A program made the translations under genes and the position numbers. Shown one piece after another: positions 1 through 64,000 of a stretch of DNA of 64,000 nucleotides. Source of the DNA: Methylococcales bacterium (GTDB taxonomy: Bacteria > Pseudomonadota > Gammaproteobacteria > Methylococcales > Methylomonadaceae); assembly GCA_026399015.1 (NCBI GenBank), contig JAPLRS010000043.1, forward strand, positions 1 to 64,000. The letters are read 5' to 3'. How positions within the stretch are numbered: position 1 is the stretch's first letter; each line of letters begins with the position of its first letter. The notes under the pieces are model-generated. The model ran no database searches and was not told the origin of the DNA. It saw nothing but the letters and a program-made list of their open reading frames with translations.

Positions 1-37
1 ATATAAAGTCTCTTGATGTTGAGTAATACGTTTTCCA

Positions 38-132
38 GACAAGGCAGGCACTCCACACAGTGAAATCCTCCTTGTCTTACATATCGTTCAACCGGTCAAG
101 ATAATTGACGTCGACCGGACAAGTTAATTGTC
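38..132. promoter_or_regulatory. Cluster of operator-like dyads
   Basis: An inverted repeat GACAAGG (38-44) / CCTTGTC (70-76) is followed by two 15-bp dyads, GTCAA-N5-TTGAC (95-109) and GACAA-N5-TTGTC (118-132). These last two sit in a 23-bp imperfect tandem repeat, so they lie about two helical turns apart. The pattern of repeated GACAA/TTGTC half-sites suggests repressor binding sites ahead of the first island gene. No protein can be assigned; the AlpA-like regulator just downstream is one candidate. Confidence 0.45.
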
Positions 133-193
133 GCCGAACAGGTTGGATGCTCAAATAACTACACCTATTGGTATTACAGGTCCTCAGGACATA

Positions 194-520
194 ATGAGTT
201 CTGCAGAAACTGGTTTATATACTTTATTAATAGGAAAAACATTTGCTAATGGAACAACGACAGTTTTAAGTAATATTCCGGAGTGCTCAGATGCAATGAT
301 TAAAGGTGCTAAGAGAAGATTAGCACAATATTTAATTGATAATGAGGAAGCCATGGAAATCGCTAAAAAAGCTGTTGACTGCAATATTGATGAAAGTGGG
401 TTTAAGTTTTATCAATTACCTCTTGGCGCTGTTGATGAAGCAATCAATGCAGCTAATGATGAATTGTCAGAAAGAGAAACGATGATCGCCCAAAGTGATG
501 CAATGTTCAAATTCTCTTAA
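194..520 (+). CDS. Unknown island protein
   Basis: I do not recognise this family. The frame is open from a TTG at 128, but that codon lies inside an operator-like dyad, so I prefer the ATG at 194 (about 108 residues). The protein is soluble with no signal peptide. It has a basic helix around KGAKRRLAQYLIDNEEAMEIA and an acidic helical C-terminus (DELSERETMIAQSD), suggesting a small mostly helical protein. It ends 12 bases before the AlpA-type regulator start and is probably in the same transcript. Base composition is AT-rich like the rest of the island. Confidence 0.5.
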   Translation: MSSAETGLYTLLIGKTFANGTTTVLSNIPECSDAMIKGAKRRLAQYLIDNEEAMEIAKKAVDCNIDESGFKFYQLPLGAVDEAINAANDELSERETMIAQSDAMFKFS

Positions 521-532
521 TAGGAGATGAAT

Positions 533-754
533 ATGTTGATTAAGTTAAATGAAGTAAAAGCAAAAACAGGCTTAAGTCGCTCAAGCATCTACGCTTATAT
601 TGATAAAGGCATATTTCCAGCTCAAGTAAAGTTAGGAGAGCGTTGTGTTGCCTGGGTTGATATTGAGATTGAGTCTTGGGTTCAAGGCAAGATTAATGCA
701 CGTGATGCAGTGAATGACGAAGATTTTATTAACAAAACAGGAGAAAAAAAATGA
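533..754 (+). CDS. AlpA-family DNA-binding regulator
   Basis: Small MerR-like/AlpA winged-helix protein of 73 residues. The first half holds the helix-turn-helix (KLNEVKAKTGLSRSSIYAYI), followed by the family's typical KGIFPAQVKLGERCVAWVDIEIESWV segment, where the wing and the W-x-x-x-E/D-I-x-x-W pattern are clear. AlpA proteins in P4-like phages and islands control integrase expression or act as excision factors. The ATG at 533 has AGGAG (522-526) at six bases; the in-frame ATG at 527 touches that ribosome site and is less likely. It overlaps the next gene by ATGA. Confidence 0.88.
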   Translation: MLIKLNEVKAKTGLSRSSIYAYIDKGIFPAQVKLGERCVAWVDIEIESWVQGKINARDAVNDEDFINKTGEKK

Positions 755-996
755 AAAAATATGTTGTTTATTATAGCTTTACTGGGTATCTGAATGATGT
801 TGTTTATATGAATGAAAATGTAGACGATCATGACAAAATTAGTGATGAGTTTTTTGATAATCATTCAGAAAGCGAATATGCAGAATGCGGTAATTGGGAG
901 GATCCCATAATAACTGACATCGTAGAAGTTGAGTTACAACAATGGGAAATAGACAAATATTGTGAAGATGAAGAAGATTTAAATACTAAACAATAA
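751..996 (+). CDS. Small highly acidic island protein
   Basis: An 81-residue protein translationally coupled to the AlpA-like gene by an ATGA overlap, with GGAG just upstream. About 23 Asp/Glu against 5 Lys/Arg make it strongly acidic, and the acidic residues are spread along the chain with a dense CEDEED patch near the end. No family is recognised. Small acidic proteins of mobile elements are sometimes DNA mimics or anti-defence proteins, but nothing in the sequence beyond charge supports that here. Confidence 0.6.
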   Translation: MKKYVVYYSFTGYLNDVVYMNENVDDHDKISDEFFDNHSESEYAECGNWEDPIITDIVEVELQQWEIDKYCEDEEDLNTKQ

Positions 997-1025
997 ATAA
1001 TTTTATTTGTTCAGTATTAAAAAAA

Positions 1026-1251
1026 GCTAGCTTATAGCTAGGTTAGGATCCCTTTGCGCTGATTTTTTGATAGGAAGAAGCGCAGGGGGAACTTTTAAAA
1101 CCCATTTAAAAAGTTCGAGGTAATTTTATGTCAGGTTAGCAAATAAGACAACACTTTAGTGAACAAATAAACAATTAAGCCTGCTAGGTTGTGGGCTTAA
1201 TACAAATGCGCCATTAAATGATGGCCAAGAATATTAATCGCCGAAGGGCGG
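1026..1251 (+). other. Highly structured leader / possible small RNA
   Basis: The 268-base gap before the 347-aa gene contains six inverted repeats in series: CTAGC/GCTAG (1027-1041); a 12-bp stem 1049-1060 with 1079-1090, two of the pairs G-U; AACTTTT/AAAAGTT (1090-1115); ATTAAGCC/GGCTTAAT (1174-1201); GCCAT/ATGGC (1210-1225); and CGCC-GAAG-GGCG (1239-1250). The last one touches the GGAGG ribosome site (1250-1254) of the gene starting at 1265. This density in AT-rich DNA suggests a structured RNA: a cis-regulatory leader or a small RNA transcribed with the gene. Confidence 0.5.
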
Positions 1252-1264
1252 AGGTAGTAAAACA

Positions 1265-2308
1265 ATGAGTAGTAAGATTTTAAATATATCAAACAGTGAA
1301 GAAGTAGTAACTCCATCAATTATTGATTATAAATATGAATGGGAACGTAGAATTGCAGGGGAATGGGTAGATTATTACTATAGAGATGAAATGACATTCA
1401 ATGAAGTTGTCTGCGATTATGTGGATTTTGAATATGTGAAATTTACAATAAAAGTGTGCGATGAAGATGTTACTTTGTTTGTCCATATCTCAAAAGATAG
1501 GGAGATTTTAAAGGTAGAGAATCCAGAACATCACAGTGTCAGTGCTGATATCATTTTAGAAGAAGTTTTTAATATTAGTATGCGATTAAACAATAAGAAA
1601 GCAATAGATCAGTTTGTACAAAAGTTTAGATTTTTACCAAGAAATTATCGAGTTGAGTTAGAAGGTTCTTTTGCAAACAACATTGTTGGAGAGTTAACTC
1701 AAAAACAATTTAATTATTGGAATACTAATGTATCTAGATATATTTTGGATAAATTAGTATATGGATTTGATAAATTATATAAAAAAGATTTTATTACAAT
1801 GCCAGCATTAAAAAACGTACCTGGAATTAGTGGAATAAAAAGTCTTTTCCAATTGGTTATACCAGAGGATGTTAAACTTTTTGATAAAGGCCGTTGGTGG
1901 GAGCCTCATAACTTATGGGGATCATCTGGTGTTTTTTTTGATCGTGGTTTATCAAGTGTTATTGTTTATGATGAAAATGGAACGTTAGTTTGGAAAACTT
2001 ATTTAGATTCGTGTGATTTAAAACAACAGAATATACCTGTTGTTTTAGGTAAACAATTCAATACTGAGCAGGATATTAAATCTGGTGCATATGTATTTAG
2101 TGTTGATAATACAGATAACGGTTTATATAAGGAGGGGATTTTTCGCTTATGTGAGGAGTTTGATGCTTCAAAATTTGAATTTCATTACGTACTTTTTAAT
2201 AATGAAAAGTACATTAATCGAGTATTTTATAAAAGGCGTGAGATTAATATGGGACATAATAATAGTACAGGTAATTGGATGTCATGGCAGTTATTTGAGA
2301 AAAAATGA
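1265..2308 (+). CDS. Unknown 347-aa island cargo protein
   Basis: Family not recognised. The ATG at 1265 follows GGCGGAGG at about ten bases. The product is soluble, with no signal peptide or membrane span, and is rich in aromatic residues and Asn/Lys. Visible segments include an aromatic N-terminal stretch (KYEWERRIAGEWVDYYYRDE), a middle part containing KNVPGISGIKSLFQLVIPE, and a C-terminal region with GRWWEPHNLWGSSGVFFDRG. No reverse transcriptase, nuclease, kinase or helicase motif was seen. Its position between an AlpA-type regulator and the integrase marks it as island cargo; defence or toxin functions are common there but unproven here. Confidence 0.65.
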   Translation: MSSKILNISNSEEVVTPSIIDYKYEWERRIAGEWVDYYYRDEMTFNEVVCDYVDFEYVKFTIKVCDEDVTLFVHISKDREILKVENPEHHSVSADIILEEVFNISMRLNNKKAIDQFVQKFRFLPRNYRVELEGSFANNIVGELTQKQFNYWNTNVSRYILDKLVYGFDKLYKKDFITMPALKNVPGISGIKSLFQLVIPEDVKLFDKGRWWEPHNLWGSSGVFFDRGLSSVIVYDENGTLVWKTYLDSCDLKQQNIPVVLGKQFNTEQDIKSGAYVFSVDNTDNGLYKEGIFRLCEEFDASKFEFHYVLFNNEKYINRVFYKRREINMGHNNSTGNWMSWQLFEKK

Positions 2309-2430
2309 TCAAGTTTGCAATACCCTCTTCCCGCCTCTCTTAGCCTAATAGCAGGGTTGGGCAGTCAATTTAGCTAAAGTTTTATCCCAGTTATGCAATG
2401 TCATTGTATGCATAGCTGGGATAGATTTGT

Positions 2431-3660
2431 TTAGTTAGCCTTCAAAGTATCTAGATAGTCAGCCCACTCTTGCATCATTTCATGACGCTTTGGTAGATGG
2501 GCTGTCCTATTATAGGCTCTTCCATTCGCATCCCTAACGGCATGAGCCAGTTGATGTTCAATAAGATCTACTCTTACACCAAGTACTTCATCTAAGATTG
2601 TTCTAGCCATAGCTCTGAAGCCATGAGTTGTCATTATGTCTTTTCCATATCCTAATCTTCTTAATGCTGCATTAAGCGTATTTTCGCTCATACATTTGTC
2701 ACCGCGTGGTGTACGCTCTGATGGAAATATAAAGCGACCTTTTCCAGTAAGTGGACGTAACTCTTCTAAGATAGCGTATGCTTGGCGTGATAATGGGACG
2801 ATATGCTCTGTTTTTGTTTTGGTTACTAAATAACGCCATTCTTTAGTTTCAAGGTCAATTTGACTCCATTCGGCAGCACGTAATTCACCTGGTCTTACAA
2901 ATAATAAAGGCGCAAGTCTTAATCCACACATTACAGGAAAAGAGCCTTGAAATCCGTCAATAGCTCTTAATAACCCGGCAACTTCTTTGGGTTCAGTGAT
3001 TGCGGCAAAATGGTGGGTTTTAGGTATCGGTAATGCGCCTTTTAAATCCGGTGTTATATCTCTTTCAGCGCGACTGGTTGCTACTGCATATCTAAATACT
3101 TGACCACAGATTTGTAATGTTCTGTGAGCGGTTTCAATTGTGCCTCTATCTTCTATTCGTCTTAAGCAAGTAAGAATATCAATGGGAAGAATTTCAGTTA
3201 CTTGTTTGCTTCCTAGCCAGGGAAAAATATTCTTTTCTAGCATTCGTTTTGATCTATTGTCTTTCTTTTCCCAGTCATTGACTTTTTTCTCACCCCACTC
3301 TCTGGCGATATATTCAAAGCTATTGATTATTGTTAAGCCTGATTCAATACGATTTTCATTTTCAATAGTTATTTTTTGATTAATTTTTTCTTCTTTTCGA
3401 GCGTCACTAGGGTTTCTTCCGTTAGCGATCATGCTTCTGGCGTCTTCAGCTTTTCTTCTGGCGTCGGATAGGCTCGTTTCAGGATAGACACCTAATGATA
3501 GAGTTTTTCTCTTTTGGGCAAAGGTGTAATCAAATCGCCACCATTTTGCGCTATTTGATTTAACGATAAGATAAAGTCCATTCCCGTCATTAAGTCGGAT
3601 GTCTTTGTCTATTGATTTCGCATTGCGAATGCTTATGTCTTTTAGAAGTTCTTTGGCCAT
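2431..3660 (-). CDS. P4-type tyrosine recombinase (island integrase)
   Basis: Site-specific recombinase of about 409 residues. The N-terminal arm-binding DUF4102 domain is recognisable (RNAKSIDKDIRLNDGNGLYL, then YTFAQKRKTLSLGVYPETSL), followed by a core-binding domain and a catalytic domain. Catalytic residues visible: Arg in RPGELRAAEW, Lys in TKTKTEHIVPL, His-x-x-Arg in THGFRAMART, His in EHQLAHAV and the Tyr nucleophile in GRAYNRT. The chosen ATG at 3660 has AAGGTG at five bases; an upstream ATG at 3690 would add ten residues. It lies beside the 3' end of tRNA-Cys and reads away from it, as expected for a tRNA-integrated island, and it appears intact. Confidence 0.95.
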   Translation of the reverse strand: MAKELLKDISIRNAKSIDKDIRLNDGNGLYLIVKSNSAKWWRFDYTFAQKRKTLSLGVYPETSLSDARRKAEDARSMIANGRNPSDARKEEKINQKITIENENRIESGLTIINSFEYIAREWGEKKVNDWEKKDNRSKRMLEKNIFPWLGSKQVTEILPIDILTCLRRIEDRGTIETAHRTLQICGQVFRYAVATSRAERDITPDLKGALPIPKTHHFAAITEPKEVAGLLRAIDGFQGSFPVMCGLRLAPLLFVRPGELRAAEWSQIDLETKEWRYLVTKTKTEHIVPLSRQAYAILEELRPLTGKGRFIFPSERTPRGDKCMSENTLNAALRRLGYGKDIMTTHGFRAMARTILDEVLGVRVDLIEHQLAHAVRDANGRAYNRTAHLPKRHEMMQEWADYLDTLKAN

Positions 3661-3695
3661 AGGGACACCTTGAAATAGTTTAATTTTCAAATGTG

Positions 3696-3845
3696 CAGTA
3701 ACTATATCTACAGTTACTCCATAAAATTGAGTTACTGTAAAATTTACTGCAAAAAATGTCGATTGTTACTGTATTTTACTGTATTTTGTTGGATAACAAG
3801 AAGCCATTAACTCTATGAATGACAAGGGCTAATGTATTTTACTGG
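3696..3845. repeat. TTACTG repeats, candidate integrase arm/att region
   Basis: Between the integrase start and tRNA-Cys the hexamer TTACTG or its complement occurs repeatedly: 3696-3701 inverted, a partial GTTACT at 3713, and direct copies near 3732, 3744, 3766, 3776 and 3839, several extended to GTTACTGTA. Short repeated sites between an integrase gene and the attachment tRNA are typical of arm-type integrase or excisionase sites. The stretch also carries the integrase promoter region. The partner attachment site is outside the window. Confidence 0.5.
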
Positions 3846-3864
3846 AAGTGTTTGGAAGTACTAA

Positions 3865-3938
3865 TGGAGGCTGCGGGCGGAGTCGAACCGCCGTAGATGG
3901 CTTTGCAGGCCACTGCATAACCGTTTTGCTACGCAGCC
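3865..3938 (-). tRNA. tRNA-Cys (GCA)
   Basis: Reverse-strand cloverleaf with acceptor stem GGCTGCG/CGCAGCC, anticodon GCA in the loop CTGCAAA, T-arm GGTTCGACTCC, discriminator T and an encoded CCA end. Its 3' end faces the integrase gene, so it is the likely insertion target of the island; the tRNA itself is complete. Confidence 0.96.
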
Positions 3939-3952
3939 TTAAAAGGATAAAT

Positions 3953-3981
3953 AAAAAAGCCGCGATGTTCGCGGCTTTTTT
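3953..3981. terminator. Bidirectional intrinsic terminator between tRNAs
   Basis: Perfect hairpin GCCGCGA-TGT-TCGCGGC with six A before and six T after, so it can end transcription on both strands. It lies between tRNA-Gly and tRNA-Cys, implying that the two tRNAs are not a simple uninterrupted transcript. Confidence 0.8.
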
Positions 3982-3992
3982 ATTTTAAAATT

Positions 3993-4067
3993 TGGAGCGG
4001 GAAACGAGGCTCGAACTCGCGACCCCAACCTTGGCAAGGTTGTGCTCTACCACTGAGCTATTCCCGC
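3993..4067 (-). tRNA. tRNA-Gly (GCC)
   Basis: Reverse-strand cloverleaf with acceptor GCGGGAA/TTCCCGC, D-arm AGCTCAGTGGTAGAGC, anticodon GCC in CTTGCCAAG, T-arm GAGTTCGAGCCTC, discriminator T and an encoded CCA. Confidence 0.97.
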
Positions 4068-4120
4068 ATAGAATTTATTCGACGTATTATATAGATTAAA
4101 TAAATTCTGTCAAACTATTT

Positions 4121-4657
4121 TTACTGAATATCGATTGATAAAGCCCAAGCTTCAGTATTTTGGCATGAGCCATCTTCAACTTTAACTTTAGTATAAGTTT
4201 TTTGTTTACCGTAAGCATCAGCAAATTCAAGAACTCTTACAGAGGTACCTTGAGCGATGTGTTGGCAAGCTCCGTTTCTATCCGCTTCTTCAGTATCATC
4301 ATAAGCTGCGATAGCGCCAGGAGTTGAAACTAAACGCACTGTAGCTGATGGATCATAAGCATTGGCACTTTTTAAGTGGTAAACCTGACCAATTTCTAAG
4401 TTTTTAATAACAGGGCCATTTAATGCAGGTTTGTTGCCATCACCACCTGAGGCAAAAAGAACGATTAATATAAGAGCCACACCACCAATAGCACCAAAAA
4501 ATACTTTAGGGTTTGATTCTTTTAAGCTTAAAAATGAAGCGAATGCGCCGCTTGCTGCACTAGGTGCTGAATCTGCTGCTGGTGCAACGCTTTCTGTGCT
4601 AGTTACGGGTTCTTGTTGTACAACTTCTTCTGGGCTAGTGTTCTCTTCAGTACTCAT
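4121..4657 (-). CDS. Single-span membrane protein with periplasmic domain
   Basis: Unrecognised protein of 178 residues. A Glu/Ala/Pro-rich cytoplasmic tail (residues 1-50) precedes one hydrophobic span (around FFGAIGGVALILIVLFA, 53-69) and a small extracytoplasmic domain. That domain has two cysteines (NGACQHI and DGSCQNT) that could form a disulfide, and SH3-like strand patterns (IGQVYHLKSA, TSVRVLEFADA). The topology resembles small surface-sensing or envelope proteins, but no function can be named. It is a single gene with tRNA-Gly downstream and about 240 bases of AT-rich sequence upstream. Confidence 0.7.
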   Translation of the reverse strand: MSTEENTSPEEVVQQEPVTSTESVAPAADSAPSAASGAFASFLSLKESNPKVFFGAIGGVALILIVLFASGGDGNKPALNGPVIKNLEIGQVYHLKSANAYDPSATVRLVSTPGAIAAYDDTEEADRNGACQHIAQGTSVRVLEFADAYGKQKTYTKVKVEDGSCQNTEAWALSIDIQ

Positions 4658-4894
4658 TTTTCATCCTCACAGTAGTTTAAATTTTATTTATTATAATTGT
4701 AAACAGTTGAATAATTAAGGCTGTTAACTAGGCAACGGATAGTCTGTTTGACTTGTTTATTTTTATTCTAAAGTAGGTGGTCAAGCAATAATTAACCTAC
4801 TAGAACGGTAAACTTACCATAAACACAAAACTTTTCAAGTCAATAATTGTGGTTTTATAGTAGATTTTTATATAAATCGTGATATGAGGCTATT

Positions 4895-5701
4895 TTAGTT
4901 TGGTCCACCTTTCTTAACCATCATGCCTTTTGATGGGTTATAGCCTAGGATAGCAGCCGCCATAAATAGAATAAAAGCGCCCAAGGTGTAAAAAAAAGCG
5001 TGTTGATCAAATTGACCGTACAGTGCAAAACGGATCATTTCTACAGCCTGTGAAAAAGGATTATATTCTGCTAATTTGCTGAGTAATACACTGGATTCTT
5101 TCATTTTCCAGAGGGGGTATAACGCGGTAGACATAAAAAACAACGGAAAGATAACAAAGTTCATCACGCCGGCAAAGTTTTCTAGTTGTTTGATAAAGGT
5201 CGATAAGAGTAAGCCTAGCGCGCCTAACATTAAGCCAGATAACACTAACGCCGGTAGTATCAATGCATAACCCTCCAAAGGTGCTCTAATATCGTAAAAC
5301 CAAGCGATGATTAAAAAGACATACACTTGTAGGATAGAGACACCTGTACCAGCTAATAACTTGCTAAGTAATAAAAACCAGCGCGGTAAGGGGCAAACCA
5401 TTAAGATGCGCATGCTGCCCATTTCTCTGTCATAAACCATCGATAAAGAGCTTTGCATACCATTAAACAACTGAATCATGCCTATTAAACCGGGGGTTAT
5501 GTAAACCTCATATAAGATATAAGTTTCATAAGGTGGGGTTATGGCTAGGCCTAAAGCAGCCCTAAAGCCCGCTGCAAACACAAATAACCAAACTAAGGGT
5601 CTAACCAATGCTGAGATAAAACGTTCGCGTTGGGTAATAAAGCGCCATAATTCTCGGCCAATAATGCCCCACATGGCGCGCCAATAATGCATTAAACTCA
5701 T
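4895..5701 (-). CDS. ABC-2 type permease, PQQ-alcohol-oxidation associated (PedC-like)
   Basis: Integral membrane subunit of an ABC-2 exporter, 268 residues with about six hydrophobic spans. It matches the permease that accompanies PQQ-dependent alcohol dehydrogenase systems: the N-terminus RAMWGIIGRELWRFITQRER, the segment GLIGMIQLFNGMQSSLSMVY and the motif DREMGSMRILMVCPLPRW are characteristic. It overlaps the ATPase gene by ATGA and is the last gene of the four-gene unit. The substrate of this transporter class is not established. Confidence 0.88.
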   Translation of the reverse strand: MSLMHYWRAMWGIIGRELWRFITQRERFISALVRPLVWLFVFAAGFRAALGLAITPPYETYILYEVYITPGLIGMIQLFNGMQSSLSMVYDREMGSMRILMVCPLPRWFLLLSKLLAGTGVSILQVYVFLIIAWFYDIRAPLEGYALILPALVLSGLMLGALGLLLSTFIKQLENFAGVMNFVIFPLFFMSTALYPLWKMKESSVLLSKLAEYNPFSQAVEMIRFALYGQFDQHAFFYTLGAFILFMAAAILGYNPSKGMMVKKGGPN

Positions 5702-6438
5702 GCTTGCTCTCCTTGCGTTAAATTATAAAAGGCATCTTTAATTGCAGTCGTTTGAGTGCTTTCTAACACAGCATCGACGGTACCTTTGGCTTTAATTTGA
5801 CCTTTATGTAACACAATCAAATGGTCATCAGGATAGATTTCATCAATTAAGTGACTGGCCCATAACACCGCTAGATTTTCTTCTTTAGCCAGTTGATGTA
5901 CATATTCAACAATGGCTAAGCGGCTGGGTACATCTAAACCCACAGTCGGTTCATCCAGTAATAATAAAGCCGGTTTATGTAATAAGGCTCTGGCGATTTC
6001 TACGCGACGGCGATGGCCACCATTTAATTGGCGTATTTTCTCAAAGCGTCTGTCATACATATTTAAGCGTTCGAGTTCTTGCTGAATGCGTTGTTGAGCA
6101 ACTTTCTTACTTAAACCATGCAACGCGGTGTGATAACGCAGATTTTGCTCAACGCTTAAGTCCATGTCTAAGGTAGTTTGTTGAAAAACCACCCCTAGTT
6201 TGGCTAGGGCATGACGCGTATCTTTTTGGATATCAAAGCCACATAATTCGATACGACCGGCATGCGTATCGTATAAACGGGTTATTAATGAAAAGAGGGT
6301 AGATTTACCTGCGCCATTAGGCCCCAGTAAAATCGTACATTCTCCGGAATTAATCTCAAAACTGATCTGGTCTAGGGCTTTTTTACCGCTATAAGAAAAA
6401 CTTAAAGCTTCGATGGCTAGAGCTGTTTGTGTGTTCAT
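5698..6438 (-). CDS. ABC transporter ATPase, PQQ-alcohol-oxidation associated
   Basis: Nucleotide-binding subunit partnered with the adjacent permease. Walker A is LLGPNGAGKST, the Q-loop is GVVFQQTTLDMDLSVEQNL, Walker B is ALLLLDEPTVGLDV and the switch His is in WASHLIDE. The signature motif is LNGGHRRRVEIARAL: Asn and His replace the usual Ser and glutamine-side residues of LSGGQ, a variant I associate with this subfamily. I start at the ATG at 6438, which overlaps the beta-propeller stop by ATGA; the ATG at 6459 would extend into the upstream gene. Length about 246 residues. Confidence 0.9.
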   Translation of the reverse strand: MNTQTALAIEALSFSYSGKKALDQISFEINSGECTILLGPNGAGKSTLFSLITRLYDTHAGRIELCGFDIQKDTRHALAKLGVVFQQTTLDMDLSVEQNLRYHTALHGLSKKVAQQRIQQELERLNMYDRRFEKIRQLNGGHRRRVEIARALLHKPALLLLDEPTVGLDVPSRLAIVEYVHQLAKEENLAVLWASHLIDEIYPDDHLIVLHKGQIKAKGTVDAVLESTQTTAIKDAFYNLTQGEQA

Positions 6439-7397
6439 GGTTTTGCTACTACACCCCAAGGATAATTGCCCACACCGACTGATTTAGTCACTGTTTGGCT
6501 TTCAAGATCAATTAATGAAATATCGTTACTCGTGCCGTTAGTGGTATAGAGGCGTTTTTGATCAGGTGAGAAAGCTAAATTCCACACGCGTTGCCCGACT
6601 AATAATACTTTTTCAACTTCATAGGTTTTGGCATTAATCACGGCAACGCGATTAGCAGGGCCTAAGGCGACATAGCCTTTATTGCGATCCTTATCAATAA
6701 TTACACCGACCGGTTGAATCTTATCGTTGGTAATGCCGGGCACATCAAAGTTAATGGTTTTGATGATTTGTTTAGATTGGCTATCAATAATCAGTAGCGT
6801 GCCTGCCATTTCTGAAGTCACCCAGAGTTGTTGACTATCGGCCGTAAAACTAGCCGCTCGTGGCCGTGAATCTACTAAAGTATTAGCCACTATGGTATTG
6901 GTTTTAGTATCAATCCAATGCACCATGTTGGTGGTTTCTGACACACTAATTAGCCATTGATTATCGGGGCTGACGGTAATACCTTCGGGTTCAACGCCGA
7001 CTTTAATCTGCTTAAGCACCTTTTTGTTTTTGATATCAATCACGGTGACTAAGCTATCGTCTTCATTAGACACATACATCTTGTCGCCGGCAGGATTTAA
7101 GGCAAAAGTTTCAGGGTCTTTGCCTGAGGGTAGCTTACCCAGTTCTTTAAAGGAGTTAGCGTCAAATACTTTAATCGTATTGTCGTCACTGGTTGCAATA
7201 TACAGGTGTTTGTTATCAGGGCTCAGTGCAATCCCGCGCGGTCTTTGTCCGACTAGAACTGTTTTAAGTAATTTGCCTTCGATGGGGTCAACAATAGCTA
7301 AAGCATTATCTTTTTCTAGGGTAACAAAGACATTTTCAGCGTGAGCGGTGCTAATAAGACTTAAGGCTAACAACCATTTTAAAGAGTGATACTGCAT
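6435..7397 (-). CDS. Periplasmic YVTN beta-propeller protein, PQQ-associated
   Basis: About 320 residues starting at ATG 7397, one base after the upstream stop. A signal peptide (KWLLALSLISTAHA) precedes repeated propeller blades with PDNKHLYIATSDDNTIKVFD, PAGDKMYVSNEDDSLVTVID and PDQKRLYTTNGTSNDISLID. This fits the YVTN-family beta-propeller found next to PQQ-dependent alcohol dehydrogenases and their ABC transporter. It presumably works in the periplasm as a binding or scaffold protein; the ligand is unknown. The start at 7436 would add 13 residues in front of the signal peptide and is less likely. Confidence 0.88.
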   Translation of the reverse strand: MQYHSLKWLLALSLISTAHAENVFVTLEKDNALAIVDPIEGKLLKTVLVGQRPRGIALSPDNKHLYIATSDDNTIKVFDANSFKELGKLPSGKDPETFALNPAGDKMYVSNEDDSLVTVIDIKNKKVLKQIKVGVEPEGITVSPDNQWLISVSETTNMVHWIDTKTNTIVANTLVDSRPRAASFTADSQQLWVTSEMAGTLLIIDSQSKQIIKTINFDVPGITNDKIQPVGVIIDKDRNKGYVALGPANRVAVINAKTYEVEKVLLVGQRVWNLAFSPDQKRLYTTNGTSNDISLIDLESQTVTKSVGVGNYPWGVVAKP

Positions 7398-7398
7398 T

Positions 7399-8757
7399 TT
7401 ATTTATTCCATTGGCAATGTGACTCAGGCTGATCATAGCCTAAGGTATCGAGTTCGGTTTTGGGGTGTAAAAAACCATCAATAGGCGCAACGGCCACTAA
7501 AGAGCGCGGTGCCGCTAATAAGATGGGTTGGCGTAATTGGCCATCCCAAGCTCTAAATGATAAGGGTGTGCCGGTGTAACCGTTTAAGGTAAAGCTATCG
7601 CTAAAAATATAGTCTTTAAGTTTAGAGAGTTCGTTGCTTTGGGTGCGTGTAGCGGCTTCACCGATGGCTCTTACGGCTAAATAGGCGCTGTAGTCTTGCT
7701 CTTCCATCCAACGCCCTGCTTTTTCTAAGAAGCGATGCTGTATTTGCACGGCCCCCCATTGTTCATGGGTTTTATGCCAAGGCTTGGCAATAAGGCCTTG
7801 AGTACCGATAACGGGTCTTGGAATCCATGTACGATAATCTAAATATTCACCAAACTGGCCTTGTTCATCGGCTACTACTAACACATCATAAGGGTCTTCG
7901 GTTTGGCTAAATACCGCGACATCAGATTGGGCAGTTCGTCTGGCATCGTAGGTGTGTTCCCAGGTTTTTTCGGCGATTATTTTCATGTTAAAGCGTTTAG
8001 CAGCCCGTTTAATAGCCTCCGCATAAAGCTTATCTTCGGGGTTAGGTCCGATTACCAAAAACCATTGCGTCCAACGCTTTTTCATCATGTATTGAGCCAA
8101 GGCATCCGCACGCATGGCTCGGCTGGGTAATAAATGCAATACATGTCGCTGACATTCTTCATTTCGCAGACTATCGTCGCTGGTGCCTACGTCGAATAAT
8201 AATAGGTCTTTTGCTATAGTTAAGTCCGCTAAAGGTTTGAGTTGAGCCGCGGGTAAATTAACAATCAGATATTTAAATTGGCTACTGATTTCTTTGGTAA
8301 AGGTCTCGTTTACATTGCCGTCTATTGGCACAATAAATCTTTTTAAGGTAAATTGCTGTCCAGTAAATTCACCGGTCGTATTGTTATCATTAATACCTAG
8401 TTCTGCGCCAATACCCCCTTTTTCTTTAATAAAAGGGTCTAAATTAGATAGAGAAGCAGGCGGATTTTGTTCTTGTGTTAAATAAGCGATATTGATACTT
8501 TGTTTAGCCGCCGCATTAATAGTTTGTGTAGTAGATGCCTTAATAGTTGGTTTAGTTGCCGCCTGAACATCATTAAGATTAAATGCTAGGGTAGTAACGG
8601 CGTAAAAGACAAAAGTAATGAGAATATAAGAACCTTGGGCTAGAGTAGGGTGTTTAACTAATCGCATCGCTTGAACACAGTAAAGTTTAATTGCCAGTAA
8701 TTTTAACGGAATAACATTTTTTTGTATTGTTTGCATTGAGATTAACCGAGAGTTCAT
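7399..8757 (-). CDS. ABC transporter substrate-binding protein, PQQ-associated
   Basis: Periplasmic branched-chain-amino-acid-type binding protein of the family accompanying PQQ-dependent alcohol oxidation. A hydrophobic N-terminal segment (SYILITFVFYAVTTLAF) and VQA|A-type cleavage precede the type-1 periplasmic-binding fold (INIAYLTQEQNPPASLSNLD, YLIVNLPAAQLKPLADL, WTQWFLVIGPNPEDKLYAEA, DVLVVADEQGQFGEY). The first ATG (8757) lies inside a REP-like repeat and gives 452 residues, longer than I expect for the family; ATG codons at 8736 or 8667 are real alternatives. First gene of the four-gene unit. Confidence 0.82.
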   Translation of the reverse strand: MNSRLISMQTIQKNVIPLKLLAIKLYCVQAMRLVKHPTLAQGSYILITFVFYAVTTLAFNLNDVQAATKPTIKASTTQTINAAAKQSINIAYLTQEQNPPASLSNLDPFIKEKGGIGAELGINDNNTTGEFTGQQFTLKRFIVPIDGNVNETFTKEISSQFKYLIVNLPAAQLKPLADLTIAKDLLLFDVGTSDDSLRNEECQRHVLHLLPSRAMRADALAQYMMKKRWTQWFLVIGPNPEDKLYAEAIKRAAKRFNMKIIAEKTWEHTYDARRTAQSDVAVFSQTEDPYDVLVVADEQGQFGEYLDYRTWIPRPVIGTQGLIAKPWHKTHEQWGAVQIQHRFLEKAGRWMEEQDYSAYLAVRAIGEAATRTQSNELSKLKDYIFSDSFTLNGYTGTPLSFRAWDGQLRQPILLAAPRSLVAVAPIDGFLHPKTELDTLGYDQPESHCQWNK

Positions 8758-9065
8758 GGTTCGACAAGCTCACCACGAACGGATTGTCTATAGACTATTT
8801 TGTTTTATTTCTTAGTAATGAACGGATTGACCGTAGACTATTTTGTTTTATTTCTTAGCAATGAACGGATTGTCTATAGACTATTTTGTTTTATTTCTTA
8901 GCAATGAACGGATTGTCTATAGACTATTTTGTTTTATTTCTTAGCAATGAACGGATTAACCAACAACGAATTAACTTTCGATTCGACGTTTAACTGTATC
9001 GTATTCAGAATTAAGCGTTCGTATTGAGATGAACCGTTCGCCCTGAGCTTGTCGAAGGGTTAGCC
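8755..9065. repeat. REP-like element flanking a tandem repeat
   Basis: The segment is bounded by two copies of a widespread bacterial REP-like motif in opposite orientation: GGTTCGACAAGCTCACCACG at 8758-8777 and CGTTCGCCCTGAGCTTGTCG at 9035-9054. Between them lie the 43-bp tandem repeats and about 80 bases of unique AT-rich sequence. This is the whole intergenic space between the PQQ-ABC cluster and the MOSC gene; I see no gene in it. A second pair occurs at 50884-51034. Confidence 0.75.
8777..8948. repeat. Four 43-bp tandem repeats
   Basis: Units start at 8777, 8820, 8863 and 8906, with a broken fifth copy at 8949. Each runs GAACGGATTG, then TCTATAGACTATTTTG, TTTTATTTCTTAG and CAAT. Unit 2 differs in the middle (ACCGTAGACTA) and unit 1 ends TAGTAAT. 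The first unit begins inside the left REP-like copy. No spacers, so this is not CRISPR; it looks like a minisatellite that grew by slippage. Confidence 0.9.
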
Positions 9066-9106
9066 GTAAAATATTCTAATAACTTTAAACTAAATACTAT
9101 TTACAC

Positions 9107-9931
9107 ATGATACAAAGTTTTTTAAGTGAAATAATCCTATATCCCATTAAATCATTAGCCGGTATCAGTGTTAAGCAATGGCCAGTTGTTAAAACTGGGT
9201 TAATGTATGATAGGCAATGGATGTTGATTGATGAGCAAGGCCAGTTTTTAAGTCAGCGTAAGTTACCTAAAATGGCTTTGATTAAAACAGCTATTCTGGC
9301 TGAACAGTTAATTGTTTCAGCGCCCGCTATGCCGGATTTATCTATTTCTTTAAAGCCAGCAATAGGTGAATGGCTAGAGGCGACGGTTTGGGAATACACA
9401 GGGCAGGCTAGATCTGTTTCCACAGAGGCGGATCAATGGTTTAGTACATTTCTAGAAATCCCTTGTTGCTTGGTTTATCATCCAGAAGACAGCTTAAGAA
9501 TTGTGGACCCTGATTATGCCTTACGCACTGATAGTGTTGCGTTTTCAGATGGTTTTCCGTTTTTACTCGTCTCAGAAAACTCCTTGTGCGCCCTAAATGA
9601 ATCAGCAAATCTGCAATTGACCATGGCAAGATTTAGACCCAATTTAGTGGTATCAGCTTGTGATGCTTATGCAGAAGATTCTTGGCGTGAAGTGCGTATC
9701 GCGCAGATTGATTTTAGATTGCCCAAGCCTTGTTCAAGGTGTTCAATTCCTGCGATAGATCCAGAAACCGCTTTAATAGAAAAAGCGCCTTTAACTGCGC
9801 TTAATAACACCCGTAAATGGCAAAACAAAGTGTATTTTGGGCAGAATGCCATTCATAATCAAACGGGTTTTTTATCGGTGGGTGATGAGGTACATATTAA
9901 TAAACTAGGTGAGCCACAGCCGCCTTTATAA
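9107..9931 (+). CDS. MOSC-domain molybdenum cofactor protein (YcbX/mARC-like)
   Basis: Protein of 274 residues with an N-terminal beta-barrel MOSC_N domain (SEIILYPIKSLAGISVKQWP, then GLMYDRQWMLIDEQGQFLSQ) and a C-terminal MOSC domain. The conserved cysteine that ligates molybdenum in this family is in PKPCSRCSIPAIDPETA (about residues 205-221), and RFRPNLVV precedes it as usual. Family members reduce N-hydroxylated compounds with electrons from a redox partner. No ferredoxin domain is fused here, unlike E. coli YcbX, so the partner must be separate. It is followed two bases later by the sugar kinase and probably shares its transcript. Confidence 0.9.
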   Translation: MIQSFLSEIILYPIKSLAGISVKQWPVVKTGLMYDRQWMLIDEQGQFLSQRKLPKMALIKTAILAEQLIVSAPAMPDLSISLKPAIGEWLEATVWEYTGQARSVSTEADQWFSTFLEIPCCLVYHPEDSLRIVDPDYALRTDSVAFSDGFPFLLVSENSLCALNESANLQLTMARFRPNLVVSACDAYAEDSWREVRIAQIDFRLPKPCSRCSIPAIDPETALIEKAPLTALNNTRKWQNKVYFGQNAIHNQTGFLSVGDEVHINKLGEPQPPL

Positions 9932-9933
9932 TC

Positions 9934-10836
9934 ATGAGCCAACTTAAAACTACCGTTTCTAAACCATCAATCGCTCTGTTTGGTGAGGTATTAATCGACC
10001 AATTTCCTGATGGTCAGAAGATATTGGGCGGCGCACCTTTTAATGTGGCTTGGCATTTACAAGCTTTTGGGCAATCATCCCGATTTATCAGTAAAGTGGG
10101 TTCTGATCAGATAGGTGTTGATATTCAAAGCGAAATGAAAGCCTGGGGCATGTCTCTTTCAGGTCTACAAGTGGATACACTTTATCCAACGGGTAAAGTG
10201 GCTATAGAAATAAATAGCGGTGAGCCGAGTTACGATATTTTAGATCAGCAGGCGTATGACTTTATCGATGCGAATCAATTAGATTTATCAAAAGCTTATG
10301 ATGTTATTTATCATGGCAGTTTAGCCTTAAGACATACTGTTTCTGCGCAAGCATTGGATACTTTACTAAACAAGCATCAGGGTAAAGTCTTTTTAGATGT
10401 TAATTTACGTGCTCCATGGTGGAAAAAAACAGCGATTGAGCAAAACTTACAGCAAGCAGATTGGGTTAAGCTGAATATAGACGAATTAAGACAATTAGTG
10501 ACGCTTAGTAACAATCTAAAAGACACTATGCAAGAGGTTTTAAATTTATATAACTTAGAGACATTGATTGTTACCTCTGGTGAGCAGGGGGCTAACGCCT
10601 TAAGCAACTCAGGGGAGTTTGTCGAGGTAAAGCCGGCAGGTGATTTTAATGTAGTTGATACCGTGGGTGCGGGTGACGCTTTTGCGGCAGTTTTATTACT
10701 AGGTTTATTAAATGATTGGCCTTTGTTACTGACTATGACCAGAGCGCAAAGTTTTGCATCCGCATCAGTCACACAACGCGGCGCAACTTTTAAAGAGATA
10801 GGATTTTACCAGGCGTTTATTGAAGCTTGGTTTTAA
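9934..10836 (+). CDS. PfkB-family sugar kinase (fructokinase-like)
   Basis: Ribokinase-fold kinase of 300 residues. The N-terminal substrate region reads ALFGEVLIDQFPDG...LGGAPFNVAWHLQAFG, matching bacterial fructokinases, and the C-terminal signature DTVGAGDAFAAVLLLG contains the catalytic Asp. Phosphorylation of fructose to fructose-6-phosphate is the most likely reaction; fructokinase is part of sucrose turnover in many methanotrophs, although no sucrose gene is nearby. Its last 20 bases overlap, tail to tail, the phosphatase gene on the other strand. Confidence 0.87.
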   Translation: MSQLKTTVSKPSIALFGEVLIDQFPDGQKILGGAPFNVAWHLQAFGQSSRFISKVGSDQIGVDIQSEMKAWGMSLSGLQVDTLYPTGKVAIEINSGEPSYDILDQQAYDFIDANQLDLSKAYDVIYHGSLALRHTVSAQALDTLLNKHQGKVFLDVNLRAPWWKKTAIEQNLQQADWVKLNIDELRQLVTLSNNLKDTMQEVLNLYNLETLIVTSGEQGANALSNSGEFVEVKPAGDFNVVDTVGAGDAFAAVLLLGLLNDWPLLLTMTRAQSFASASVTQRGATFKEIGFYQAFIEAWF

Positions 10837-11521
10837 AAGTTTTTAAGTTTTCGGGCTTTAAATACCAACCGTAATAAAGCAACCAACTCACAAAAAATAC
10901 CAAATAACCTGACCATAAGATATCTGATAAAAAATGCCCGCCCGCAGACAGCCTAGCTAGCGCCAGCGCAAAGCTAACAGCAAGGGTAATAGCTAAATAA
11001 TAGCGTTTATGCTTTCGAGATAAGAAATACAAAGCAAAAAACATAAAGCCCACAGAGCAATGACCGCAGGGGAAAGATTTGTCGGGCGTATGACCTATCT
11101 TAAGAGGTGGCGTGTAGTTAAATTGCCCACCAAACTCAGTGATATGCACGGGTCTTGCTCGCCCCCAGTGATCTTTAAACACCAGATTAACTATTAACCC
11201 CGGGCCTATTAAGATAACTAATAACAAATAAGCTAAAGCTCTGCGTGCTGTTTTTAATTTAGGTAATATATGGCTTAAGCCAAACGCGAACAAAAGACCG
11301 ATGCTAATAATTCTGATAAAAGCATCTGCATAATCAAATAAATACCGCCATAACCACCAATCTTTCCAAGGCCAACTGCTATCAGATTCACTAGAGCGAT
11401 AGAATAAGGATGAAACTTGTTGATCAAGATCAGTAAGCCAAAATATAGGCGTAGTGATTAGAATTAGCACTATAAGGCAACTTAATTCCCAGCCTTTACG
11501 ATCTAATTTAAAAAGATTCAT
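10817..11521 (-). CDS. PAP2-family membrane phosphatase
   Basis: Type-2 phosphatidic acid phosphatase of 234 residues with about six membrane spans. The three PAP2 motifs are present: KDHWGRARP (K-x6-RP), SFPCGHCSVG and ARLSAGGHFLSD. Motif 2 has PCGH instead of the usual PSGH, with the catalytic His kept. Likely substrates are lipid phosphates such as undecaprenyl diphosphate, phosphatidylglycerol phosphate or lipid A phosphate. The neighbouring ArnT-like transferase upstream on the same strand, 17 bases away, favours a role in lipid A or undecaprenyl-linked surface modification. Confidence 0.88.
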   Translation of the reverse strand: MNLFKLDRKGWELSCLIVLILITTPIFWLTDLDQQVSSLFYRSSESDSSWPWKDWWLWRYLFDYADAFIRIISIGLLFAFGLSHILPKLKTARRALAYLLLVILIGPGLIVNLVFKDHWGRARPVHITEFGGQFNYTPPLKIGHTPDKSFPCGHCSVGFMFFALYFLSRKHKRYYLAITLAVSFALALARLSAGGHFLSDILWSGYLVFFVSWLLYYGWYLKPENLKTFKTKLQ

Positions 11522-11538
11522 ACAACTAGATTTGCTAA

Positions 11539-13068
11539 TTAAATTTTAGGTGGCCAAGCTTTAAGATTTTCAGCGATGTATAAGCTATAAACACTGTTTT
11601 TATTGCTGGGATTAACGACTTCACCTACTTTACGAAAACTGCTAAAGATGGCTTTAAGTTCTGCAGGTATCGCCTTTTCATTCAGTTCGGTTACAAAGTA
11701 AGCGGATTTACCTATGTAATCAACAGGTCCACCCCATACTTCATATTGTGAAACCACTTCCCCTGTGGGTTCATAACGAAATACTTGTGGATGGTCTGGA
11801 AGATAGAAAGCCAGTTGGCTGGCTAAATATCGATGTCCTAAGGTTAAGAAAAAGGCTGGTTTTTCAGTGGGAGTTACTTTTTTGCGTTCTGCGTCAATAC
11901 TGCTAATAAGTTCTTGGGTATGTCTAAACCGGAAAGTAGGGTCAACTGGGGTGTTTTGTAAATTAAACGCCTGAATTAAGACCGGCAGCGCATAGGTCAA
12001 TGTCACCATAAAATAACCTAGCATCAAGCCATATTTAAGTGACTTCTGCCATTGACCTTTTTGCCACTGACCGCTTAATAAAATAATGCCACTAAAATAA
12101 AACGGCATAGACCAGTTACCTTGTACTTTTTGAATAAAGCCTAGTGCAATAATGCCCAGTAATAAAATGGGCCCCATCCATACTAAAAACTGATCTTGTT
12201 CGGGTAGTTGCTTAAGTTTAAGGCAGTATTTAAAACTATTGATTAACAATAAAGCCGTGACGACAGGAGTGATGAGTAAGAGTTGATAGAGTAAAAAGGT
12301 AGCGCCTTGCTCAAGTCTTTTTAATAACGTCAGTTTTTCTTCAGTCACGAAATGCCCTTTACTGTGTCCAAACATAACCCAGTCATGTTGTTGATTCCAT
12401 AAAATAATAGGAATCGCACAGATAATAATCGGCAATAAATACAGTAAAAATTCGCGTTTAAATAAATGCTGGCGCTGTTTATCGCTTAGTAAATAGGCGG
12501 CTAACATGACAGGCAGTAATAAGGCGGCTTGTTTACTAAGTAAGGCTAAGCCTGTGGCGATGCCTGCCCATAACCAACTGTGTAAGCTGTTGTTAAAGAG
12601 TGCTTTGTGTAAATAGTAAAGACTCATCATCCAAAAGCAATACAACGGCGCATCGATGGTCATTATAAAGTTAGCGATCAGATTGATAGGGGTCGCTAAC
12701 AGAATTAATAAAGCTAAAGCCGCGGCTTGTGCGTTATAGATGGCTTTGGTCGTGGCATAAAAATAAGCTAAAAATAACGTACCTAGAAAAACACTAGGTA
12801 AACGCACAATCGCGGTAGTATGACCACCGAGTTCTGTTGAAAGTCGCATTAACCATGCGATCATCGGTGGTTTGCTGTAATAACACCAATCAAGTTGACG
12901 TGACCAATCCCAATAATAGGTTTCATCACCAATCAAATCTAAACCATTAACAAAAAGGTAAGTTGTGCGTATAAAAAATAGACTGGCTAAGACTAAAATG
13001 AGATGGTTATTAATAAATTGAATGGTTTTGTTAGGCATTAACTTTTTTGTTTTTAATTCAGTCAACAT
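11539..13068 (-). CDS. ArnT-like GT39 family glycosyltransferase
   Basis: Large membrane protein of 509 residues, with around a dozen spans and a C-terminal periplasmic domain from about residue 370. The catalytic first loop is clear: GDETYYWDWSRQLDWCYYSK, followed by PPMIAWLMRLS and TAIVRLPSV, typical of dolichyl/undecaprenyl-phosphate-sugar transferases such as ArnT. It should move a sugar from an undecaprenyl-phosphate donor to lipid A or another periplasmic acceptor. An internal ATG at 13038 is an alternative start. The PAP2 phosphatase follows directly, suggesting a two-gene lipid-modification unit. Confidence 0.87.
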   Translation of the reverse strand: MLTELKTKKLMPNKTIQFINNHLILVLASLFFIRTTYLFVNGLDLIGDETYYWDWSRQLDWCYYSKPPMIAWLMRLSTELGGHTTAIVRLPSVFLGTLFLAYFYATTKAIYNAQAAALALLILLATPINLIANFIMTIDAPLYCFWMMSLYYLHKALFNNSLHSWLWAGIATGLALLSKQAALLLPVMLAAYLLSDKQRQHLFKREFLLYLLPIIICAIPIILWNQQHDWVMFGHSKGHFVTEEKLTLLKRLEQGATFLLYQLLLITPVVTALLLINSFKYCLKLKQLPEQDQFLVWMGPILLLGIIALGFIQKVQGNWSMPFYFSGIILLSGQWQKGQWQKSLKYGLMLGYFMVTLTYALPVLIQAFNLQNTPVDPTFRFRHTQELISSIDAERKKVTPTEKPAFFLTLGHRYLASQLAFYLPDHPQVFRYEPTGEVVSQYEVWGGPVDYIGKSAYFVTELNEKAIPAELKAIFSSFRKVGEVVNPSNKNSVYSLYIAENLKAWPPKI

Positions 13069-13321
13069 TAAGCAAACCTAGCATTAGCCAACTAAGCAAA
13101 TGAAGATGATGCGTTAGGTGACTATTATAGCTATTGTGGTAATAATTTTTTGATAAATCCATTTTTTGCTGTCACAAGCAATTTCTCAATAGCGTAGTCG
13201 GTTTATTAATAGCCTTGCATTGATTTTCGGCACTTTTAACCGTATTCTTTGTCAAAAGCTGCCAAGTAAGTTGATGAGCCTTATTTAAAGTATTTCCTCT
13301 TGTACACAAACATTAAAAATC

Positions 13322-15052
13322 ATGATGACTATAAAACAACTATTTAGATCTGGGCAACAGTTCGGGTTATTCACTTCTTTAGTTCTTTTGCTGATGGTGT
13401 GGGGTTGTCAAACAGCTAATGCAACCGATATTAGAGTGTCTATAGATCGTAATCCAGTCAATGTGAATGAGTCCTTTCAGTTAATTTTTACCGCGGCACA
13501 ATCGCCAGATGATGATCCTGATTTTGGTCCCTTAGAGAAAGATTTTAGCATTCTTAATCAAAACAATAGCACGAGCTCATCATGGGTTAATGGTAAATCC
13601 AGTAAAACAGTGCAATGGGTTTTAAGCGTGATGGCTAAGCGCGTAGGCAGTTTGATTATTCCACCTATTAAGTTTGGTAAAGATGTTAGTCAGGCTTCCA
13701 GTATTTTAGTAGCCGATCAAGCGGCAAAAAATGGGCTTGATACGCACGAAGATTTATTTATTGATGTGGAGGCAACGCCCCAAAATCCTTACATCCAGTC
13801 ACAAGTTTTTTATACCTTAAAGCTATACACTAAAGTAAATATTTCACAGGCACGCTTAAATGAGCCGGAATTATCTGATGCTGTCATTGAACGTTTGGGT
13901 GAAGACAGTAATTACAATACTCAAATTGATGGCGTTGATTATTCGGTCACTGAGCGTAAATATGCGTTTTTCCCCCAAAAAAGTGGCAAATTGACTATTA
14001 AACCTTTGGTATTAACGGCTGAGGTATTAGTTAATAATGCGCAGGGCTTTAATCCGTTTTTTAATTCTCAAATGAGTAAAACTAAGCGTGTTGAATCTAA
14101 AGCGATTACTTTAGATGTTAAACCGGTACCGGCAGAATTTAAGAGCCAACATTGGTTATCTGCCGAACAAGTTATCTTTAAACAAGAATGGTCAGGGGAT
14201 ATTGCGCAATTAAAAGTAGGTGAACCAATCACCAGAACTTTAAGTTTAGTGGCAAAAGGCACGACAGTTGGCCAATTACCAGAGTTAAATACCACCGAAA
14301 CAAATGCCCAAATAAAAGCCTATCCTGATCAACCTGTTTTACAAGAACAGAAAAAAGTGGAAGGTCTATATGCTTTTAGAGAAGAAAAAATTGCATTAAT
14401 TCCCTCTAAAGCCGGTAGTTATAAATTACCTGCTATTGAAATCCCTTGGTTTAATACGCAAACGCAAAAGATGGAAATAGCAAAAGTCCCTGAAGTTACT
14501 TTAAGCAGTGTTTCGACTGCAACTCAAGCGGAACCTGAGGTTAAGCCAACGCCTATTCCTAATACACCAACTGCGTCAGTGGAAACGCCAAAAACAGATA
14601 GCGCAACTTTAGGGGAAAATTATCAGCAAACTAAAGTTTGGTTATGGGTTTCAGTATTTTTGGCTGTGGGTTGGTTAACAACCATTGTGGTATTTTTAAG
14701 AAAACGTAAAACAGCTAAAGTCGTTGTTGTAGAAGATGAAGCGGAAATTAGTTTAAAAGCGGCTATTAAAAACCTAAAACAAGCTTGTGCAGAAAACGAT
14801 GCTATTGCCGCTAAAGAGGCCTTGTTGATTTGGGGTAAGCAAAAGTTTGAAGTAAATAATTTAGGCAGTATTGCTGGTTTTTGCGAGGCGCGCTTAAGAG
14901 ATGAAATCTTATTACTCAATCAAACGCTTTACGGTAAAGAAAGTAGTCAATGGCAAGGTAAGAAGTTGTTTCAGGCTTTTACAGAAAATAAAGCCAGAGG
15001 CGCGATTAAAGAAGCTGTCGATAAAAGTTTAGAGCCACTTTATAAACTGTAA
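13322..15052 (+). CDS. batD: BatD-type oxygen-tolerance protein
   Basis: 576 residues: an N-terminal signal segment ending near CQTANA, an extracytoplasmic beta-rich BatD domain (DIRVSIDRNPVNVNESFQLI, FSILNQNNSTSSSWVNG, AKRVGSLIIPPIKFG), a Pro/Thr-rich linker (about 400-435), one membrane span (VWLWVSVFLAVGWLTTIVVF, about 440-459) and a cytoplasmic helical tail. BatD proteins accompany MoxR ATPases and VWA proteins in stress tolerance. Here no moxR, batA or batB lies on either side, so it stands alone. A run of AT-rich sequence without other features (13069-13321) separates it from the upstream divergent gene. Confidence 0.88.
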   Translation: MMTIKQLFRSGQQFGLFTSLVLLLMVWGCQTANATDIRVSIDRNPVNVNESFQLIFTAAQSPDDDPDFGPLEKDFSILNQNNSTSSSWVNGKSSKTVQWVLSVMAKRVGSLIIPPIKFGKDVSQASSILVADQAAKNGLDTHEDLFIDVEATPQNPYIQSQVFYTLKLYTKVNISQARLNEPELSDAVIERLGEDSNYNTQIDGVDYSVTERKYAFFPQKSGKLTIKPLVLTAEVLVNNAQGFNPFFNSQMSKTKRVESKAITLDVKPVPAEFKSQHWLSAEQVIFKQEWSGDIAQLKVGEPITRTLSLVAKGTTVGQLPELNTTETNAQIKAYPDQPVLQEQKKVEGLYAFREEKIALIPSKAGSYKLPAIEIPWFNTQTQKMEIAKVPEVTLSSVSTATQAEPEVKPTPIPNTPTASVETPKTDSATLGENYQQTKVWLWVSVFLAVGWLTTIVVFLRKRKTAKVVVVEDEAEISLKAAIKNLKQACAENDAIAAKEALLIWGKQKFEVNNLGSIAGFCEARLRDEILLLNQTLYGKESSQWQGKKLFQAFTENKARGAIKEAVDKSLEPLYKL

Positions 15053-15112
15053 TCTTTATTTCCTCACTTAAGCAAAGAGGGGGTGAGGCGATTTAATAAG
15101 GAGATGTTTTAG

Positions 15113-15829
15113 GTGTCTGTGTTTCGCTTTCAGCAGTTTTCGGTTATACAAAAGCATTCTGCTATGAAAGTCTGTACGGATGCCGTTTTATTTGGCGCAA
15201 TGGCAGATGTACCGTCCAGTGCTAAGGTTTTGGACATTGGCGCGGGAACAGGTGTTTTGTCATTAATGGTCGCGCAATTAGGTGCGGGTCAGGTTACGGC
15301 TGTCGAGTTAACTTTACCGGCTTATGAAGAAGCTTTATTAAATTTTAAAAACAGTCCTTGGGCTTCGCAATTAACTATAATTCATCAAGACATTCAAAGC
15401 GTCGCGCTTAATTTAAATACCTTATACGATTTAATTATCTGTAATCCGCCTTTTTTTACTGATCACAGTAAAGCTGATAATCCGTTAAGAAATACCGCTA
15501 GGCACACGGATGAATTGTCTTTTGAAGATTTGTTGATTAGTGTTAATCGCTTGTTAGCAGAAGATGGAACTTTTTATGTTTTGTTGCCTGTGCATGCAAT
15601 AGAAAGCTTTAAGCAATTGGCATTAAGTGTGGGTTTGCATTTAAACAGTCAAATAGATTTTAGAGGTTATGCGCATAACGATGCAAAAGTGAGTGCTTTA
15701 ACATTTAGTCGGCAAGCCGAAGTGTTTTATAAAGCCTTGCATACCATTTACCAAGCAGAACGCGTTTATTCGGCAGTCAGTGAACACTATTTGTCGCCTT
15801 TCTTGTTGAGATTTTCCCCTAAGCGCTAG
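15113..15829 (+). CDS. trmN: tRNA1(Val) A37 N6-methyltransferase
   Basis: YfiC/TrmN6-type Rossmann methyltransferase of 238 residues, which methylates N6 of adenosine 37 of tRNA-Val. The family N-terminus (FRFQQFSVIQKHSAMKVCTD), the SAM-binding motif VLDIGAGTGVLSLMVAQ, the acidic motif TAVELT and the catalytic NPPF motif in DLIICNPPFF are all present. The start is a GTG at 15113 with AAGGAG about ten bases upstream; the intervening ATG at 15104 is followed at once by a stop. It is monocistronic. Confidence 0.93.
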   Translation: MSVFRFQQFSVIQKHSAMKVCTDAVLFGAMADVPSSAKVLDIGAGTGVLSLMVAQLGAGQVTAVELTLPAYEEALLNFKNSPWASQLTIIHQDIQSVALNLNTLYDLIICNPPFFTDHSKADNPLRNTARHTDELSFEDLLISVNRLLAEDGTFYVLLPVHAIESFKQLALSVGLHLNSQIDFRGYAHNDAKVSALTFSRQAEVFYKALHTIYQAERVYSAVSEHYLSPFLLRFSPKR

Positions 15830-15894
15830 ATGTTATTGAATGGATACTACAAATATTTTTAAGCATAAAAAATTATAAGAACACAATTATCATT

Positions 15895-16653
15895 ATGGAA
15901 CAGTTTTCAAAGTTACTAATTTCATTAATATCTTTTTTCTTAATAGCTTGTTCAACGCCTGCTCAATCACAGAAAGCTTACAGAGAAGATCCTAATAGGC
16001 ATGAGAATAATACTTCGCCCATTCTCAACGTATCAACTAAACCTGAAGCTAAAAAAATTCTATTTATAGGTGATTCTCATGCAGTTGGTTTGTTTGGAAA
16101 AGAATTATTTGATAGGTTGCATAATAAATTCCCAGAAAGTGAATTATATTTTTATGCAGTTTGTGGCAGTTCCCCTCGTTGGTGGATCAACAGTCATGAA
16201 ACAAAGTGCGGATATTGGCAATTAGAATCTAATGGCCATGAAATAAAAACAAAACAGGCTTTTACTCCTGATTTAAAAGCGCTGTTACATAATATAAAAC
16301 CGAATTTAGTGATTGTGGAACAAGGTACAAATTTAATTAAACTTAAAACTGAAGATGTAAAACAGGAAGTTATTGAATTAATAGATTTTATTAAGGCAAC
16401 GACCCCGGCAAAGATATTCTGGATAGGTCCTCCTGATGCAAGAATCTATTCAAAAAAAGCACTTAAATCCACGTTTTTAGCAATGTCAAAAGCCTGTGCG
16501 GGACAGAAGCCCAAAATAATATTAATAGACAGTAGAAAAGTGACCCATTATCCAGCATCGGCAAAGGATGGTATTCATTACAATGGAATACAAGGGGAGT
16601 TGGAGCATATTAAATGGGCAACAAAAGTCGCAAACGTAATTAATTTAAAATAA
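15895..16653 (+). CDS. SGNH-hydrolase-like lipoprotein
   Basis: 252 residues with a lipoprotein signal (SFFLIACS, acylated Cys about residue 19). The SGNH fold is indicated by ILFIGDSHAVGLFGKELFD (catalytic Ser), a weak GTN in EQGTNLIKL, and KDGIHYNG with the Asp-x-x-His pair near the C-terminus. Such proteins transfer or remove acetyl groups on cell-wall or surface polysaccharide. It abuts the acyltransferase-SGNH fusion gene that starts right after its stop codon, so the two likely act together in the periplasm. Confidence 0.8.
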   Translation: MEQFSKLLISLISFFLIACSTPAQSQKAYREDPNRHENNTSPILNVSTKPEAKKILFIGDSHAVGLFGKELFDRLHNKFPESELYFYAVCGSSPRWWINSHETKCGYWQLESNGHEIKTKQAFTPDLKALLHNIKPNLVIVEQGTNLIKLKTEDVKQEVIELIDFIKATTPAKIFWIGPPDARIYSKKALKSTFLAMSKACAGQKPKIILIDSRKVTHYPASAKDGIHYNGIQGELEHIKWATKVANVINLK

Positions 16654-18675
16654 ATGTTAGAAAATAAAAAAATGGGGTATTTAGGGTTTCTAGATGGCTT
16701 ACGCGCGTTATCAATCATTTTTGTGGTTATTTATCATTACAATAATGCTTGGCTTAAAGGCGGATTCTTAGGCGTTGATATTTTTTTTGTTATAAGTGGT
16801 TTTATTATTACGCAGCTTTTATACACTGAATATCAGCACAATAAAAAGATTTCATTCAGCTCATTCTATGTGAGGCGCTTTCATAGAATTTTGCCAGCAA
16901 TGATTATATTAATTGCTACTATTTTGATTTTTAGTTATGTAAAAAATAGCGCTAGTATTGAACAAACGTTAAAGGATGCGCCAGCTTCTTTATTGTTCTT
17001 TTTAAATTGGAAGTATATATTTACCAATAATTCATATTTCGCTACGACTGAAACGCCACCCTTATTAGAGCATTTGTGGTCCTTATCTATAGAGTTTCAA
17101 TTCTACATCTTGTGGCCATTTATTTTTTCTTGGTTAATTAAACGTAATCCAAAAGTTGCTATTTACTTTGCGGGTGTTTTTGCGCTTTCGTCTTATTTAT
17201 ATATGGGGTTGTCGTATGAGCCAGATTTAACGGATAAAACCTATTTTGATACCTTCTGTCGTGCTGGTGCTTTTTTTATGGGTGCCGCGACCAATTTGAT
17301 TTTTAATGAATACAGTTCAGTTATACATTTTAAACTTAAAACTGCTTTACGCCGCCTCTTTTACCCGGCTTTAGCGGGTATTATTTTTCTTAGTTATACT
17401 CTTGATGAACAATCATTAGCATTGTTTCAGTATGGTTTTTTTGTAAACGCCCTTCTAGTCTCAATTCTCTTAATCTCATCACTCGTTATACTAGCTGAAA
17501 GAGGGCGTTCGACGATTCTTGATAATGGATTACTAAGAAAGATTGGCGTGATTTCATACAGTCTATATTTATGGCATTGGCCAATTATATGTTCTACAAA
17601 TCAATTAAATGAATTTGAATTTATAAAAACTAATAACCTTCAATATATTCATTTTGCGCTTGTGCTCTTTTTAACATTCAGCGCTGCGATCACGTCTTAT
17701 TATTTAATAGAAAAACCATTTAGAGGTGTTAAAAAATTATCTACCTTAACTGCGATCACTGGCTTAGTGATTTTATTAGTCGCTGTACAGTTATTTCCTG
17801 CTCAAACACCTATTGAGACGTTTAATGTAGAAGAAAATTTAAATGTTATAAACTCCGCAGGATCTAATGCACAGAACATAAATGTCGATATGAATGAGGG
17901 TTTGACTAAAAATAATCCTGTAACGGTTATAGAACAAAATTCAGCTTCAATAAATACCTTAAATTCGAATGATTCAAATTTACAAAACATCAGCGCCGAT
18001 AAAAGCGAAGATTTAAATAAAAATAGTCCCGCAATAGTTAAAGAAGTTCCGGATACTGTAAATAAAGAAAAGCCGAAGCAAGCAAGAGGTGGGGCTTTTT
18101 TCAAGCGCAACGACATTGCACATACCTATCAGGAAAATGGTTATCTAGAGAGGGTGTATGTGGATAAATCTAAGAGTAAAAAAAGAAAAATTTATGCGAT
18201 CGGTGATTCGGTTATGCTTGGAGCATCAGACGCTTTATTAAAAACGGTTCCCTGTTTAAATATTGATGCAAAAGTTGGGCGTGGACTTATTGACGCAATG
18301 TCGGTGATAGATCAAGCTAATAACGCAAATATTACGCCCGAAATATATATTATTCATATTGGTAACAACGAGTTACTTTCTCAAGATAAGCTTAAAAGAT
18401 TAAATTCATTCCTTGATCAAAATACTAAGATAATATTTTTAAATCTTAAACTACCACGTAACTATGAATCAACTAATAATAATGAAATTGTGAGTTTTGT
18501 TGAAATGCATCCGGATAAGGTATTTTTGATTGATTGGAAGAGTTATAGCAGTGATATGCCGAATATTTTTTGGAAAGACGGTATCCATTTAAATAGAACC
18601 GGTACGACGGAATATTCTGCTCTTATTAGCAGAAAATTATATGATCTAGATGTTGAATGTCATGGGGACTTTTGA
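16654..18675 (+). CDS. Acyltransferase-3 / SGNH fusion (OafA-like)
   Basis: 673 residues. Residues 1-370 form an acyltransferase-3 membrane domain with about ten spans (GYLGFLDGLRALSIIFVVIY with catalytic-type His after it, GGFLGVDIFFVISGF, PPLLEHLWSLSIEFQFY). A periplasmic SGNH domain follows (IYAIGDSVMLGASDAL, IIHIGNNELL, WKDGIHLNRTG). They are joined by a linker of roughly 120 residues carrying two imperfect copies of an Asn-rich unit beginning SNAQNINVDMNEGL and SNLQNISADKSEDL. This architecture O-acetylates lipopolysaccharide or exopolysaccharide. The ATG sits immediately after the preceding stop. Confidence 0.92.
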   Translation: MLENKKMGYLGFLDGLRALSIIFVVIYHYNNAWLKGGFLGVDIFFVISGFIITQLLYTEYQHNKKISFSSFYVRRFHRILPAMIILIATILIFSYVKNSASIEQTLKDAPASLLFFLNWKYIFTNNSYFATTETPPLLEHLWSLSIEFQFYILWPFIFSWLIKRNPKVAIYFAGVFALSSYLYMGLSYEPDLTDKTYFDTFCRAGAFFMGAATNLIFNEYSSVIHFKLKTALRRLFYPALAGIIFLSYTLDEQSLALFQYGFFVNALLVSILLISSLVILAERGRSTILDNGLLRKIGVISYSLYLWHWPIICSTNQLNEFEFIKTNNLQYIHFALVLFLTFSAAITSYYLIEKPFRGVKKLSTLTAITGLVILLVAVQLFPAQTPIETFNVEENLNVINSAGSNAQNINVDMNEGLTKNNPVTVIEQNSASINTLNSNDSNLQNISADKSEDLNKNSPAIVKEVPDTVNKEKPKQARGGAFFKRNDIAHTYQENGYLERVYVDKSKSKKRKIYAIGDSVMLGASDALLKTVPCLNIDAKVGRGLIDAMSVIDQANNANITPEIYIIHIGNNELLSQDKLKRLNSFLDQNTKIIFLNLKLPRNYESTNNNEIVSFVEMHPDKVFLIDWKSYSSDMPNIFWKDGIHLNRTGTTEYSALISRKLYDLDVECHGDF

Positions 18676-18688
18676 TTAAGTCATAAAA

Positions 18689-18720
18689 AAAGCCAGATGT
18701 ATTGCGCATCTAGCTTTAAT
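18689..18720. terminator. Terminator between convergent genes
   Basis: Stem AAAGCCAGATG / CATCTAGCTTT with one mismatch and a 7-base loop, preceded by AAAAAA and followed by TTTAATT. It serves the acyltransferase gene and, read from the other strand, the FN3 gene. Confidence 0.7.
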
Positions 18721-18744
18721 TAGAACGGTTACATCTAAGAACAT

Positions 18745-19389
18745 TTATAAAGCGACTATACTCAGTGGTTCAGTCCATACACCAGCACCATTAGTACCAA
18801 TGGCTCTTACACGCACCCAATAAGTTTTTTTAGAGATTAAGTTATCTAATTGTATGTGAGTTGCCGTTGTTGATGACAGCACATGTTTCCAGTTAGCTTC
18901 AATTAATGGATCTAATTCTGTTAGTTGAACTTCATAACTACCGGCCCCCTCTAAGCGACTAACTTTAACATCTACAATGCAGGGTAGTGCGCTACGAGAT
19001 AATTGAAAATCAGCCGGTGCTGGTAATGGATCAACACCACTGGTATGAGTAAGATCATTACGCAAATCATAGCCAGTGGTTTCTAGCTTAGCGATACTGC
19101 CTTGCGCAATTAATTCAAAATAAGGTGCTAATTGTTTTAGCATATTAGTTAAAGTTACGCGCCGATTGTCTCGTAAGCCTACTTTGATAACATCCTTATT
19201 TATAGCGTCATGATACGCTGTTTCATAATCCTTAAGCGCAAGTGCTAATGCCGTTAAGTTTGGAACCTGAGTTAACCAAGGTTCTGGATAGTTAATGTTA
19301 GTGGTAACTGATGACACGATAGTGCCGGATTTGGTTAAAAAATCGGGTTCGTTTAAATGATCAAACGAAATAATGAGTTTTGCTTGCAT
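18745..19389 (-). CDS. Fibronectin type III domain protein
   Basis: 214 residues without a signal peptide. The first ~110 residues are helical and unrecognised (VPNLTALALALKDYETAYHD, DNRRVTLTNMLKQLAPYFEL). The C-terminal ~95 residues form a fibronectin type III-like domain: PAPADFQLSRS, ...SYEVQLTELDPLIEANWKHV, then the strands KKTYWVRVRAIGTNGAGVWTEPLSI. Such proteins occur scattered in gammaproteobacterial genomes, often near phage or mobile genes; function unknown. The gene stands alone, with about 550 bases of non-coding DNA upstream. Confidence 0.7.
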   Translation of the reverse strand: MQAKLIISFDHLNEPDFLTKSGTIVSSVTTNINYPEPWLTQVPNLTALALALKDYETAYHDAINKDVIKVGLRDNRRVTLTNMLKQLAPYFELIAQGSIAKLETTGYDLRNDLTHTSGVDPLPAPADFQLSRSALPCIVDVKVSRLEGAGSYEVQLTELDPLIEANWKHVLSSTTATHIQLDNLISKKTYWVRVRAIGTNGAGVWTEPLSIVAL

Positions 19390-19939
19390 GATTAATTCCT
19401 ATAAGGATTAAAATGGTTCAAAACCGCGCATAACTTTAAAATTCAGTTGACTCGTGGGGGGTAAGTAGACTGAGGCCCTGGTTTATGTACGCTTTTAAAA
19501 AGGTCACGGCCTCGAATTAGAGTCTAGGCTACTTCTCAATAAACACCTAATGTTATTTCAAAATAAATATTTTATTAACGAGAGAAGCCCGTTAAACTGG
19601 CGTTTAAGGCTAAATTAATTGATCAAAAAGCGTCCATTACTTTCATCATAAACCTATTTATTTTTTAAAAATTCATCCTTTATTATCAAACCAAGTAAGG
19701 ATTACTATCTTGAAGATAGAGGACGGGTATCGTTGGTTTAATGGATGTGTATTGCGATATTCATTGGATAAATATTGCAATTAATATGGTTGTGTGTCGC
19801 AGGATTAAGCCAATAGTCTAGTGATAACAAAGGACGTTTATGTTGAAACAATGGGTAATTATCACGAGTTTAATGGAAGGATTTTCTGTTGTATTGGGTA
19901 AGTATTGAGGCACAAATGGATGCTTATTGTCCTATTATC
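19390..19939. other. 550-base intergenic stretch with a nested dyad
   Basis: I see no convincing gene. The clearest structure is at 19688-19739: outer arms AAACCAA / TTGGTTT (19688-19694, 19733-19739) enclose a tight palindrome CTATCTT-G-AAGATAG (19705-19719). It also contains several short tracts repeating themes such as GTATTG and AATATTGCAATTAATA. It probably holds the promoter of the FN3 gene on the minus strand. Confidence 0.4.
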
Positions 19940-20434
19940 TTAAGTTGCCTCGTTAATTTGTCGATCAAGATTTATTTTCATGTTGGTCACTGAAATCTCA
20001 AGTAAGCGTTCTTCAACTTTGTAGTTTTCTTTATCCTTAAACCAAGATAGGACTTTAGCTAAATGCCAAATTGTAGTGCTACCTTCATGGATGGGCGATG
20101 GGAAGGATGCTCGATATTTTATATACAGATTTCGGATGTTTTGGCGACTACATCCTAAAATATCGGCAATATCAGTTAACCCAACAAAATCGGGTGTCGC
20201 TTCAATTAATTTAGCGTGCGGAATTACTTTTTTGACATCGTTTAGCGCACTTGAAACAGCCTCTGATGCTGATTTGGCCTCTCTAGTAAAGTTCATGGCG
20301 ATACGACCAGGCTGTCCAATACCGATGATCGCATCATCGCATCCTGCCTCATATAATTTGTCTAGCAAGCTATCTGGTTCGCACTCAAGGGAAGCAATAT
20401 CAAATTTTAAGGTAAAATCATATTCAAGCATCAC
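19940..20434 (-). CDS. HTH protein, candidate antitoxin of a HicA-like pair
   Basis: 164 residues. The N-terminal half resembles the small alpha/beta HicB-type fold (YDFTLKFDIASLE, AGCDDAIIGIGQPGRIAMNF, REAKSASEAVSSALNDVKKV), followed by a helix-turn-helix (LTDIADILGCSRQNIRNLYI). A domain that blocks a toxin plus a DNA-binding domain is the usual antitoxin layout. It overlaps the preceding small gene by four bases (ATGA), so the two are translationally coupled. The order toxin-then-antitoxin matches hicAB. I infer a toxin-antitoxin role; it could instead be a plain regulator. Confidence 0.65.
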   Translation of the reverse strand: MMLEYDFTLKFDIASLECEPDSLLDKLYEAGCDDAIIGIGQPGRIAMNFTREAKSASEAVSSALNDVKKVIPHAKLIEATPDFVGLTDIADILGCSRQNIRNLYIKYRASFPSPIHEGSTTIWHLAKVLSWFKDKENYKVEERLLEISVTNMKINLDRQINEAT

Positions 20435-20688
20435 TTGTTCCTCATTATTAGCGGTGTTTTTTGCATAATACAGTTATCGACAATTCGTCGAATTTGTTTG
20501 GCGTGATTTTGCGGATTTTTTGGTGTACTCCAGATACTTGCTCTACAAAATTCACCGCATCTGCATTCTTTATCATTGTATGGACAATATATTTGTCCCC
20601 ATGCATGAGAGCCACCTTCTACAACTCGCCATCCTTTATGTAATGCGTACTCTATAGCTGCCGCGATCTCTTTATTCTGATGAGGCAT
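20431..20688 (-). CDS. HicA-like small toxin candidate
   Basis: 85 residues: KGWRVVEGGSHAWGQIYCPY carries the Gly-Ser-His motif of HicA mRNA interferases (double-stranded RNA-binding-like fold), and the C-terminus STPKNPQNHAKQIRRIVDN resembles the HicA tail, where P-x-H-x-K-x-I is common. Unlike classical HicA it has a Cys cluster in the middle (CPYNDKECRCGEFC), which may bind a metal. A good ribosome site (AAGGA) precedes the ATG. RNA cleavage is an inference from the motif and the paired gene. Confidence 0.62.
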   Translation of the reverse strand: MPHQNKEIAAAIEYALHKGWRVVEGGSHAWGQIYCPYNDKECRCGEFCRASIWSTPKNPQNHAKQIRRIVDNCIMQKTPLIMRNK

Positions 20689-20708
20689 TATTATTCCTTA
20701 GTGTAGTG

Positions 20709-20749
20709 ATTATAGTAGACTGGCTATCAATGATTGTCAATTGACAATC
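20709..20749 (-). promoter_or_regulatory. Promoter with 18-bp palindromic operator
   Basis: A perfect 18-bp palindrome GATTGTCAATTGACAATC lies at 20732-20749, upstream of the HicA-like gene. On the minus strand its second half contributes a consensus -35 TTGACA; TACTAT (17-base spacing) or the overlapping TATAAT forms the -10. A repressor on the palindrome would block RNA polymerase, the standard autoregulation of toxin-antitoxin operons by the HTH antitoxin. Confidence 0.75.
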
Positions 20750-20837
20750 TAAAAGTGAAGGGTTTGAGGTGTATTATCGATTCGTAAAGTGATGAGCTTA
20801 ATAACACATCCGTGTGTTATTAAAGTTTGGAGCGGTG

Positions 20838-21233
20838 TTATCTAATAACTTTGTGTCCACGGCCACTCATGCAGTTGTTGTAGGCGCTTTTGTATTTTTC
20901 TTCTGCACTTAAGCCTTTGTAAGCACCGCCACCTAGACCACCAGCAGCTGCACCAAGTGCTGCACCCATGCCGGCACTACCAGTAATGGCACCTAATAAT
21001 GCGCCACCCGCAGCACCTGCTAAGGCACCTGTGCCAGCACCAATTGCAGTTTCTGTTGCTGTGCCACCAGAAGCTTGTGCCGCTAATTGTTTGCACTCAG
21101 CCATGTCTTGATTAATTCTGTATGCGTTAGGATCGTTGTATGCATCAACGGTTGGTGTCCAACCACCTTGACTAGCGCAGGCGGTTAATAAAATGCTACC
21201 GATTAAAACACTACTGGTTGTTAGTTTTTTCAT
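20838..21233 (-). CDS. Glycine-zipper outer-membrane lipoprotein
   Basis: 131 residues. Lipoprotein signal ending LLTAC (acylated Cys about residue 19), then a soluble part (DPNAYRINQDMAECKQLAAQ) and a long Gly/Ala glycine-zipper region, residues about 60-105 (AIGAGTGALAGAAGGALLGA and following), typical of SlyB/YMGG-like envelope proteins. Ends with a small Cys-containing tail (YNNCMSGRGHKVI). Likely inserted in the outer membrane, with a structural or stress role; not in an obvious operon. Confidence 0.85.
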   Translation of the reverse strand: MKKLTTSSVLIGSILLTACASQGGWTPTVDAYNDPNAYRINQDMAECKQLAAQASGGTATETAIGAGTGALAGAAGGALLGAITGSAGMGAALGAAAGGLGGGAYKGLSAEEKYKSAYNNCMSGRGHKVIR

Positions 21234-21274
21234 GTTGATTACCTGTGAAAGTTAATGAAGAGCGAAAGCCCGTA

Positions 21275-23758
21275 TTATAAGTCTCTTAAGACGCGTAGCG
21301 GCGGTTTATTAATTACTTGCTTTACGCCAAGCAGACCTACTAGACTTACAAAAATAGCCCCCATGCAAGGAATTAGTATGCTTAGGGTTAGGCTGAATTG
21401 ATATTCTATATTCATTAGGTAGGTATACAAAGCATAAATAATTGTTTCTGATATTACGACTGCAAAACCACCTGAAATTAAACCCAGCATACCAAATTCT
21501 ATCCATTGGGTTTTTCTTAAAAAACCACGAGTAGCGCCAAATGTGCGCATTAAGGCGCCTTCGTATATGCGACTGTCTAAGCTGGCATAAACCGCGGCAA
21601 ATAACACGGTAAAGCCTGCCATTAAGGCAAAATAGAGTAAATAATTGATTGCCTGCGTGAGTTGTGTAAGTAGATTTTTAAATTGTTTAAGAATTAGATC
21701 AACTTCTAAAATAGTGGTGCTAGGGTATTTTTTAACCAAACTATTTAGTAAATCTTTTTGGGTTTCTGGTAAATAAAAGCTAGTAATAAAAGTGTAGGGA
21801 TATTTGTTTAAGGTGCCAGGTGAAAAGACCATGTAAAAATTCGGTTTCATGGTGTCCCATCTTAATTCTCGCAGGCTCGTTACAGTGGCAAGTACTTGTT
21901 GATTATCAATACTAAAAGTTAATTGATCGCCCAGTTTTATTTTTAAATTATCCGCTAGCTTTTTTTCTACGGATACCGCATTGGCTTGGTCAGCAGTCCA
22001 CCAACTGCCCGACACTAGCTTATTATCCTCTGGGATCTCTTCGGTCCAAGTTAAGCTTAATTCTCTATGGGTCGCGTTTTCACCTTGTGAATCTTTGCTG
22101 ACAAATTGTTGCACAGGTGTGTGATTAATCTCCGTTAAGCGTCCTCTAACAACGGGATAAAATTGACTGCCCTGTATGGCGTGTTGTTGTAAGTCGTTTT
22201 TAAATTCAGCTTGTTGTCCGGGAAAGATATTCAGCGCAAAGTGATTGGGTGCATTATCAGGTAATTGTTGTTGCCAATTATTGATTAAATCAGTGCGTAC
22301 CGTAAAACTAAGTACCATCGCAGCTAGGGTTAAACTAAAGGCCAATATTTGACTGATGCTGGCTTGTTGATTTCTAAGTAAACCTTGTAAGCCAAAGCGC
22401 CAAGTTAAGTTCATTTTAGGAATTAATACGCGGATAAGTCTTAATAATCCGTATATTAAGCCACCTAATAGGATAAGTGTGCCTAAGCCCGCGCCTAAAA
22501 TACTCGCAGTCATTTTTACATCATTGGTATAACGCCCTATAAGTAGACCAATAATACTGGTTGAGAATAAATAAACTAACCAAGCACTCAGCGGTAAGGG
22601 TTCTAAATCGCGTCTTAACACGCGTAAAGGTGAGACTTGTTTAAGGCGTAATAAGGGCGGTAAGGCAAATGTAAATAACACGCCTAAGCCAATAACAAAG
22701 CCAAATGCTAAGGCAGAGAGGTTAGGATCAACGATTTGTTGGGGTAATAAATCTTTTAAAAGTTTAAATAAGGCGGCTTGAGCAAGCCAGCCTAATAAAC
22801 AGCCTAGGGCACTTGTTAATAGTCCCAAGACAATAAATTGACTGCTATATAGCCAGAGTATTTCAGTTTGTTGGCATCCCAAACACCTTAATAAGGCGGT
22901 CGCGTCAAAATGTCGCTCTGTATAACGGCGTGTAGCCATGGCAATCGCGACACCTGAAATTAATATCACCAGAATACTCGATAGACCTAAATAGCGTTTG
23001 GCGCGAATTAAAGCCGTGCCCAGTTCAGGTCGGTCTTCATGAATATCCATGACCTTTTGTGATGGGTTGAGTTGCGGTTTTAGCCAGTGTTTAAAGGCAA
23101 TGATAGCGGCTTCATTGCCACTAAACTGAAAGAAATAATGCACATGACTACCCGGTTGGATAATACCGGTAGCGTTTAAATCGGCATCATTAAGCATGAC
23201 GCGAGGCGAAAAGCTGTAAAAATCGCCTTTTTTATCGGGTTCATAAGTAATAATTTTTTGTATGGTCAGTGGCTTTTCACCCACTGTTAATTTGTCACCT
23301 AACGAGAGTTTAAGCGCAGATAAAATGCGTTTTTCCACCCAAACAGTACCCGGTTCTGGGCCATGACTGGATATAACTTCGGTGGCATAATCTAGGGTCG
23401 TGGTTTTTAAAGCACCTCTTAAGGGGTAAGTGGTGCTAACGGCTTTAACCCCGGCTAAAAGTAGTTCTTCGTGTTCAATTAATACGCTAGGAAATTCTAC
23501 TGTTTGGGCGAGAGTTAAATTAAGTTGTTGCGCATGACTCTGCCAATCGGTTGCAATAGGATTTGGGCTGGCAATCACTAAATCTGCTGCCAAAAATTCA
23601 GCGGCTTGCAGGGTCATCGTGCGTTGCAAGCGATCTGAAAATAAGGTGATGGTCGTTGAGCTGGTGACAGCAATTAACAAGGCGAATATTAAGATAGTTA
23701 ATTCGCCTGAGCGACTTTCGCGCCATAAAAGTCGTAAGGCTAAGTTAAATCGACTCAT
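21275..23758 (-). CDS. ybbP: FtsX-like ABC permease YbbP
   Basis: 827 residues. MacB/FtsX-type permease with an N-terminal span, a large periplasmic domain, three spans (about 265-390), a second periplasmic domain and a C-terminal trio of spans containing DSRIYEGALMRTFGATRGFL, typical of FtsX domains. It partners the adjacent ATPase, overlapping by four bases, and the pair faces tesA as in E. coli ybbA-ybbP. YbbAP-type systems are thought to extract or move hydrophobic compounds or lipoproteins rather than import nutrients. Confidence 0.92.
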   Translation of the reverse strand: MSRFNLALRLLWRESRSGELTILIFALLIAVTSSTTITLFSDRLQRTMTLQAAEFLAADLVIASPNPIATDWQSHAQQLNLTLAQTVEFPSVLIEHEELLLAGVKAVSTTYPLRGALKTTTLDYATEVISSHGPEPGTVWVEKRILSALKLSLGDKLTVGEKPLTIQKIITYEPDKKGDFYSFSPRVMLNDADLNATGIIQPGSHVHYFFQFSGNEAAIIAFKHWLKPQLNPSQKVMDIHEDRPELGTALIRAKRYLGLSSILVILISGVAIAMATRRYTERHFDATALLRCLGCQQTEILWLYSSQFIVLGLLTSALGCLLGWLAQAALFKLLKDLLPQQIVDPNLSALAFGFVIGLGVLFTFALPPLLRLKQVSPLRVLRRDLEPLPLSAWLVYLFSTSIIGLLIGRYTNDVKMTASILGAGLGTLILLGGLIYGLLRLIRVLIPKMNLTWRFGLQGLLRNQQASISQILAFSLTLAAMVLSFTVRTDLINNWQQQLPDNAPNHFALNIFPGQQAEFKNDLQQHAIQGSQFYPVVRGRLTEINHTPVQQFVSKDSQGENATHRELSLTWTEEIPEDNKLVSGSWWTADQANAVSVEKKLADNLKIKLGDQLTFSIDNQQVLATVTSLRELRWDTMKPNFYMVFSPGTLNKYPYTFITSFYLPETQKDLLNSLVKKYPSTTILEVDLILKQFKNLLTQLTQAINYLLYFALMAGFTVLFAAVYASLDSRIYEGALMRTFGATRGFLRKTQWIEFGMLGLISGGFAVVISETIIYALYTYLMNIEYQFSLTLSILIPCMGAIFVSLVGLLGVKQVINKPPLRVLRDL

Positions 23759-24447
23759 ACTTGTTGCCCTGCTTCAATTTTAATGGTGCGTTGACAACGC
23801 GCTGCTAGTATAGGGTCGTGGGTGACTAACACTAGCGTGGTTTGGGTTTCAGTGTTTAATTCAAACAGTAAATTAATGATGGCTTCACCGGTTTTACGAT
23901 CTAAATTACCGGTGGGTTCATCGGCAAATAAAATGCGCGGTTTAGTGGCAAAGGCTCTTGCTAAAGCAACTCTTTGTTGCTCGCCACCTGAGAGTTGTTT
24001 AGGGGTATGTGTTAAGCGATGCCCTAGGCCAACGCGAGTAAGTAAGGCGCTGGCGGTGACTTTTGCATCTTTGTCGCCTCTTAGTTCTAAAGGCAACATC
24101 ACATTTTCTAGGGCGGTTAGGCCTTGTAATAACTGAAAGGATTGAAAAACAAAGCCAATTAACTCATTACGGATAGCGGCTCTGCCATCTTCATTCATGT
24201 CAGTTAAGACTTTTTCATTGAGTTTAATACTGCCTGTTGTTGGAGTATCTAAGCCCGCTAATAAGCCTATAAGAGTCGATTTGCCGGAACCTGATTCCCC
24301 AATAATCGCGATGCTTTCTCCTGAGTTGATTACCAAATCTATCGATGACAAGATATGCAACGTTCCTTCAGCGGTGATCACCGATTTACCAAGAGCTTCT
24401 GTTACTATAATTGGCTTTTTAATTTGTTTAATTTGAGTATCTAGCAT
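23755..24447 (-). CDS. ybbA: ABC transporter ATPase YbbA
   Basis: LolD/MacB-type ATPase. Walker A IIGESGSGKST, Q-loop GFVFQSFQLLQGLTALENVM, signature LSGGEQQRVALARA, Walker B ILFADEPTGNLD and switch His in VTHDPIL are all intact. I start at ATG 24447 (about 230 residues, MLDTQIKQIKK), which overlaps the first base pairs of the divergent tesA start; an ATG at 24504 would add 19 residues that read through tesA coding sequence on the other strand. Confidence 0.92.
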   Translation of the reverse strand: MLDTQIKQIKKPIIVTEALGKSVITAEGTLHILSSIDLVINSGESIAIIGESGSGKSTLIGLLAGLDTPTTGSIKLNEKVLTDMNEDGRAAIRNELIGFVFQSFQLLQGLTALENVMLPLELRGDKDAKVTASALLTRVGLGHRLTHTPKQLSGGEQQRVALARAFATKPRILFADEPTGNLDRKTGEAIINLLFELNTETQTTLVLVTHDPILAARCQRTIKIEAGQQV

Positions 24448-25054
24448 GTTTAAATGTGTCGTGATGGTTATTGTGTTATGTCTACCTGGAGTGGTGATCG
24501 CCAAGCCTCACACCATTTTGGTTTTGGGTGATAGCATTAGTGCAGGTTATGGACTTGAGATTGAGCAAGGTTGGGTGGCTTTTTTACAGAAAAAGCTTGT
24601 TGAAACCAAGCGTCATTATAGTATTATAAATGCCAGTATCAGTGGAGAAACGACTGCAGGCGGTTTAGCCCGTGTCAATGCCTTATTATCAACCCATCAA
24701 CCCAGTATTGTCTTGCTGCAATTAGGGGCAAATGATGGCTTGAGAGGTCTTTCCCCGGTACAGATGAAAAATAATCTGACTGAAATTGTGCATCTAAGCC
24801 AAAACTCTGGAGCTAAAGTGATTTTGTTAGCCATGAAAATTCCGCCTAATTACGGTAAACGTTATGTTGAACAGTTTTATAGCGGTTATCCTCAATTAGC
24901 TCAAGAGTTAAGTATTCAACTGGTGCCTTTTATTCTCGAAGATGTAGCGTTGAATAAAGATTTAATGCAAGTTGATGGATTACATCCAAATGCTAAAGCA
25001 CAATCTATTCTTGCCGACAAAATTGAGCCTTATCTTTTCCCTCTACTTAAATAA
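24446..25054 (+). CDS. tesA: Periplasmic arylesterase / acyl-CoA thioesterase I
   Basis: SGNH hydrolase of 202 residues with a signal peptide (VVMVIVLCLPGVVIA). The family blocks are VLGDSISAGYGLE (catalytic Ser), ISGETTAGGL (Gly), LGANDGLRG (Asn) and DGLHPNAKAQ (Asp, His). It hydrolyses thioesters and esters of fatty acids in the periplasm. The ATG shares the sequence CATG with the start of ybbA on the opposite strand, so promoters of each gene must lie within the other's coding region or these starts are slightly off. Confidence 0.92.
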   Translation: MFKCVVMVIVLCLPGVVIAKPHTILVLGDSISAGYGLEIEQGWVAFLQKKLVETKRHYSIINASISGETTAGGLARVNALLSTHQPSIVLLQLGANDGLRGLSPVQMKNNLTEIVHLSQNSGAKVILLAMKIPPNYGKRYVEQFYSGYPQLAQELSIQLVPFILEDVALNKDLMQVDGLHPNAKAQSILADKIEPYLFPLLK

Positions 25055-25067
25055 ACGAGAGTTACTG

Positions 25068-25358
25068 ATGACAGTATTAACATTGAAACAAGCCAATCTT
25101 ATTATAAATACCGCTGTTCACATTGCTAGAGATTCATCAAGAAGTTTAGCGGGGGTTGCGGCACAGCGACCTGATTTTATGAATGCTTTAATTGATGTGG
25201 CGGGTGGTCAGATTATGCCAGTACCCGGTGGCGTATTGATAAGAGATGCCGACAATAATCTTTTAGGTGCAGTAGGTATTAGTGGTGATGTTTCTGATCA
25301 GGATGAGCGTTGTGCGATTGCGGGTATTGAAGCGGTTGGTTTTTTTGCCGTCGTTTAA
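25068..25358 (+). CDS. Short GlcG/HbpS-like (DUF336) protein
   Basis: 96 residues starting at ATG 25068, with GAGA about ten bases upstream. The N-terminus TLKQANLIINTAVHIARD and the C-terminal two-thirds (SLAGVAAQRPDFMNAL, GGQIMPVPGGVLIRDADNNL, GAVGISGDVSDQDERCAIAG) match the GlcG/HbpS family. Family members are usually near 135-140 residues; the stretch between the first helix and the SSRSLAG segment (typically VAVLDAGG...AFGKA) is absent, so about 40 residues are missing in frame. The protein may be non-functional or a minimal variant. Confidence 0.8.
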   Translation: MTVLTLKQANLIINTAVHIARDSSRSLAGVAAQRPDFMNALIDVAGGQIMPVPGGVLIRDADNNLLGAVGISGDVSDQDERCAIAGIEAVGFFAVV

Positions 25359-25387
25359 TTAAGTTAACCCGTTTTATATGAGTTTTT

Positions 25388-25421
25388 GCTATAAATGGTT
25401 AGTTTTCTAACCATTTATAGC
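25388..25421. terminator. Perfect 15-bp hairpin between convergent genes
   Basis: Arms of 15 bp (GCTATAAATGGTTAG and its complement) around a TTTT loop lie between the GlcG-like gene and tatC, which converge. GTTTTG follows on the plus strand. Likely a terminator, though the T-tract is weak and absent on the minus side. Confidence 0.65.
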
Positions 25422-25439
25422 GTTTTGAAAGTTGGTTTA

Positions 25440-26213
25440 TTAGTCTTCTATTTTACTAGGTAGATTTTCGACTTCATCTACATGAGTGCCGGTGAATAGT
25501 TTTGAAAATAATAAACCTATTTCAAATAACAGCCACATAGGTACGGCTAGTAAAGTTTGTGAAATAGCATCTGGTGGCGTTAAAAAAGCCCCAATCACAA
25601 AGGCACCTACAATCACATAAGGTCTTTTTTCAGCCAGACTTTCTGGTGTAACGATTCCTGTCCATACCATTACGATAGTAAATATCGGTACTTCAAAACA
25701 GATTCCAAAAGCAAAAAACAAGGTTAAGATAAAATCTAAATATTTGCTGATGTCTGTCATTACAGCCACCCCTTCGGGTGCTGCAGTGGTTAAAAATCCA
25801 AATATTAATGGAAAAACCACGAAATAAGCAAAGACCACCCCTAAGTAAAACAGAAAAGTACTGGCGATAAGTAAGGGAAATATCATGCGTCTTTCGTGCT
25901 TATACAGTCCTGGCGCTACAAAAGCCCAAAATTGATACAGTATGAAGGGTATAGAGATAAAAACAGCGACAAACAGGGCTAATTTAAAGGGTGTAAAAAA
26001 AGGCGAGGCCACATCAATAGCAATCATGGAGCTATTTTGTGGCATGTGCTTCATTAAAGGCCCGGCTAGTATGCTGTATATCTCATTTGCATAAGCGGAA
26101 AGCGCTAAGAATATGACGATGACAAATAAAACAACCTTTAATAAACGCGTGCGTAACTCAATTAAATGGCTGATGAAGGGTTGGGTGTTCTCTTCAGTAT
26201 TATTTGTGTTCAT
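25440..26213 (-). CDS. tatC: Twin-arginine translocase subunit TatC
   Basis: 257 residues with six membrane spans. Binds the twin-arginine signal peptide in the Tat export complex. Conserved features: [12 protein letters not shown] at the N-terminus, [24 protein letters not shown]-like periplasmic loops, [10 protein letters not shown] and [12 protein letters not shown]. The start overlaps tatB by 14 bases. It is the last gene of the his-tat operon, and the acidic C-terminus ends just before the terminator hairpin. Confidence 0.97.
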
Positions 26214-26526
26214 CTAGGTGCTTGAGGTCTTTTTGAGTTTCTGCTATTGATGTATTAATTGAACTTTCTATTGAGGCGCCAGCATCTGTAATTTCTTCAA
26301 TAGCTGAATGTAATTCAGTTAAATTAGCCTGTTCGTTTAAGAGTTGGCGCAGTTCTTCTTGTTGCAATTCATTATGTATTTCTGTTTTTACACTTTCTAG
26401 CATGGCTCTAGATTTTCCTATCCAGAAGCCAGCAAGTCTTGCAACTTTAGGTAAGCGTTCTGGACCTATAACTAATAGGCTGACCAAGCCTATCATGACT
26501 AATTCGGAAAATCCAACATCAAACAT
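26200..26526 (-). CDS. tatB: Sec-independent translocase subunit TatB
   Basis: 108 residues. N-terminal membrane helix [20 protein letters not shown], hinge [10 protein letters not shown], then an amphipathic helix and a long Glu-rich cytoplasmic tail. Forms the substrate receptor with TatC. Lies one base after tatA in the same operon. Confidence 0.96.
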
Positions 26527-26527
26527 A

Positions 26528-26743
26528 TTAGTCTTTTTCGTTGGTTTTAGAGGTTACTTCGCCTTCAAGCGTTTCCTCTTCTTCTTTTGCGGGTTTAGCA
26601 TCGGCTTCGCCTTCTTTTACAGCAGAGCGAAAGCTTTTGATAGCGCCACCTAAGTCACCACCAATATTGCGTAGTTTTTTAGTGCCGAATACCACAATAA
26701 CAATCACTAAAATAACTAATAATTCTTTGATTCCAATGCCCAT
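26528..26743 (-). CDS. tatA: Sec-independent translocase subunit TatA
   Basis: 71 residues: short hydrophobic helix ([17 protein letters not shown]), the [19 protein letters not shown] amphipathic helix with the conserved Phe-Gly hinge, and an acidic tail. Oligomers form the pore of the Tat system. It sits between hisE and tatB, the usual arrangement in many beta- and gammaproteobacteria. Confidence 0.96.
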
Positions 26744-26774
26744 TGTTTACTCCGGTAATGTGTGTATTAAATTT

Positions 26775-27092
26775 TTATTTTGTGCGTTGTGCTTTTTCAT
26801 CCAGACCTGATAAACCAAAGCGGCGCTGTAGTTCATTTAAAACATCATCAGGGCTTAAGTTTTGTTCTGCAAGTAATACCATACAGTGAAACCAAAGGTC
26901 AGCAGTTTCATAAATAATTTGTTGTTTGTCGCCATCTTTTGCAGCAATGATGGTTTCAGCAGCTTCTTCACCTATTTTTTTTAAAATAGTGTTGGTGCCT
27001 TTTGCATAAAGACTGGCGACGTATGATTTATCAGCTGATTCTAGTTTACGTTGCTCAAGTATTTCGGCTAATTGTTGAAGTACATTACTCAT
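26775..27092 (-). CDS. hisE: Phosphoribosyl-ATP pyrophosphatase
   Basis: 105 residues; second step of histidine synthesis, hydrolysing PR-ATP to PR-AMP. The MazG-like metal-binding helices are visible: [17 protein letters not shown] and [15 protein letters not shown]. Here hisE is separate from hisI but overlaps it by eight bases. Confidence 0.96.
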
Positions 27093-27480
27093 GTTTTTTA
27101 TAAATTTTCTGAGGGTCTTTTAAAACGGGTTCGGCTGTTTGCCATTGCTTATCAACTAAGCGCCGATAAAAGCAACTTTCACGGCCTGTATGACAGGCTA
27201 TGCCACCTTCTTGTTCTATTTTTAATAAGATAACATCTTCATCGCAATCGATGCTTATATCGATGATTTTTTGTCTATGTCCTGATTCTTCACCTTTACG
27301 CCATAAGCGTTTTCTGGATCTAGACCAGTAAATAGCGTAACCTTCGGCAACCGATAAAGCCAATGACTCGCGATTCATCCAAGCAAACATCAGTATTTTT
27401 CCACTTTCTGCTTGTTGGGCAATAACAGGACAAAGACCTTCCTCTGTCCACTTAATTTCATCTAACCAAGTATCGCTCAT
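27085..27480 (-). CDS. hisI: Phosphoribosyl-AMP cyclohydrolase
   Basis: 131 residues; third step of histidine synthesis. Characteristic blocks: [36 protein letters not shown], the metal-binding [15 protein letters not shown] and [12 protein letters not shown] with the catalytic cysteines. Overlaps hisF by four bases. Confidence 0.97.
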
Positions 27481-28250
27481 AAACGCATTTCTATGCCGCG
27501 TGATGCCAGATGTTCTTTGGCTTCTTGTATAGAATATTCGGCAAAGTGAAAAATACTCGCCGCTAAAACTGCATCGGCTTTGCCTTGAATGACACCTTCC
27601 GCTAAATGGTCTAAGTTACCAACGCCACCTGAGGCAATCACGGGTACGCTAACACATTCGCTAATAGCGCGGGTTAAGGGTAAATCAAAGCCTTCGCGGG
27701 TGCCATCTCTGTCCATACTGGTTAATAGGATTTCTCCTGCACCGTAATCAACCATTTTTTTAGCCCACTCAATGGCATCAATACCTGTGGCTTTACGGCC
27801 ACCATGGGTAAATATTTCCCAACGATCTAGTTCACCAGGGTTACTGACTTTTTTGGCATCAATAGCCACAACAATACATTGTGAGCCAAAGCGTTGCGCC
27901 GCTTCTCTGACAAACTCAGGATTAAAGACTGCCGCACTATTAATACCTACTTTATCTGCGCCTGCGTTTAGCATACGACGAATATCTTCTAGAGTTTTAA
28001 TGCCACCACCGACGGTCAATGGAATAAAAACTTCACTCGCTACTTGTTCAACCACATGTACCATGGTGTCACGGTTGTCATGGGTAGCGGTAATGTCTAA
28101 AAAAGTAATTTCGTCAGCACCTTCACGGTCATAGCGTCTTGCGACTTCAACAGGGTCACCTGCATCACGAATATCTACAAACTGCACGCCTTTAACAACG
28201 CGGCCATTGGCGACATCTAAACAAGGAATAATGCGTTTGGCTAAGCTCAT
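27477..28250 (-). CDS. hisF: Imidazole glycerol phosphate synthase, cyclase subunit
   Basis: 257-residue (beta/alpha)8 barrel; makes imidazole glycerol phosphate and AICAR with ammonia from HisH. Begins [19 protein letters not shown] with the first catalytic Asp; the second is in [16 protein letters not shown]. Phosphate loops TVGGGIK and IASGGVG are present. Overlaps hisA by four bases. Confidence 0.98.
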
Positions 28251-28987
28251 AAAATATTAAATGATTCGGCTAGTTTTTCTGCTTCGGCAAAATCTAAGGT
28301 GCCTTCATAAATTGCGCGTCCAGTAATGGCGCCCATAATGCCTTCATGAGCTACTGCGCCTAAGGCTCTAATATCATCAATATTAGTAATACCACCAGAA
28401 GCAATCACTGGAATCTTAATAGCGCGGGCTAAACGAGCGGTTGCTTCAACATTAACACCTTGCATCATGCCGTCTCTAGAGATGTCAGTGTAAATAATGG
28501 CTTCTACACCATCTGCTTCAAAGTGTTGAGCTAGATCGATAACATCATGTTTAGATAATTTTGACCAGCCATCAATAGCCACTTTGCCGTCTTTTGCATC
28601 TAAGCCAACAATAATACGACGCGGATATTCTGCGGCAATATCTCTGATAAAGTGCGGTTCGTTAACGGCTTTAGTGCCGATAATGACATATTCTACGCCG
28701 GCATTTAAATAGGCTTGAATAGTCTCTTCATCACGAATGCCACCACCAATTTGTACGGGGACATTTGGGTAAGCTTCAACAATGGCGTGAATAACATCAG
28801 CATTAACGGGTTTGCCCGCAAAAGCACCATCTAAATCAACTAAGTGAATTCTTTTAGCACCAGCCGCAACCCAGCGACCAGCAACAGCCACGGGATCATC
28901 AGAGAAGACTGTGTCATCGTCCATACGTCCTTGACGTAAACGCACACATTTTCCTTCTTTCAAATCGATAGCGGGTATTAACAACAT
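28247..28987 (-). CDS. hisA: ProFAR isomerase HisA
   Basis: 246-residue barrel; isomerises phosphoribosylformimino-AICAR phosphate. N-terminal [18 protein letters not shown] carries the catalytic Asp, [14 protein letters not shown] the second. IQVGGGIR-like loop ([11 protein letters not shown]) and IASGGITN bind phosphates. Follows hisH with 30 bases between. Confidence 0.97.
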
Positions 28988-29017
28988 AGAGAATTAATCC
29001 TAAAAACGGGTATAAGT

Positions 29018-29659
29018 TTAAACTTGTCCATCCCAATGTAAAAAGTTATGCAGTAGTTGTAAGCCAACTGTCTGACTTTTTTCGGGGTGAAATTGTACGG
29101 CAAATACATTCGCTTGTGACAAGGCGCAGGTAAAGGTATTTGGGTAATCTGTGGTTGCAGCAATGATGGCTTTATCATCGGGTACTGCATAATAGCTGTG
29201 TACAAAATAGAAACGACTATCTTGTGGAATATTGTCCCATAGAGGGTGTGCAGAATAATGCACTTGGTTCCAACCCATGTGGGGGATTTTTAAATTATTT
29301 CCTGCCGCGTCTTTTAAGGCTTCAGGAAAACGCACAACATGACCAGGTAAAATATTAAGTGCCTGTGTAGCGCTATTTTCTTCACTATCGGTTAGTAGGG
29401 CTTGCATACCTAAACAAATACCTAAAAAAGGTTTAGTTTTGGCAGACTCTTTGATCACTTCAGTTAAGCCAGTTTGGTTAAGAGCCTCCATACAATCACG
29501 TATAGCACCAACACCAGGAAAAACGACTCGATCCGCTTGCAGAATGAGTTCTGGATTAGAAAGAATTTGTACATCGACATCGGGGCTTGCATGTTGCAAG
29601 GCTTTTGCAATTGAATGCAAATTCCCCATTCCGTAATCAATAACAGCGACAGAAGACAT
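29018..29659 (-). CDS. hisH: Imidazole glycerol phosphate synthase, glutaminase subunit
   Basis: 213-residue class I glutamine amidotransferase that feeds ammonia to HisF. The nucleophile elbow FLGICLGMQALL holds the catalytic Cys; the His and Glu are in FAVQFHPEKSQ. The N-terminus VAVIDYGMGNLHSI is typical. Confidence 0.97.
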   Translation of the reverse strand: MSSVAVIDYGMGNLHSIAKALQHASPDVDVQILSNPELILQADRVVFPGVGAIRDCMEALNQTGLTEVIKESAKTKPFLGICLGMQALLTDSEENSATQALNILPGHVVRFPEALKDAAGNNLKIPHMGWNQVHYSAHPLWDNIPQDSRFYFVHSYYAVPDDKAIIAATTDYPNTFTCALSQANVFAVQFHPEKSQTVGLQLLHNFLHWDGQV

Positions 29660-29688
29660 AAATCAAAAGTAAGGGTTATGGTTTAAGG

Positions 29689-30282
29689 CTACAGACTGCC
29701 TTTTGTGGACGGCATTATACCCGCCATTCGTGCATCTGCGGTAATCGCCATGCGTATTGCTCTACCGAAAGCTTTAAAGATAGTCTCTGCAACATGATGG
29801 GCATTAAGGCCCTTTAAGTTATCGATATGTAAGGTGACTCCTGCATGATTTACAAAGCCTTGGAAAAACTCTCTAAATAAATCAACATCAAAGCGACCTA
29901 TCATGGCCTTTGGATATTTCACGTCATAAAACAAACCAGGACGCCCAGAAAAGTCTATAACTACTCTAGATAATGCTTCATCTAAAGGTACATAGGCATG
30001 ACCATAACGATAAATGCCGCGTTTATCACCAATAGCTTGTGCAAATGCTTGGCCTAAGGTAATCCCAATATCTTCAACGGTATGATGCGCATCAATTTCT
30101 AAGTCCCCAACAGCATGGATATCAATATCGATTAATCCATGTCTAGCAATTTGATCCAGCATGTGGTCAAGAAAAGGCACGCCAGTTACAAATGAGGCGA
30201 CACCAGTGCCGTCAAGGTTGATTTTGCATGTAATTTGAGTTTCGAGAGTATTGCGTTCGACGTTTGCAGTTCGTTCAGTCAT
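29689..30282 (-). CDS. hisB: Imidazoleglycerol-phosphate dehydratase
   Basis: About 197 residues starting at [10 protein letters not shown] (30282); a GTG/ATG at 30291 would add three residues. Monofunctional dehydratase without the N-terminal phosphatase domain of enteric HisB. Metal-binding histidine motifs: [27 protein letters not shown] and [11 protein letters not shown]. First gene of the hisBHAFIE-tatABC operon, behind the typA terminator. Confidence 0.97.
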
Positions 30283-30330
30283 AGTTACCAAATAAGGCTG
30301 GTGGGCAACGATTTGTCCATTCTTGTTGAT

Positions 30331-30361
30331 AAAAAGGTGAGTAAATAACTTTACTCACCTT
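30331..30361 (-). terminator. Terminator after typA
   Basis: Perfect 12-bp stem AAGGTGAGTAAA / TTTACTCACCTT around a TAAC loop, with TTTTT following on the minus strand, directly downstream of the typA stop. It separates typA from the his operon. Confidence 0.88.
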
Positions 30362-30370
30362 CGTTAATTA

Positions 30371-32182
30371 TTAACCTTTAGACGCTCTTTTACGCTCGTT
30401 TTCAGTTAATAGTTTTTTACGTAAACGGATAGATTTTGGTGTTACTTCAACCAATTCGTCTTCAGCAATAAACTCTAAAGCTTGCTCTAAGGTTAATTTT
30501 TGAATACGCGCCAAGGTTAATGTGTCGTCAGTACCTGAAGCACGAATATTGGTTAATTGCTTTGCTTTACAAGGGTTAACACATAAATCGTTACTACGAG
30601 AATGTAAACCGACTAGCATGCCTTCGTATACTTCGTCGCCATTCACTAATAATAATTCACCACGTTCTTGTAATGGGTGTAACGAATAAGTAACGGCTTT
30701 GCCCGCTACCATAGAAATCATTACGCCACGTAATCTGCTACCTACATCACCGACTTTCATTGGGCCGTAGTGATCAAATACATGGTAAAGCAAACCTGAA
30801 CCCGAAGTCGCTGTCATAAATTCAGTTTGGAAACCAATTAAACCACGTGATGGCATCATGTATTCCAAACGAATACGACCTTTACCATCCGGTACCATAT
30901 TGGTTAAATCACCTTTACGTTCACCTAATTTTTCCATGATGCTACCTTGGTGCTCTTCTTCCACCTCAATAGTCACCATTTCGAATGGTTCGCATTTTTT
31001 ACCATCAATTTCTTTTAGAATTACTTCTGGACGTGATACGCCCATTTCGAAGCCTTCACGACGCATGTTTTCAATTAATACTGATAAATGCAATTCGCCA
31101 CGGCCTGATACTTTAAATTTATCTGGATCAGCTGTATCTTCAACGCGTAAAGCTACGTTGTGTTGTAATTCTTTATCTAAACGATCACGAATTTGACGTG
31201 TAGTAACAAATTTACCTTCTTTACCTGCAAACGGTGAGTTGTTAACTTGGAACGTCATGCTCACAGTGGGTTCATCAACTGACAACGGAGTCATTGCCTC
31301 TACCGCATCTGGGTTACAAAGCGTATCAGAAATTTCTAATTTCTCGATACCAGCGAAAGCGATAATGTCGCCTGCACGCGCTTCTTGAACTTCTACACGC
31401 TCTAAACCATGGAAACCATAAATTTGTAACATTCTCGCTTTACGCTCAACACCTTCACGATTCACAACGACTAATGGTTGGTTAGGTTTGATGCTGCCGC
31501 GTTGAATACGACCAATACCAATAACACCTACATAAGTGTTGTAATCCAAGCTAGAAACTTGCATTTGGAATGTGCCATCAACATCTACTGGTGGAGGACT
31601 TACTTTTTCTACAATGGTTTCGAATAACGCGGTCATGTCGCCACCGCTTACGTCGCTCTCTAAACCAGCATAACCGTTAATGGCAGATGCATAAACAATC
31701 GGGAAGTCTAATTGTTCATCAGTAGCGCCTAGACGATCGAATAAATCAAAAGTTTGATCAACAACCCAATCAGGACGCGCGCCTGGACGGTCAATTTTGT
31801 TGATAACAACAATGGGTTTTAAACCTAAAGCAAAAGCTTTTTGGGTTACGAAACGTGTTTGAGGCATCGGGCCATCAACCGCATCAACTAAAAGTAATAC
31901 GCAATCAACCATCGATAATACACGTTCCACTTCACCACCAAAATCAGCATGGCCTGGGGTGTCAACGATATTGATGTGGTAGCCGTTCCAATCTAATGCC
32001 GTATTTTTTGCAAGAATGGTGATACCACGCTCTTTTTCGATATCGTTAGAATCCATGATGCGTTCTGTGACTTTAGCATGTGATGCAAAAGTACCTGATT
32101 GTTGCAATAATTTATCAAAAATGGTCGTCTTGCCATGGTCAACGTGCGCAATGATGGCGATATTTCTTAATTTTTCAATCAC
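30371..32182 (-). CDS. typA: Ribosome-associated GTPase BipA/TypA
   Basis: 603 residues, the usual length. Translational GTPase acting in ribosome assembly and stress adaptation. G1 is [10 protein letters not shown]2 region [10 protein letters not shown]3 [13 protein letters not shown]4 [15 protein letters not shown]-like domains II, III and V follow, then the BipA-specific C-terminal domain ending [17 protein letters not shown]. Transcribed alone, with its own terminator. Confidence 0.98.
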
Positions 32183-32262
32183 TTTTGGTTACTCTAATAG
32201 TTTAAAAATGGGGTGTACGTTAGTTGTATAACTAATTATTTGTGCTTATTGATTGGATTTTA

Positions 32263-32655
32263 TCAACTTTGAATCCAAGGTAAATTGTTAAAGCGCCAGC
32301 CACCAATATTACCTCGGTGATTGTTGGCGTCTAACGGACCTTCAAAGCCATCAATAATGTTGATAGGGCGTTTGTAGCCGTAAGCGGTTAATGCTTTTGC
32401 TGCTTCAGTTGAGCGTTGCCCACTGCGGCAGAGTAGTAATAGCGGGGTGTTTTTATTAGGTGCTATTTTTTCAACTTCATAAACAAAGCGCTCGTTTAGT
32501 TGCCACGAGGGGGCTTCTTTCCAAGGGATGTGAATTGCACCAATTGGGTGTCCAACAAAACCATGTTCAATTTTGCTACGGACATCAATTAAAACCGCAT
32601 TTTTGTCTTCTTGGAGTAATTCCCAGGCTTGTTTTGGATCTAAATCTTCTATCAT
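32263..32655 (-). CDS. Rhodanese-domain protein
   Basis: Single rhodanese domain of 130 residues: QAWELLQEDKNAVLIDVRSK, GHPIGAIHIPW, and the active-site loop LLLLCRSGQRSTEAAKAL with the catalytic Cys. Likely sulfurtransferase or sulfur carrier in the cytoplasm. It follows the methyltransferase by 11 bases and may be co-transcribed with it and the LysR gene. Confidence 0.93.
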   Translation of the reverse strand: MIEDLDPKQAWELLQEDKNAVLIDVRSKIEHGFVGHPIGAIHIPWKEAPSWQLNERFVYEVEKIAPNKNTPLLLLCRSGQRSTEAAKALTAYGYKRPINIIDGFEGPLDANNHRGNIGGWRFNNLPWIQS

Positions 32656-32666
32656 TTTTTAGGTGT

Positions 32667-33251
32667 TTATGTTTTTTGGCCGATAAATTGGGCTTGGTTT
32701 CTTAAGCCTAGGTCAGGGTTTCCAACTAAGCTATTTTCTCTGTATAAAATAATCTTTAATGATGAAAATAACGTTAAAAGTTCGTTACGATTCAACAAAT
32801 AATCAGGATTATTAGGTGGAGTTGGTTTTATTTTTTCTTTGGTAAAAGTTTGATAAAAAAGCAATCCATTTGGTTTAAGTGCGCCTATTATCGCATCAGA
32901 GAGTCTGCGGTCAAGAAAACGACTCACAACGATGATATCAAAAGTACAATTAGTGAAGGTATTTATGTCGATATTCAGGTCGCAGGCCTTTATATTCAGG
33001 CCTTGTAGCGCCGCATAACTATTTAATTTATCAGTAGCAATTTTTGAAATATCTAAGGCAGTAACGGTTAATCCTTGTTGTGCTAAAAACGTCGCATTAG
33101 CCCCCATTCCACACGCTAAATCTAAAGCTAGGCCATTTCTAGGTAACAAAAACGCATTGTCAGCTAGAATTTCAGCACAGTTTAAAGGGGCGCAATCGCT
33201 AAGCGATGCTTTGTCATAGATTGCGTCCCAATGCGCACTTTTGTCATTCAT
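32667..33251 (-). CDS. Class I SAM-dependent methyltransferase
   Basis: 194 residues, TehB/Methyltransf_11-like. The SAM-binding motif is ALDLACGMGANATFLAQQG, followed by TALDISKIA and the motif around FDIIVVSRFLDRR. Substrate unknown. The start ATG overlaps the LysR stop (TAATG), so translation is coupled. Neighbouring rhodanese suggests sulfur-linked chemistry, but that is a guess. Confidence 0.85.
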   Translation of the reverse strand: MNDKSAHWDAIYDKASLSDCAPLNCAEILADNAFLLPRNGLALDLACGMGANATFLAQQGLTVTALDISKIATDKLNSYAALQGLNIKACDLNIDINTFTNCTFDIIVVSRFLDRRLSDAIIGALKPNGLLFYQTFTKEKIKPTPPNNPDYLLNRNELLTLFSSLKIILYRENSLVGNPDLGLRNQAQFIGQKT

Positions 33252-34159
33252 TATTCAGTACCCGGCATACTCACTCGATGTTCTAGCCAAACTTGTAGAA
33301 AATCCATAAAGGCTTTAACTTTTGCAGATAGATATTTTCTGTGTGGATAAACAGCATGTATATCTAAAGGTGGTAATGGATAATCATCGAGTACCACTTT
33401 TAGGGTCCCATTTTCAATATCTTGCCCCACAATATAGGTAGGCAACATCACTAACCCAAGACCATTGATCGCTGCAATTCTAATGGGGTGAGCTGCATTA
33501 GCTTGCATTCTGCCATTAACAGTGATGATTTTTAGCCCAGCCTCAGATTTAAATTGCCATTTGTTGCGTGGAGAAATGCCCCAATTGATTAAGCAACTAT
33601 GTGAGGCTAAGTCTTCGGGCGTTTTTGGAGTGCCGTTAAGCTCTAAATAAGCTGGAGATGCACACACGACTAACGATGAACTGGCTAGTTTTCTGGCCAC
33701 CATACTGGTGTCATCTAGGTTACCAAGGACAATAGCGACATCAATCCCCTCATCAATTAAGTCACCAGGACTACCCTGTAAGATCATTTCAATCGTTAAA
33801 TCTTTATGAATTTTTAAGAACTCTGAAACCGCGCGGGCAATATGAGTTGCACCAATAGCCGGTGGGGCGCTTATTTTTAAAAGGCCTCTAGGCTCAGTTT
33901 GTAAATGAGTGATGGCGGCTTCCATTTCATCTACATCTAATAAAACTTGCTGACACCGCTCAAGATAAGATGCGCCTACATCAGTTAAGCTTAAGCTACG
34001 GGTTGTCCTATTGATTAAGCGTGTACCTAGAGCGCCTTCAAGTTGCATTATGTGCTTAGTAGCCATTGCTCTAGAAATACCTAAATCGCGTGCGCCACCA
34101 GCAAAACTTCCTGATCTGGCGACACGAACGAAAACGGTCATACTCGTTAATTTATCCAT
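33251..34159 (-). CDS. LysR-family transcriptional regulator
   Basis: 302 residues from ATG 34159 (a GTG at 34171 would add four). N-terminal winged HTH: TSMTVFVRVARSGSFAGGAR and LGISRAMATKHIMQLEGALG. The effector domain follows (RGLLKISAPPAIGATHIARA, PGDLIDEGIDVAIVLGNLDD). It resembles the CrgA/DsdC-like clade with short effector domains. Probably autoregulated through the dyad at 34229-34250. Its target is not obvious; the downstream methyltransferase and rhodanese may be co-transcribed. Confidence 0.93.
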   Translation of the reverse strand: MDKLTSMTVFVRVARSGSFAGGARDLGISRAMATKHIMQLEGALGTRLINRTTRSLSLTDVGASYLERCQQVLLDVDEMEAAITHLQTEPRGLLKISAPPAIGATHIARAVSEFLKIHKDLTIEMILQGSPGDLIDEGIDVAIVLGNLDDTSMVARKLASSSLVVCASPAYLELNGTPKTPEDLASHSCLINWGISPRNKWQFKSEAGLKIITVNGRMQANAAHPIRIAAINGLGLVMLPTYIVGQDIENGTLKVVLDDYPLPPLDIHAVYPHRKYLSAKVKAFMDFLQVWLEHRVSMPGTE

Positions 34160-34224
34160 ATTGAATCTCACTAATCGGGGATGAATACATTATGTCTTAT
34201 CTGTGCTTTTCGTCAACAAAACAC

Positions 34225-34250
34225 TTGACATTGAGTATAGTTTCTCAATG
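34225..34250. promoter_or_regulatory. Candidate LysR operator
   Basis: Inverted repeat CATTGAG-N8-CTCAATG (34229-34250), containing a T-N11-A pattern and preceded by TTGACA, about 70 bases upstream of the LysR-family start. Matches the form of LysR-type binding sites. Confidence 0.5.
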
Positions 34251-34278
34251 CGAAACAATTTATTTAATAATTTGCGTA

Positions 34279-34306
34279 TTGTATACGAAAAATATCCCTG
34301 TATAGT
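34279..34306 (+). promoter_or_regulatory. Promoter for the small membrane protein
   Basis: TTGTAT (34279-34284) and TATAGT (34301-34306) with 16-base spacing form a plausible sigma-70 promoter about 85 bases before the small gene at 34391. The -35 overlaps a small palindrome CGTAT-TGT-ATACG. Confidence 0.45.
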
Positions 34307-34390
34307 AGTACCCATGTAAGAACGGAAGCAAATTTGTAAATTAGCACTTCAGCTGTTAAAAATTTCAGACTTAATTACAGGATTAAACTA

Positions 34391-34543
34391 ATGAACAATG
34401 TATATAGAAATAGAGTTGTTGGATTAATCGTTATTGCGGGGATTGTAAGTTTCATTTTAGGTCAGTTTTTTATCGCGACCTTTATGTTTGCTACAGCAAT
34501 TATTTACGGCAATATTGTAACGCGAGTTAAAGTAAACAGCTAA
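34391..34543 (+). CDS. Small membrane protein, 50 aa
   Basis: ATG 34391 with AGGA eight bases upstream opens a 50-codon frame. Translation: MNNVYRNRVVG, then hydrophobic IVIAGIVSFILGQFFIATFM with further hydrophobic residues to AIIYGN, ending IVTRVKVNS. One long or two short membrane helices with a positive N-terminus. Flanked by a promoter and by a strong terminator of its own, so it appears to be an independent small gene. Function unknown. Confidence 0.65.
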   Translation: MNNVYRNRVVGLIVIAGIVSFILGQFFIATFMFATAIIYGNIVTRVKVNS

Positions 34544-34582
34544 AGTTTTAAACCAGTTAACTACCTCCTGGTGTTATACCTC

Positions 34583-34614
34583 CAAGCAGTTCCTCCTCAT
34601 AAATGCTCTGCTTG
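34583..34614. other. Hairpin in the 3' region of the small gene
   Basis: Perfect 7-bp arms CAAGCAG / CTGCTTG with an 18-base loop containing TTCCTCCTC, an anti-ribosome-site-like stretch. Lies between the 50-aa gene and its terminator; the 3' region could be a small RNA. Confidence 0.35.
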
Positions 34615-34621
34615 AATTTTC

Positions 34622-34660
34622 AACCCTCTTCTGCAAGTTAGCAGAAAAGGGTTTTTTTTT
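34622..34660 (+). terminator. Strong intrinsic terminator
   Basis: Arms AACCCTCTTCTGC / GCAGAAAAGGGTT (one mismatch), 6-base loop, then nine T. Ends the small-gene transcript just before the convergent end of the WbpM-like gene. Confidence 0.85.
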
Positions 34661-34669
34661 GCTTAAAAT

Positions 34670-36616
34670 TTATTGGCTTCTTTGATGTAAAAGATCGCTG
34701 ATGTGGCATTGCGGTGTAAATCCCGCTACAGCGCACTTTAAAAGTTCTCTAATTTCTGCAAAATCATCATTATTATGAGCAAGCTCTAGTGAATTTAATA
34801 ATTGTTCTAATTCTTTCCATTCAATAACATGCTCTTCAGCACGCATAATTCTTGGGTGATTGGTTTCAGTTACGTTGTCACCAATCAATAATTCTTCATA
34901 TAGTTTTTCACCGGGTCTTAAGCCAGTAAATTTAATTTCTATTTCACCTTCTGGTGAATGCTCGTTCTTTACGTCTAAGCCACTTAAATGAATCATGCGT
35001 TTTGCTAAATCTAGAATCCGAATAGGTTCGCCCATGTCTAAAACAAAAACATCGCCACCTTGGCTTAATGCGCCTGCTTGAATAACTAATTGAGAAGCTT
35101 CTGGGATGGTCATAAAGTATCTAATAATTCTGGCATCAGTAACAGTTACTGGGCCGCCTTGGGCTATTTGCTCTCTAAATAGAGGAACGACGGATCCAGA
35201 AGAGCCGAGTACATTACCAAAACGTACCATGGTAAAACGGGTACTACCTTGATCTGTATTTTGTAAGCTCAATGCTTGTAAGATAAGTTCTGCAAAGCGC
35301 TTAGTGGCCCCCATGGTATTGGTAGGTCTTACCGCTTTATCTGTAGAAATGAGTACAAATAATTCTACATTTGCTTTGAGTGCCGCCTGTGCTGTGTATA
35401 AAGTGCCAAAAATATTGTTATAGATGGCTTCTCCAGGATTATGCTCAACTAAAGGTACATGTTTGTAGGCTGCCGCGTGGTAAATCGTTTGAACTTTAAG
35501 GGTGTTACACGTCTTTTCAATGCGCTTGGCATTAGTGATTGAGCCCAAAATGGGAATAATTTCTACTTGAGTGCCATGAGCATTTTTACTAATGAGTTGC
35601 TTTAATTCTTTTTCAATGGAATAAAGTCCAAACTCGTTAATTTCATAAAGAATAAGACTGCGCGGTTTTAATTTGATAATTTGACGACATAACTCTGAAC
35701 CTATTGAGCCACCCGCACCAGTCACCATGACTACTTTCTGAGTGATATTAGCTTCTAATAGTGATTGATTTGGGCTTACTGGGTCTCTGCCTAATAAGTC
35801 GGCAATATCAACTTCTTGTAAGGTGTCTACGCTTATTCGGCCTTCAGCTATATCAGAAAGTCCTGGCATTGACATAACATGTACCTTGTAGGATTCTAGT
35901 ATGCGAATTAATTCACTAATTCTAGAGCGCTTTGCTGAGGGCATAGCCAATAAAACATTTGAAACGGCATGCCTATCGATAAGGTAATTTAACGCGCTTA
36001 AAGGATAAATGGCTAGGCCGTTTATTTTTCTTTTATGTAAGGTTTTATCATCATCTATAAAGGCAACGGCTTTAAAGTCATGGCCTTGAGCAAGTGCGGT
36101 GGCTAATTGCACGCCTGCACTGCCTGCGCCATAGATGACGACTTGTTTTTTACGAGTTTCTAATCTATTTCGTCTGCCAACAATACGAAAATAAACCTCA
36201 CCTAGCCACCAACGGGCAAAGAAACGACTGCTCCCTATGAGTAGCATAATAATTAGCCAGTTTAAGGGTGATACGGTTCTGGGTATTACTTTTATAGCAG
36301 ATTCATAGATAACAAAAGCAAAAAGTAACGCATACAGTGTTGAGGCTTGGACAATTGTCCATAAGGCCTTAAGTTCAATATAACGAATTATTGCCCTATA
36401 TAAACCTAGTTTAGTAAAAATAGGAATAGCGATGAAAGGCGCGGAGGCAAATAAATACCATTCATCACCTTTAGGCATATATAAAACGCCCCAGCGTAAT
36501 GAGAAACTGCACCAGAGCGCAAATAAAACAAAAAATACGTCGGTGCTAATTAAGATGACAGCCTTATATTTTTTATTGAGATTAATAAACCAATGAGCTA
36601 GTGCATTTTGTGTCAT
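34670..36616 (-). CDS. WbpM/CapD-like nucleotide-sugar 4,6-dehydratase
   Basis: 648 residues. Four N-terminal membrane spans (to about 125), a first Rossmann segment (VVIYGAGSAGVQLATALAQG) and the catalytic SDR domain starting VMVTGAGGSIGSELCRQI. STDKAVRPTNTMGATKRFAE has the Met-x-x-x-Lys site in place of Tyr-x-x-x-Lys, typical of WbpM/FlaA1 dehydratases. It converts UDP-GlcNAc to the 4-keto-6-deoxy intermediate. Together with the two upstream genes it forms the trio seen as wbpV-wbpL-wbpM in Pseudomonas O-antigen loci. Confidence 0.93.
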   Translation of the reverse strand: MTQNALAHWFINLNKKYKAVILISTDVFFVLFALWCSFSLRWGVLYMPKGDEWYLFASAPFIAIPIFTKLGLYRAIIRYIELKALWTIVQASTLYALLFAFVIYESAIKVIPRTVSPLNWLIIMLLIGSSRFFARWWLGEVYFRIVGRRNRLETRKKQVVIYGAGSAGVQLATALAQGHDFKAVAFIDDDKTLHKRKINGLAIYPLSALNYLIDRHAVSNVLLAMPSAKRSRISELIRILESYKVHVMSMPGLSDIAEGRISVDTLQEVDIADLLGRDPVSPNQSLLEANITQKVVMVTGAGGSIGSELCRQIIKLKPRSLILYEINEFGLYSIEKELKQLISKNAHGTQVEIIPILGSITNAKRIEKTCNTLKVQTIYHAAAYKHVPLVEHNPGEAIYNNIFGTLYTAQAALKANVELFVLISTDKAVRPTNTMGATKRFAELILQALSLQNTDQGSTRFTMVRFGNVLGSSGSVVPLFREQIAQGGPVTVTDARIIRYFMTIPEASQLVIQAGALSQGGDVFVLDMGEPIRILDLAKRMIHLSGLDVKNEHSPEGEIEIKFTGLRPGEKLYEELLIGDNVTETNHPRIMRAEEHVIEWKELEQLLNSLELAHNNDDFAEIRELLKCAVAGFTPQCHISDLLHQRSQ

Positions 36617-37659
36617 TTATCTTCTCTTAGCCCAGCTTTAAAATGAAAAGCTAATAGTAGTAAGGGCAAATAAGCTAGGGTAAGACCTATAATAGGGCTT
36701 AGTTTAGCTAATCCTACACATAAAGCCAAAGGTGTTAACCAAAACAGATTAATAAAGGTAACGGTGAGTGACACTATTTTGTGAGATTTGTATTGGCGTG
36801 ACGCGTATTGATAAGCATGACTACGGTGCGCTTCATAGACTTTTTCACCTTGTAAAAAGCGTCTAAGTAATGTCAATGTGGCATCAACAATAAAAACGCC
36901 TAATAAGATTAGCCAACTCCACAAAAATAGTGGGTTAAGCCATGCGGCTTGTATAGAAAATAAACCTAGTATTAATCCTAAGAAGCCACTGCACGCATCA
37001 CCCATAAATATTTTTGCAGGTGGAAAGTTCCATATTAAGAATCCTGACACTGCAGAGGCTAATAACAAAGGTAATAAAGCGGGTGCGTAATTTTCACTAG
37101 TTAGAACATAGAGTAAAGCACCACCTATACAGGTAGTAATGGCTTGTAAACTCGCTAGCCCATCAATACCATCCATAAAATTATAGAGGTTAAGCAGCCA
37201 AACTAAATATAAAAGTCCTAGTAGTTGACCTAACCAGCCTAAATTGAAAACTAGTGGTTCGTAGCCAAAGGGTAGGTTGATTAATAATGGCGGAAAGCCA
37301 CCTAAGCAATATAAGCCCCAAGTTGCAGAGGAAAAGTGTGCAAGTAAGCGCCAGCGTGCGGGAATATGACCATGATCATCTAAAAAGCCTATGACTGCTG
37401 AACCAGTACCTGCACCTAGAAATGCCCATAGGGTGCTGATTGGAATAATGTCTAGCTTTGATAATATAGGCAGCCCAATAAGAAAGACTAAAACAATAGC
37501 AACCCCACCACCTCTTGGTGTGGGGGTGCTATGAGAACTGCGGGAGTTGGGTATGTCTATTAGTTGTCTTGATAAAGCGTAACGGCGCAAAAAGCTGGTT
37601 AATACTACGGTTAAGAGTAATGTAAGCAGGCCAATGAGGGCTGGTGTAATTAGTGTCAT
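36613..37659 (-). CDS. WecA/WbpL-like undecaprenyl-phosphate sugar-phosphate transferase
   Basis: Polytopic membrane enzyme of 348 residues, MraY/WecA family. Catalytic motifs: STPTPRGGGVAIVLVFLIG, GFLDDHGHIPARWRLLAH and LYNFMDGIDGLASLQA; KIFMGDACSGFLG follows and a cytoplasmic His loop is at RSHAYQYASR. It starts glycan assembly on undecaprenyl phosphate. Overlaps the dehydratase gene by ATGA. Confidence 0.94.
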   Translation of the reverse strand: MTLITPALIGLLTLLLTVVLTSFLRRYALSRQLIDIPNSRSSHSTPTPRGGGVAIVLVFLIGLPILSKLDIIPISTLWAFLGAGTGSAVIGFLDDHGHIPARWRLLAHFSSATWGLYCLGGFPPLLINLPFGYEPLVFNLGWLGQLLGLLYLVWLLNLYNFMDGIDGLASLQAITTCIGGALLYVLTSENYAPALLPLLLASAVSGFLIWNFPPAKIFMGDACSGFLGLILGLFSIQAAWLNPLFLWSWLILLGVFIVDATLTLLRRFLQGEKVYEAHRSHAYQYASRQYKSHKIVSLTVTFINLFWLTPLALCVGLAKLSPIIGLTLAYLPLLLLAFHFKAGLREDK

Positions 37660-37694
37660 GCTTAAATTAAACAGGTTGTGAATATAAAAGAACG

Positions 37695-38678
37695 TTAGTT
37701 TGATAGGTTATTTTTATAAAATAACGCTGTTTTAGCAAGCGCTGCGTCCATTTTTATGGCAGGTGTCCAGTTTAACAGTTTATAGGTTTTAGAAACATCG
37801 ACTTGTAAAGAACTGCATAAGCGTTGTGCAAAGGCTTTTTTGCCAATGATAACAGCGACCGCTTGCAATAATGAGCTAGGGATAGGTATTAATAGCGCCT
37901 TTTTGTCTAAGGCTTTTGCCATGCTTCTTAATAATTCGGGTGTTGAGACATCAAGTCCGTCTGAGACCAAAAATGTTTCATTTGCGGCGGCAGGGTGATT
38001 TATGCAGCAACTGATTAAATCAATAAGGTTGTCTAAGGCGACTAGGCTACGTTTGTTATTGATGGCGCCTAAAGGTAATGGAATGCTTTTATTTAAAAAA
38101 CTCATCATGTTTTTAAAGTTAGCTTTAACACCGGGGCCGTAGATTAAAGGTGGGCGAATAATCACGACTTCTAAGCCCGTATCATTTGCTAACTGTCGCA
38201 AGGCAATTTCGGCTTCAAGTTTAGAAACGCCATAAGGATCAACTGGGGCGGGTTCATCTTCGGGTGTATAGGGGCGATTAGGCTCTGTGCCTTCACCGTT
38301 TACTTTAATGGAGCTTAAAAAAATAAAACGTTTTACACCCGCTTTAACAGCGGATTTTGCAAGCTGTAATGTGCCCTCTACATTTACATTACGATAAGCG
38401 GTTTGTGCGTCTGATGCGATATCATGCATTACATGAACGCGGGCGGCTAGATGAATAACGGTATCAACGCCTGATAATGCTGATGTCCAATCAGTATCAG
38501 CGTTAATTTCTTCAATGGCTATTTGATGAGCTTTATTTGATGCTTCATCTATTTTACGAACGGCTGCAATAATTTTATAACTTTGGTGTGCTAATGACTC
38601 GCAAAGTGCTTTGCCGACAAATCCATTGGCACCGGTAATGAGTATAGTTTTATTTTTTAGGATAGAGGCGTTAGGCAA
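37695..38678 (-). CDS. WbpV-like NAD-dependent epimerase/reductase
   Basis: SDR extended family, 327 residues. NAD motif ILITGANGFVGKALCESL, HLAARVHVMHD, and the catalytic Tyr-x-x-x-Lys in YGVSKLEAEIAL. Closest in style to WbpV/WbiB-type enzymes that reduce the 4-keto-6-deoxy sugar to UDP-D-FucNAc or UDP-QuiNAc; a 4-epimerase is the alternative. First gene of the trio, 35 bases before the WbpL-like gene. Confidence 0.88.
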   Translation of the reverse strand: MPNASILKNKTILITGANGFVGKALCESLAHQSYKIIAAVRKIDEASNKAHQIAIEEINADTDWTSALSGVDTVIHLAARVHVMHDIASDAQTAYRNVNVEGTLQLAKSAVKAGVKRFIFLSSIKVNGEGTEPNRPYTPEDEPAPVDPYGVSKLEAEIALRQLANDTGLEVVIIRPPLIYGPGVKANFKNMMSFLNKSIPLPLGAINNKRSLVALDNLIDLISCCINHPAAANETFLVSDGLDVSTPELLRSMAKALDKKALLIPIPSSLLQAVAVIIGKKAFAQRLCSSLQVDVSKTYKLLNWTPAIKMDAALAKTALFYKNNLSN

Positions 38679-38823
38679 GGATTTCTCTGAGTGAGTTTGA
38701 ATAATAAATTTGGGGTTATTATAGCCTGAGAGTTGGTGATTGATTAATTGTTTGGGATTAAATAAATAATCTGCGTAGAATACACATCAAATGATGCTGT
38801 TTTTGATGTTTTATGGAGGGGTT

Positions 38824-39021
38824 ATGCGTACAACACTCAATTTAGATGACGAGTTGCTGGCGCAAGCGCAGCGATTGAGTGGGTTAACGGAGCGGACTCA
38901 GTTAGTTCGAGAAGCTTTACTTGCATTAGTGCAACGTGAAAGTGCCAAGAGATTAGCGCAGTTGGGTGGTACTCAAGTAGACTTGAAATCTATACCTAGG
39001 CGTCAGGATGCAACTGAATGA
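38824..39021 (+). CDS. vapB: VapB-type antitoxin
   Basis: 65 residues from ATG 38824, with GGAGG five bases before. N-terminal ribbon-helix-helix (MRTTLNLDDELLAQAQRLSG and KTQLV-like TERTQLVREALLALVQRE), then a short toxin-binding tail (LGGTQVDLKSIPRR). Binds its own promoter and inhibits the partner toxin. Overlaps vapC by ATGA. Confidence 0.92.
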   Translation: MRTTLNLDDELLAQAQRLSGLTERTQLVREALLALVQRESAKRLAQLGGTQVDLKSIPRRQDATE

Positions 39022-39389
39022 TATTAATTGATACCTCAGTTTGGATAGATCATTTACGCCAAAGAGATGATCATTTGGTGATCACATTATTGGCAGGGCA
39101 TGTTTTAATTCATCCTTGGGTCATTGGAGAAATAGCGTGTGGCTCACTCAAAGACCGAGAACAAATCTTAGATTTATTGCGCTCTTTACCACTTTGTTCG
39201 GTTGCACTTGAGGATGAAGTATTGCTTTTTATAGAGCAAAATAAATTGATGGCGCGCGGGATTGGTTATGTAGATGTGAATTTGTTGGCGTCTACTAAGT
39301 TATCAGGTGCAACACTTTGGACGCGAGATAAACGTCTTTTAATCATAGCTAAAGAAATGAACATCGCTTATCCTGAAATTTTACATTGA
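39018..39389 (+). CDS. vapC: VapC-type PIN-domain toxin ribonuclease
   Basis: 123 residues. PIN-domain acidic residues are visible: ILIDTSVWIDHLR (Asp 4), the Glu in HPWVIGEIACGSL, and YVDVNLLAST with LWTRDKRLL (Asp 89 and Asp 104 region). Likely a Mg-dependent RNase acting on tRNA or rRNA. Looks intact, with its antitoxin directly upstream. Confidence 0.93.
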   Translation: MILIDTSVWIDHLRQRDDHLVITLLAGHVLIHPWVIGEIACGSLKDREQILDLLRSLPLCSVALEDEVLLFIEQNKLMARGIGYVDVNLLASTKLSGATLWTRDKRLLIIAKEMNIAYPEILH

Positions 39390-39397
39390 GCATTAAA

Positions 39398-39530
39398 ATG
39401 TGACTACAACAATCCGCTATAAGCACTGCCTTTGCCGAAACCTTTGGTGAAGATGCCAATATTTAGTTGTTTGGATCATGGGTAGATGACAATAAACGGG
39501 ATGAAGATATTGAATTTCATTAATAAACCA
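39398..39530 (+). pseudogene. Remnant of MNT nucleotidyltransferase (MntA-like)
   Basis: One reading frame from about 39404 gives TTQSAISTAFAETFGEDANI, stop, LFGSWVDDNKRDEDIEFH, stop. This matches the N-terminus of MNT-domain antitoxins (..FGEDARI-LFGSR-DD-RGGDID..). An ATG with one extra base (ATGTGACT), an internal TAG and an early stop make it a pseudogene. Confidence 0.75.
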
Positions 39531-39631
39531 GAAAGTTAGACGTGGCTACGATTGTCCGATCAGAATTGGTTTTTTTGACGAAATTGCAGATTGCGAACAA
39601 CATCCGATTTGTATGGAGAGGTCTTAAAACA

Positions 39632-39977
39632 ATGCCTCTTAAATATCTCACAGCTAGAACTAGCTATATTATAGGTAGTCAAGTGAATGGTAAGGCTCAT
39701 ATAGAAGGTGATTGGGATATTGCCATTCTTTGGCATCGACAGCCAGAGTTAAACATAATGACATTATTGGCCCAAACAGAAACATTATGTCGAACTTTAG
39801 CTCACTTACTTGAAGTATCAGAAGATAAATAGACTTGATTTATCTAAGCAATGCATGACTCTCTATGCGAGCTTTAGTAGCAGAATAAGACCATGTGCTT
39901 AAAGAAGAAGATACATTGGCATGGCATTATTTTTTACAACTTAACTAGCGTGAGCTAGAAGAATATTATTGGAGTCA
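39632..39977 (+). pseudogene. Second MNT-domain remnant, frameshifted
   Basis: The frame open to 39832 contains YIIGSQVNGKAHIEGDWDIA, the GS-x10-D-x-D nucleotidyltransferase motif, and TLAHLLEVSEDK. After that stop, a one-base shift restores IDLIYLS, and another frame shows LKEEDTLAWHYFLQLN and RELEEYYWSQ, as in MntA C-termini. The upstream part of the open frame from 39542 belongs to older debris. Broken by at least two frameshifts. Confidence 0.7.
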
Positions 39978-39983
39978 GTGTTA

Positions 39984-40095
39984 TGCGTAATCGTATTGTT
40001 CATGAGTATATGACCTTGGTATTTGCGTGAATAGAACAACAAGATTATCAATTTATCGTAGACTTTTTACGTGAACCTATTTTTATAAAACAACC
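39984..40095 (+). pseudogene. HEPN (HepT-like) toxin remnant
   Basis: Reads MRNRIVHEYMTLVFA, stop, then IEQQDYQFIVDFLREPI. RNRIVHEY carries the Arg-x4-6-His catalytic motif of HEPN RNases with its flanks, but the N-terminal half is gone and a stop interrupts the rest. Bases 40010-40080 recur at 42545-42615 with two differences. Between here and 40230 I see nothing else. Confidence 0.75.
40010..40080 (+). repeat. 71-bp direct repeat, copy 1
   Basis: Identical to 42545-42615 at 69 of 71 positions, from ATGACCTTGG to GTGAACC. Both are HepT C-terminal remnants and flank the DHH gene and cysC. Confidence 0.9.
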
Positions 40096-40229
40096 AACCT
40101 AATCAACGTCAGCCAAATAGATCGACAAAGAAAATTGTGCAATTAATGCAAAAGAAGTCATTGATTTTATTTATATAAAAACAATAAGTTATGGCGAAGT
40201 GGTGCTAATGAGATAAAATTTTCGTTTGT

Positions 40230-41186
40230 TTAATTGTATTTAGTTGAAAATGCTTCAATGAATAAATTAAGTTCATCTTGCTGTAAATGGTTAATGCCAG
40301 CGGCGTTTTTTCTGCCACCGCCACTGGTAAATGAAGCGCATAGTTCATCAGCTCCAATTGGTCTTATTATTGGGGCTCTAACGCTTACCTGATAGCCTAC
40401 GTTTTTATTGCAAGTAATCATTGCATGGGCTCTTTCTGGATATTTATTTGCTAATTGATTACTAAAAACTTCACTGATCCGTCTTGCCCAAGATTCATCC
40501 GGTAAAATAGTCACACTAATAGTGGATGTTTGGTATATGGGTTTGGTCAGCGAGGCTTTAGCCATGTCATCAGCATAACCGGTTAATAATTTTTGATATA
40601 TTAAGCTATTATCATCAATGAAATCGAAGGGCGATTTGTAATTTAAAAGGTAAAGAAATAAATAATCAGGCTCAAAATGTAAGTCTGATAGCTCATTACC
40701 ATAGCTATTGTAATTTATACAAATGCCAAGCGATTTTAGTTGATCATATTGATGATTAGTTAAATTTGATTGCTGCGCTAATTTTTCTGCAATTAATAAC
40801 AGATTATCACCACAGGCCGCTGTTATTGCCCAATCACGATATTTTCCAGCTAAATAATTATCAACCAGTAAGCTAGTACAAGTATTTGAGGAAGTATCAA
40901 TAAATGTGGTTAATTTAGGATGAGATGGAATATCCCCAGTTTCATGATGGTCAAAATATAAAATTGAAGCACCCTTAGTAAGCAGATTATCAAGTGACGA
41001 ACGATTCTTTTTTAAAGATATATCAAGTACGGTAACTATATCGCCATTCTGTGCGTTCACTTGTTTAAGTAATTCAATCTCTCTTTTAATACCTGTTATC
41101 AATTTTGACTTGACAGGTTGATCTAATCTTAATTGCAGAAGTGAGCAAATTCCATCTGCGTCACCGTTGAATACATCAATATGCAT
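40230..41186 (-). CDS. DHH-family phosphoesterase
   Basis: 318 residues. The DHH domain is visible in order: VFNGDADGICSLLQLR, VTVLDISLKKN, LYFDHHETGDIPSHP. A DHHA1 RNA-binding-like domain with SFTSGGGRKNAAGIN sits at the C-terminus. Metal-binding Asp and His residues are all in place. Family members cleave oligoribonucleotides, cyclic dinucleotides or pAp. Since a CysC makes PAPS next door and sulfotransfer releases pAp, a pAp-phosphatase role is an attractive inference, but substrate cannot be read from sequence. Divergent from cysC. Confidence 0.85.
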   Translation of the reverse strand: MHIDVFNGDADGICSLLQLRLDQPVKSKLITGIKREIELLKQVNAQNGDIVTVLDISLKKNRSSLDNLLTKGASILYFDHHETGDIPSHPKLTTFIDTSSNTCTSLLVDNYLAGKYRDWAITAACGDNLLLIAEKLAQQSNLTNHQYDQLKSLGICINYNSYGNELSDLHFEPDYLFLYLLNYKSPFDFIDDNSLIYQKLLTGYADDMAKASLTKPIYQTSTISVTILPDESWARRISEVFSNQLANKYPERAHAMITCNKNVGYQVSVRAPIIRPIGADELCASFTSGGGRKNAAGINHLQQDELNLFIEAFSTKYN

Positions 41187-41516
41187 AATTCAATTACCTA
41201 TATATTATCGATTTGTCTTCATCATGTGATTATTTGGTATTTATTAAGAGACAATAAATGAATATCAGATAGAGTTTCATAGAAACTAAGTATTCATATT
41301 TTGAGAACAAGAATTACCTAACAATAAGTTTATAAATATGTGAAAAATAGAAATGTAATTATTCTTCGTGATATTATAATTTATCAAAGTTTCGTTTATG
41401 CATACCAATTTTGAAATTAAAGTGCGGGTAAGGGAAAGTATCTTGAATTTATTTCTACTAGTGAAATAGTTTATAAAACGAAGTAAATTACTTAGATGCT
41501 TAAGGCAAGTTTATTG
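41187..41516. other. 330-base divergent promoter region
   Basis: AT-rich spacer between the DHH gene and cysC. It should hold both promoters. The only clear structure is a small dyad AGTTTC-ATA-GAAACT at 41273-41287. No gene seen. Confidence 0.5.
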
Positions 41517-42122
41517 ATGACTAATAAAAGTACAAATACAGTTTGGCATAATGCGTCGGTATCACGTGCAGATCGTGAAATCTTACATAAACATAAAAGT
41601 GTTGTCGTATGGTTTACTGGTTTATCAGGATCAGGTAAATCAACTCTAGCGCATGCTGTAGAGGAATATTTATATAGAAATGGTAAATCAACTTATGTTT
41701 TGGATGGAGATAATGTTCGTCATGGTTTGTGTAGTGATTTAGGTTTTAGTGATAAAGATCGTATAGAAAATATTAGAAGAATAGGTGAGGTGGCAAAACT
41801 ATTAACTGAAGCGGGGATTATAACATTAACAGCGTTTATTTCGCCTTTTAGAGCTGATCGTGATGAAGTTAGGAAGCGTTTTCCTCATGGGGATTTTTTA
41901 GAAATATATTGTGAGTGTCCAATTGAAACTTGTGAAACAAGAGATGTAAAAGGTTTATATAAAAAAGCTAGAGCAGGTGAAATTCCATTTTTTACTGGTA
42001 TTGGCTCACCTTATCAAGCTCCTCTAAGGCCAGAAATGATATTAAATACAAATGAATTAAATATCAACGAATGTGTAAATAAAGTAGTGGATCTTTTAAT
42101 TAAAAAATACATTTTAGAATGA
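41517..42122 (+). CDS. cysC: Adenylylsulfate (APS) kinase
   Basis: 201 residues from ATG 41517 (AAGG eleven bases upstream); an ATG at 41496 would add seven. Transfers phosphate from ATP to APS, making PAPS. P-loop [11 protein letters not shown], substrate motif [25 protein letters not shown] and the signature [14 protein letters not shown] are intact. No ATP sulfurylase or PAPS reductase lies nearby; the sulfotransferase 3.8 kb downstream suggests that PAPS is used to sulfate a polysaccharide. More AT-rich than housekeeping genes in the window. Confidence 0.96.
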
Positions 42123-42389
42123 ATTTATTTTTTATGCGTAAGTGATAAATAAATGGAAGTATTTGGGCTTTTTTATCGCGAATAATAGGTATTGGCTCAA
42201 ATCTTATTTTTAATATGCATTCTTGTGAGAATGCTGTCGCCAGATGAAATGCGTACATATTTTATTTGAGGCTTGGTGATATGGTAATGTTGCAATTCTT
42301 TCAGATTACAAGTTTACATTCAACAATCGGATTAATTGCACTATTTATTTTAGTTAATTGTTTACAATGCCATTGGTAAGACCAAACAT

Positions 42390-42615
42390 TTATCAAAAGC
42401 ATTAGGTGAATCAGTGCCCGTCTCCGCTTATGACAGTTTTGCCAATTTACACTCTAAAAAACTAATAACTGATGCTTAACTCCAACAATGGAACGCTGCA
42501 GTGGGTTTGCGTAACCGTATTGTCCAATATATGTATGTGTTGATATGACCTTGGTATTTGCGTTAATAGAACAACAAGATTATCAATTTATCGTAGACTT
42601 TTTACGTGAACCAAT
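42390..42615 (+). pseudogene. Second HEPN (HepT-like) remnant
   Basis: One frame reads LSKALGESVPVSAYDSFANL, HSKKLITDA, stop, LQQWNAAVGLRNRIVQ, closely like HepT toxins (..LG-P-s--d-F--L...mvGLRNRIVH). The catalytic His is lost, stops occur in frame and a few bases are inserted after RNRIV. The end (42545-42615) repeats 40010-40080. The rest of 42123-42683 holds no other gene that I can support. Confidence 0.75.
42545..42615 (+). repeat. 71-bp direct repeat, copy 2
   Basis: Near-identical to 40010-40080, see that entry. It differs at two positions, including a G to T change within TTTGCGT(G/T)AATAG. Confidence 0.9.
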
Positions 42616-42683
42616 TTAAATGTAATAGTATTTCTTCTTTCACATTATTATTGCTGAACTATTAATAAATTACTCCATTTCCT

Positions 42684-43994
42684 TTGATAAAACGTCTAAA
42701 ACACCTTACCCATACAGCTAAAATCCATCAGGGATTTCGCCGCTATTTTGCCAATACCTCTTGGGTTTTTGCAGAACAAATATTACGTATGGTGGCGGGT
42801 CTATTGTTAGGGTTCTGGATTGCTCGTTATTTAGGGCCAGAGCAGTTTGGGGTTTTTAGCTATGCCATCGCATTTGCGGCTTTATTTAGTAGTATCGCTA
42901 AATTAGGTTTGGATGGCATTTTGGTACGTGATTTAGTTAAAGAACCTGAGCTAAGAGATGTTTATCTAGGTACTGCTTTTTGGTTAAAGCTGATAGGTGC
43001 TTTATTGATGCTAGGCATTGTTGCCATTGTTAAGCAATTGACGTCTACTGATGCCTTAACAGATTTATATATTTTGATTATTGCCAGTGGGGCTATATTT
43101 CAATCTTTCGAGGTCGTAGATTTTTATTTTCAGTCAAAAGTGCTTTCTAAATTTGTGTCGATCAGTAAAATGACGCAACTGCTTATTTCGTCTTTCCTGA
43201 AGCTTTATTTTATTTTTACAGGCGCCGAGTTGATTTACTTTGTAATTGTTACTTTGCTTGATCAAGTCACACTCGCACTATCATTATTTATTGCCTATCG
43301 ATTTCAAAAACTCGGTGGTTTTTACAGTCATTTTGATACTAAGACTGCGAAGCAACTTCTAAAAGATAGTTGGCCTTTGATTTTCAGTGGCTTAGTTATT
43401 ATTATCTATATGCGTATAGACCAGATCATGATTAAAGAAATGCTGGGAGAAAGGGAGGTTGGGCTTTTTTCTGCGGCAGTTAGATTAAGTGAAGCTTGGT
43501 ATTTTATTCCTGTCATTATATCCAGTTCACTTTTCCCATCTATTGTGAATGCAAAGAAAATTAGTGAAGAATTGTATTTAGGTAGGCTTCAACGGTTATA
43601 TTCAGTTATGATTTGGTTGGCAATAACTGTTGCATTACCCCTGACATTTACGAGTAATTTTTTAGTTATTCTTTTGTATGGTGAAGCCTATAAAGAGGCG
43701 GGGCAAGTATTAGCGATACATATTTGGGCAGGTGTGTTTGTATTTATAGGCGTAGCTAGCTCTAAATGGTTTCTTAGTGAGGGGTTACAGCGACACCTAA
43801 CCATTAATGCAGTAGCAGGTGCGATAATGAATATTGTTTTAAACTTATGCTTAATACCCAAATATGGAATATGTGGTTCCGCTATTGCTACCGTAATTTC
43901 TCAAGCAGTAGCTTCTTATTTAATGAATATTATATTTAGACGAACGCGTCTGAATTTTTTCCGAATAACTCGATCTGTTTTTTCATTTTCATAA
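42684..43994 (+). CDS. Wzx-type polysaccharide flippase
   Basis: 436-residue membrane protein of the MATE/MOP family with about 12 spans. The family N-terminus is FANTSWVFAEQILRMVAGLL, followed by GFWIARYLGPEQFGVFSYAI. It moves undecaprenyl-linked repeat units to the periplasm. The start is a TTG at 42684 without an obvious ribosome site; no ATG fits the family's N-terminus better. It begins right after the HEPN remnant. Opens the gene run to 49463. Confidence 0.9.
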   Translation: MIKRLKHLTHTAKIHQGFRRYFANTSWVFAEQILRMVAGLLLGFWIARYLGPEQFGVFSYAIAFAALFSSIAKLGLDGILVRDLVKEPELRDVYLGTAFWLKLIGALLMLGIVAIVKQLTSTDALTDLYILIIASGAIFQSFEVVDFYFQSKVLSKFVSISKMTQLLISSFLKLYFIFTGAELIYFVIVTLLDQVTLALSLFIAYRFQKLGGFYSHFDTKTAKQLLKDSWPLIFSGLVIIIYMRIDQIMIKEMLGEREVGLFSAAVRLSEAWYFIPVIISSSLFPSIVNAKKISEELYLGRLQRLYSVMIWLAITVALPLTFTSNFLVILLYGEAYKEAGQVLAIHIWAGVFVFIGVASSKWFLSEGLQRHLTINAVAGAIMNIVLNLCLIPKYGICGSAIATVISQAVASYLMNIIFRRTRLNFFRITRSVFSFS

Positions 43995-44024
43995 ATTTTA
44001 GTTAACTAGTTTAAAGAATAATAA

Positions 44025-44963
44025 ATGAAACGTATATTAATCACTGGTGGCGCAGGCTTCCTAGGTTCTCATCTCTGCGATCGTCTACTTAAAGAAGGTC
44101 ATGACGTCTTGTGCGTAGATAACTTCTTTACCGGCAGCAAAACGAATATTGCTCATTTGATGGGTAATCCTTATTTTGAAATCATGCGGCATGATGTGAC
44201 ATTTCCATTGTATGTGGAAGTCGATCAGATTTATAACCTTGCTTGTCCTGCGTCCCCTGTCCATTATCAGTTTGATCCTGTGCAGACAACTAAGACCAGT
44301 GTTCATGGTGCTATCAATATGCTTGGTCTTGCTAAACGAGTAAAAGCTCGTATTTTCCAGGCTTCTACTTCTGAAGTATATGGAGATCCGGCTGTACATC
44401 CGCAGCCAGAAGGTTATTGGGGGCATGTTAATCCAATTGGCCCAAGATCCTGCTACGATGAAGGTAAGCGCTGTGCGGAAACTCTTTTTTTTGATTATCA
44501 CACGCAACATAATTTAGACATTAAGGTGGTTCGAATCTTCAATACCTATGGACCTAGGATGCATCCAAATGATGGTCGTGTAGTGTCAAATTTTATTGTT
44601 CAAGCTCTAAAAGGTGAAGATATCACTATTTATGGAGATGGAAGTCAGACACGAAGTTTTTGTTATGTTGACGACCTAATTGAGGGTTTTGTTCGTATGA
44701 TGGGTACGGAAGCAGGTTTTACCGGCCCCGTTAATCTAGGTAACCCTAATGAATTTTCAATGCTTGAGTTAGCAGAAAAAGTATTGCATTTAGTCGGTGG
44801 ACAATCAAAACTGGTTTATCAGCCATTACCGATCGATGATCCTAGGCAGCGTCAACCCAATATAGCCTTGGCTAAAGAAAAGTTAGGTTGGGTACCTGAA
44901 GTAGAATTGGAAGATGGACTTAAAGAAACTATTGCTTATTTCCGTAAATTATTGGCTAAGTAA
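44025..44963 (+). CDS. UDP-glucuronate decarboxylase-like SDR (UDP-xylose synthase)
   Basis: 312 residues. NAD motif [20 protein letters not shown], then [28 protein letters not shown], the catalytic STSEVYGDP and YDEGKRCAE (Tyr-x-x-x-Lys). These match bacterial UXS enzymes, which turn UDP-glucuronate into UDP-xylose. A dTDP-glucose dehydratase is less likely. Implies xylose in the polysaccharide. Codon use is closer to housekeeping genes than that of its neighbours. Confidence 0.92.
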
Positions 44964-44965
44964 AT

Positions 44966-45853
44966 ATGAAAAGTGCCGTTTTGTTTTTGGTTTTTAACCG
45001 CCCAGACACCACCCAGCAAGTATTTGATGCTATTCGGGTAGCTCAGCCATCCAAACTTTATATAGCTGCGGATGGGCCTCGTTCAGGTAGGGCTGACGAA
45101 ATGAAAAGGTGCTTAGAAACGCGACAAATTGCGACTAATGTAGATTGGCCATGTGAAGTGAAAACCTTATTTAGAGAAAATAATCTAGGATGTAGGGGAG
45201 CGGTCAGTTCTGCAATCACTTGGTTTTTTGAAAATGAAGAGATGGGGATTATATTAGAGGATGATTGCTGTCCTAGTAAGGATTTTTTTAAATATTGTGA
45301 CTGGGCACTTGATACTTACAAAAATGAAAAAATGGTGTGGCATATTAATGGAAATAACTTTAATCAAGTTTTATTAGATCAACCTCTACTCAGTTTTGTT
45401 GCTTTAGCACAAGTTTGGGGATGGGCAACGTGGCGAGATCGCTGGTCAAAATATATTGAAAATCCATTTTACTTAGCTGAGGCAGTACAAAATGAAGATG
45501 TAACTTGGCTTATAAGTAAGATAGCTTCGATCATAAAAAAAAATCACATATCTGTTTTACAAAAAGGATTGGATACTTGGGATTACCAATGGCAGATAAC
45601 TGTCTTGAGACATTCTGGGCTTTGTTTAACCTGTAATTCAAATTTAATCAGTAATATTGGTGACGGAATTGATGCAACCCATACATTTATAGATGATAGG
45701 GTTCGGCTACCAACACAACCTATTGTTGGTAATTTGATATATGCAAAACCTTTGTTGGATGTTAGGTTAACAAGGTGGTTCGAAAAAAAAATGGGCTTAT
45801 GCGGCTTTAGAAGCGCAGTTAAAATAATTTTAAAAAAAGTTTTAAAATTATAA
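44966..45853 (+). CDS. HlpA-like glycosyltransferase (GT-A fold)
   Basis: 295 residues; starts two bases after the UXS stop. N-terminus AVLFLVFNRPDTTQQVFDAI with KLYIAADGPRSG, then RENNLGCRGAVSSAI and the metal-binding EDDC of GIILEDDCCPSKDFF; VWGWATWRDRWSKY follows. This pattern is common to nucleotide-diphospho-sugar transferases annotated as hemolytic-protein HlpA-like or GT2-like. Donor sugar unknown. Confidence 0.85.
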   Translation: MKSAVLFLVFNRPDTTQQVFDAIRVAQPSKLYIAADGPRSGRADEMKRCLETRQIATNVDWPCEVKTLFRENNLGCRGAVSSAITWFFENEEMGIILEDDCCPSKDFFKYCDWALDTYKNEKMVWHINGNNFNQVLLDQPLLSFVALAQVWGWATWRDRWSKYIENPFYLAEAVQNEDVTWLISKIASIIKKNHISVLQKGLDTWDYQWQITVLRHSGLCLTCNSNLISNIGDGIDATHTFIDDRVRLPTQPIVGNLIYAKPLLDVRLTRWFEKKMGLCGFRSAVKIILKKVLKL

Positions 45854-45933
45854 AAACAAAAGCTTATGTGTTTCAATAATGGATTGGTTTCTGGTAACAA
45901 GCTAAATCTTTTTTTACTATTTAAGAGGTATAA

Positions 45934-46902
45934 TTGAAAAATATTATTTTTTTAATGGGTCTTCCACGTTCTGGTACAACTCTTTTACAAAGAGTATTAG
46001 CATCTCATTCAGAGGTTGCGTCTATTGCCGAGCCTTGGGTTCTGTTGCCACTTATTAGCTGTTTTGACGAAAAAATTACTGCATCAACTTTTGGTCATAA
46101 TGAATTAAAACGTGCCTTAAGTGATTTTAATGTGGAGTTTCCGGAATTTCAATCCACATATTATGAGCATGTAAAAGTATTCATTACGCAAATATATGAA
46201 AAACTATCTGGAGAAAAAAAATATTTTCTTGATAAGACGCCAAGGTACTATTTAATTGCTGAAGTATTGCATCAAGTTTTCCCTGAGGCAAAATTTATCT
46301 ATTTGTTTAGAAATCCAATTGATGTATTTGATTCTGCGATAGAGATGTTTTGTTCGGGCCGACTATATCGCGTACCTTTTATCTACGTTGATATGATGCA
46401 TGGATTAAATCTACTTTCAGTTCCTATTGGTCAAAGAAAAGAAAGTATATATACGATAAAATATGAGGATTTTTGTGCAGATAGTAAGCTTTCATTACAA
46501 CAGATTTGTGAATATTTACAAATCGATTATCAGTCCGAAATGCTTATTAACTTTAATAAAGTACATTTTTTGGGTCAAATGGGTGACCCAAAGCGTTATC
46601 AAAGCAATGGCATAATCTCTCAAAGAACTAAAAACACAAAATCACTATCAATAGTACGACGTTTATTGTATAAGAAATGGATAAACAATATTAAAACGAT
46701 ATCTTGGGAGGTCTCTGGTTATTCGAAAGATGAATTGCTTCTTCAATTATATTCGCGCCCAAACTCAAGTTTAATAAAGCAACTCGATGATTTTGCAGGG
46801 TTTATTGTTTGTAATATTATGCTTTTATTAGGTTATAAGTTAACATCTAAGCTGAAAAAATGGCAAATAAACTCAGATGAATTGAATTCATTTCGCTATT
46901 AA
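45934..46902 (+). CDS. PAPS-dependent sulfotransferase
   Basis: 322 residues from a TTG with AAGAGG at five bases. The 5'-phosphosulfate-binding loop is GLPRSGTTLLQRVLASH at the very N-terminus; KTPRYYLIAEVLHQVFPEAK and the 3'-phosphate-binding region LFRNPIDVFDSAIEMF follow. IYTIKYEDFCADSKLSLQQI is the usual Glu-containing segment. Acts on a carbohydrate or peptide acceptor with PAPS as donor. With cysC upstream it points to a sulfated polysaccharide. AT-rich. Confidence 0.92.
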   Translation: MKNIIFLMGLPRSGTTLLQRVLASHSEVASIAEPWVLLPLISCFDEKITASTFGHNELKRALSDFNVEFPEFQSTYYEHVKVFITQIYEKLSGEKKYFLDKTPRYYLIAEVLHQVFPEAKFIYLFRNPIDVFDSAIEMFCSGRLYRVPFIYVDMMHGLNLLSVPIGQRKESIYTIKYEDFCADSKLSLQQICEYLQIDYQSEMLINFNKVHFLGQMGDPKRYQSNGIISQRTKNTKSLSIVRRLLYKKWINNIKTISWEVSGYSKDELLLQLYSRPNSSLIKQLDDFAGFIVCNIMLLLGYKLTSKLKKWQINSDELNSFRY

Positions 46903-47026
46903 TTTGAATTCAAAAAGAAAACAAGTTGGCTACAATTACCAAAGCAATTTTATAAAAATTAATTAGTTGGTTTTATAGTTATAAGTTAATCTTTTTTAAA
47001 TAATAACAAATAAGAATTATTATTTC

Positions 47027-47878
47027 ATGCACTTTGACCAAAATCCATTAATCACTATAATCATTGCAGTTTTTAATGGTGCCAAAACGTTACAGCAATG
47101 TATTGATAGTGTTGCTGAGCAAACTTATTTAAATAAACAACTTATCATAATTGATGGTGGCTCAAATGATGGGACTATTGAGTTACTAAAAGCTAATGAT
47201 CATAGAATTGGCTATTGGATTTCTGAGCCAGATAAAGGTATTTATAATGCATGGAATAAAGGTTTATTAAAAGCAGAGGGTGATTGGATTTGTTTTTTGG
47301 GTGCGGATGATTATTTTTGGGATCATAATGTTTTGGAAAAAATGAGTCTCCAATTGGAAAAGTTGCCTATCGATATCAATGTAGTTTATGGACAAATTAT
47401 GTTAATAGGTTCCAATGATGAAGAACTCTATTTGTCGGGTGAATCTTGGGATAAAGTTAAACAACGGTTCAAACAATTAATGAGTATTCCTCATCCAGGT
47501 ACTATGCATAGTAGGCGTTTATTTGAGAAACATGGTGGCTTTGATGAGTCATTCCAAATTGCTGGTGATTATGAGTTATTGTTGAGGGAGCTCAAAATAT
47601 CTGATGCGGAATTTATTCCAAATCTAATTACTGTCGGTATGTTACAAGGTGGTATTAGTAGTTCTTTTCAGAATGCTTTGGTTCAATTACAAGAAGTGAG
47701 GCGTGCGCAATTAAAGCATAATTTAGGTTTGCCAAGTATTAGATGGATAATGGCAATATTTAGAGTTTATATTCGTATGATTTTATGGCAAGTTTTAGGT
47801 GAAAAAAACACGCGTAGATTCTTGGATTTTGGGCGAAGTATTATGGGGTTACCTCCGCATTGGACACGAACTGAATGA
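47027..47878 (+). CDS. GT2 glycosyltransferase A
   Basis: 283 residues. GT-A fold: ITIIIAVFNGAKTLQQCIDS, LIIIDGGSNDGTIELLK, and the metal-binding DD in ICFLGADDYFWD. GYWISEPDKGIYNAWNKG is typical of WcaA/PglI-like enzymes. Overlaps the next gene by four bases (ATGA). A 124-base AT-rich gap precedes it. Confidence 0.92.
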   Translation: MHFDQNPLITIIIAVFNGAKTLQQCIDSVAEQTYLNKQLIIIDGGSNDGTIELLKANDHRIGYWISEPDKGIYNAWNKGLLKAEGDWICFLGADDYFWDHNVLEKMSLQLEKLPIDINVVYGQIMLIGSNDEELYLSGESWDKVKQRFKQLMSIPHPGTMHSRRLFEKHGGFDESFQIAGDYELLLRELKISDAEFIPNLITVGMLQGGISSSFQNALVQLQEVRRAQLKHNLGLPSIRWIMAIFRVYIRMILWQVLGEKNTRRFLDFGRSIMGLPPHWTRTE

Positions 47879-48693
47879 CAATCAAGCCTATTGTTCCTGT
47901 TTCGGTAATTATTCCTTGTTACCGTTGTTCATCAACAATTCACCGGGCAGTTCAATCTATTATCGAGCAATCACAACAACCAGCAGAAATTATTCTAGTG
48001 GATGATGCTAGCGGTGATAATACCTTGCATATATTAGCTGAAATTGAAACACAATATCCCGATTTAGTAAAAGTAATAGCGCTTTCTAAAAATGTTGGAG
48101 CTGGAGGTGCGCGTAACGTAGGATGGTCTATGGCAAGTCAAAGCTTTGTAGCATTTTTGGATTCAGATGATGCTTGGCATCCAAAAAAGATTGAAGTTCA
48201 GTATAACTTTATGCGCACCAATCCGGAAGTTATCTTAACTGGCCATGGTTTTAGGCAATTAACTGACGGCAATCAATGTCTTGATTGGGATGTTTCTAGA
48301 GTTTCTGAGCAGATTATCACTAAATATAAATTAATGGTCTCAAATAAATTTGTGACACCATCTGTTATGCTTCAGAGAGAGATTTCGGTTCGTTTTAATG
48401 AAGGTCAGCGCCATATGGAAGATCATATGTTATGGATGAGTATTCTTTTTGAAGGTGGTTGTATTGTGAAATTGTCATCGGAATTAGTGGCAATTTATAA
48501 GCAATCATATGGTGTATCTGGACTTAGTTCTCAGCTATGGTTAATGGAAGTCGGTGATTTAGGGAATTATTTACGTCTGTATAAATATAAATATATTAAT
48601 GTTTTGCAGTTATCTGGTTTCTTACTGTTTTCAATACTTAAGTATATTCGTAGACTTGTCATTTATTGGTGCTTTTTACGATGGCAAAGATAA
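47875..48693 (+). CDS. GT2 glycosyltransferase B
   Basis: 272 residues. VSVIIPCYRCSSTIHRAVQS, IILVDDASGDNTL, NVGAGGARNVGWSMA, and the DSDDAWHPKK motif identify a family 2 transferase. The C-terminal third has one hydrophobic stretch. Coupled to genes on both sides by short overlaps. Confidence 0.92.
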   Translation: MTIKPIVPVSVIIPCYRCSSTIHRAVQSIIEQSQQPAEIILVDDASGDNTLHILAEIETQYPDLVKVIALSKNVGAGGARNVGWSMASQSFVAFLDSDDAWHPKKIEVQYNFMRTNPEVILTGHGFRQLTDGNQCLDWDVSRVSEQIITKYKLMVSNKFVTPSVMLQREISVRFNEGQRHMEDHMLWMSILFEGGCIVKLSSELVAIYKQSYGVSGLSSQLWLMEVGDLGNYLRLYKYKYINVLQLSGFLLFSILKYIRRLVIYWCFLRWQR

Positions 48694-49463
48694 GTGTAAA
48701 TGATTTTGGCTTAGTCTCGGTTTCAATTGTGAGTCATGGTCAAGCGAGTCTAGTTAGTAATCTATTGCAAGATATTGAGCAATATAAAGAAGATCTTTCA
48801 TTAGAGGTAATTCTTACTGTCAATATAGAAGAACCGTTACCCTTTATAATAGATAACTTTTCATATCCTATAAAAATTATTAGAAATAATACTCCTTTAG
48901 GATTTGGTGCAAATCATAACCAAGCATTTAAATATGCATCTGGCCTATTTTTTTGTGTATTAAATCCCGATATCCGTTTTAATATTAATCCATTTTCAAT
49001 TTTAATAAACAAATTGAATGTTGATAGTATTGGGGTTATTGCGCCACTTGTATTAAGTCCAAATAATGAGATTGAAGATAGTGCACGTAAGTTTCCAACT
49101 CCTTTTAGGATTCTTTGTAAAGCTCTAGGAGAAAGAAAAGGTAGTGATTATATTATTGATAATGATTCTATTTATCCAGACTGGGTAGGTGGAATGTTTA
49201 TGTTGTTTCCTAGAAAAATCTTTGAGCAAATTAGGGGTTTTGATGAGAGATATTTTTTATATTATGAAGATGTTAATCTTTGTGCAAGATTAAGATTATT
49301 GGGTTATGACATTATGTTATCTCCACAGGCCAAAGTTTTTCATCATGCACAGCGGACTAGTCACGCAAATTTAAAATATTTACGTTGGCATTTAACTAGT
49401 ATGCTTAGATTTTTCTTTTCTTTTGAGTTTGTGGAAGTGCAATATAAAAAGTTGTCTAGATGA
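48681..49463 (+). CDS. GT2 rhamnosyltransferase-like protein
   Basis: About 260 residues from ATG 48681 (the frame is open to a TTG at 48666). SIVSHGQASLVSNLLQDIEQ, NNTPLGFGANHNQAF, CVLNPDIRF and WVGGMFMLFPRKIFEQIRGF, DERYFLYYEDVNLCARLRLL match WbbL-type rhamnosyltransferases. Last gene of the polysaccharide run, overlapping the preceding gene by 13 bases. Confidence 0.9.
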   Translation: MAKISVNDFGLVSVSIVSHGQASLVSNLLQDIEQYKEDLSLEVILTVNIEEPLPFIIDNFSYPIKIIRNNTPLGFGANHNQAFKYASGLFFCVLNPDIRFNINPFSILINKLNVDSIGVIAPLVLSPNNEIEDSARKFPTPFRILCKALGERKGSDYIIDNDSIYPDWVGGMFMLFPRKIFEQIRGFDERYFLYYEDVNLCARLRLLGYDIMLSPQAKVFHHAQRTSHANLKYLRWHLTSMLRFFFSFEFVEVQYKKLSR

Positions 49464-49528
49464 AGCCTTAGTAGAAGTAAATATATTATTCTTTAAATTA
49501 AAGTTATATCTATTTCAGATTCCTCACT

Positions 49529-50206
49529 TTATCCCATCAATCCATGCTCAGCGAATGAATAAGGCTCCCCATCGCCAATAATAAAATGATCCAGTACGCG
49601 TATATCAAATAATGCTAAGGCGTTCTTAAGTTTTTCGGTGATTTGTTTATCCGCTTGGCTGGGTTCGGTAATACCTGATGGATGGTTATGAGCAAAAATA
49701 ATAGCGGCGGCATTATGATACAGTGCTTGTTTTACCACTTCTCTGGGGTAAACACTCGCTCCATCTATAGTGCCTCTAAATAACTCTTCAAACTGAATAA
49801 CTCTGTTTTGATTATCTAAAAATAAACAGCCAAACACTTCGTAGGTATAACCTTTAAGCTGAGCGCTTAAATAGGCGCGGGTAATTTCTGGACTGGTTAA
49901 GGCGCTACCGCGCTGGATAATTTCTTTAAAATGCCGCTTGGCCATTTCTAGCACCGCTTGCAGTTGCGCATATTTTGCACTACCTAAGCCATGTCCTAAA
50001 CAAAAGTGTTTTTGATCTGCATCTAATAAGGCTTTTAGTGAGCCGAATTGACCTAGTAATTCTCTGGCTAAATCGACCGCAGTTTTACCGGCGGTACCTG
50101 TGCGTAAGAAGATGGCTAAAAGTTCAGCATCGGTTAAAGCGGCTGAACCCATTAGTAGTAATTTTTCTCTAGGTCTCTCTGCGGCCGGCCAATCTTTAAT
50201 CGTCAT
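49529..50206 (-). CDS. radC: RadC/YeeS-family JAB-domain protein
   Basis: About 225 residues from ATG 50206, preceded by AAGGAAAT; upstream in-frame starts would add up to 28 residues with no family support. Starts [15 protein letters not shown] (helix-hairpin-helix domain) and has the MPN/JAB metal site [18 protein letters not shown] (His-x-His...Asp). Despite the name its role in repair is uncertain; it is probably a Zn-dependent enzyme. Confidence 0.94.
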
Positions 50207-50366
50207 GCGGTATTTCCTTAGTGAGGTTAGCACGGGATTGAGTGCAATTGGGGTAGAACTAATGAGCTTGTGTATCACTCTGTTAATCATAGTGATTGAC
50301 AGAGTGTGGACTTATTTTGCGGAAAAAACTGTTTTATTTTTTAGGGTTAGAAGATTTGGGTGAGTT

Positions 50367-50846
50367 TTATAGTACCAACTCACTTAAACTGGCATGTTCA
50401 TCTGGTCTTGGCCCTAGTGGCCAATGAAACTTTCGTTCTGCTTCAGTAATCGCTAGGTCATTAATGCTTGCGTAACGGCGTTGCATAAGGCCGTTACTAT
50501 CAAACTCCCAATTTTCATTGCCATAAGATCTAAACCATTGGTTATTAGCATTATGCCATTCATAAGCAAATCGAACTGCAATGCGGTCTTCTGTAAAAGC
50601 CCAAAGTTCTTTAATTAAGCGATATTCTAATTCTTTAGCCCATTTTCTTTCTAGAAATTCGATAATTTCAGTGCGACCTTTAATAAATTCATTCCGATTT
50701 CGCCATACACTATCTGGACTATAAGCCAAGGCGATTTTTTGAGGGTCTTGATTGTTCCAAGCATTTTCAGCCATACGTACTTTTTGTATGGCCATGTCGC
50801 GAGTAAATGGTGGGACTGGTGGATGGGCTTCAATAGTGTTGGTCAT
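50367..50846 (-). CDS. NTF2-like / SnoaL-fold protein (DUF1348)
   Basis: 159 residues. [34 protein letters not shown], and the C-terminal [20 protein letters not shown] are diagnostic of DUF1348 proteins. Small cytoplasmic alpha+beta barrel; function unknown. A REP-like repeat begins 38 bases upstream. Confidence 0.9.
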
Positions 50847-50883
50847 TAAAAACTCCTGTTAATAGAGATTAACTTGGGTAATT

Positions 50884-51034
50884 CATGGTTCGACATACTC
50901 ACCACGAACGTTATGTGTAGTTATTATAATAACTGGTTAGAAGGGTTCATCTCGAACGAAAATATAATGTTTGTTTGTTTGTTTGTCTTGTTTTTATGGA
51001 GCCGTTCGCTCTGAGTTCGTCGAAGAGCCTGTTC
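50884..51034. repeat. Second REP-like pair
   Basis: GGTTCGACATACTCACCACG (50887-50906) and CGTTCGCTCTGAGTTCGTCG (51003-51022) are diverged copies of the two arms that flank the element at 8755-9065. Between them is AT-rich DNA with a third partial motif (GGGTTCATCTCGAACGAA) and (TTTG)4 near 50970. It occupies the gap between the DUF1348 gene and the convergent end of the DAB-type operon. Confidence 0.7.
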
Positions 51035-51055
51035 TTAAGAAGTTTAATGGTCAAT

Positions 51056-52600
51056 TTAAGACTGGTTTAGTTGAGCAATTTCATTATGTTCTACTTTGGG
51101 TGGATCTAATAAATGTGATAGCCAAGCTTCTAGAGCTGTTTGATTTATTTTTAACAGTGGAGCGGGAGCAAAGCCCAGTACAATGATTAACAACGCAGGT
51201 ATGCATAATAAACCTATTTCGCGGGGTCTTAAGTCATGTAATTGTGTAACCGGAGGGCGAGTTATCGGTCCTAAAAAGGCTTTGCGAGTAAAAGAGAGCA
51301 TATAAGCAGCACTTAAAACAGCTCCTGCCAGTGCGCTGATTCCTAAACTATGATGTGCGGTTAGGGCTCCAAGAATTATTAATAGTTCCGCAGGGAAACC
51401 ACTGGTGCCCGGTAAGCCAATACTAGCTAACATAAAAATAAAATAAAAGCTGGTCAAAAGCGGTGTTACTTTAGCTAACCCCCCTAAGTGAAGAGTCTCT
51501 GTACTTCCTAAGCGTTGTTGAATAAATCCGGCTATTAACATCAAAGAGCTTGATATTAGGGTAAAGTTAAACAGCTGAAACAATGCGCCTTGGATACCCT
51601 GTAAGGTTAAAGAGGCAATGCCAATTAGTACGAGTCCTACATGGCTAATACTGGCATAAGCTAGTAAACGTCTTAAGTTAGTTTGTTGTAAGGCAATTAA
51701 GCCCGCGTAAATAAGAGTTATTGCACCTAAAATACCTAAGCCCCAGCTATATTCAACAGCTGCTTCTGGAGCTAAAGGTAAGGCAAAGCGTAAGATACCA
51801 TAAAGGCCTAGTTTTAAACCAATCAGTAAAGCTGTTACTTGCGAAGGGCCTTCCATAGTGGTGGTAGGTAACCAAGTATGAAAGGGTACTAAGGGGGCTT
51901 TTGCAGCAAAACCTAATAGCAATAAACTAAAGACAATTAATTGCAAGGGGTCTGCAAGCGGCGTTTCTAAGAGTTTTACTAAATCGAAACACAAGTCTTC
52001 GGGTAGCGTGCTACTTATTGCAGTAGCATGATTCATTGCAAGTAAAATAATGCCAAATAATAATGGTACGCCACCAAATAGCATAAATAGGGTGTATTTC
52101 ATGGCGGCACCACGGCGTTTAGGACCAATACCCCACAAGCCAATCAGAAAGAAAAGGGGGGGTAAAGTAAGCTCCCAAAATAAAAAAAACAACATTGTAT
52201 CTGTGGCAGAAAACACTCCAATCGTAATACCCTCTAAGAATAAGAGTAATGCAAAATGTTGACAGCGTAATTGTTGCACAGAATTCCACGTTGCAATTAT
52301 GGCGCTGAGGCTTAATAGAGCCGTCATAGGTAAAAATAAGATTGAAATCCCATCAATGCCAAGTGCGTAATGAATATTTAAACGCGGGATCCACGCATAA
52401 TGTTCTTCAAGTTGAAAGGTATTGCCATTTGCACTGTTGAACAAGCCTAAGGCGATTAGCGTTAAGATTAATTCAAAAATAGCAGTCCATAGGGCGATTT
52501 TTTTAGAAAGTTTTATATCAGAACTAAGGCTAGTAACGATAGCACCTAAAATCGGCCATAAAATAATAAAACTCAGTACAGGAAATTGTGTAGGGCTCAT
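51056..52600 (-). CDS. NuoM-like proton-channel subunit, DAB-type operon (last gene)
   Basis: 514 residues from ATG 52600, one base after the upstream stop; the frame's first ATG at 52690 would run 30 residues into that gene. About 14 membrane spans. Proton-path residues of NuoM-type subunits are kept: Glu in LFWELTLPPLFFLIG, Lys in AAKAPLVPFHTWLP and Lys in LIGLKLGLYGILR. It ends in a long soluble tail (HLLDPPKVEHNEIAQLNQ). Presumably pumps or channels protons within a membrane complex with DabA. Confidence 0.88.
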   Translation of the reverse strand: MSPTQFPVLSFIILWPILGAIVTSLSSDIKLSKKIALWTAIFELILTLIALGLFNSANGNTFQLEEHYAWIPRLNIHYALGIDGISILFLPMTALLSLSAIIATWNSVQQLRCQHFALLLFLEGITIGVFSATDTMLFFLFWELTLPPLFFLIGLWGIGPKRRGAAMKYTLFMLFGGVPLLFGIILLAMNHATAISSTLPEDLCFDLVKLLETPLADPLQLIVFSLLLLGFAAKAPLVPFHTWLPTTTMEGPSQVTALLIGLKLGLYGILRFALPLAPEAAVEYSWGLGILGAITLIYAGLIALQQTNLRRLLAYASISHVGLVLIGIASLTLQGIQGALFQLFNFTLISSSLMLIAGFIQQRLGSTETLHLGGLAKVTPLLTSFYFIFMLASIGLPGTSGFPAELLIILGALTAHHSLGISALAGAVLSAAYMLSFTRKAFLGPITRPPVTQLHDLRPREIGLLCIPALLIIVLGFAPAPLLKINQTALEAWLSHLLDPPKVEHNEIAQLNQS

Positions 52601-52601
52601 A

Positions 52602-54155
52602 TTAATTAATTTTAGCTGGCGGAATATGTTCGGCTTTTTGTGAGCTGTGTACAGGATAATGTGCACCGATATCGGTAGCTTCTTGGTCAATAAAGTTTAA
52701 CCAAGGTGTGGTGTAAAAGCCGGTAACAATAAGTAGTGCACAGATAATAACGGTGATGATGCGTTCTGCTCTAATAGGATGATGACTACTGCTATAGGGT
52801 TGTTGAACGCGTTTAGGTGTTGCGATAAAAATCTGTTGAAAGGCCCTGAGTAAAAATGCCGCGGCCAGAACATTACCAAGTAGAATAGCAATAGCTAATA
52901 ACCACCCATCTTCTTCAATGACACCTTCTAAGAGTAAATGCGCTGCGTCATAACCCGGGGTGCCCGGCATAACCATGGTGCTTAAAGCAGATATCAAGAA
53001 CAGTATGGCGATGGTGGAGTTAGTGTCAAATAAGCCACCTAATCGAGGGATAAAAGCAGTGCGTGTGCGTTCATAAATTAAACCAACACTAAATAACATG
53101 CCTGCTGTTGCAAGACCGTATGCAATGCAAAGTAATAAGCTACCTTCTAAGCCAAATTCATTAAAGCAAAAAATACCTATCATTAACATGCCGGTATGAC
53201 TTACGACAGAAAAAGCCAGTAAGCGCCTAATATTAATTTGCATTAAAGCCAGCAGAGCGCCGTAAAAGATACTGATTAAACTTAAGATTAAAACAAATTG
53301 TGTCCATTGTTCGGCAACACCAGGTACTAGCGGTAAGATAAATCTTATCACTGCATATAAACCTATTTTTAAACCGACGATAAAAATAGCGCCACTGGCA
53401 ACGGTGCCTTGTTCTGCGAGTAAGGGTAACCAGCCGTGAAAAGGAAATAAAGGCATTCGAATTGAAAAGCCAAAGAATAATAAGATAAAAATTAAGACTT
53501 CATCATGCAGATAAGCGTTGTTCTGTTTTAAGGTTAACCAATCAAAAGTTAGGGCATTTTCAGCATCCATTAACCCAAAGCCTAAGAGTAAAAAAGCCCC
53601 TAGAGTCATGACCAAACCACTGCCCCAATATTGCAGTAACAGCGTGATAATCCACCGTCGATTTTGTCCAGTCCCTGCATGGCGGGTTAGTAAGATAACG
53701 GGTATTAGTTCTGCAAGACTCCAAAGCCAAAATTGCATCAGATTTAAGGCAGAAAAGGCGCCAATTAAAATGCCTTCATAACCTAGTAGGCAGGCGATAA
53801 ATAATCGGTCTGTGATATGACGGGTGATGGTGGTGTAGATTAAAGCAAGTAAAGTTAATATAGCTGTAAGTGGGATAAATAAAATATTGGCGCCATCGAC
53901 ACCTACGGTATAGGTTAGCCAGCCTAGATGCAATCTTTCAACTAATTGAATACTAGTATTACCCGAATTAAAAATACTAAGCAAGTAAACACTCAATAAA
54001 GTAGTGCTTAAGGTGCCGGAAAAACCAAAGCGTAAGGCAGTTGTGCTGGATCGGGATAATAAAATGCCAATCATGCTCGCTAATGGGACGAGTGTTAGTG
54101 TTGTTAGTAATGGAAATACGGCCGTTTCAGACCAATAATTTATAGTTGTATCCAT
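52602..54155 (-). CDS. NuoM/NuoN-like subunit of the DAB-type operon
   Basis: 517 residues from ATG 54155; a TTG at 54173 would overlap the upstream gene by 11 bases. About 14 spans. The family core is recognisable (LLVVSH-type SVVSHTGMLMIGIF, FFGFSIRMPLFPFHGWLP, IVGLKIGLYAVIR). Notably the central Lys of the first half-channel motif (K in VKMPIF/AKAPLV of the paralogues) is Arg here, while the Lys in GLKIG and a Glu in WSLAELIPVIL remain. C-terminus extended (EATDIGAHYPVHSSQKAEHI). Confidence 0.86.
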   Translation of the reverse strand: MDTTINYWSETAVFPLLTTLTLVPLASMIGILLSRSSTTALRFGFSGTLSTTLLSVYLLSIFNSGNTSIQLVERLHLGWLTYTVGVDGANILFIPLTAILTLLALIYTTITRHITDRLFIACLLGYEGILIGAFSALNLMQFWLWSLAELIPVILLTRHAGTGQNRRWIITLLLQYWGSGLVMTLGAFLLLGFGLMDAENALTFDWLTLKQNNAYLHDEVLIFILLFFGFSIRMPLFPFHGWLPLLAEQGTVASGAIFIVGLKIGLYAVIRFILPLVPGVAEQWTQFVLILSLISIFYGALLALMQINIRRLLAFSVVSHTGMLMIGIFCFNEFGLEGSLLLCIAYGLATAGMLFSVGLIYERTRTAFIPRLGGLFDTNSTIAILFLISALSTMVMPGTPGYDAAHLLLEGVIEEDGWLLAIAILLGNVLAAAFLLRAFQQIFIATPKRVQQPYSSSHHPIRAERIITVIICALLIVTGFYTTPWLNFIDQEATDIGAHYPVHSSQKAEHIPPAKIN

Positions 54156-54162
54156 TGGTATC

Positions 54163-55725
54163 TCAAAAGGCAAGCAGTAAGGTGGTTAAGATAAATAAGA
54201 CTAAATAACGAGGTCTTAACACAAACATTTCAAATTGATTAGCAATTCGTCCCAGTTTACGGCCTAAATTTAAAGCGTCTTTACCAATGCCGCGTAATAT
54301 AAAGCGATCTTCAAACCAATGGGTCAAGGTAGCAAATTGACTAGTGATTTGCCCAGCAATACCACTCCCTTTTGCAAAGGGGTTTTCTATGGGTTCTGGG
54401 TGTGCACCAATTAATCTTTCTTCTAATTCGGCTAGTGAAGAAATACTGTTAATTGTGGGCGCAGGAATACCCATGACTTGATCAAGCACATGGTCATCAA
54501 AATAACTTAAATCATGAGCTAGTCGTTTTATAGGTCTTACTAACATCCAATCAGATAATTGATCCAACCAGAAGCGCTGTAAAGAAGCGGTATAGGCCCA
54601 GGGTAGTCTTGCAATGATTGGATTAAATGGTTTAATGGGGTTGTCTCGAACATTGTGCATTAAAGACGGTGCCGTTAAAAACAGATAGGTACGCACAACG
54701 GCATGAGCGCATAGATGCCAGATTGCAAATGTCCAAAAGCCCAAACCACATTCTATAAACATGAGCCCTAGTTGTCCGGATGTTGCGAAAGCTAAAGAGC
54801 TTTTAACATCCGATTGCGTGAGTCCAACTATATAACTATGAAACGCGGTGATAGTGCCTATCAATATTAGGATAGCCATGGCGAAAGGGGCTTTTTCAAA
54901 TACGGGTTCAAGCATGTAAACTAAATAAACCCCAGAACTAATCATAACGGCACCGTAAAACACGGTACTTGAAGGTGTCGGTCCTTCCATTGCCCTTGAT
55001 AACCAGGGGGTAAAAGGGACTTGAGCCGATTTAGCAAATGCCGCTAGGCTAAAACATAGAGCAATTCCTGTGGCTTCGCTAGTGCTAAGATTAACGGCTA
55101 GTGCTTTTAAATCTAGCCAATTTGTACTGTCAGTCCATGCGTAAGTTAAGCTAATTCCTAAGATAAAGCCGACATCCCCCAATCGATTGGTAACAAATAC
55201 GCGGGTTGCGTTAACGGTCGCGACCGGTCTTTGATAGGCATAAATTATTAATAAATAAGAACATAAGCCAGAAATTTCCCAGCCAAAAAAAGTCCCCACT
55301 GTATTGCCTGATAAAATCAGAAATAATATAGCGGCGGCAAATAAACATAAGATGGCAAAGAAACGATGAAAACCGTCTTCTCTGTGCATATAGTTAACAG
55401 AGAAGCGTGAAATAATGCTTAAGATTAAGGCAAATAAGGTAGCTAGATAGACATTAAATCCATGACTAATAAAATTTAGTTCAATGTGTAAGTTGTCACT
55501 AGATAACCATGTGCCTAAGCTTAAGCTACCTGAATTCTTATGAAGTAAATCTGCGATTAGTAAGGAAAATGCGACTAAACAAGACATGCTAATAGACCAG
55601 TTAGCAATTAGAGCGGTAGTGTTCTCACTTGCTTCGCCAGTAAGTTTGCCCGATAAATGTCCGAAACCTATCAAAATGGCTGAAATGAAAGGCAACAAAG
55701 GAATTAAAACAACTAGGCTATCCAT
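54163..55725 (-). CDS. dabB: NuoL-like subunit next to DabA (DabB-type)
   Basis: 520 residues. NuoL-type membrane core: FGWEISGLCSYLLI (Glu), NRLGDVGFILGISL, SLAAFAKSAQVPFTPWLSRA (Lys), MEGPTPSSTVFYGAVMISSG. The usual HAATM segment of NuoL is FYGAV here. A long C-terminal loop (PAPTINSISSLAELEERLIG) and final helix follow. It begins two bases after dabA. DabB proteins are thought to drive bicarbonate or CO2 uptake by DabA with the proton gradient. Symbol given by position and family; orthology to characterised DabB is likely but unproven. Confidence 0.82.
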   Translation of the reverse strand: MDSLVVLIPLLPFISAILIGFGHLSGKLTGEASENTTALIANWSISMSCLVAFSLLIADLLHKNSGSLSLGTWLSSDNLHIELNFISHGFNVYLATLFALILSIISRFSVNYMHREDGFHRFFAILCLFAAAILFLILSGNTVGTFFGWEISGLCSYLLIIYAYQRPVATVNATRVFVTNRLGDVGFILGISLTYAWTDSTNWLDLKALAVNLSTSEATGIALCFSLAAFAKSAQVPFTPWLSRAMEGPTPSSTVFYGAVMISSGVYLVYMLEPVFEKAPFAMAILILIGTITAFHSYIVGLTQSDVKSSLAFATSGQLGLMFIECGLGFWTFAIWHLCAHAVVRTYLFLTAPSLMHNVRDNPIKPFNPIIARLPWAYTASLQRFWLDQLSDWMLVRPIKRLAHDLSYFDDHVLDQVMGIPAPTINSISSLAELEERLIGAHPEPIENPFAKGSGIAGQITSQFATLTHWFEDRFILRGIGKDALNLGRKLGRIANQFEMFVLRPRYLVLFILTTLLLAF

Positions 55726-55727
55726 GC

Positions 55728-58700
55728 TTAAAGTCCTTGTAATTCAGGTTGTTTAATGAGCATTGGTGCGACAGGTAAGGTTTGGTTTTTATAGCAAGCA
55801 GGTGAATTATCTGCCATGGGTATGTTGATAGGCGCTGCTTGCCACGGTACAAACCCTGTGTCTGGTATAAATATAAAAAGTGCATCACTATCAGGATCTT
55901 TTGCTGTTAAATGTAACCAGCCACCACCAATGAGTTCTCTTAAGCTGGCTTGTTCGGTATAAATGCGTTCTAGCACACTTGTTTTGGCTTCAACGATAAG
56001 CTGTAAGCGCATAGCCTCATGTATTTCAACCATTTGTTGAGGAAGTCCGGTACGTAAATCACTGTTGGTACCTTCCATGACACCAAAAAAACCAGTGACA
56101 TTGTGTGGTACTTTAGAGCCACAACCAAAGTGGTCGTTATTAACAGTAGAAAAATAATATTCCAGATTAATTCCTGCCCCTACCGGGCCAACAGCGAGCA
56201 AAATGTTTTCGAGTATTTTGCCATCTACATCTTGCGTAGGGTCATAAGAGATTAAAAATAAGCGTCGATCGAAAAATGCGCCTTGTGTTAAAGATCTTCT
56301 GCCTACCAAAGCGGCAGCATTTGTAGCATGGCCTAATTCTGGTCGCGCTTGTGAGAAATCAACCGCACGCTCTTGAATATGTTTCAATGCTTCTTGAGGT
56401 GTTGGATTTCTGGGTGCAGAAGCTAAGCGTCGGCAACGCTCGTGGGCTGATAGTTGTTGGGCGTGTTTTAGTTGGTGTTGGAGTGTGCGTAATGGCTTGT
56501 CTTGTATATTAGGTAATGTTGCTAAATCGTACCAACTGATTTCTTCATTACATGTGTTGTGTTCGGCGCCAATAAACCAAGTATCACTAGGTATGTTGAT
56601 TCCCTGTTGAATTAATAGTTGACGTACTTCTGGGCGATTTGCCATGGCTGCAAATGCTCGCGCATTAGGGCCTCCATGTCGACCACTGCAAGCCCCACAG
56701 TCATAAGCGGCTAGGTGTGGATTATTTTGGCTAATGGATCCATGTCCCATTAAGACAACTAGTGGAGCAAAAGCATTTGTTAGGCCAATATTCCTTAAAA
56801 ATCCGGCGACACGTGTGGCCTGTTCGTTATTTGTAAAACCTTCTTGGGGGTGTTTTTCTGTCACAGTGCTGGTTTGCTCAAGAGTACTAATTTTAAGTTC
56901 AGTTTTTAACGGTGGGTTTATGATTGCGTTTATCTTTTTTAAGAACTTTTGTTGGTAATCGGGTAGGAGTGATTTTGCTAAAAGGTTTAATAAGGTGATA
57001 GGGGCAATCAGATTAATTAGGGGATTTGATAAGAGTAAATTACGGCGTAAGCTGTGATGTAAAACATACGCAAGAAATTGTTCGCCTTTTCTTACTTTAT
57101 TATGCAACTCAGCGTGTTTAGGATGCTGAGCTAACTCAAAAACATTATGCGCAGGTGTAACAACAACAGGACATAAAGGTGTTAGTTTAGTGTCGTCAAT
57201 ACCTTGGTAATTCATAGCAACGCCAAAAAATCCAGCTGCTCCTAAGGTTTCTATCTTGGGATTTAGTTCTTCTAAGTGTCGACGAATACCTTCTTCCCTA
57301 TCATCCATACAAAATATAATTTGGGCTTCTGGTCGATGAGTGCGTGTTGTCCAGCGCCCACGTTCATGATTAGCTTTTAGGGTTTGAAAGAGACGATCTC
57401 GGTAATTGAATTCATAAGCGATTAGCCAAACTTTATTTCGTTCTGTTAAAGTACATTCATTAAGTACATTTAGCATGCACAATAAGTCATTTGTCGTTAA
57501 AGCATTAACTTGATTGGGAGTAAGTCCTAGGTGTTGGCATAAGCGGAATAACCGCCAGCCACTTTTGTGTACGGTATGGCCATCATTTTGTTCGGCGATA
57601 CGATAGCATTTCCATGTCCAGATGAGTTCAGTTAATTGTTGCCAAGCAGCTCGGTTTTGTCGATCTGGATCTGCTTTTACTGCGAGTGTTTCTGCTAATT
57701 GCGTAAGGTATTCAGGTAAGTCACATTTATATAGTGCGTAACGAACTGTAAATTCGGCAAGATTCTTACGGAAATAAGCGTGTAAAGTTATTGTCGTAGC
57801 TGGAATATTCCACATTTCTCTACAGATATGATTTAGCCATAATCTGTCCAGAGTTAAGCGAATTGCTAAAAAGTCACTAAGCGTCGGTGTGGCAAGCGAT
57901 TTAGTGGTGTATTCGGGGTGATGTTGTCGCCAATTAATCATGCCTGCCCAGCCGGGAAGCTCAAGAGCTAGGCGCTCTAGATAGCCAGCCCATTGCGGTA
58001 TAGGAATTTCAAGTTGACTAAGTTGAAATAGGATGGCGTCAACAGCATCTTCGGGTAGTTCGACTAAAGCTTGTTGCCAGTTTGGTAATTCATGTAAAAA
58101 AGGATTTGCGTCATAATTAAGAGTGATGCGCCATGCTTGGTATAAACCTAAGGGCTTATTATCAGGCGTCTGCCAAGACGCTACGCCTTCATCTAAAATT
58201 GCGGCGCAGATTCTAATCAGTTGTGGTCTTACAGAGTCAAGTATGTCAACGCCGGTTAATCTAAGTACCAAGTCACGCATGGTTAAAGGTTGACCTAGTT
58301 GTAAAAATAGCGCATCCAAGGTGTTTAAATCGTTGGTTTCTTGATCAATGCGTTGTTCATTTGTAGGTGTTAAGGATTGATAATTGGCTAGCCACTCTTC
58401 AGCTTGTTCTAAAGATAAATCAATTAATGCTTCTGGATGTAATGAGGATTTTTGTAAATCCAAACGCTCTAAAATACAGTTCCATAATTGCCTAACGGCA
58501 GGGCCTTCTTGTGCACCATTTTCGAATAATTGTGTTCTACATAAGGATGGAACATCCGATTGAACTGTGTGTAGAACGTCCAGTTCATCAATATACCAGT
58601 TTAATTGGCTCATACTTAATGGGTTAAAGTCAAATATCAGAGCCAGTTTGTAAATGTCTTTTTTAGTGATGGCGCGATTATCCAACTGACAAATAATTTG

Positions 58701-58991
58701 TTCGGTTGATAAGTATGATTGTTGGGCAAAGGCATTGTTTAGGTCAATGTCAGTGATACGACCTTTTTCATAAAAAAAACGACTTTTTTCTTCGGGTAAA
58801 TAAGCATTAATTCCCGTGAGTGCATTAAATTCTGCTAATGCTTGTTCAAATGGTAAATGCTGAAAACCATGCAAGGTATTGTGGTGTACGAAATTAAGTA
58901 TAGGTGCTTGGGCAGGTAAAACAGCATCTAAATTAGCTAATATGGCGTTGATTTGTTCACGCTGATTAGTGAGGAATGATGATGTATGCAT
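55728..58991 (-). CDS. dabA: DUF2309 protein DabA, inorganic-carbon uptake
   Basis: 1087 residues. Large soluble, peripherally membrane-bound, beta-carbonic-anhydrase-like subunit of the DAB (DABs accumulate bicarbonate) system. Likely zinc site: Cys and Asp of QIIFCMDDREEGIRRHL (about residue 560), His of LVVLMGHGSISQNNPHL (about 748) and Cys of YDCGACSGRHGGPNARAF (about 763). N-terminus typical of DUF2309 (VHHNTLHGFQHLPFEQALAE). C-terminus contains GHATNAAALVGRRSLTQGAF and PVGAGINLEYYFSTVNNDHF. Predicted to hydrate CO2 unidirectionally. Between two NuoL/M-type genes. Confidence 0.94.
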   Translation of the reverse strand: MHTSSFLTNQREQINAILANLDAVLPAQAPILNFVHHNTLHGFQHLPFEQALAEFNALTGINAYLPEEKSRFFYEKGRITDIDLNNAFAQQSYLSTEQIICQLDNRAITKKDIYKLALIFDFNPLSMSQLNWYIDELDVLHTVQSDVPSLCRTQLFENGAQEGPAVRQLWNCILERLDLQKSSLHPEALIDLSLEQAEEWLANYQSLTPTNEQRIDQETNDLNTLDALFLQLGQPLTMRDLVLRLTGVDILDSVRPQLIRICAAILDEGVASWQTPDNKPLGLYQAWRITLNYDANPFLHELPNWQQALVELPEDAVDAILFQLSQLEIPIPQWAGYLERLALELPGWAGMINWRQHHPEYTTKSLATPTLSDFLAIRLTLDRLWLNHICREMWNIPATTITLHAYFRKNLAEFTVRYALYKCDLPEYLTQLAETLAVKADPDRQNRAAWQQLTELIWTWKCYRIAEQNDGHTVHKSGWRLFRLCQHLGLTPNQVNALTTNDLLCMLNVLNECTLTERNKVWLIAYEFNYRDRLFQTLKANHERGRWTTRTHRPEAQIIFCMDDREEGIRRHLEELNPKIETLGAAGFFGVAMNYQGIDDTKLTPLCPVVVTPAHNVFELAQHPKHAELHNKVRKGEQFLAYVLHHSLRRNLLLSNPLINLIAPITLLNLLAKSLLPDYQQKFLKKINAIINPPLKTELKISTLEQTSTVTEKHPQEGFTNNEQATRVAGFLRNIGLTNAFAPLVVLMGHGSISQNNPHLAAYDCGACSGRHGGPNARAFAAMANRPEVRQLLIQQGINIPSDTWFIGAEHNTCNEEISWYDLATLPNIQDKPLRTLQHQLKHAQQLSAHERCRRLASAPRNPTPQEALKHIQERAVDFSQARPELGHATNAAALVGRRSLTQGAFFDRRLFLISYDPTQDVDGKILENILLAVGPVGAGINLEYYFSTVNNDHFGCGSKVPHNVTGFFGVMEGTNSDLRTGLPQQMVEIHEAMRLQLIVEAKTSVLERIYTEQASLRELIGGGWLHLTAKDPDSDALFIFIPDTGFVPWQAAPINIPMADNSPACYKNQTLPVAPMLIKQPELQGL

Positions 58992-58998
58992 GGGAGTG

Positions 58999-60471
58999 TT
59001 ATGACAAACGTTGGCTTATTTGATTAATCATGTCGTTAATCGTAGTCGCAGATAGTTCAATCACCGGGTTAGGTATGATACCTAATCCAATTATACTGAT
59101 GATTAAAAAACCAGCGGCGAGTTGTTCTCGTCTATTAAGATCAACAAGTTTGGGGTTATTAGATTTCACAGGACCAATTAAAAGTAAATTGATAGTTCTC
59201 ATAGCGTAGGCAGCACTAATGAGTATAGTAATACTGAAGCCTATCATAAGGGCGCCCGATTGTTGAAAACCACCAATAAAGGCATGCAATTCAGCTATAA
59301 AACCAAAAGTGCCTGGAAGCCCCATTACGGATAATAAGGCAAAAGCTACGAGCAGAGAAAATTTTGGCATGGTATGAATTAGGCCGCTGTAATCTTGAAT
59401 ATTGCGCGTGTGACTGCGCTCATAAAGTAATCCTATTAATAAAAATAGAGCAGCGGATACCAAACCATGTGAACTCATTTGTAAAATAGCTCCTGTTAAG
59501 CCAACTTGATTTAGACTGGCAATACCTAATAAAACAATGCCCATGTGACTGACTGAAGAATAAGCAATCATGGCTTTGAGATCGGTTTGTCGCCATGCTA
59601 ACAGGCCACCATAAATCATACCGAATAGAGCGAGAGAAATGAGCAGTGGCTGGAGTATAAGGGCTGCTTCTGGCAGCATGTTAACGGCCCTTATAAGGCC
59701 ATAAGCCCCCATTTTTAATAGCACGCCTGATAATAGAATACTTATGGGGCTGGGTGCTTCGACATGTGCTAATGGTAGCCAACCATGTAAGGGGAATATT
59801 GGCATTTTGACGCCAAATCCAATTAAGAAACCCAGTAAAACTAAGATTTGTTCATTTCTGGGCATATCTTTGGCAGCTTGATGCATACTAGTCATTAATG
59901 ATCCCGCTTGTTGCAGGTCGTATTGACTAATCGCTAATAGGCTAATCAGCATAAAAATAGAGCCTGCCATGGTGTAAAGTACGAAATTTAAGCTGGCAGT
60001 ATGTCTGCGTTTGCCGCCCCAGCGTCCAATTAAGAAAAATAGGGGAATTAAAGTCAGTTCCCAAGCTATATAAAAAAGTGCCCAGTCCTGTGCTAGAAAT
60101 ACACCTAATAAACCGAACTCTAATAACAATACAGATAAATAATAACCTTTGATATTTTCTGTAAGTGGATAGGATGCAATCAATGCGATGGAGGTGAGCA
60201 AAGTTGCTAATACCAACATAGGCATGGATAGTCCGTCGATGCCTAATGCATAGGCGCTACCTAGATTTGGGTTCAACGGAAAATATTCATTAAATTGTAG
60301 GTCAGACGTGTTTTGTTGGTATAGATGCAAGATCCATCCACTCATTAAAAAGGCCAATGTACTAAAAAGGTTGGCAATGCCACGAATGAGGGCTTTATGT
60401 TGACTGGGGGTAAAAATTAATACTAGTACGCCTAGGGCCGGAGTCCAAAGCAGTAAACTTAGAATACCCAT
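58999..60471 (-). CDS. NuoM-like proton-channel subunit (first gene of DAB-type operon)
   Basis: About 490 residues from ATG 60471 (a GTG three codons upstream at 60480 is possible). Around 14 spans. Glu in YIAWELTLIPLFFLIGRWG, Lys in GVKMPIFPLHGWLPLAHVEA and LLKMGAYGLIRAV, then SSVSHMGIVLLGI: the full set of NuoM proton-path landmarks. It precedes dabA by seven bases and starts the five-gene unit; no other complex I subunit is nearby, so it should not be part of the respiratory NADH dehydrogenase. Confidence 0.9.
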   Translation of the reverse strand: MGILSLLLWTPALGVLVLIFTPSQHKALIRGIANLFSTLAFLMSGWILHLYQQNTSDLQFNEYFPLNPNLGSAYALGIDGLSMPMLVLATLLTSIALIASYPLTENIKGYYLSVLLLEFGLLGVFLAQDWALFYIAWELTLIPLFFLIGRWGGKRRHTASLNFVLYTMAGSIFMLISLLAISQYDLQQAGSLMTSMHQAAKDMPRNEQILVLLGFLIGFGVKMPIFPLHGWLPLAHVEAPSPISILLSGVLLKMGAYGLIRAVNMLPEAALILQPLLISLALFGMIYGGLLAWRQTDLKAMIAYSSVSHMGIVLLGIASLNQVGLTGAILQMSSHGLVSAALFLLIGLLYERSHTRNIQDYSGLIHTMPKFSLLVAFALLSVMGLPGTFGFIAELHAFIGGFQQSGALMIGFSITILISAAYAMRTINLLLIGPVKSNNPKLVDLNRREQLAAGFLIISIIGLGIIPNPVIELSATTINDMINQISQRLS

Positions 60472-60572
60472 GTGATTCACTATTTTAAAGCCTATTGTGT
60501 TGAGTCAATACAGTGTCGTCAATTATACGGTTCGGGCATTAATTGGCAAGTGTGTCGATAAAAACCAAGCAC

Positions 60573-60601
60573 TTTACTATGAAATTAAATAGTACTATAA
60601 T
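60573..60601 (+). promoter_or_regulatory. Promoter of the suf operon
   Basis: TATAAT at 60596-60601 with TTTACT at 60573-60578 (17-base spacing), 24 bases before the Rrf2 ATG. The -10 lies inside GTAC-TATAATG-GTAC (60592-60606), a possible binding site for the Rrf2 regulator itself. Confidence 0.6.
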
Positions 60602-60624
60602 GGTACACAATTAATGGGGGTGAG

Positions 60625-61089
60625 ATGTTACGAGTCAGTAAGTTAACAGATTATGCAACAGTCATATTAAGTTTAATGGCTAAAGAAGATGCGCAAGTCC
60701 GAACTGCTGTGGATTTAGCGGCCGTGACAGGGATTGCAATTCCAACGGTGAGCAAGATATTAAAGCTATTGGTTAATGCAAAAGTTCTGATTTCTACCCG
60801 AGGTGCCAAGGGGGGTTATGCTTTAGCTAGAAACCCTGAGGCGATTACTATTGCAAATGTGATCAGTGCCTTAGAAGGTCCGATCGCTTTAACTGAGTGT
60901 AGTATTTCTCAGCAAGGCTGTGAGCAAGTTTCGGGTTGTGATATTCGAGGTAATTGGAATTTAATCAATCAAGCGATTCATCATGCCTTAGAGTCTGTTA
61001 CTTTGGCTGACATGATTAAACCTTCTGCGGTGCAAAGTTTGGGATGGAAGCAAGAAGTCTTCATTCCTGTTGCCAGTTTATATCGTTAG
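60625..61089 (+). CDS. Rrf2-family SUF-system regulator
   Basis: 154 residues. N-terminal winged helix (LRVSKLTDYATVILSLMAKE, TGIAIPTVSKILKLLVNAKV, STRGAKGGYALARNPEAI) and a Cys-rich loop ECSISQQGCEQVSGCDIRG whose three cysteines, near residues 92-105, resemble the Fe-S ligands of IscR. It fits the Rrf2 subtype placed first in suf operons of gammaproteobacteria. Senses Fe-S status and controls sufBCD. Good ribosome site GGGGGTGAG. Confidence 0.93.
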   Translation: MLRVSKLTDYATVILSLMAKEDAQVRTAVDLAAVTGIAIPTVSKILKLLVNAKVLISTRGAKGGYALARNPEAITIANVISALEGPIALTECSISQQGCEQVSGCDIRGNWNLINQAIHHALESVTLADMIKPSAVQSLGWKQEVFIPVASLYR

Positions 61090-61135
61090 TTAATTTACGG
61101 AATTGACTCACTTTACGTATTTATAGAGAACTTTT

Positions 61136-62584
61136 ATGTCAGCAAGTACCCAAGAAATTAATAATCTTATCAATCAAGAATACAAACAAGGTTTTGTGAC
61201 GGAGCTAGAAACAACAACCTTTTTACCAGGTTTGGATGAAGATGTTATTTCTAAATTGTCTAAGATTAAGAATGAACCTGAGTTTATGCTCGAATATCGT
61301 TTAAAGGCTTTTAGACATTGGCAAACGATGAAGTCACCCGAGTGGGCTTTTGTAAAGTTTGATCCTATTGATTATCAGGCGATTAGTTATTATTCTGCGC
61401 CTAAGCGCAAAGAAGATGGTCCTAAAAGCTTGGATGAGATCGATCCACAAGTTTTAGAAGCGTATAAAAAATTAGGTATTCCTTTAGATGAGCAAGAGCG
61501 TTTAGCGGGTGTGGCGGTTGATGCGGTATTTGATAGCGTATCAGTGGCTACAACGTTTAAAGGTAAGTTAAAAGACGCGGGTGTTATCTTCTGTCCGATA
61601 TCTGAAGCTTTGCGTGATCATCCAGAGTTGATTAAAGAATACTTAGGTTCGGTGGTTTCACACACGGATAATTATTTTGCAGCCTTAAATGCAGCCGTAT
61701 TCACGGATGGATCATTTGTTTATATCCCAAAAGGTGTACGTTGCCCTATGGAATTATCAACCTACTTTAGAATTAATGCCGCTAATACGGGGCAGTTTGA
61801 AAGAACGTTGATTATTGCTGATGAAGGTAGCCATGTCAGTTATCTAGAAGGTTGTACCGCACCCATGCGAGATGAAAATCAATTGCATGCCGCAGTTGTT
61901 GAGTTAGTCGCTATGAAAGATGCCGTGATTAAATATTCAACCGTACAGAATTGGTATCCGGGTGATAAAAATGGATTAGGCGGTATTTATAACTTTGTAA
62001 CTAAACGCGCAGACTGTCGTGGTGAGAACTCTAAGGTGTCTTGGACGCAAGTAGAAACAGGTTCTGCCATTACTTGGAAATATCCTAGCTGTGTTTTAAC
62101 GGGTGATAATTCGGTAGGTGAGTTTTATTCAGTCGCCTTAACCAATAATTATCAGCAAGCCGATACGGGCACAAAGATGATTCATATTGGTAAAAACACC
62201 CGTAGTACCATTGTTTCTAAAGGTATTTCAGCGGGTAAAGCTCAAAACACCTATCGTGGATTGGTTAAAGTTTTAAAGAGTGCAGAAAATGCGCGTAACT
62301 ATACCCAATGCGATTCACTATTAGTAGGTGATCAGTGTGGTGCGCATACCTTCCCTTATATAGAAGTGAAACAGCCTTCTGCGCAAGTTGAGCATGAAGC
62401 GACTACCTCTAAGATTAGTGAGGATCAGTTGTTCTTTTGTCAGCAGCGAGGCCTCTCTGCTGAAGATGCTGTGTCAATGATCGTAAATGGTTTTTGTAAA
62501 GAAGTTTTCAAAGAATTGCCCATGGAGTTTGCAGTTGAAGCGCAGGCTTTATTAGGATTAAGTCTTGAGGGCTCGGTAGGTTAA
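61136..62584 (+). CDS. sufB: Fe-S scaffold subunit SufB
   Basis: 482 residues, full family length. Core of the SufBC2D scaffold on which Fe-S clusters are built. Typical blocks: [71 protein letters not shown] and the C-terminal [24 protein letters not shown] cysteines including the acceptor in [20 protein letters not shown] are kept. Confidence 0.98.
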
Positions 62585-62652
62585 TACAGAAGCGTCATAC
62601 AGAATTTTAAAGGAATGGGCTTAAAGCCCTTAAAACAAATAGGTAATAATCA

Positions 62653-63408
62653 ATGCTTAGCATAAAAAATCTTCACGTGAGTGTGGGCGATAAACCCATT
62701 CTTAAAGGTATTAATCTTGAGATTAAACCTGGTGAAATTCACGCGATCATGGGGCCTAATGGTTCAGGTAAAAGTACTTTGTCTCATATTTTATCGGGTA
62801 AAAGTGGCTATACCGTGACGGATGGCTCTGCCACTTATCAAGGTAAAGATTTGTTAGACATGGCGCCTGAGATAAGAGCGCGTGAAGGTGTGTTTTTAGC
62901 ATTTCAATATCCCGTTGAAATCCCTGGTGTGAGCAACGTTTATCTATTAAAAGCAGCGCTTAATTCGATTCGTAAACATCATGGTCAATCTGAAGTGGAC
63001 GCGATGGACTTTTTAACCTTGGTTAAAGGTAAAGTGCGCTTGTTGGATATGGATGAGAAGTTTTTATACCGTGCTGTGAATGAAGGCTTCTCGGGTGGTG
63101 AGAAGAAACGTAATGAGATATTACAAATGGCTATTCTTGAGCCTAAGCTTTGTATTTTAGATGAAACGGATTCAGGTCTAGATATAGATGCCTTAAAGAT
63201 TGTGTCTGAGGGCGTTAATTCTTTACGTTCACCTGACCGGTCTTTTGTGATGGTAACGCATTATCAACGTTTATTGGATTATATAAAGCCGGATTTTGTC
63301 CATGTATTAGCGCATGGTCAAATTGTAAAATCAGGTGGGCCAGAGTTGGCTTTAGAGCTTGAAGAGAAAGGCTATAGTTGGCTTGAAGACGCGGAGGCAT
63401 CGGCTTAA
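62653..63408 (+). CDS. sufC: ABC-type ATPase SufC
   Basis: 251 residues. ATPase of the SUF scaffold. Walker [13 protein letters not shown]-loop [20 protein letters not shown], signature [16 protein letters not shown], Walker [15 protein letters not shown], His in [11 protein letters not shown]. The 68-base gap after sufB holds a small palindrome GGGCT-TAA-AGCCC (62617-62629). Overlaps sufD by one base (TAATG). Confidence 0.98.
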
Positions 63409-64000
63409 TGGCTGTGGCAAATAGTAGTCAATATTTAGAAGCTTATGCAGATAGGTTTGCTGATTTGTCAGAGAAGTCAGATTCTTGGTTAAAACAACAG
63501 AGAACTGAAGCTTTAGCGCAGTTTTCGGCAACTGGTTTTCCTAAGGCGCGTGATGAAGAGTGGCGATACACACAACTTTCTGCGCTAGATAAAACGCTAT
63601 TTTTACCGGCACAGCAATCGGCATCAATTGCTGTTGATGTTGAGTGGTTAAAGAATTATCAGTTAGCGGATGCTTGGTCGATTGTTTTAGTAGATGGTTT
63701 CTTTTCTGCAGAATTATCAGTGCTAGATGGTTTGCCAGCGGGGTTTGTTGTTTCTAGTTTGACGCAAGCTTTAGCAGAGCCAGCAAGTGCGGCTTTGCTT
63801 ACGGATAAATTAAATCAAGCTGTTAATTTTGATGAGAATGGTTTTGTTGCCTTTAACAGTGCTTATTTTGCCGATGGCGTTTGGGTGTATATTCCTGCTA
63901 AACAGGTCTTAGCAAAACCGATTCAGATAGTACATGTTGCAACTCAATCTGCTGTCGCTATCAACACCCGAACTGTCATTGTTGTTTCTGAACAGTCAGA
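63408..64000 (+). CDS. sufD: Fe-S scaffold subunit SufD (5' part)
   Basis: First 197 codons; the gene continues past the window. LEAYADRFADLS, WLKQQRTEALAQFSATGFPK, ARDEEWRYTQLSALDK and VYIPAKQVLAKPIQIVHVAT match the SufD N-terminal region and the start of its beta-helix. The ATG overlaps the sufC stop. SufD pairs with SufB in the scaffold complex. Confidence 0.95.
   Translation, partial: MAVANSSQYLEAYADRFADLSEKSDSWLKQQRTEALAQFSATGFPKARDEEWRYTQLSALDKTLFLPAQQSASIAVDVEWLKNYQLADAWSIVLVDGFFSAELSVLDGLPAGFVVSSLTQALAEPASAALLTDKLNQAVNFDENGFVAFNSAYFADGVWVYIPAKQVLAKPIQIVHVATQSAVAINTRTVIVVSEQS

Follow-up and report, generated by a model that had tools for sequence, protein, structure and literature searches.

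The window analyzed here is the whole 64,000-nt stretch of contig JAPLRS010000043.1 from a Methylococcales bacterium (GCA_026399015.1), in which the operon lies at 51056-60471 on the minus strand. Five genes are read from this single strand in the order MA (NuoM-like), DabA, LB (NuoL-like), MC (NuoM-like) and MD (NuoM-like). The ORF list places them, all on the minus strand, at 58999-60480 (MA), 55728-58991 (DabA), 54163-55725 (LB), 52602-54173 (MC) and 51056-52690 (MD). GTG or TTG was the listed start codon in three of the five ORFs; the first ATG in the translations was taken as the start, at 60471 for MA, 54155 for MC and 52600 for MD. These starts give intergenic gaps of 7, 2, 7 and 1 bases and an operon end at 60471, as in an earlier note on this DNA, whose description of one unit with gaps of 1-7 bases was borne out. 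In the ORF list, no ORF of at least 90 aa was found between the five genes and no SulP gene within the set. A candidate promoter (TTGCCA-16-TATAAT, 60522..60549, minus strand) lies upstream of MA as a consensus match only, and promoter-type sites in the region were not in excess (27 vs. 28.3 in shuffles).

Antiporter-like membrane subunits

The four membrane proteins matched PF00361 (Pfam) with 145-243 bits. For NuoM, the TIGR01972 (NCBIfam) cut-off of 263.8 bits was used, and residue positions follow E. coli NuoM numbering. MA (58999..60471, minus strand; PF00361 243 bits, TIGR01972 485 bits) formed a clade of its own adjoining NuoM (support 94/90), with key residues E144 (106/107), K234 (107/107), K265 (107/107) and E407 (106/107). 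MD (51056..52600, minus strand; TIGR01972 451 bits) carried the full set of E144, K234, K265 and E407 in 84/84 sequences, and was placed as the sister of MC (95/93). MC (52602..54155, minus strand) had been labeled NuoM/N-like in the earlier note; the NuoN part of that label was dropped, as MC scored 277 bits with TIGR01972 vs. 116 bits with NuoN and the trees agreed, while the identities of DabA and of MA and MD as NuoM-type proteins stood. The trees contain three NuoM-derived clades, MA, MC and MD.

MC looks like an altered subunit. Its TM7 Lys position 234 was Arg in 87/87 sequences, Glu was found at TM12 position 407 in 0/87, and D409 and H412 were present in the TM12 region in 87/87. At TM5 position 144, Glu was found in 0/87, with a Glu at +2 in 75/87; the statement that MC had lost its TM5 glutamate was softened on this recount, and MC may be less altered than it appears. 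Judged by the TM5 Glu, TM7 Lys, TM8 Lys and TM12 Glu, only MA and MD look like complete channels. Four proton-channel subunits, as first proposed for this operon, are therefore too many: MC is without the TM12 Glu and its TM5 Glu is shifted or missing, and LB is without TM12-14.

LB (54163..55725, minus strand) is a NuoL-like DabB in which TM1-11 are kept, TM12-14 are missing and one C-terminal hydrophobic segment follows. The NuoL-like label was retained insofar as NuoL models scored best among NCBIfam models, yet below their cut-offs; in the tree, LB grouped with DabB (support 99/92). Residues 7-373 of LB aligned to 10-379 of NdhF1 (phmmer), followed by a weak alignment only of 374-420 to 569-615 (i-Evalue 79). 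A hydropathy count after TM11 gave one hydrophobic segment in 87/90 LB sequences and two in 3/90; the ten DabB rows compared had 3-6 such segments and the six NuoL rows 4-6. Confident helices 12-14 were likewise absent from the structure model of an LB homologue. LB is set apart from DabB by these missing helices and not by NuoL K399/D400, because the empty columns at these positions are shared by two-gene DabB rows; the empty columns were dropped as proof of a deletion. In lacking TM12-14, LB is unlike the DabB proteins compared, although these helices are a DAB2 feature and perhaps not family-defining.

The set thus comprises a single DabA, a single DabB (LB) and three NuoM-like proteins (MA, MC and MD). 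The membrane genes match NADH dehydrogenase families and are easily mistaken for parts of complex I, and MA, MC and MD do score above the NuoM cut-off and branch beside NuoM. Displaced or duplicated complex I subunits are nevertheless a very improbable explanation. The membrane proteins fall in separate clades, and a NuoH-family match was missing both from the source assembly, which is 86% complete, and from nine congeners with near-complete genomes that carry the five-gene set. Apparent NuoL/M/N-type genes also occur elsewhere in the genomes of G136, L148 (Nitrotoga), L113 (Nitrosomonas) and L088 (Nitrosospira). The earlier note had reported no NADH-oxidising or quinone-binding arm, which held in the operon, and had named, as the finding that would speak against it, membrane genes that group with ordinary Nuo subunits while a nuo operon elsewhere in the genome lacks them; this was looked for, and the separate clades and missing NuoH match contradict it. 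A complex I remnant was rejected on the same grounds. The phylogeny that the note had called for also placed none of the four proteins with MrpA or MrpD, and an Mrp-type antiporter was rejected.

DabA and known DAB systems

DabA (55728..58991, minus strand) is of a long type with 1087 aa and matched PF10070 with 841 bits (E 1.4e-252; cut-off 25). Its zinc-site residues C561, D563, R565, H750 and C765 (Cys2His ligands and Asp-Arg dyad) correspond in the alignment to C351, D353, R355, H524 and C539 of the solved DabA2 (9rd0_A). Across 40 long DabA sequences both Cys and the His were invariant, and Asp and Arg were each present in at least 90%. The predicted active site is intact. This conservation of the zinc site and dyad argues against a complex that moves or makes something besides bicarbonate, i.e., another substrate of the DabA fold, which we regard as quite improbable; such a reading would accord with the fact that no report of the activity of the five-gene subtype was found in the literature searched. 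Foldseek with the DabA model returned a weak beta-carbonic-anhydrase match only (CsoSCA, E 0.022), and DabA2 was not among the best 50 of 116 matches. Because of this weak result, the family assignment is based on sequence (PF10070 and the 9rd0_A alignment).

In DAB2/DAC of Halothiobacillus neapolitanus (DabA2-DabB2, 9rd0), one membrane subunit suffices, CO2 is described as being hydrated in one direction only, and mutants indicate a requirement for the finger glutamate E444 of DabA, which together with DabB2 helices 12-14 forms the periplasmic half-channel (PMC13144422). The present set shares the DAB/DAC features of a PF10070 DabA, a Cys2His plus Asp-Arg site and a DabB-type PF00361 partner, and resembles DAB2 in the same zinc and Asp-Arg residues, in a helical hairpin of the DabA structure model (624-650/652-675) and in the partner type. 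It differs in three additional NuoM-type subunits, in DabA length (1087 vs. 870 aa in DabA2), in an LB without the helices 12-14 described for DabB2 (PMC13144422; hydropathy count) and in the finger residue, which is N660 here in place of E444 (alignment). At the E444 column, Glu was found in 0/114 long DabA of the five-gene subtype and in 10/13 distinct other DabA (11/14 rows, one gene being present twice). Asp occupied this column in 48/114 long DabA, so part of the subtype retains an acidic residue there, and the hairpin alignment is uncertain. A Glu at this column is a feature of DAB2.

The layout of a CO2-hydrating part on antiporter-like subunits is also seen in the cyanobacterial CO2-uptake complex NDH-1MS (PMC13144422). 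The earlier note's comparison with cyanobacterial NDH-1 was kept as an analogy of layout and nothing beyond it, as the electron-input gene is absent from the five-gene operon and a NuoH match from the assembly. NDH-1MS is electron-driven and has NDH-1 core subunits, none of which is encoded in the operon, and it uses a different CO2-hydrating protein.

A precedent in gene order is 'clade C' of YbcC/COG3002 in COGNAT, in which ybcC lies upstream of a nuoL homologue, often with NuoM (COG1008) nearby and SulP (COG0659), and the authors suggest that with extra membrane genes more ions may be translocated (PMC5700660). The present operon likewise has ybcC/DabA upstream of a NuoL homologue with NuoM genes close by, but contains no SulP gene. 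The available part of that article does not report this exact combination of five genes, the deletion in LB, the residues of MC or any of the fusions. Since NuoM genes near such operons were noted there in 2017, the novelty of the five-gene set is that of a variant form (PMC5700660), and five-gene operons may already appear in earlier DIC-accumulation literature (e.g., Desmarais 2019, Mangiapia 2017).

Conservation, fusions and split operons

A survey of gene order in other genomes, as the earlier note had proposed, recovered the full five-gene order in 95/133 loci examined (85 distinct), which is far beyond chance. Carriers included methanotrophs and nitrifiers as well as further members of the phylum, and the idea that the set is unique to the Methylococcales source organism was rejected. 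A natural MA-DabA fusion was found in L128, an LB-MC fusion in L131 and L132, and the start of an LB-MC fusion in L130. L173 has a single ORF of ~1045 residues with two PF00361 matches, and in the L128 genome an LB-like match and a full PF00361 match share a single frame of 873 residues, with an MD-sized gene adjoining. Where operons were split, MA, LB, MC and MD were all retained in 7/7 genomes searched. Loci with MA and DabA only were considered as reduced systems and rejected, as the remaining genes were elsewhere in all genomes searched. Distance correlations were r 0.855-0.935, computed without a control gene. That the five genes belong together is supported by the MA-DabA and LB-MC fusions and the co-retention in split operons, although genes may be co-retained without forming one complex.

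DabA and LB might instead be an ordinary two-subunit DAB, with MA, MC and MD as a separate, co-transcribed proton or cation antiporter serving, e.g., pH control. DAB2 functions with one membrane subunit (PMC13144422), and DabA stands alone on its contig stretch in G070, away from MA and from LB-MC-MD, and on a different contig from the MA-LB-MC-MD block in G247. This arrangement is judged unlikely: the fusions span the proposed border, the four membrane genes stay in all split genomes searched, LB is without helices present in DabB rows, and none of the membrane proteins groups with MrpA or MrpD. The fusions, the co-retention and the conserved order support the earlier proposal of a larger DAB-type unit, and we infer that the five genes probably encode one DAB/DAC-type membrane complex, which would act as a vectorial carbonic anhydrase and share its proton coupling with NuoM-type subunits.

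Proposed coupling and host carbon metabolism

In the proposed complex, DabA, a zinc beta-carbonic-anhydrase-like protein, would be seated on LB, and the protonmotive force would drive it to convert CO2 to bicarbonate in one direction. Because LB lacks TM12-14 and no conserved Glu is present in the finger of DabA, the pair seems to be without a DAB2-type periplasmic half-channel, which suggests that protons are coupled differently in the five-gene and two-gene versions. Proton entry would be supplied by NuoM-type subunits. MA, which one genome carries as a fusion with DabA, and MD look like complete channels; MC, which some genomes carry as a fusion with LB, may be an altered connector; and two or more protons would be consumed per CO2. 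Going by the fusions, a tentative subunit order would place MA next to DabA/LB, MC next to LB and MD next to MC. Coupling may, more tentatively, have moved out of DabB/DabA altogether, so that proton flow in MA and MD would drive DabA remotely via the altered MC, like a complex I arm without electrons; we hold this to be possible rather than probable.

If remote coupling is true, the complex would act as a vectorial carbonic anhydrase that uses several protons, able to sustain a steeper bicarbonate gradient or to function at low protonmotive force. How chemistry is coupled to distant proton channels in complex I is a long-standing question, for which a complex that hydrates CO2, handles no electrons and has only three NuoM-type subunits beside its DabA-DabB pair would then be a minimal model. 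It would also be a candidate CO2 pump in nitrifiers and methanotrophs, relevant to the nitrogen and methane cycles.

RuBisCO was found in 0/35 genomes of the source genus, and a beta-carbonic-anhydrase match in 35/35. Both figures favor a five-part complex that serves pH balance, or runs in reverse and turns bicarbonate into CO2 while exporting protons, in organisms that have no RuBisCO, such as this methanotroph. This remains rather improbable, given that the same set is present in nitrifiers, which are autotrophs, and that DAB2 is described as hydrating CO2 in one direction only (PMC13144422). For CO2 hydration by the preferred five-part complex, service to RuBisCO in the source organism was rejected on the same genus-wide count. 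The source genome has three beta-carbonic-anhydrase matches, two of them strong, and the five-gene set as the cell's only carbonic anhydrase was rejected. These three matches and the missing RuBisCO match weigh against an evident need for a pump; bicarbonate supply to other carboxylases or pH control is a possible role.

The same genome carries a second, two-gene DAB (L076, 8004-12424). It shares the DabA-DabB pair with the five-gene set (DabA 845 aa, DabB 628 aa), but MA, MC and MD do not adjoin it and its DabB has six hydrophobic segments after TM11. Its DabA has Gln at the E444 column.

Gene order of the set and its distribution

The set MA-DabA-LB-MC-MD, that is, DabA with the four antiporter-like membrane genes around it, was recovered as head-to-tail minus-strand ORFs running from 60471 to 51056, with ATG-to-stop spacings of 7, 2, 7 and 1 bases in gene order, confirming the single run with gaps of 1-7 bases described in the earlier note. 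DabA (1087 residues) was a full PF10070 protein, and the four membrane proteins were all PF00361 antiporter-like proteins (Pfam). LB was nearest to NuoL models yet under their cut-offs, and MA, MC and MD were NuoM-type (NCBIfam). The NuoM-like ends and NuoL-like partner proposed previously were therefore retained, and the fourth gene, MC, proposed as NuoM/N-like, was reassigned to the NuoM type (NCBIfam, trees). A SUF regulator and SUF genes lay upstream in divergent orientation; the next gene downstream, on the same minus strand, encoded a DUF1348 (SnoaL-like) protein (50367-50846), and RadC was also downstream.

Some DabA was found in 98/151 genomes of the family. From the family matches, 36 long-DabA stretches were hand-picked, and four further stretches were fetched alongside (one nuo region, the source genome's second DAB and two short-DabA loci); named genomes were scanned for the best 80 loci of at least 559 relatives. 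This gene-order survey bore out the arrangement in relatives, as the five-gene order was complete in 95 of 133 long-DabA loci, or 85 once repeat copies of a cassette were removed. Median intergenic gaps in the 95 loci were 6, 1, -11 and -8 bases, with starts placed mechanically. Full-order holders by name included Methylobacter, Methylomonas, Nitrosospira, Nitrosomonas, Nitrosovibrio, Candidatus Nitrotoga and an Acidiferrobacterales MAG. As judged from locus and contig ranges, 17 of the 38 loci without the full order reached a contig end; three more of the 38 (L094, L097 and L105), where the contig stopped 131-232 bases past the last gene, were ambiguous. The 18/38 loci arranged otherwise represented 15 places, three of them fetched twice (L051, L053/L098, L057, L064/L120, L070/L137, L073, L095, L125, L128, L130, L131, L132, L153, L173, L177). 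Other DNA followed the last gene of the set in L095, L125 and L153; in L153 (6540-7465, Gammaproteobacteria MAG) a membrane protein other than MC came after LB.

For the class, a maximum of two candidates was scored per genome, so counts are lower bounds: a DabA match was present in at least 68/274 sampled genomes and a long-DabA-profile piece of at least 900 bits in at least 14/274, including the source genome. Beyond the class but within the phylum, 30 genomes were among the matches listed; from these, eight stretches in seven genomes were fetched that had NuoL-like matches stopping near position 355, together with one further genome. Five of these genomes held the full order (L199-L203), G463 held it in two pieces broken by contig ends, and L208 and L209 were two-gene DABs.

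A further long DabA type (~1040-1060 aa; L180-L185, L188, L189), located ~0.7 kb from a DabB of ~555-585 aa, may be the three-gene DAB1 kind. Divergent long DabA proteins (36-40% identity) in L178 (G224) and L177 (G247) may represent early kin of the five-gene systems; in L178, MA-DabA was followed by a NuoL/LB-like fragment truncated at the contig end.

The kind of operon is already known, as the excerpted text of COGNAT (2017; PMC5700660) describes NuoM genes in the neighbourhood of ybcC (DabA) operons and suggests that the number of ions may rise with the number of membrane genes. NuoM and NuoL had zero occurrences in the excerpted text of a 2024 review on DIC genes (PMC10880623). The five-gene set is a variant not seen in the literature searched, with key DAB papers outside it.

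Fused and split versions of the set

MA and DabA formed a single 1646-residue ORF in Candidatus Competibacter phosphatis (L128), in whose genome an LB-like sequence and a full PF00361 match shared one 873-residue frame adjoined by an MD-sized gene. LB and MC formed a single ORF of ~1040 residues in L131 and L132, the beginning of such a fusion was visible in L130, and L173 held an ORF of ~1045 residues with two PF00361 matches in one frame. The L131 fusion model (mean pLDDT 74) had eleven helices up to residue 362, then low-confidence helices and a second helix set; its top PDB matches, with TM-scores of 0.84-0.93 normalised to target length, were chains of the NuoM type and were taken to represent the MC half.

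All four membrane genes were kept in 7/7 split-looking genomes searched, with the genomes of L095, L125, L153 and L130 left out of the search. LB-MC-MD was still a block in G026, G070, G102, G103 and G146, the last with a complete second copy of the set besides the split one; G241 carried LB and MC as the L173 fusion, and G247 had MA-LB-MC-MD as one block and DabA elsewhere. Distance correlations among the five proteins ranged from r = 0.855 to 0.935 (89 sets: 85 complete, 4 split) and, because no control gene was included, were read as shared ancestry, not interaction. In L051 (12932-13769, G110), an opposite-strand insertion with ORFs judged by eye to be transposase-like split LB between a TM1-11 part and a C-terminal part.

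Membrane subunits, DabA and the proton path

Trees were built from 92 proteins and then, more carefully, from 68, dropping 24 rows (four long-branch rows and five whole sets); for rows from non-named genomes, NuoL/M/N, MrpA/D and DabB labels were assigned here by gene order and best match. In the 68-protein tree, LB was placed in one clade with DabB (99/92), not with NuoL, adjoining the two-gene DabB of its own family (100/99). MA, MC and MD were each split off by one branch (100/100, 100/100 and 94/88) inside the NuoM group, MA joining NuoM at 94/90 and MC joining MD at 95/93. None of the four grouped with NuoN or Mrp in either tree, so the phylogeny suggested earlier gave one DabB relative and three separate NuoM-group clades.

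Residues were compared at NuoM positions 144, 234, 265 and 407 (E. coli numbering), which we take to be important in complex I. MA had E144 in 106/107, K234 and K265 in 107/107 and E407 in 106/107, and MD had all four in 84/84. MC had Arg at 234 and Lys at 265 (each 87/87), Glu at neither 407 nor 144 (each 0/87), and invariant D409 and H412 at the TM12 site (87/87), both absent from E. coli NuoM. Because Glu occurred two positions past 144 in 75/87 (Gln in 11, His in 1), the TM5 carboxylate appears to be shifted, not lost, in most sequences.

LB kept E144 (89/90) and K229, K305 and H338 (each 90/90; NuoL numbering). One hydrophobic segment was predicted past TM11 in 87/90 LB proteins and two in 3/90, versus 3-6 in ten DabB rows and 4-6 in six NuoL rows, so LB lacks helices 12-14, present in the other DabB compared. 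In agreement, LB 7-373 aligned to NdhF1 10-379 by phmmer; a second piece (LB 374-420, NdhF1 569-615) was weak (i-Evalue 79). The K399/D400 columns were empty in 90/90 LB, and this was dropped as an LB peculiarity since two-gene DabB rows have the same gap. The four proton-channel subunits of the earlier note were accordingly reduced to two that look complete by their residues, MA and MD. For MC, the role of a modified connector is likelier than that of a standard pump, though this is less certain than the alteration of LB.

The set was compared with DAB2, the two-subunit DabA2-DabB2 of Halothiobacillus neapolitanus (9rd0). According to the excerpted text of PMC13144422, DAB2 is driven by the PMF to hydrate CO2 in one direction, and its protons pass via DabB and the DabA finger, a helical hairpin whose E444 stands in for NuoL K399/D400; E444A or E444Q abolished activity. 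DabA C561, D563, R565, H750 and C765 aligned with the zinc-site and Asp-Arg positions that the same excerpts define for DabA2. In the predicted DabA model (mean pLDDT 78), residues 624-675 formed a long helical hairpin (block pLDDT 60-85). Under an uncertain hairpin alignment, the E444 column held N660 in the source DabA and, across the subtype (the long-DabA five-gene kind), Asp in 48/114 and Glu in 0/114, and the hairpin core was without any acid in 54/114. Other DabA had Glu there in 11/14 rows, or 10/13 distinct, L009 and L077 being one gene by coordinates. The two-gene DabA of the source genome (L076:8004-12424) had Gln at this column, the substitution that abolishes activity in DAB2 (excerpts of PMC13144422).

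Relative to DAB2, the catalytic part is retained in the set's DabA, the second half of the proton path is missing or altered in the LB/DabA pair, and the set gains two complete channels of the NuoM type. The coupling protons would most simply be carried by these two channels; the proton number and direction of the system are likewise what we infer.

Complex I and the role of the set

The source assembly (2.70 Mb, 86% complete) contained two DabA genes, the second in an ordinary pair (DabA 845 aa, DabB 628 aa; L076:8004-12424, G000:C29). Its PF00361 matches were the four set genes and the second-pair DabB (in two pieces), with no further PF00361 genes and no NuoH-family match in this 86%-complete assembly. 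A NuoH-family match was present in 15/35 genomes of the genus and absent in 20/35. Nine genomes holding all four membrane genes had no NuoH-family match (G062, G080, G095, G108, G118, G127, G151, G162, G172; completeness ≥95%, contamination ≤5%); the set therefore occurs without complex I, in keeping with the earlier reading that no quinone or NADH arm accompanies it. Excerpts of a Methylobacter genomes study (PMC12810054) report NQR in almost all genomes, and NUO in the majority and missing in many.

RuBisCO had no match in the genus (0/35 genomes), and at least one beta-CA match was found in 35/35. The set may supply bicarbonate to other carboxylases at low CO2 or may serve pH control. In several congeners, two antiporter-like genes of ~715 and ~487 aa lay close to a distantly NuoH-like gene (e.g., L204, G136:C1:147001-157500), which suggests another membrane redox complex.
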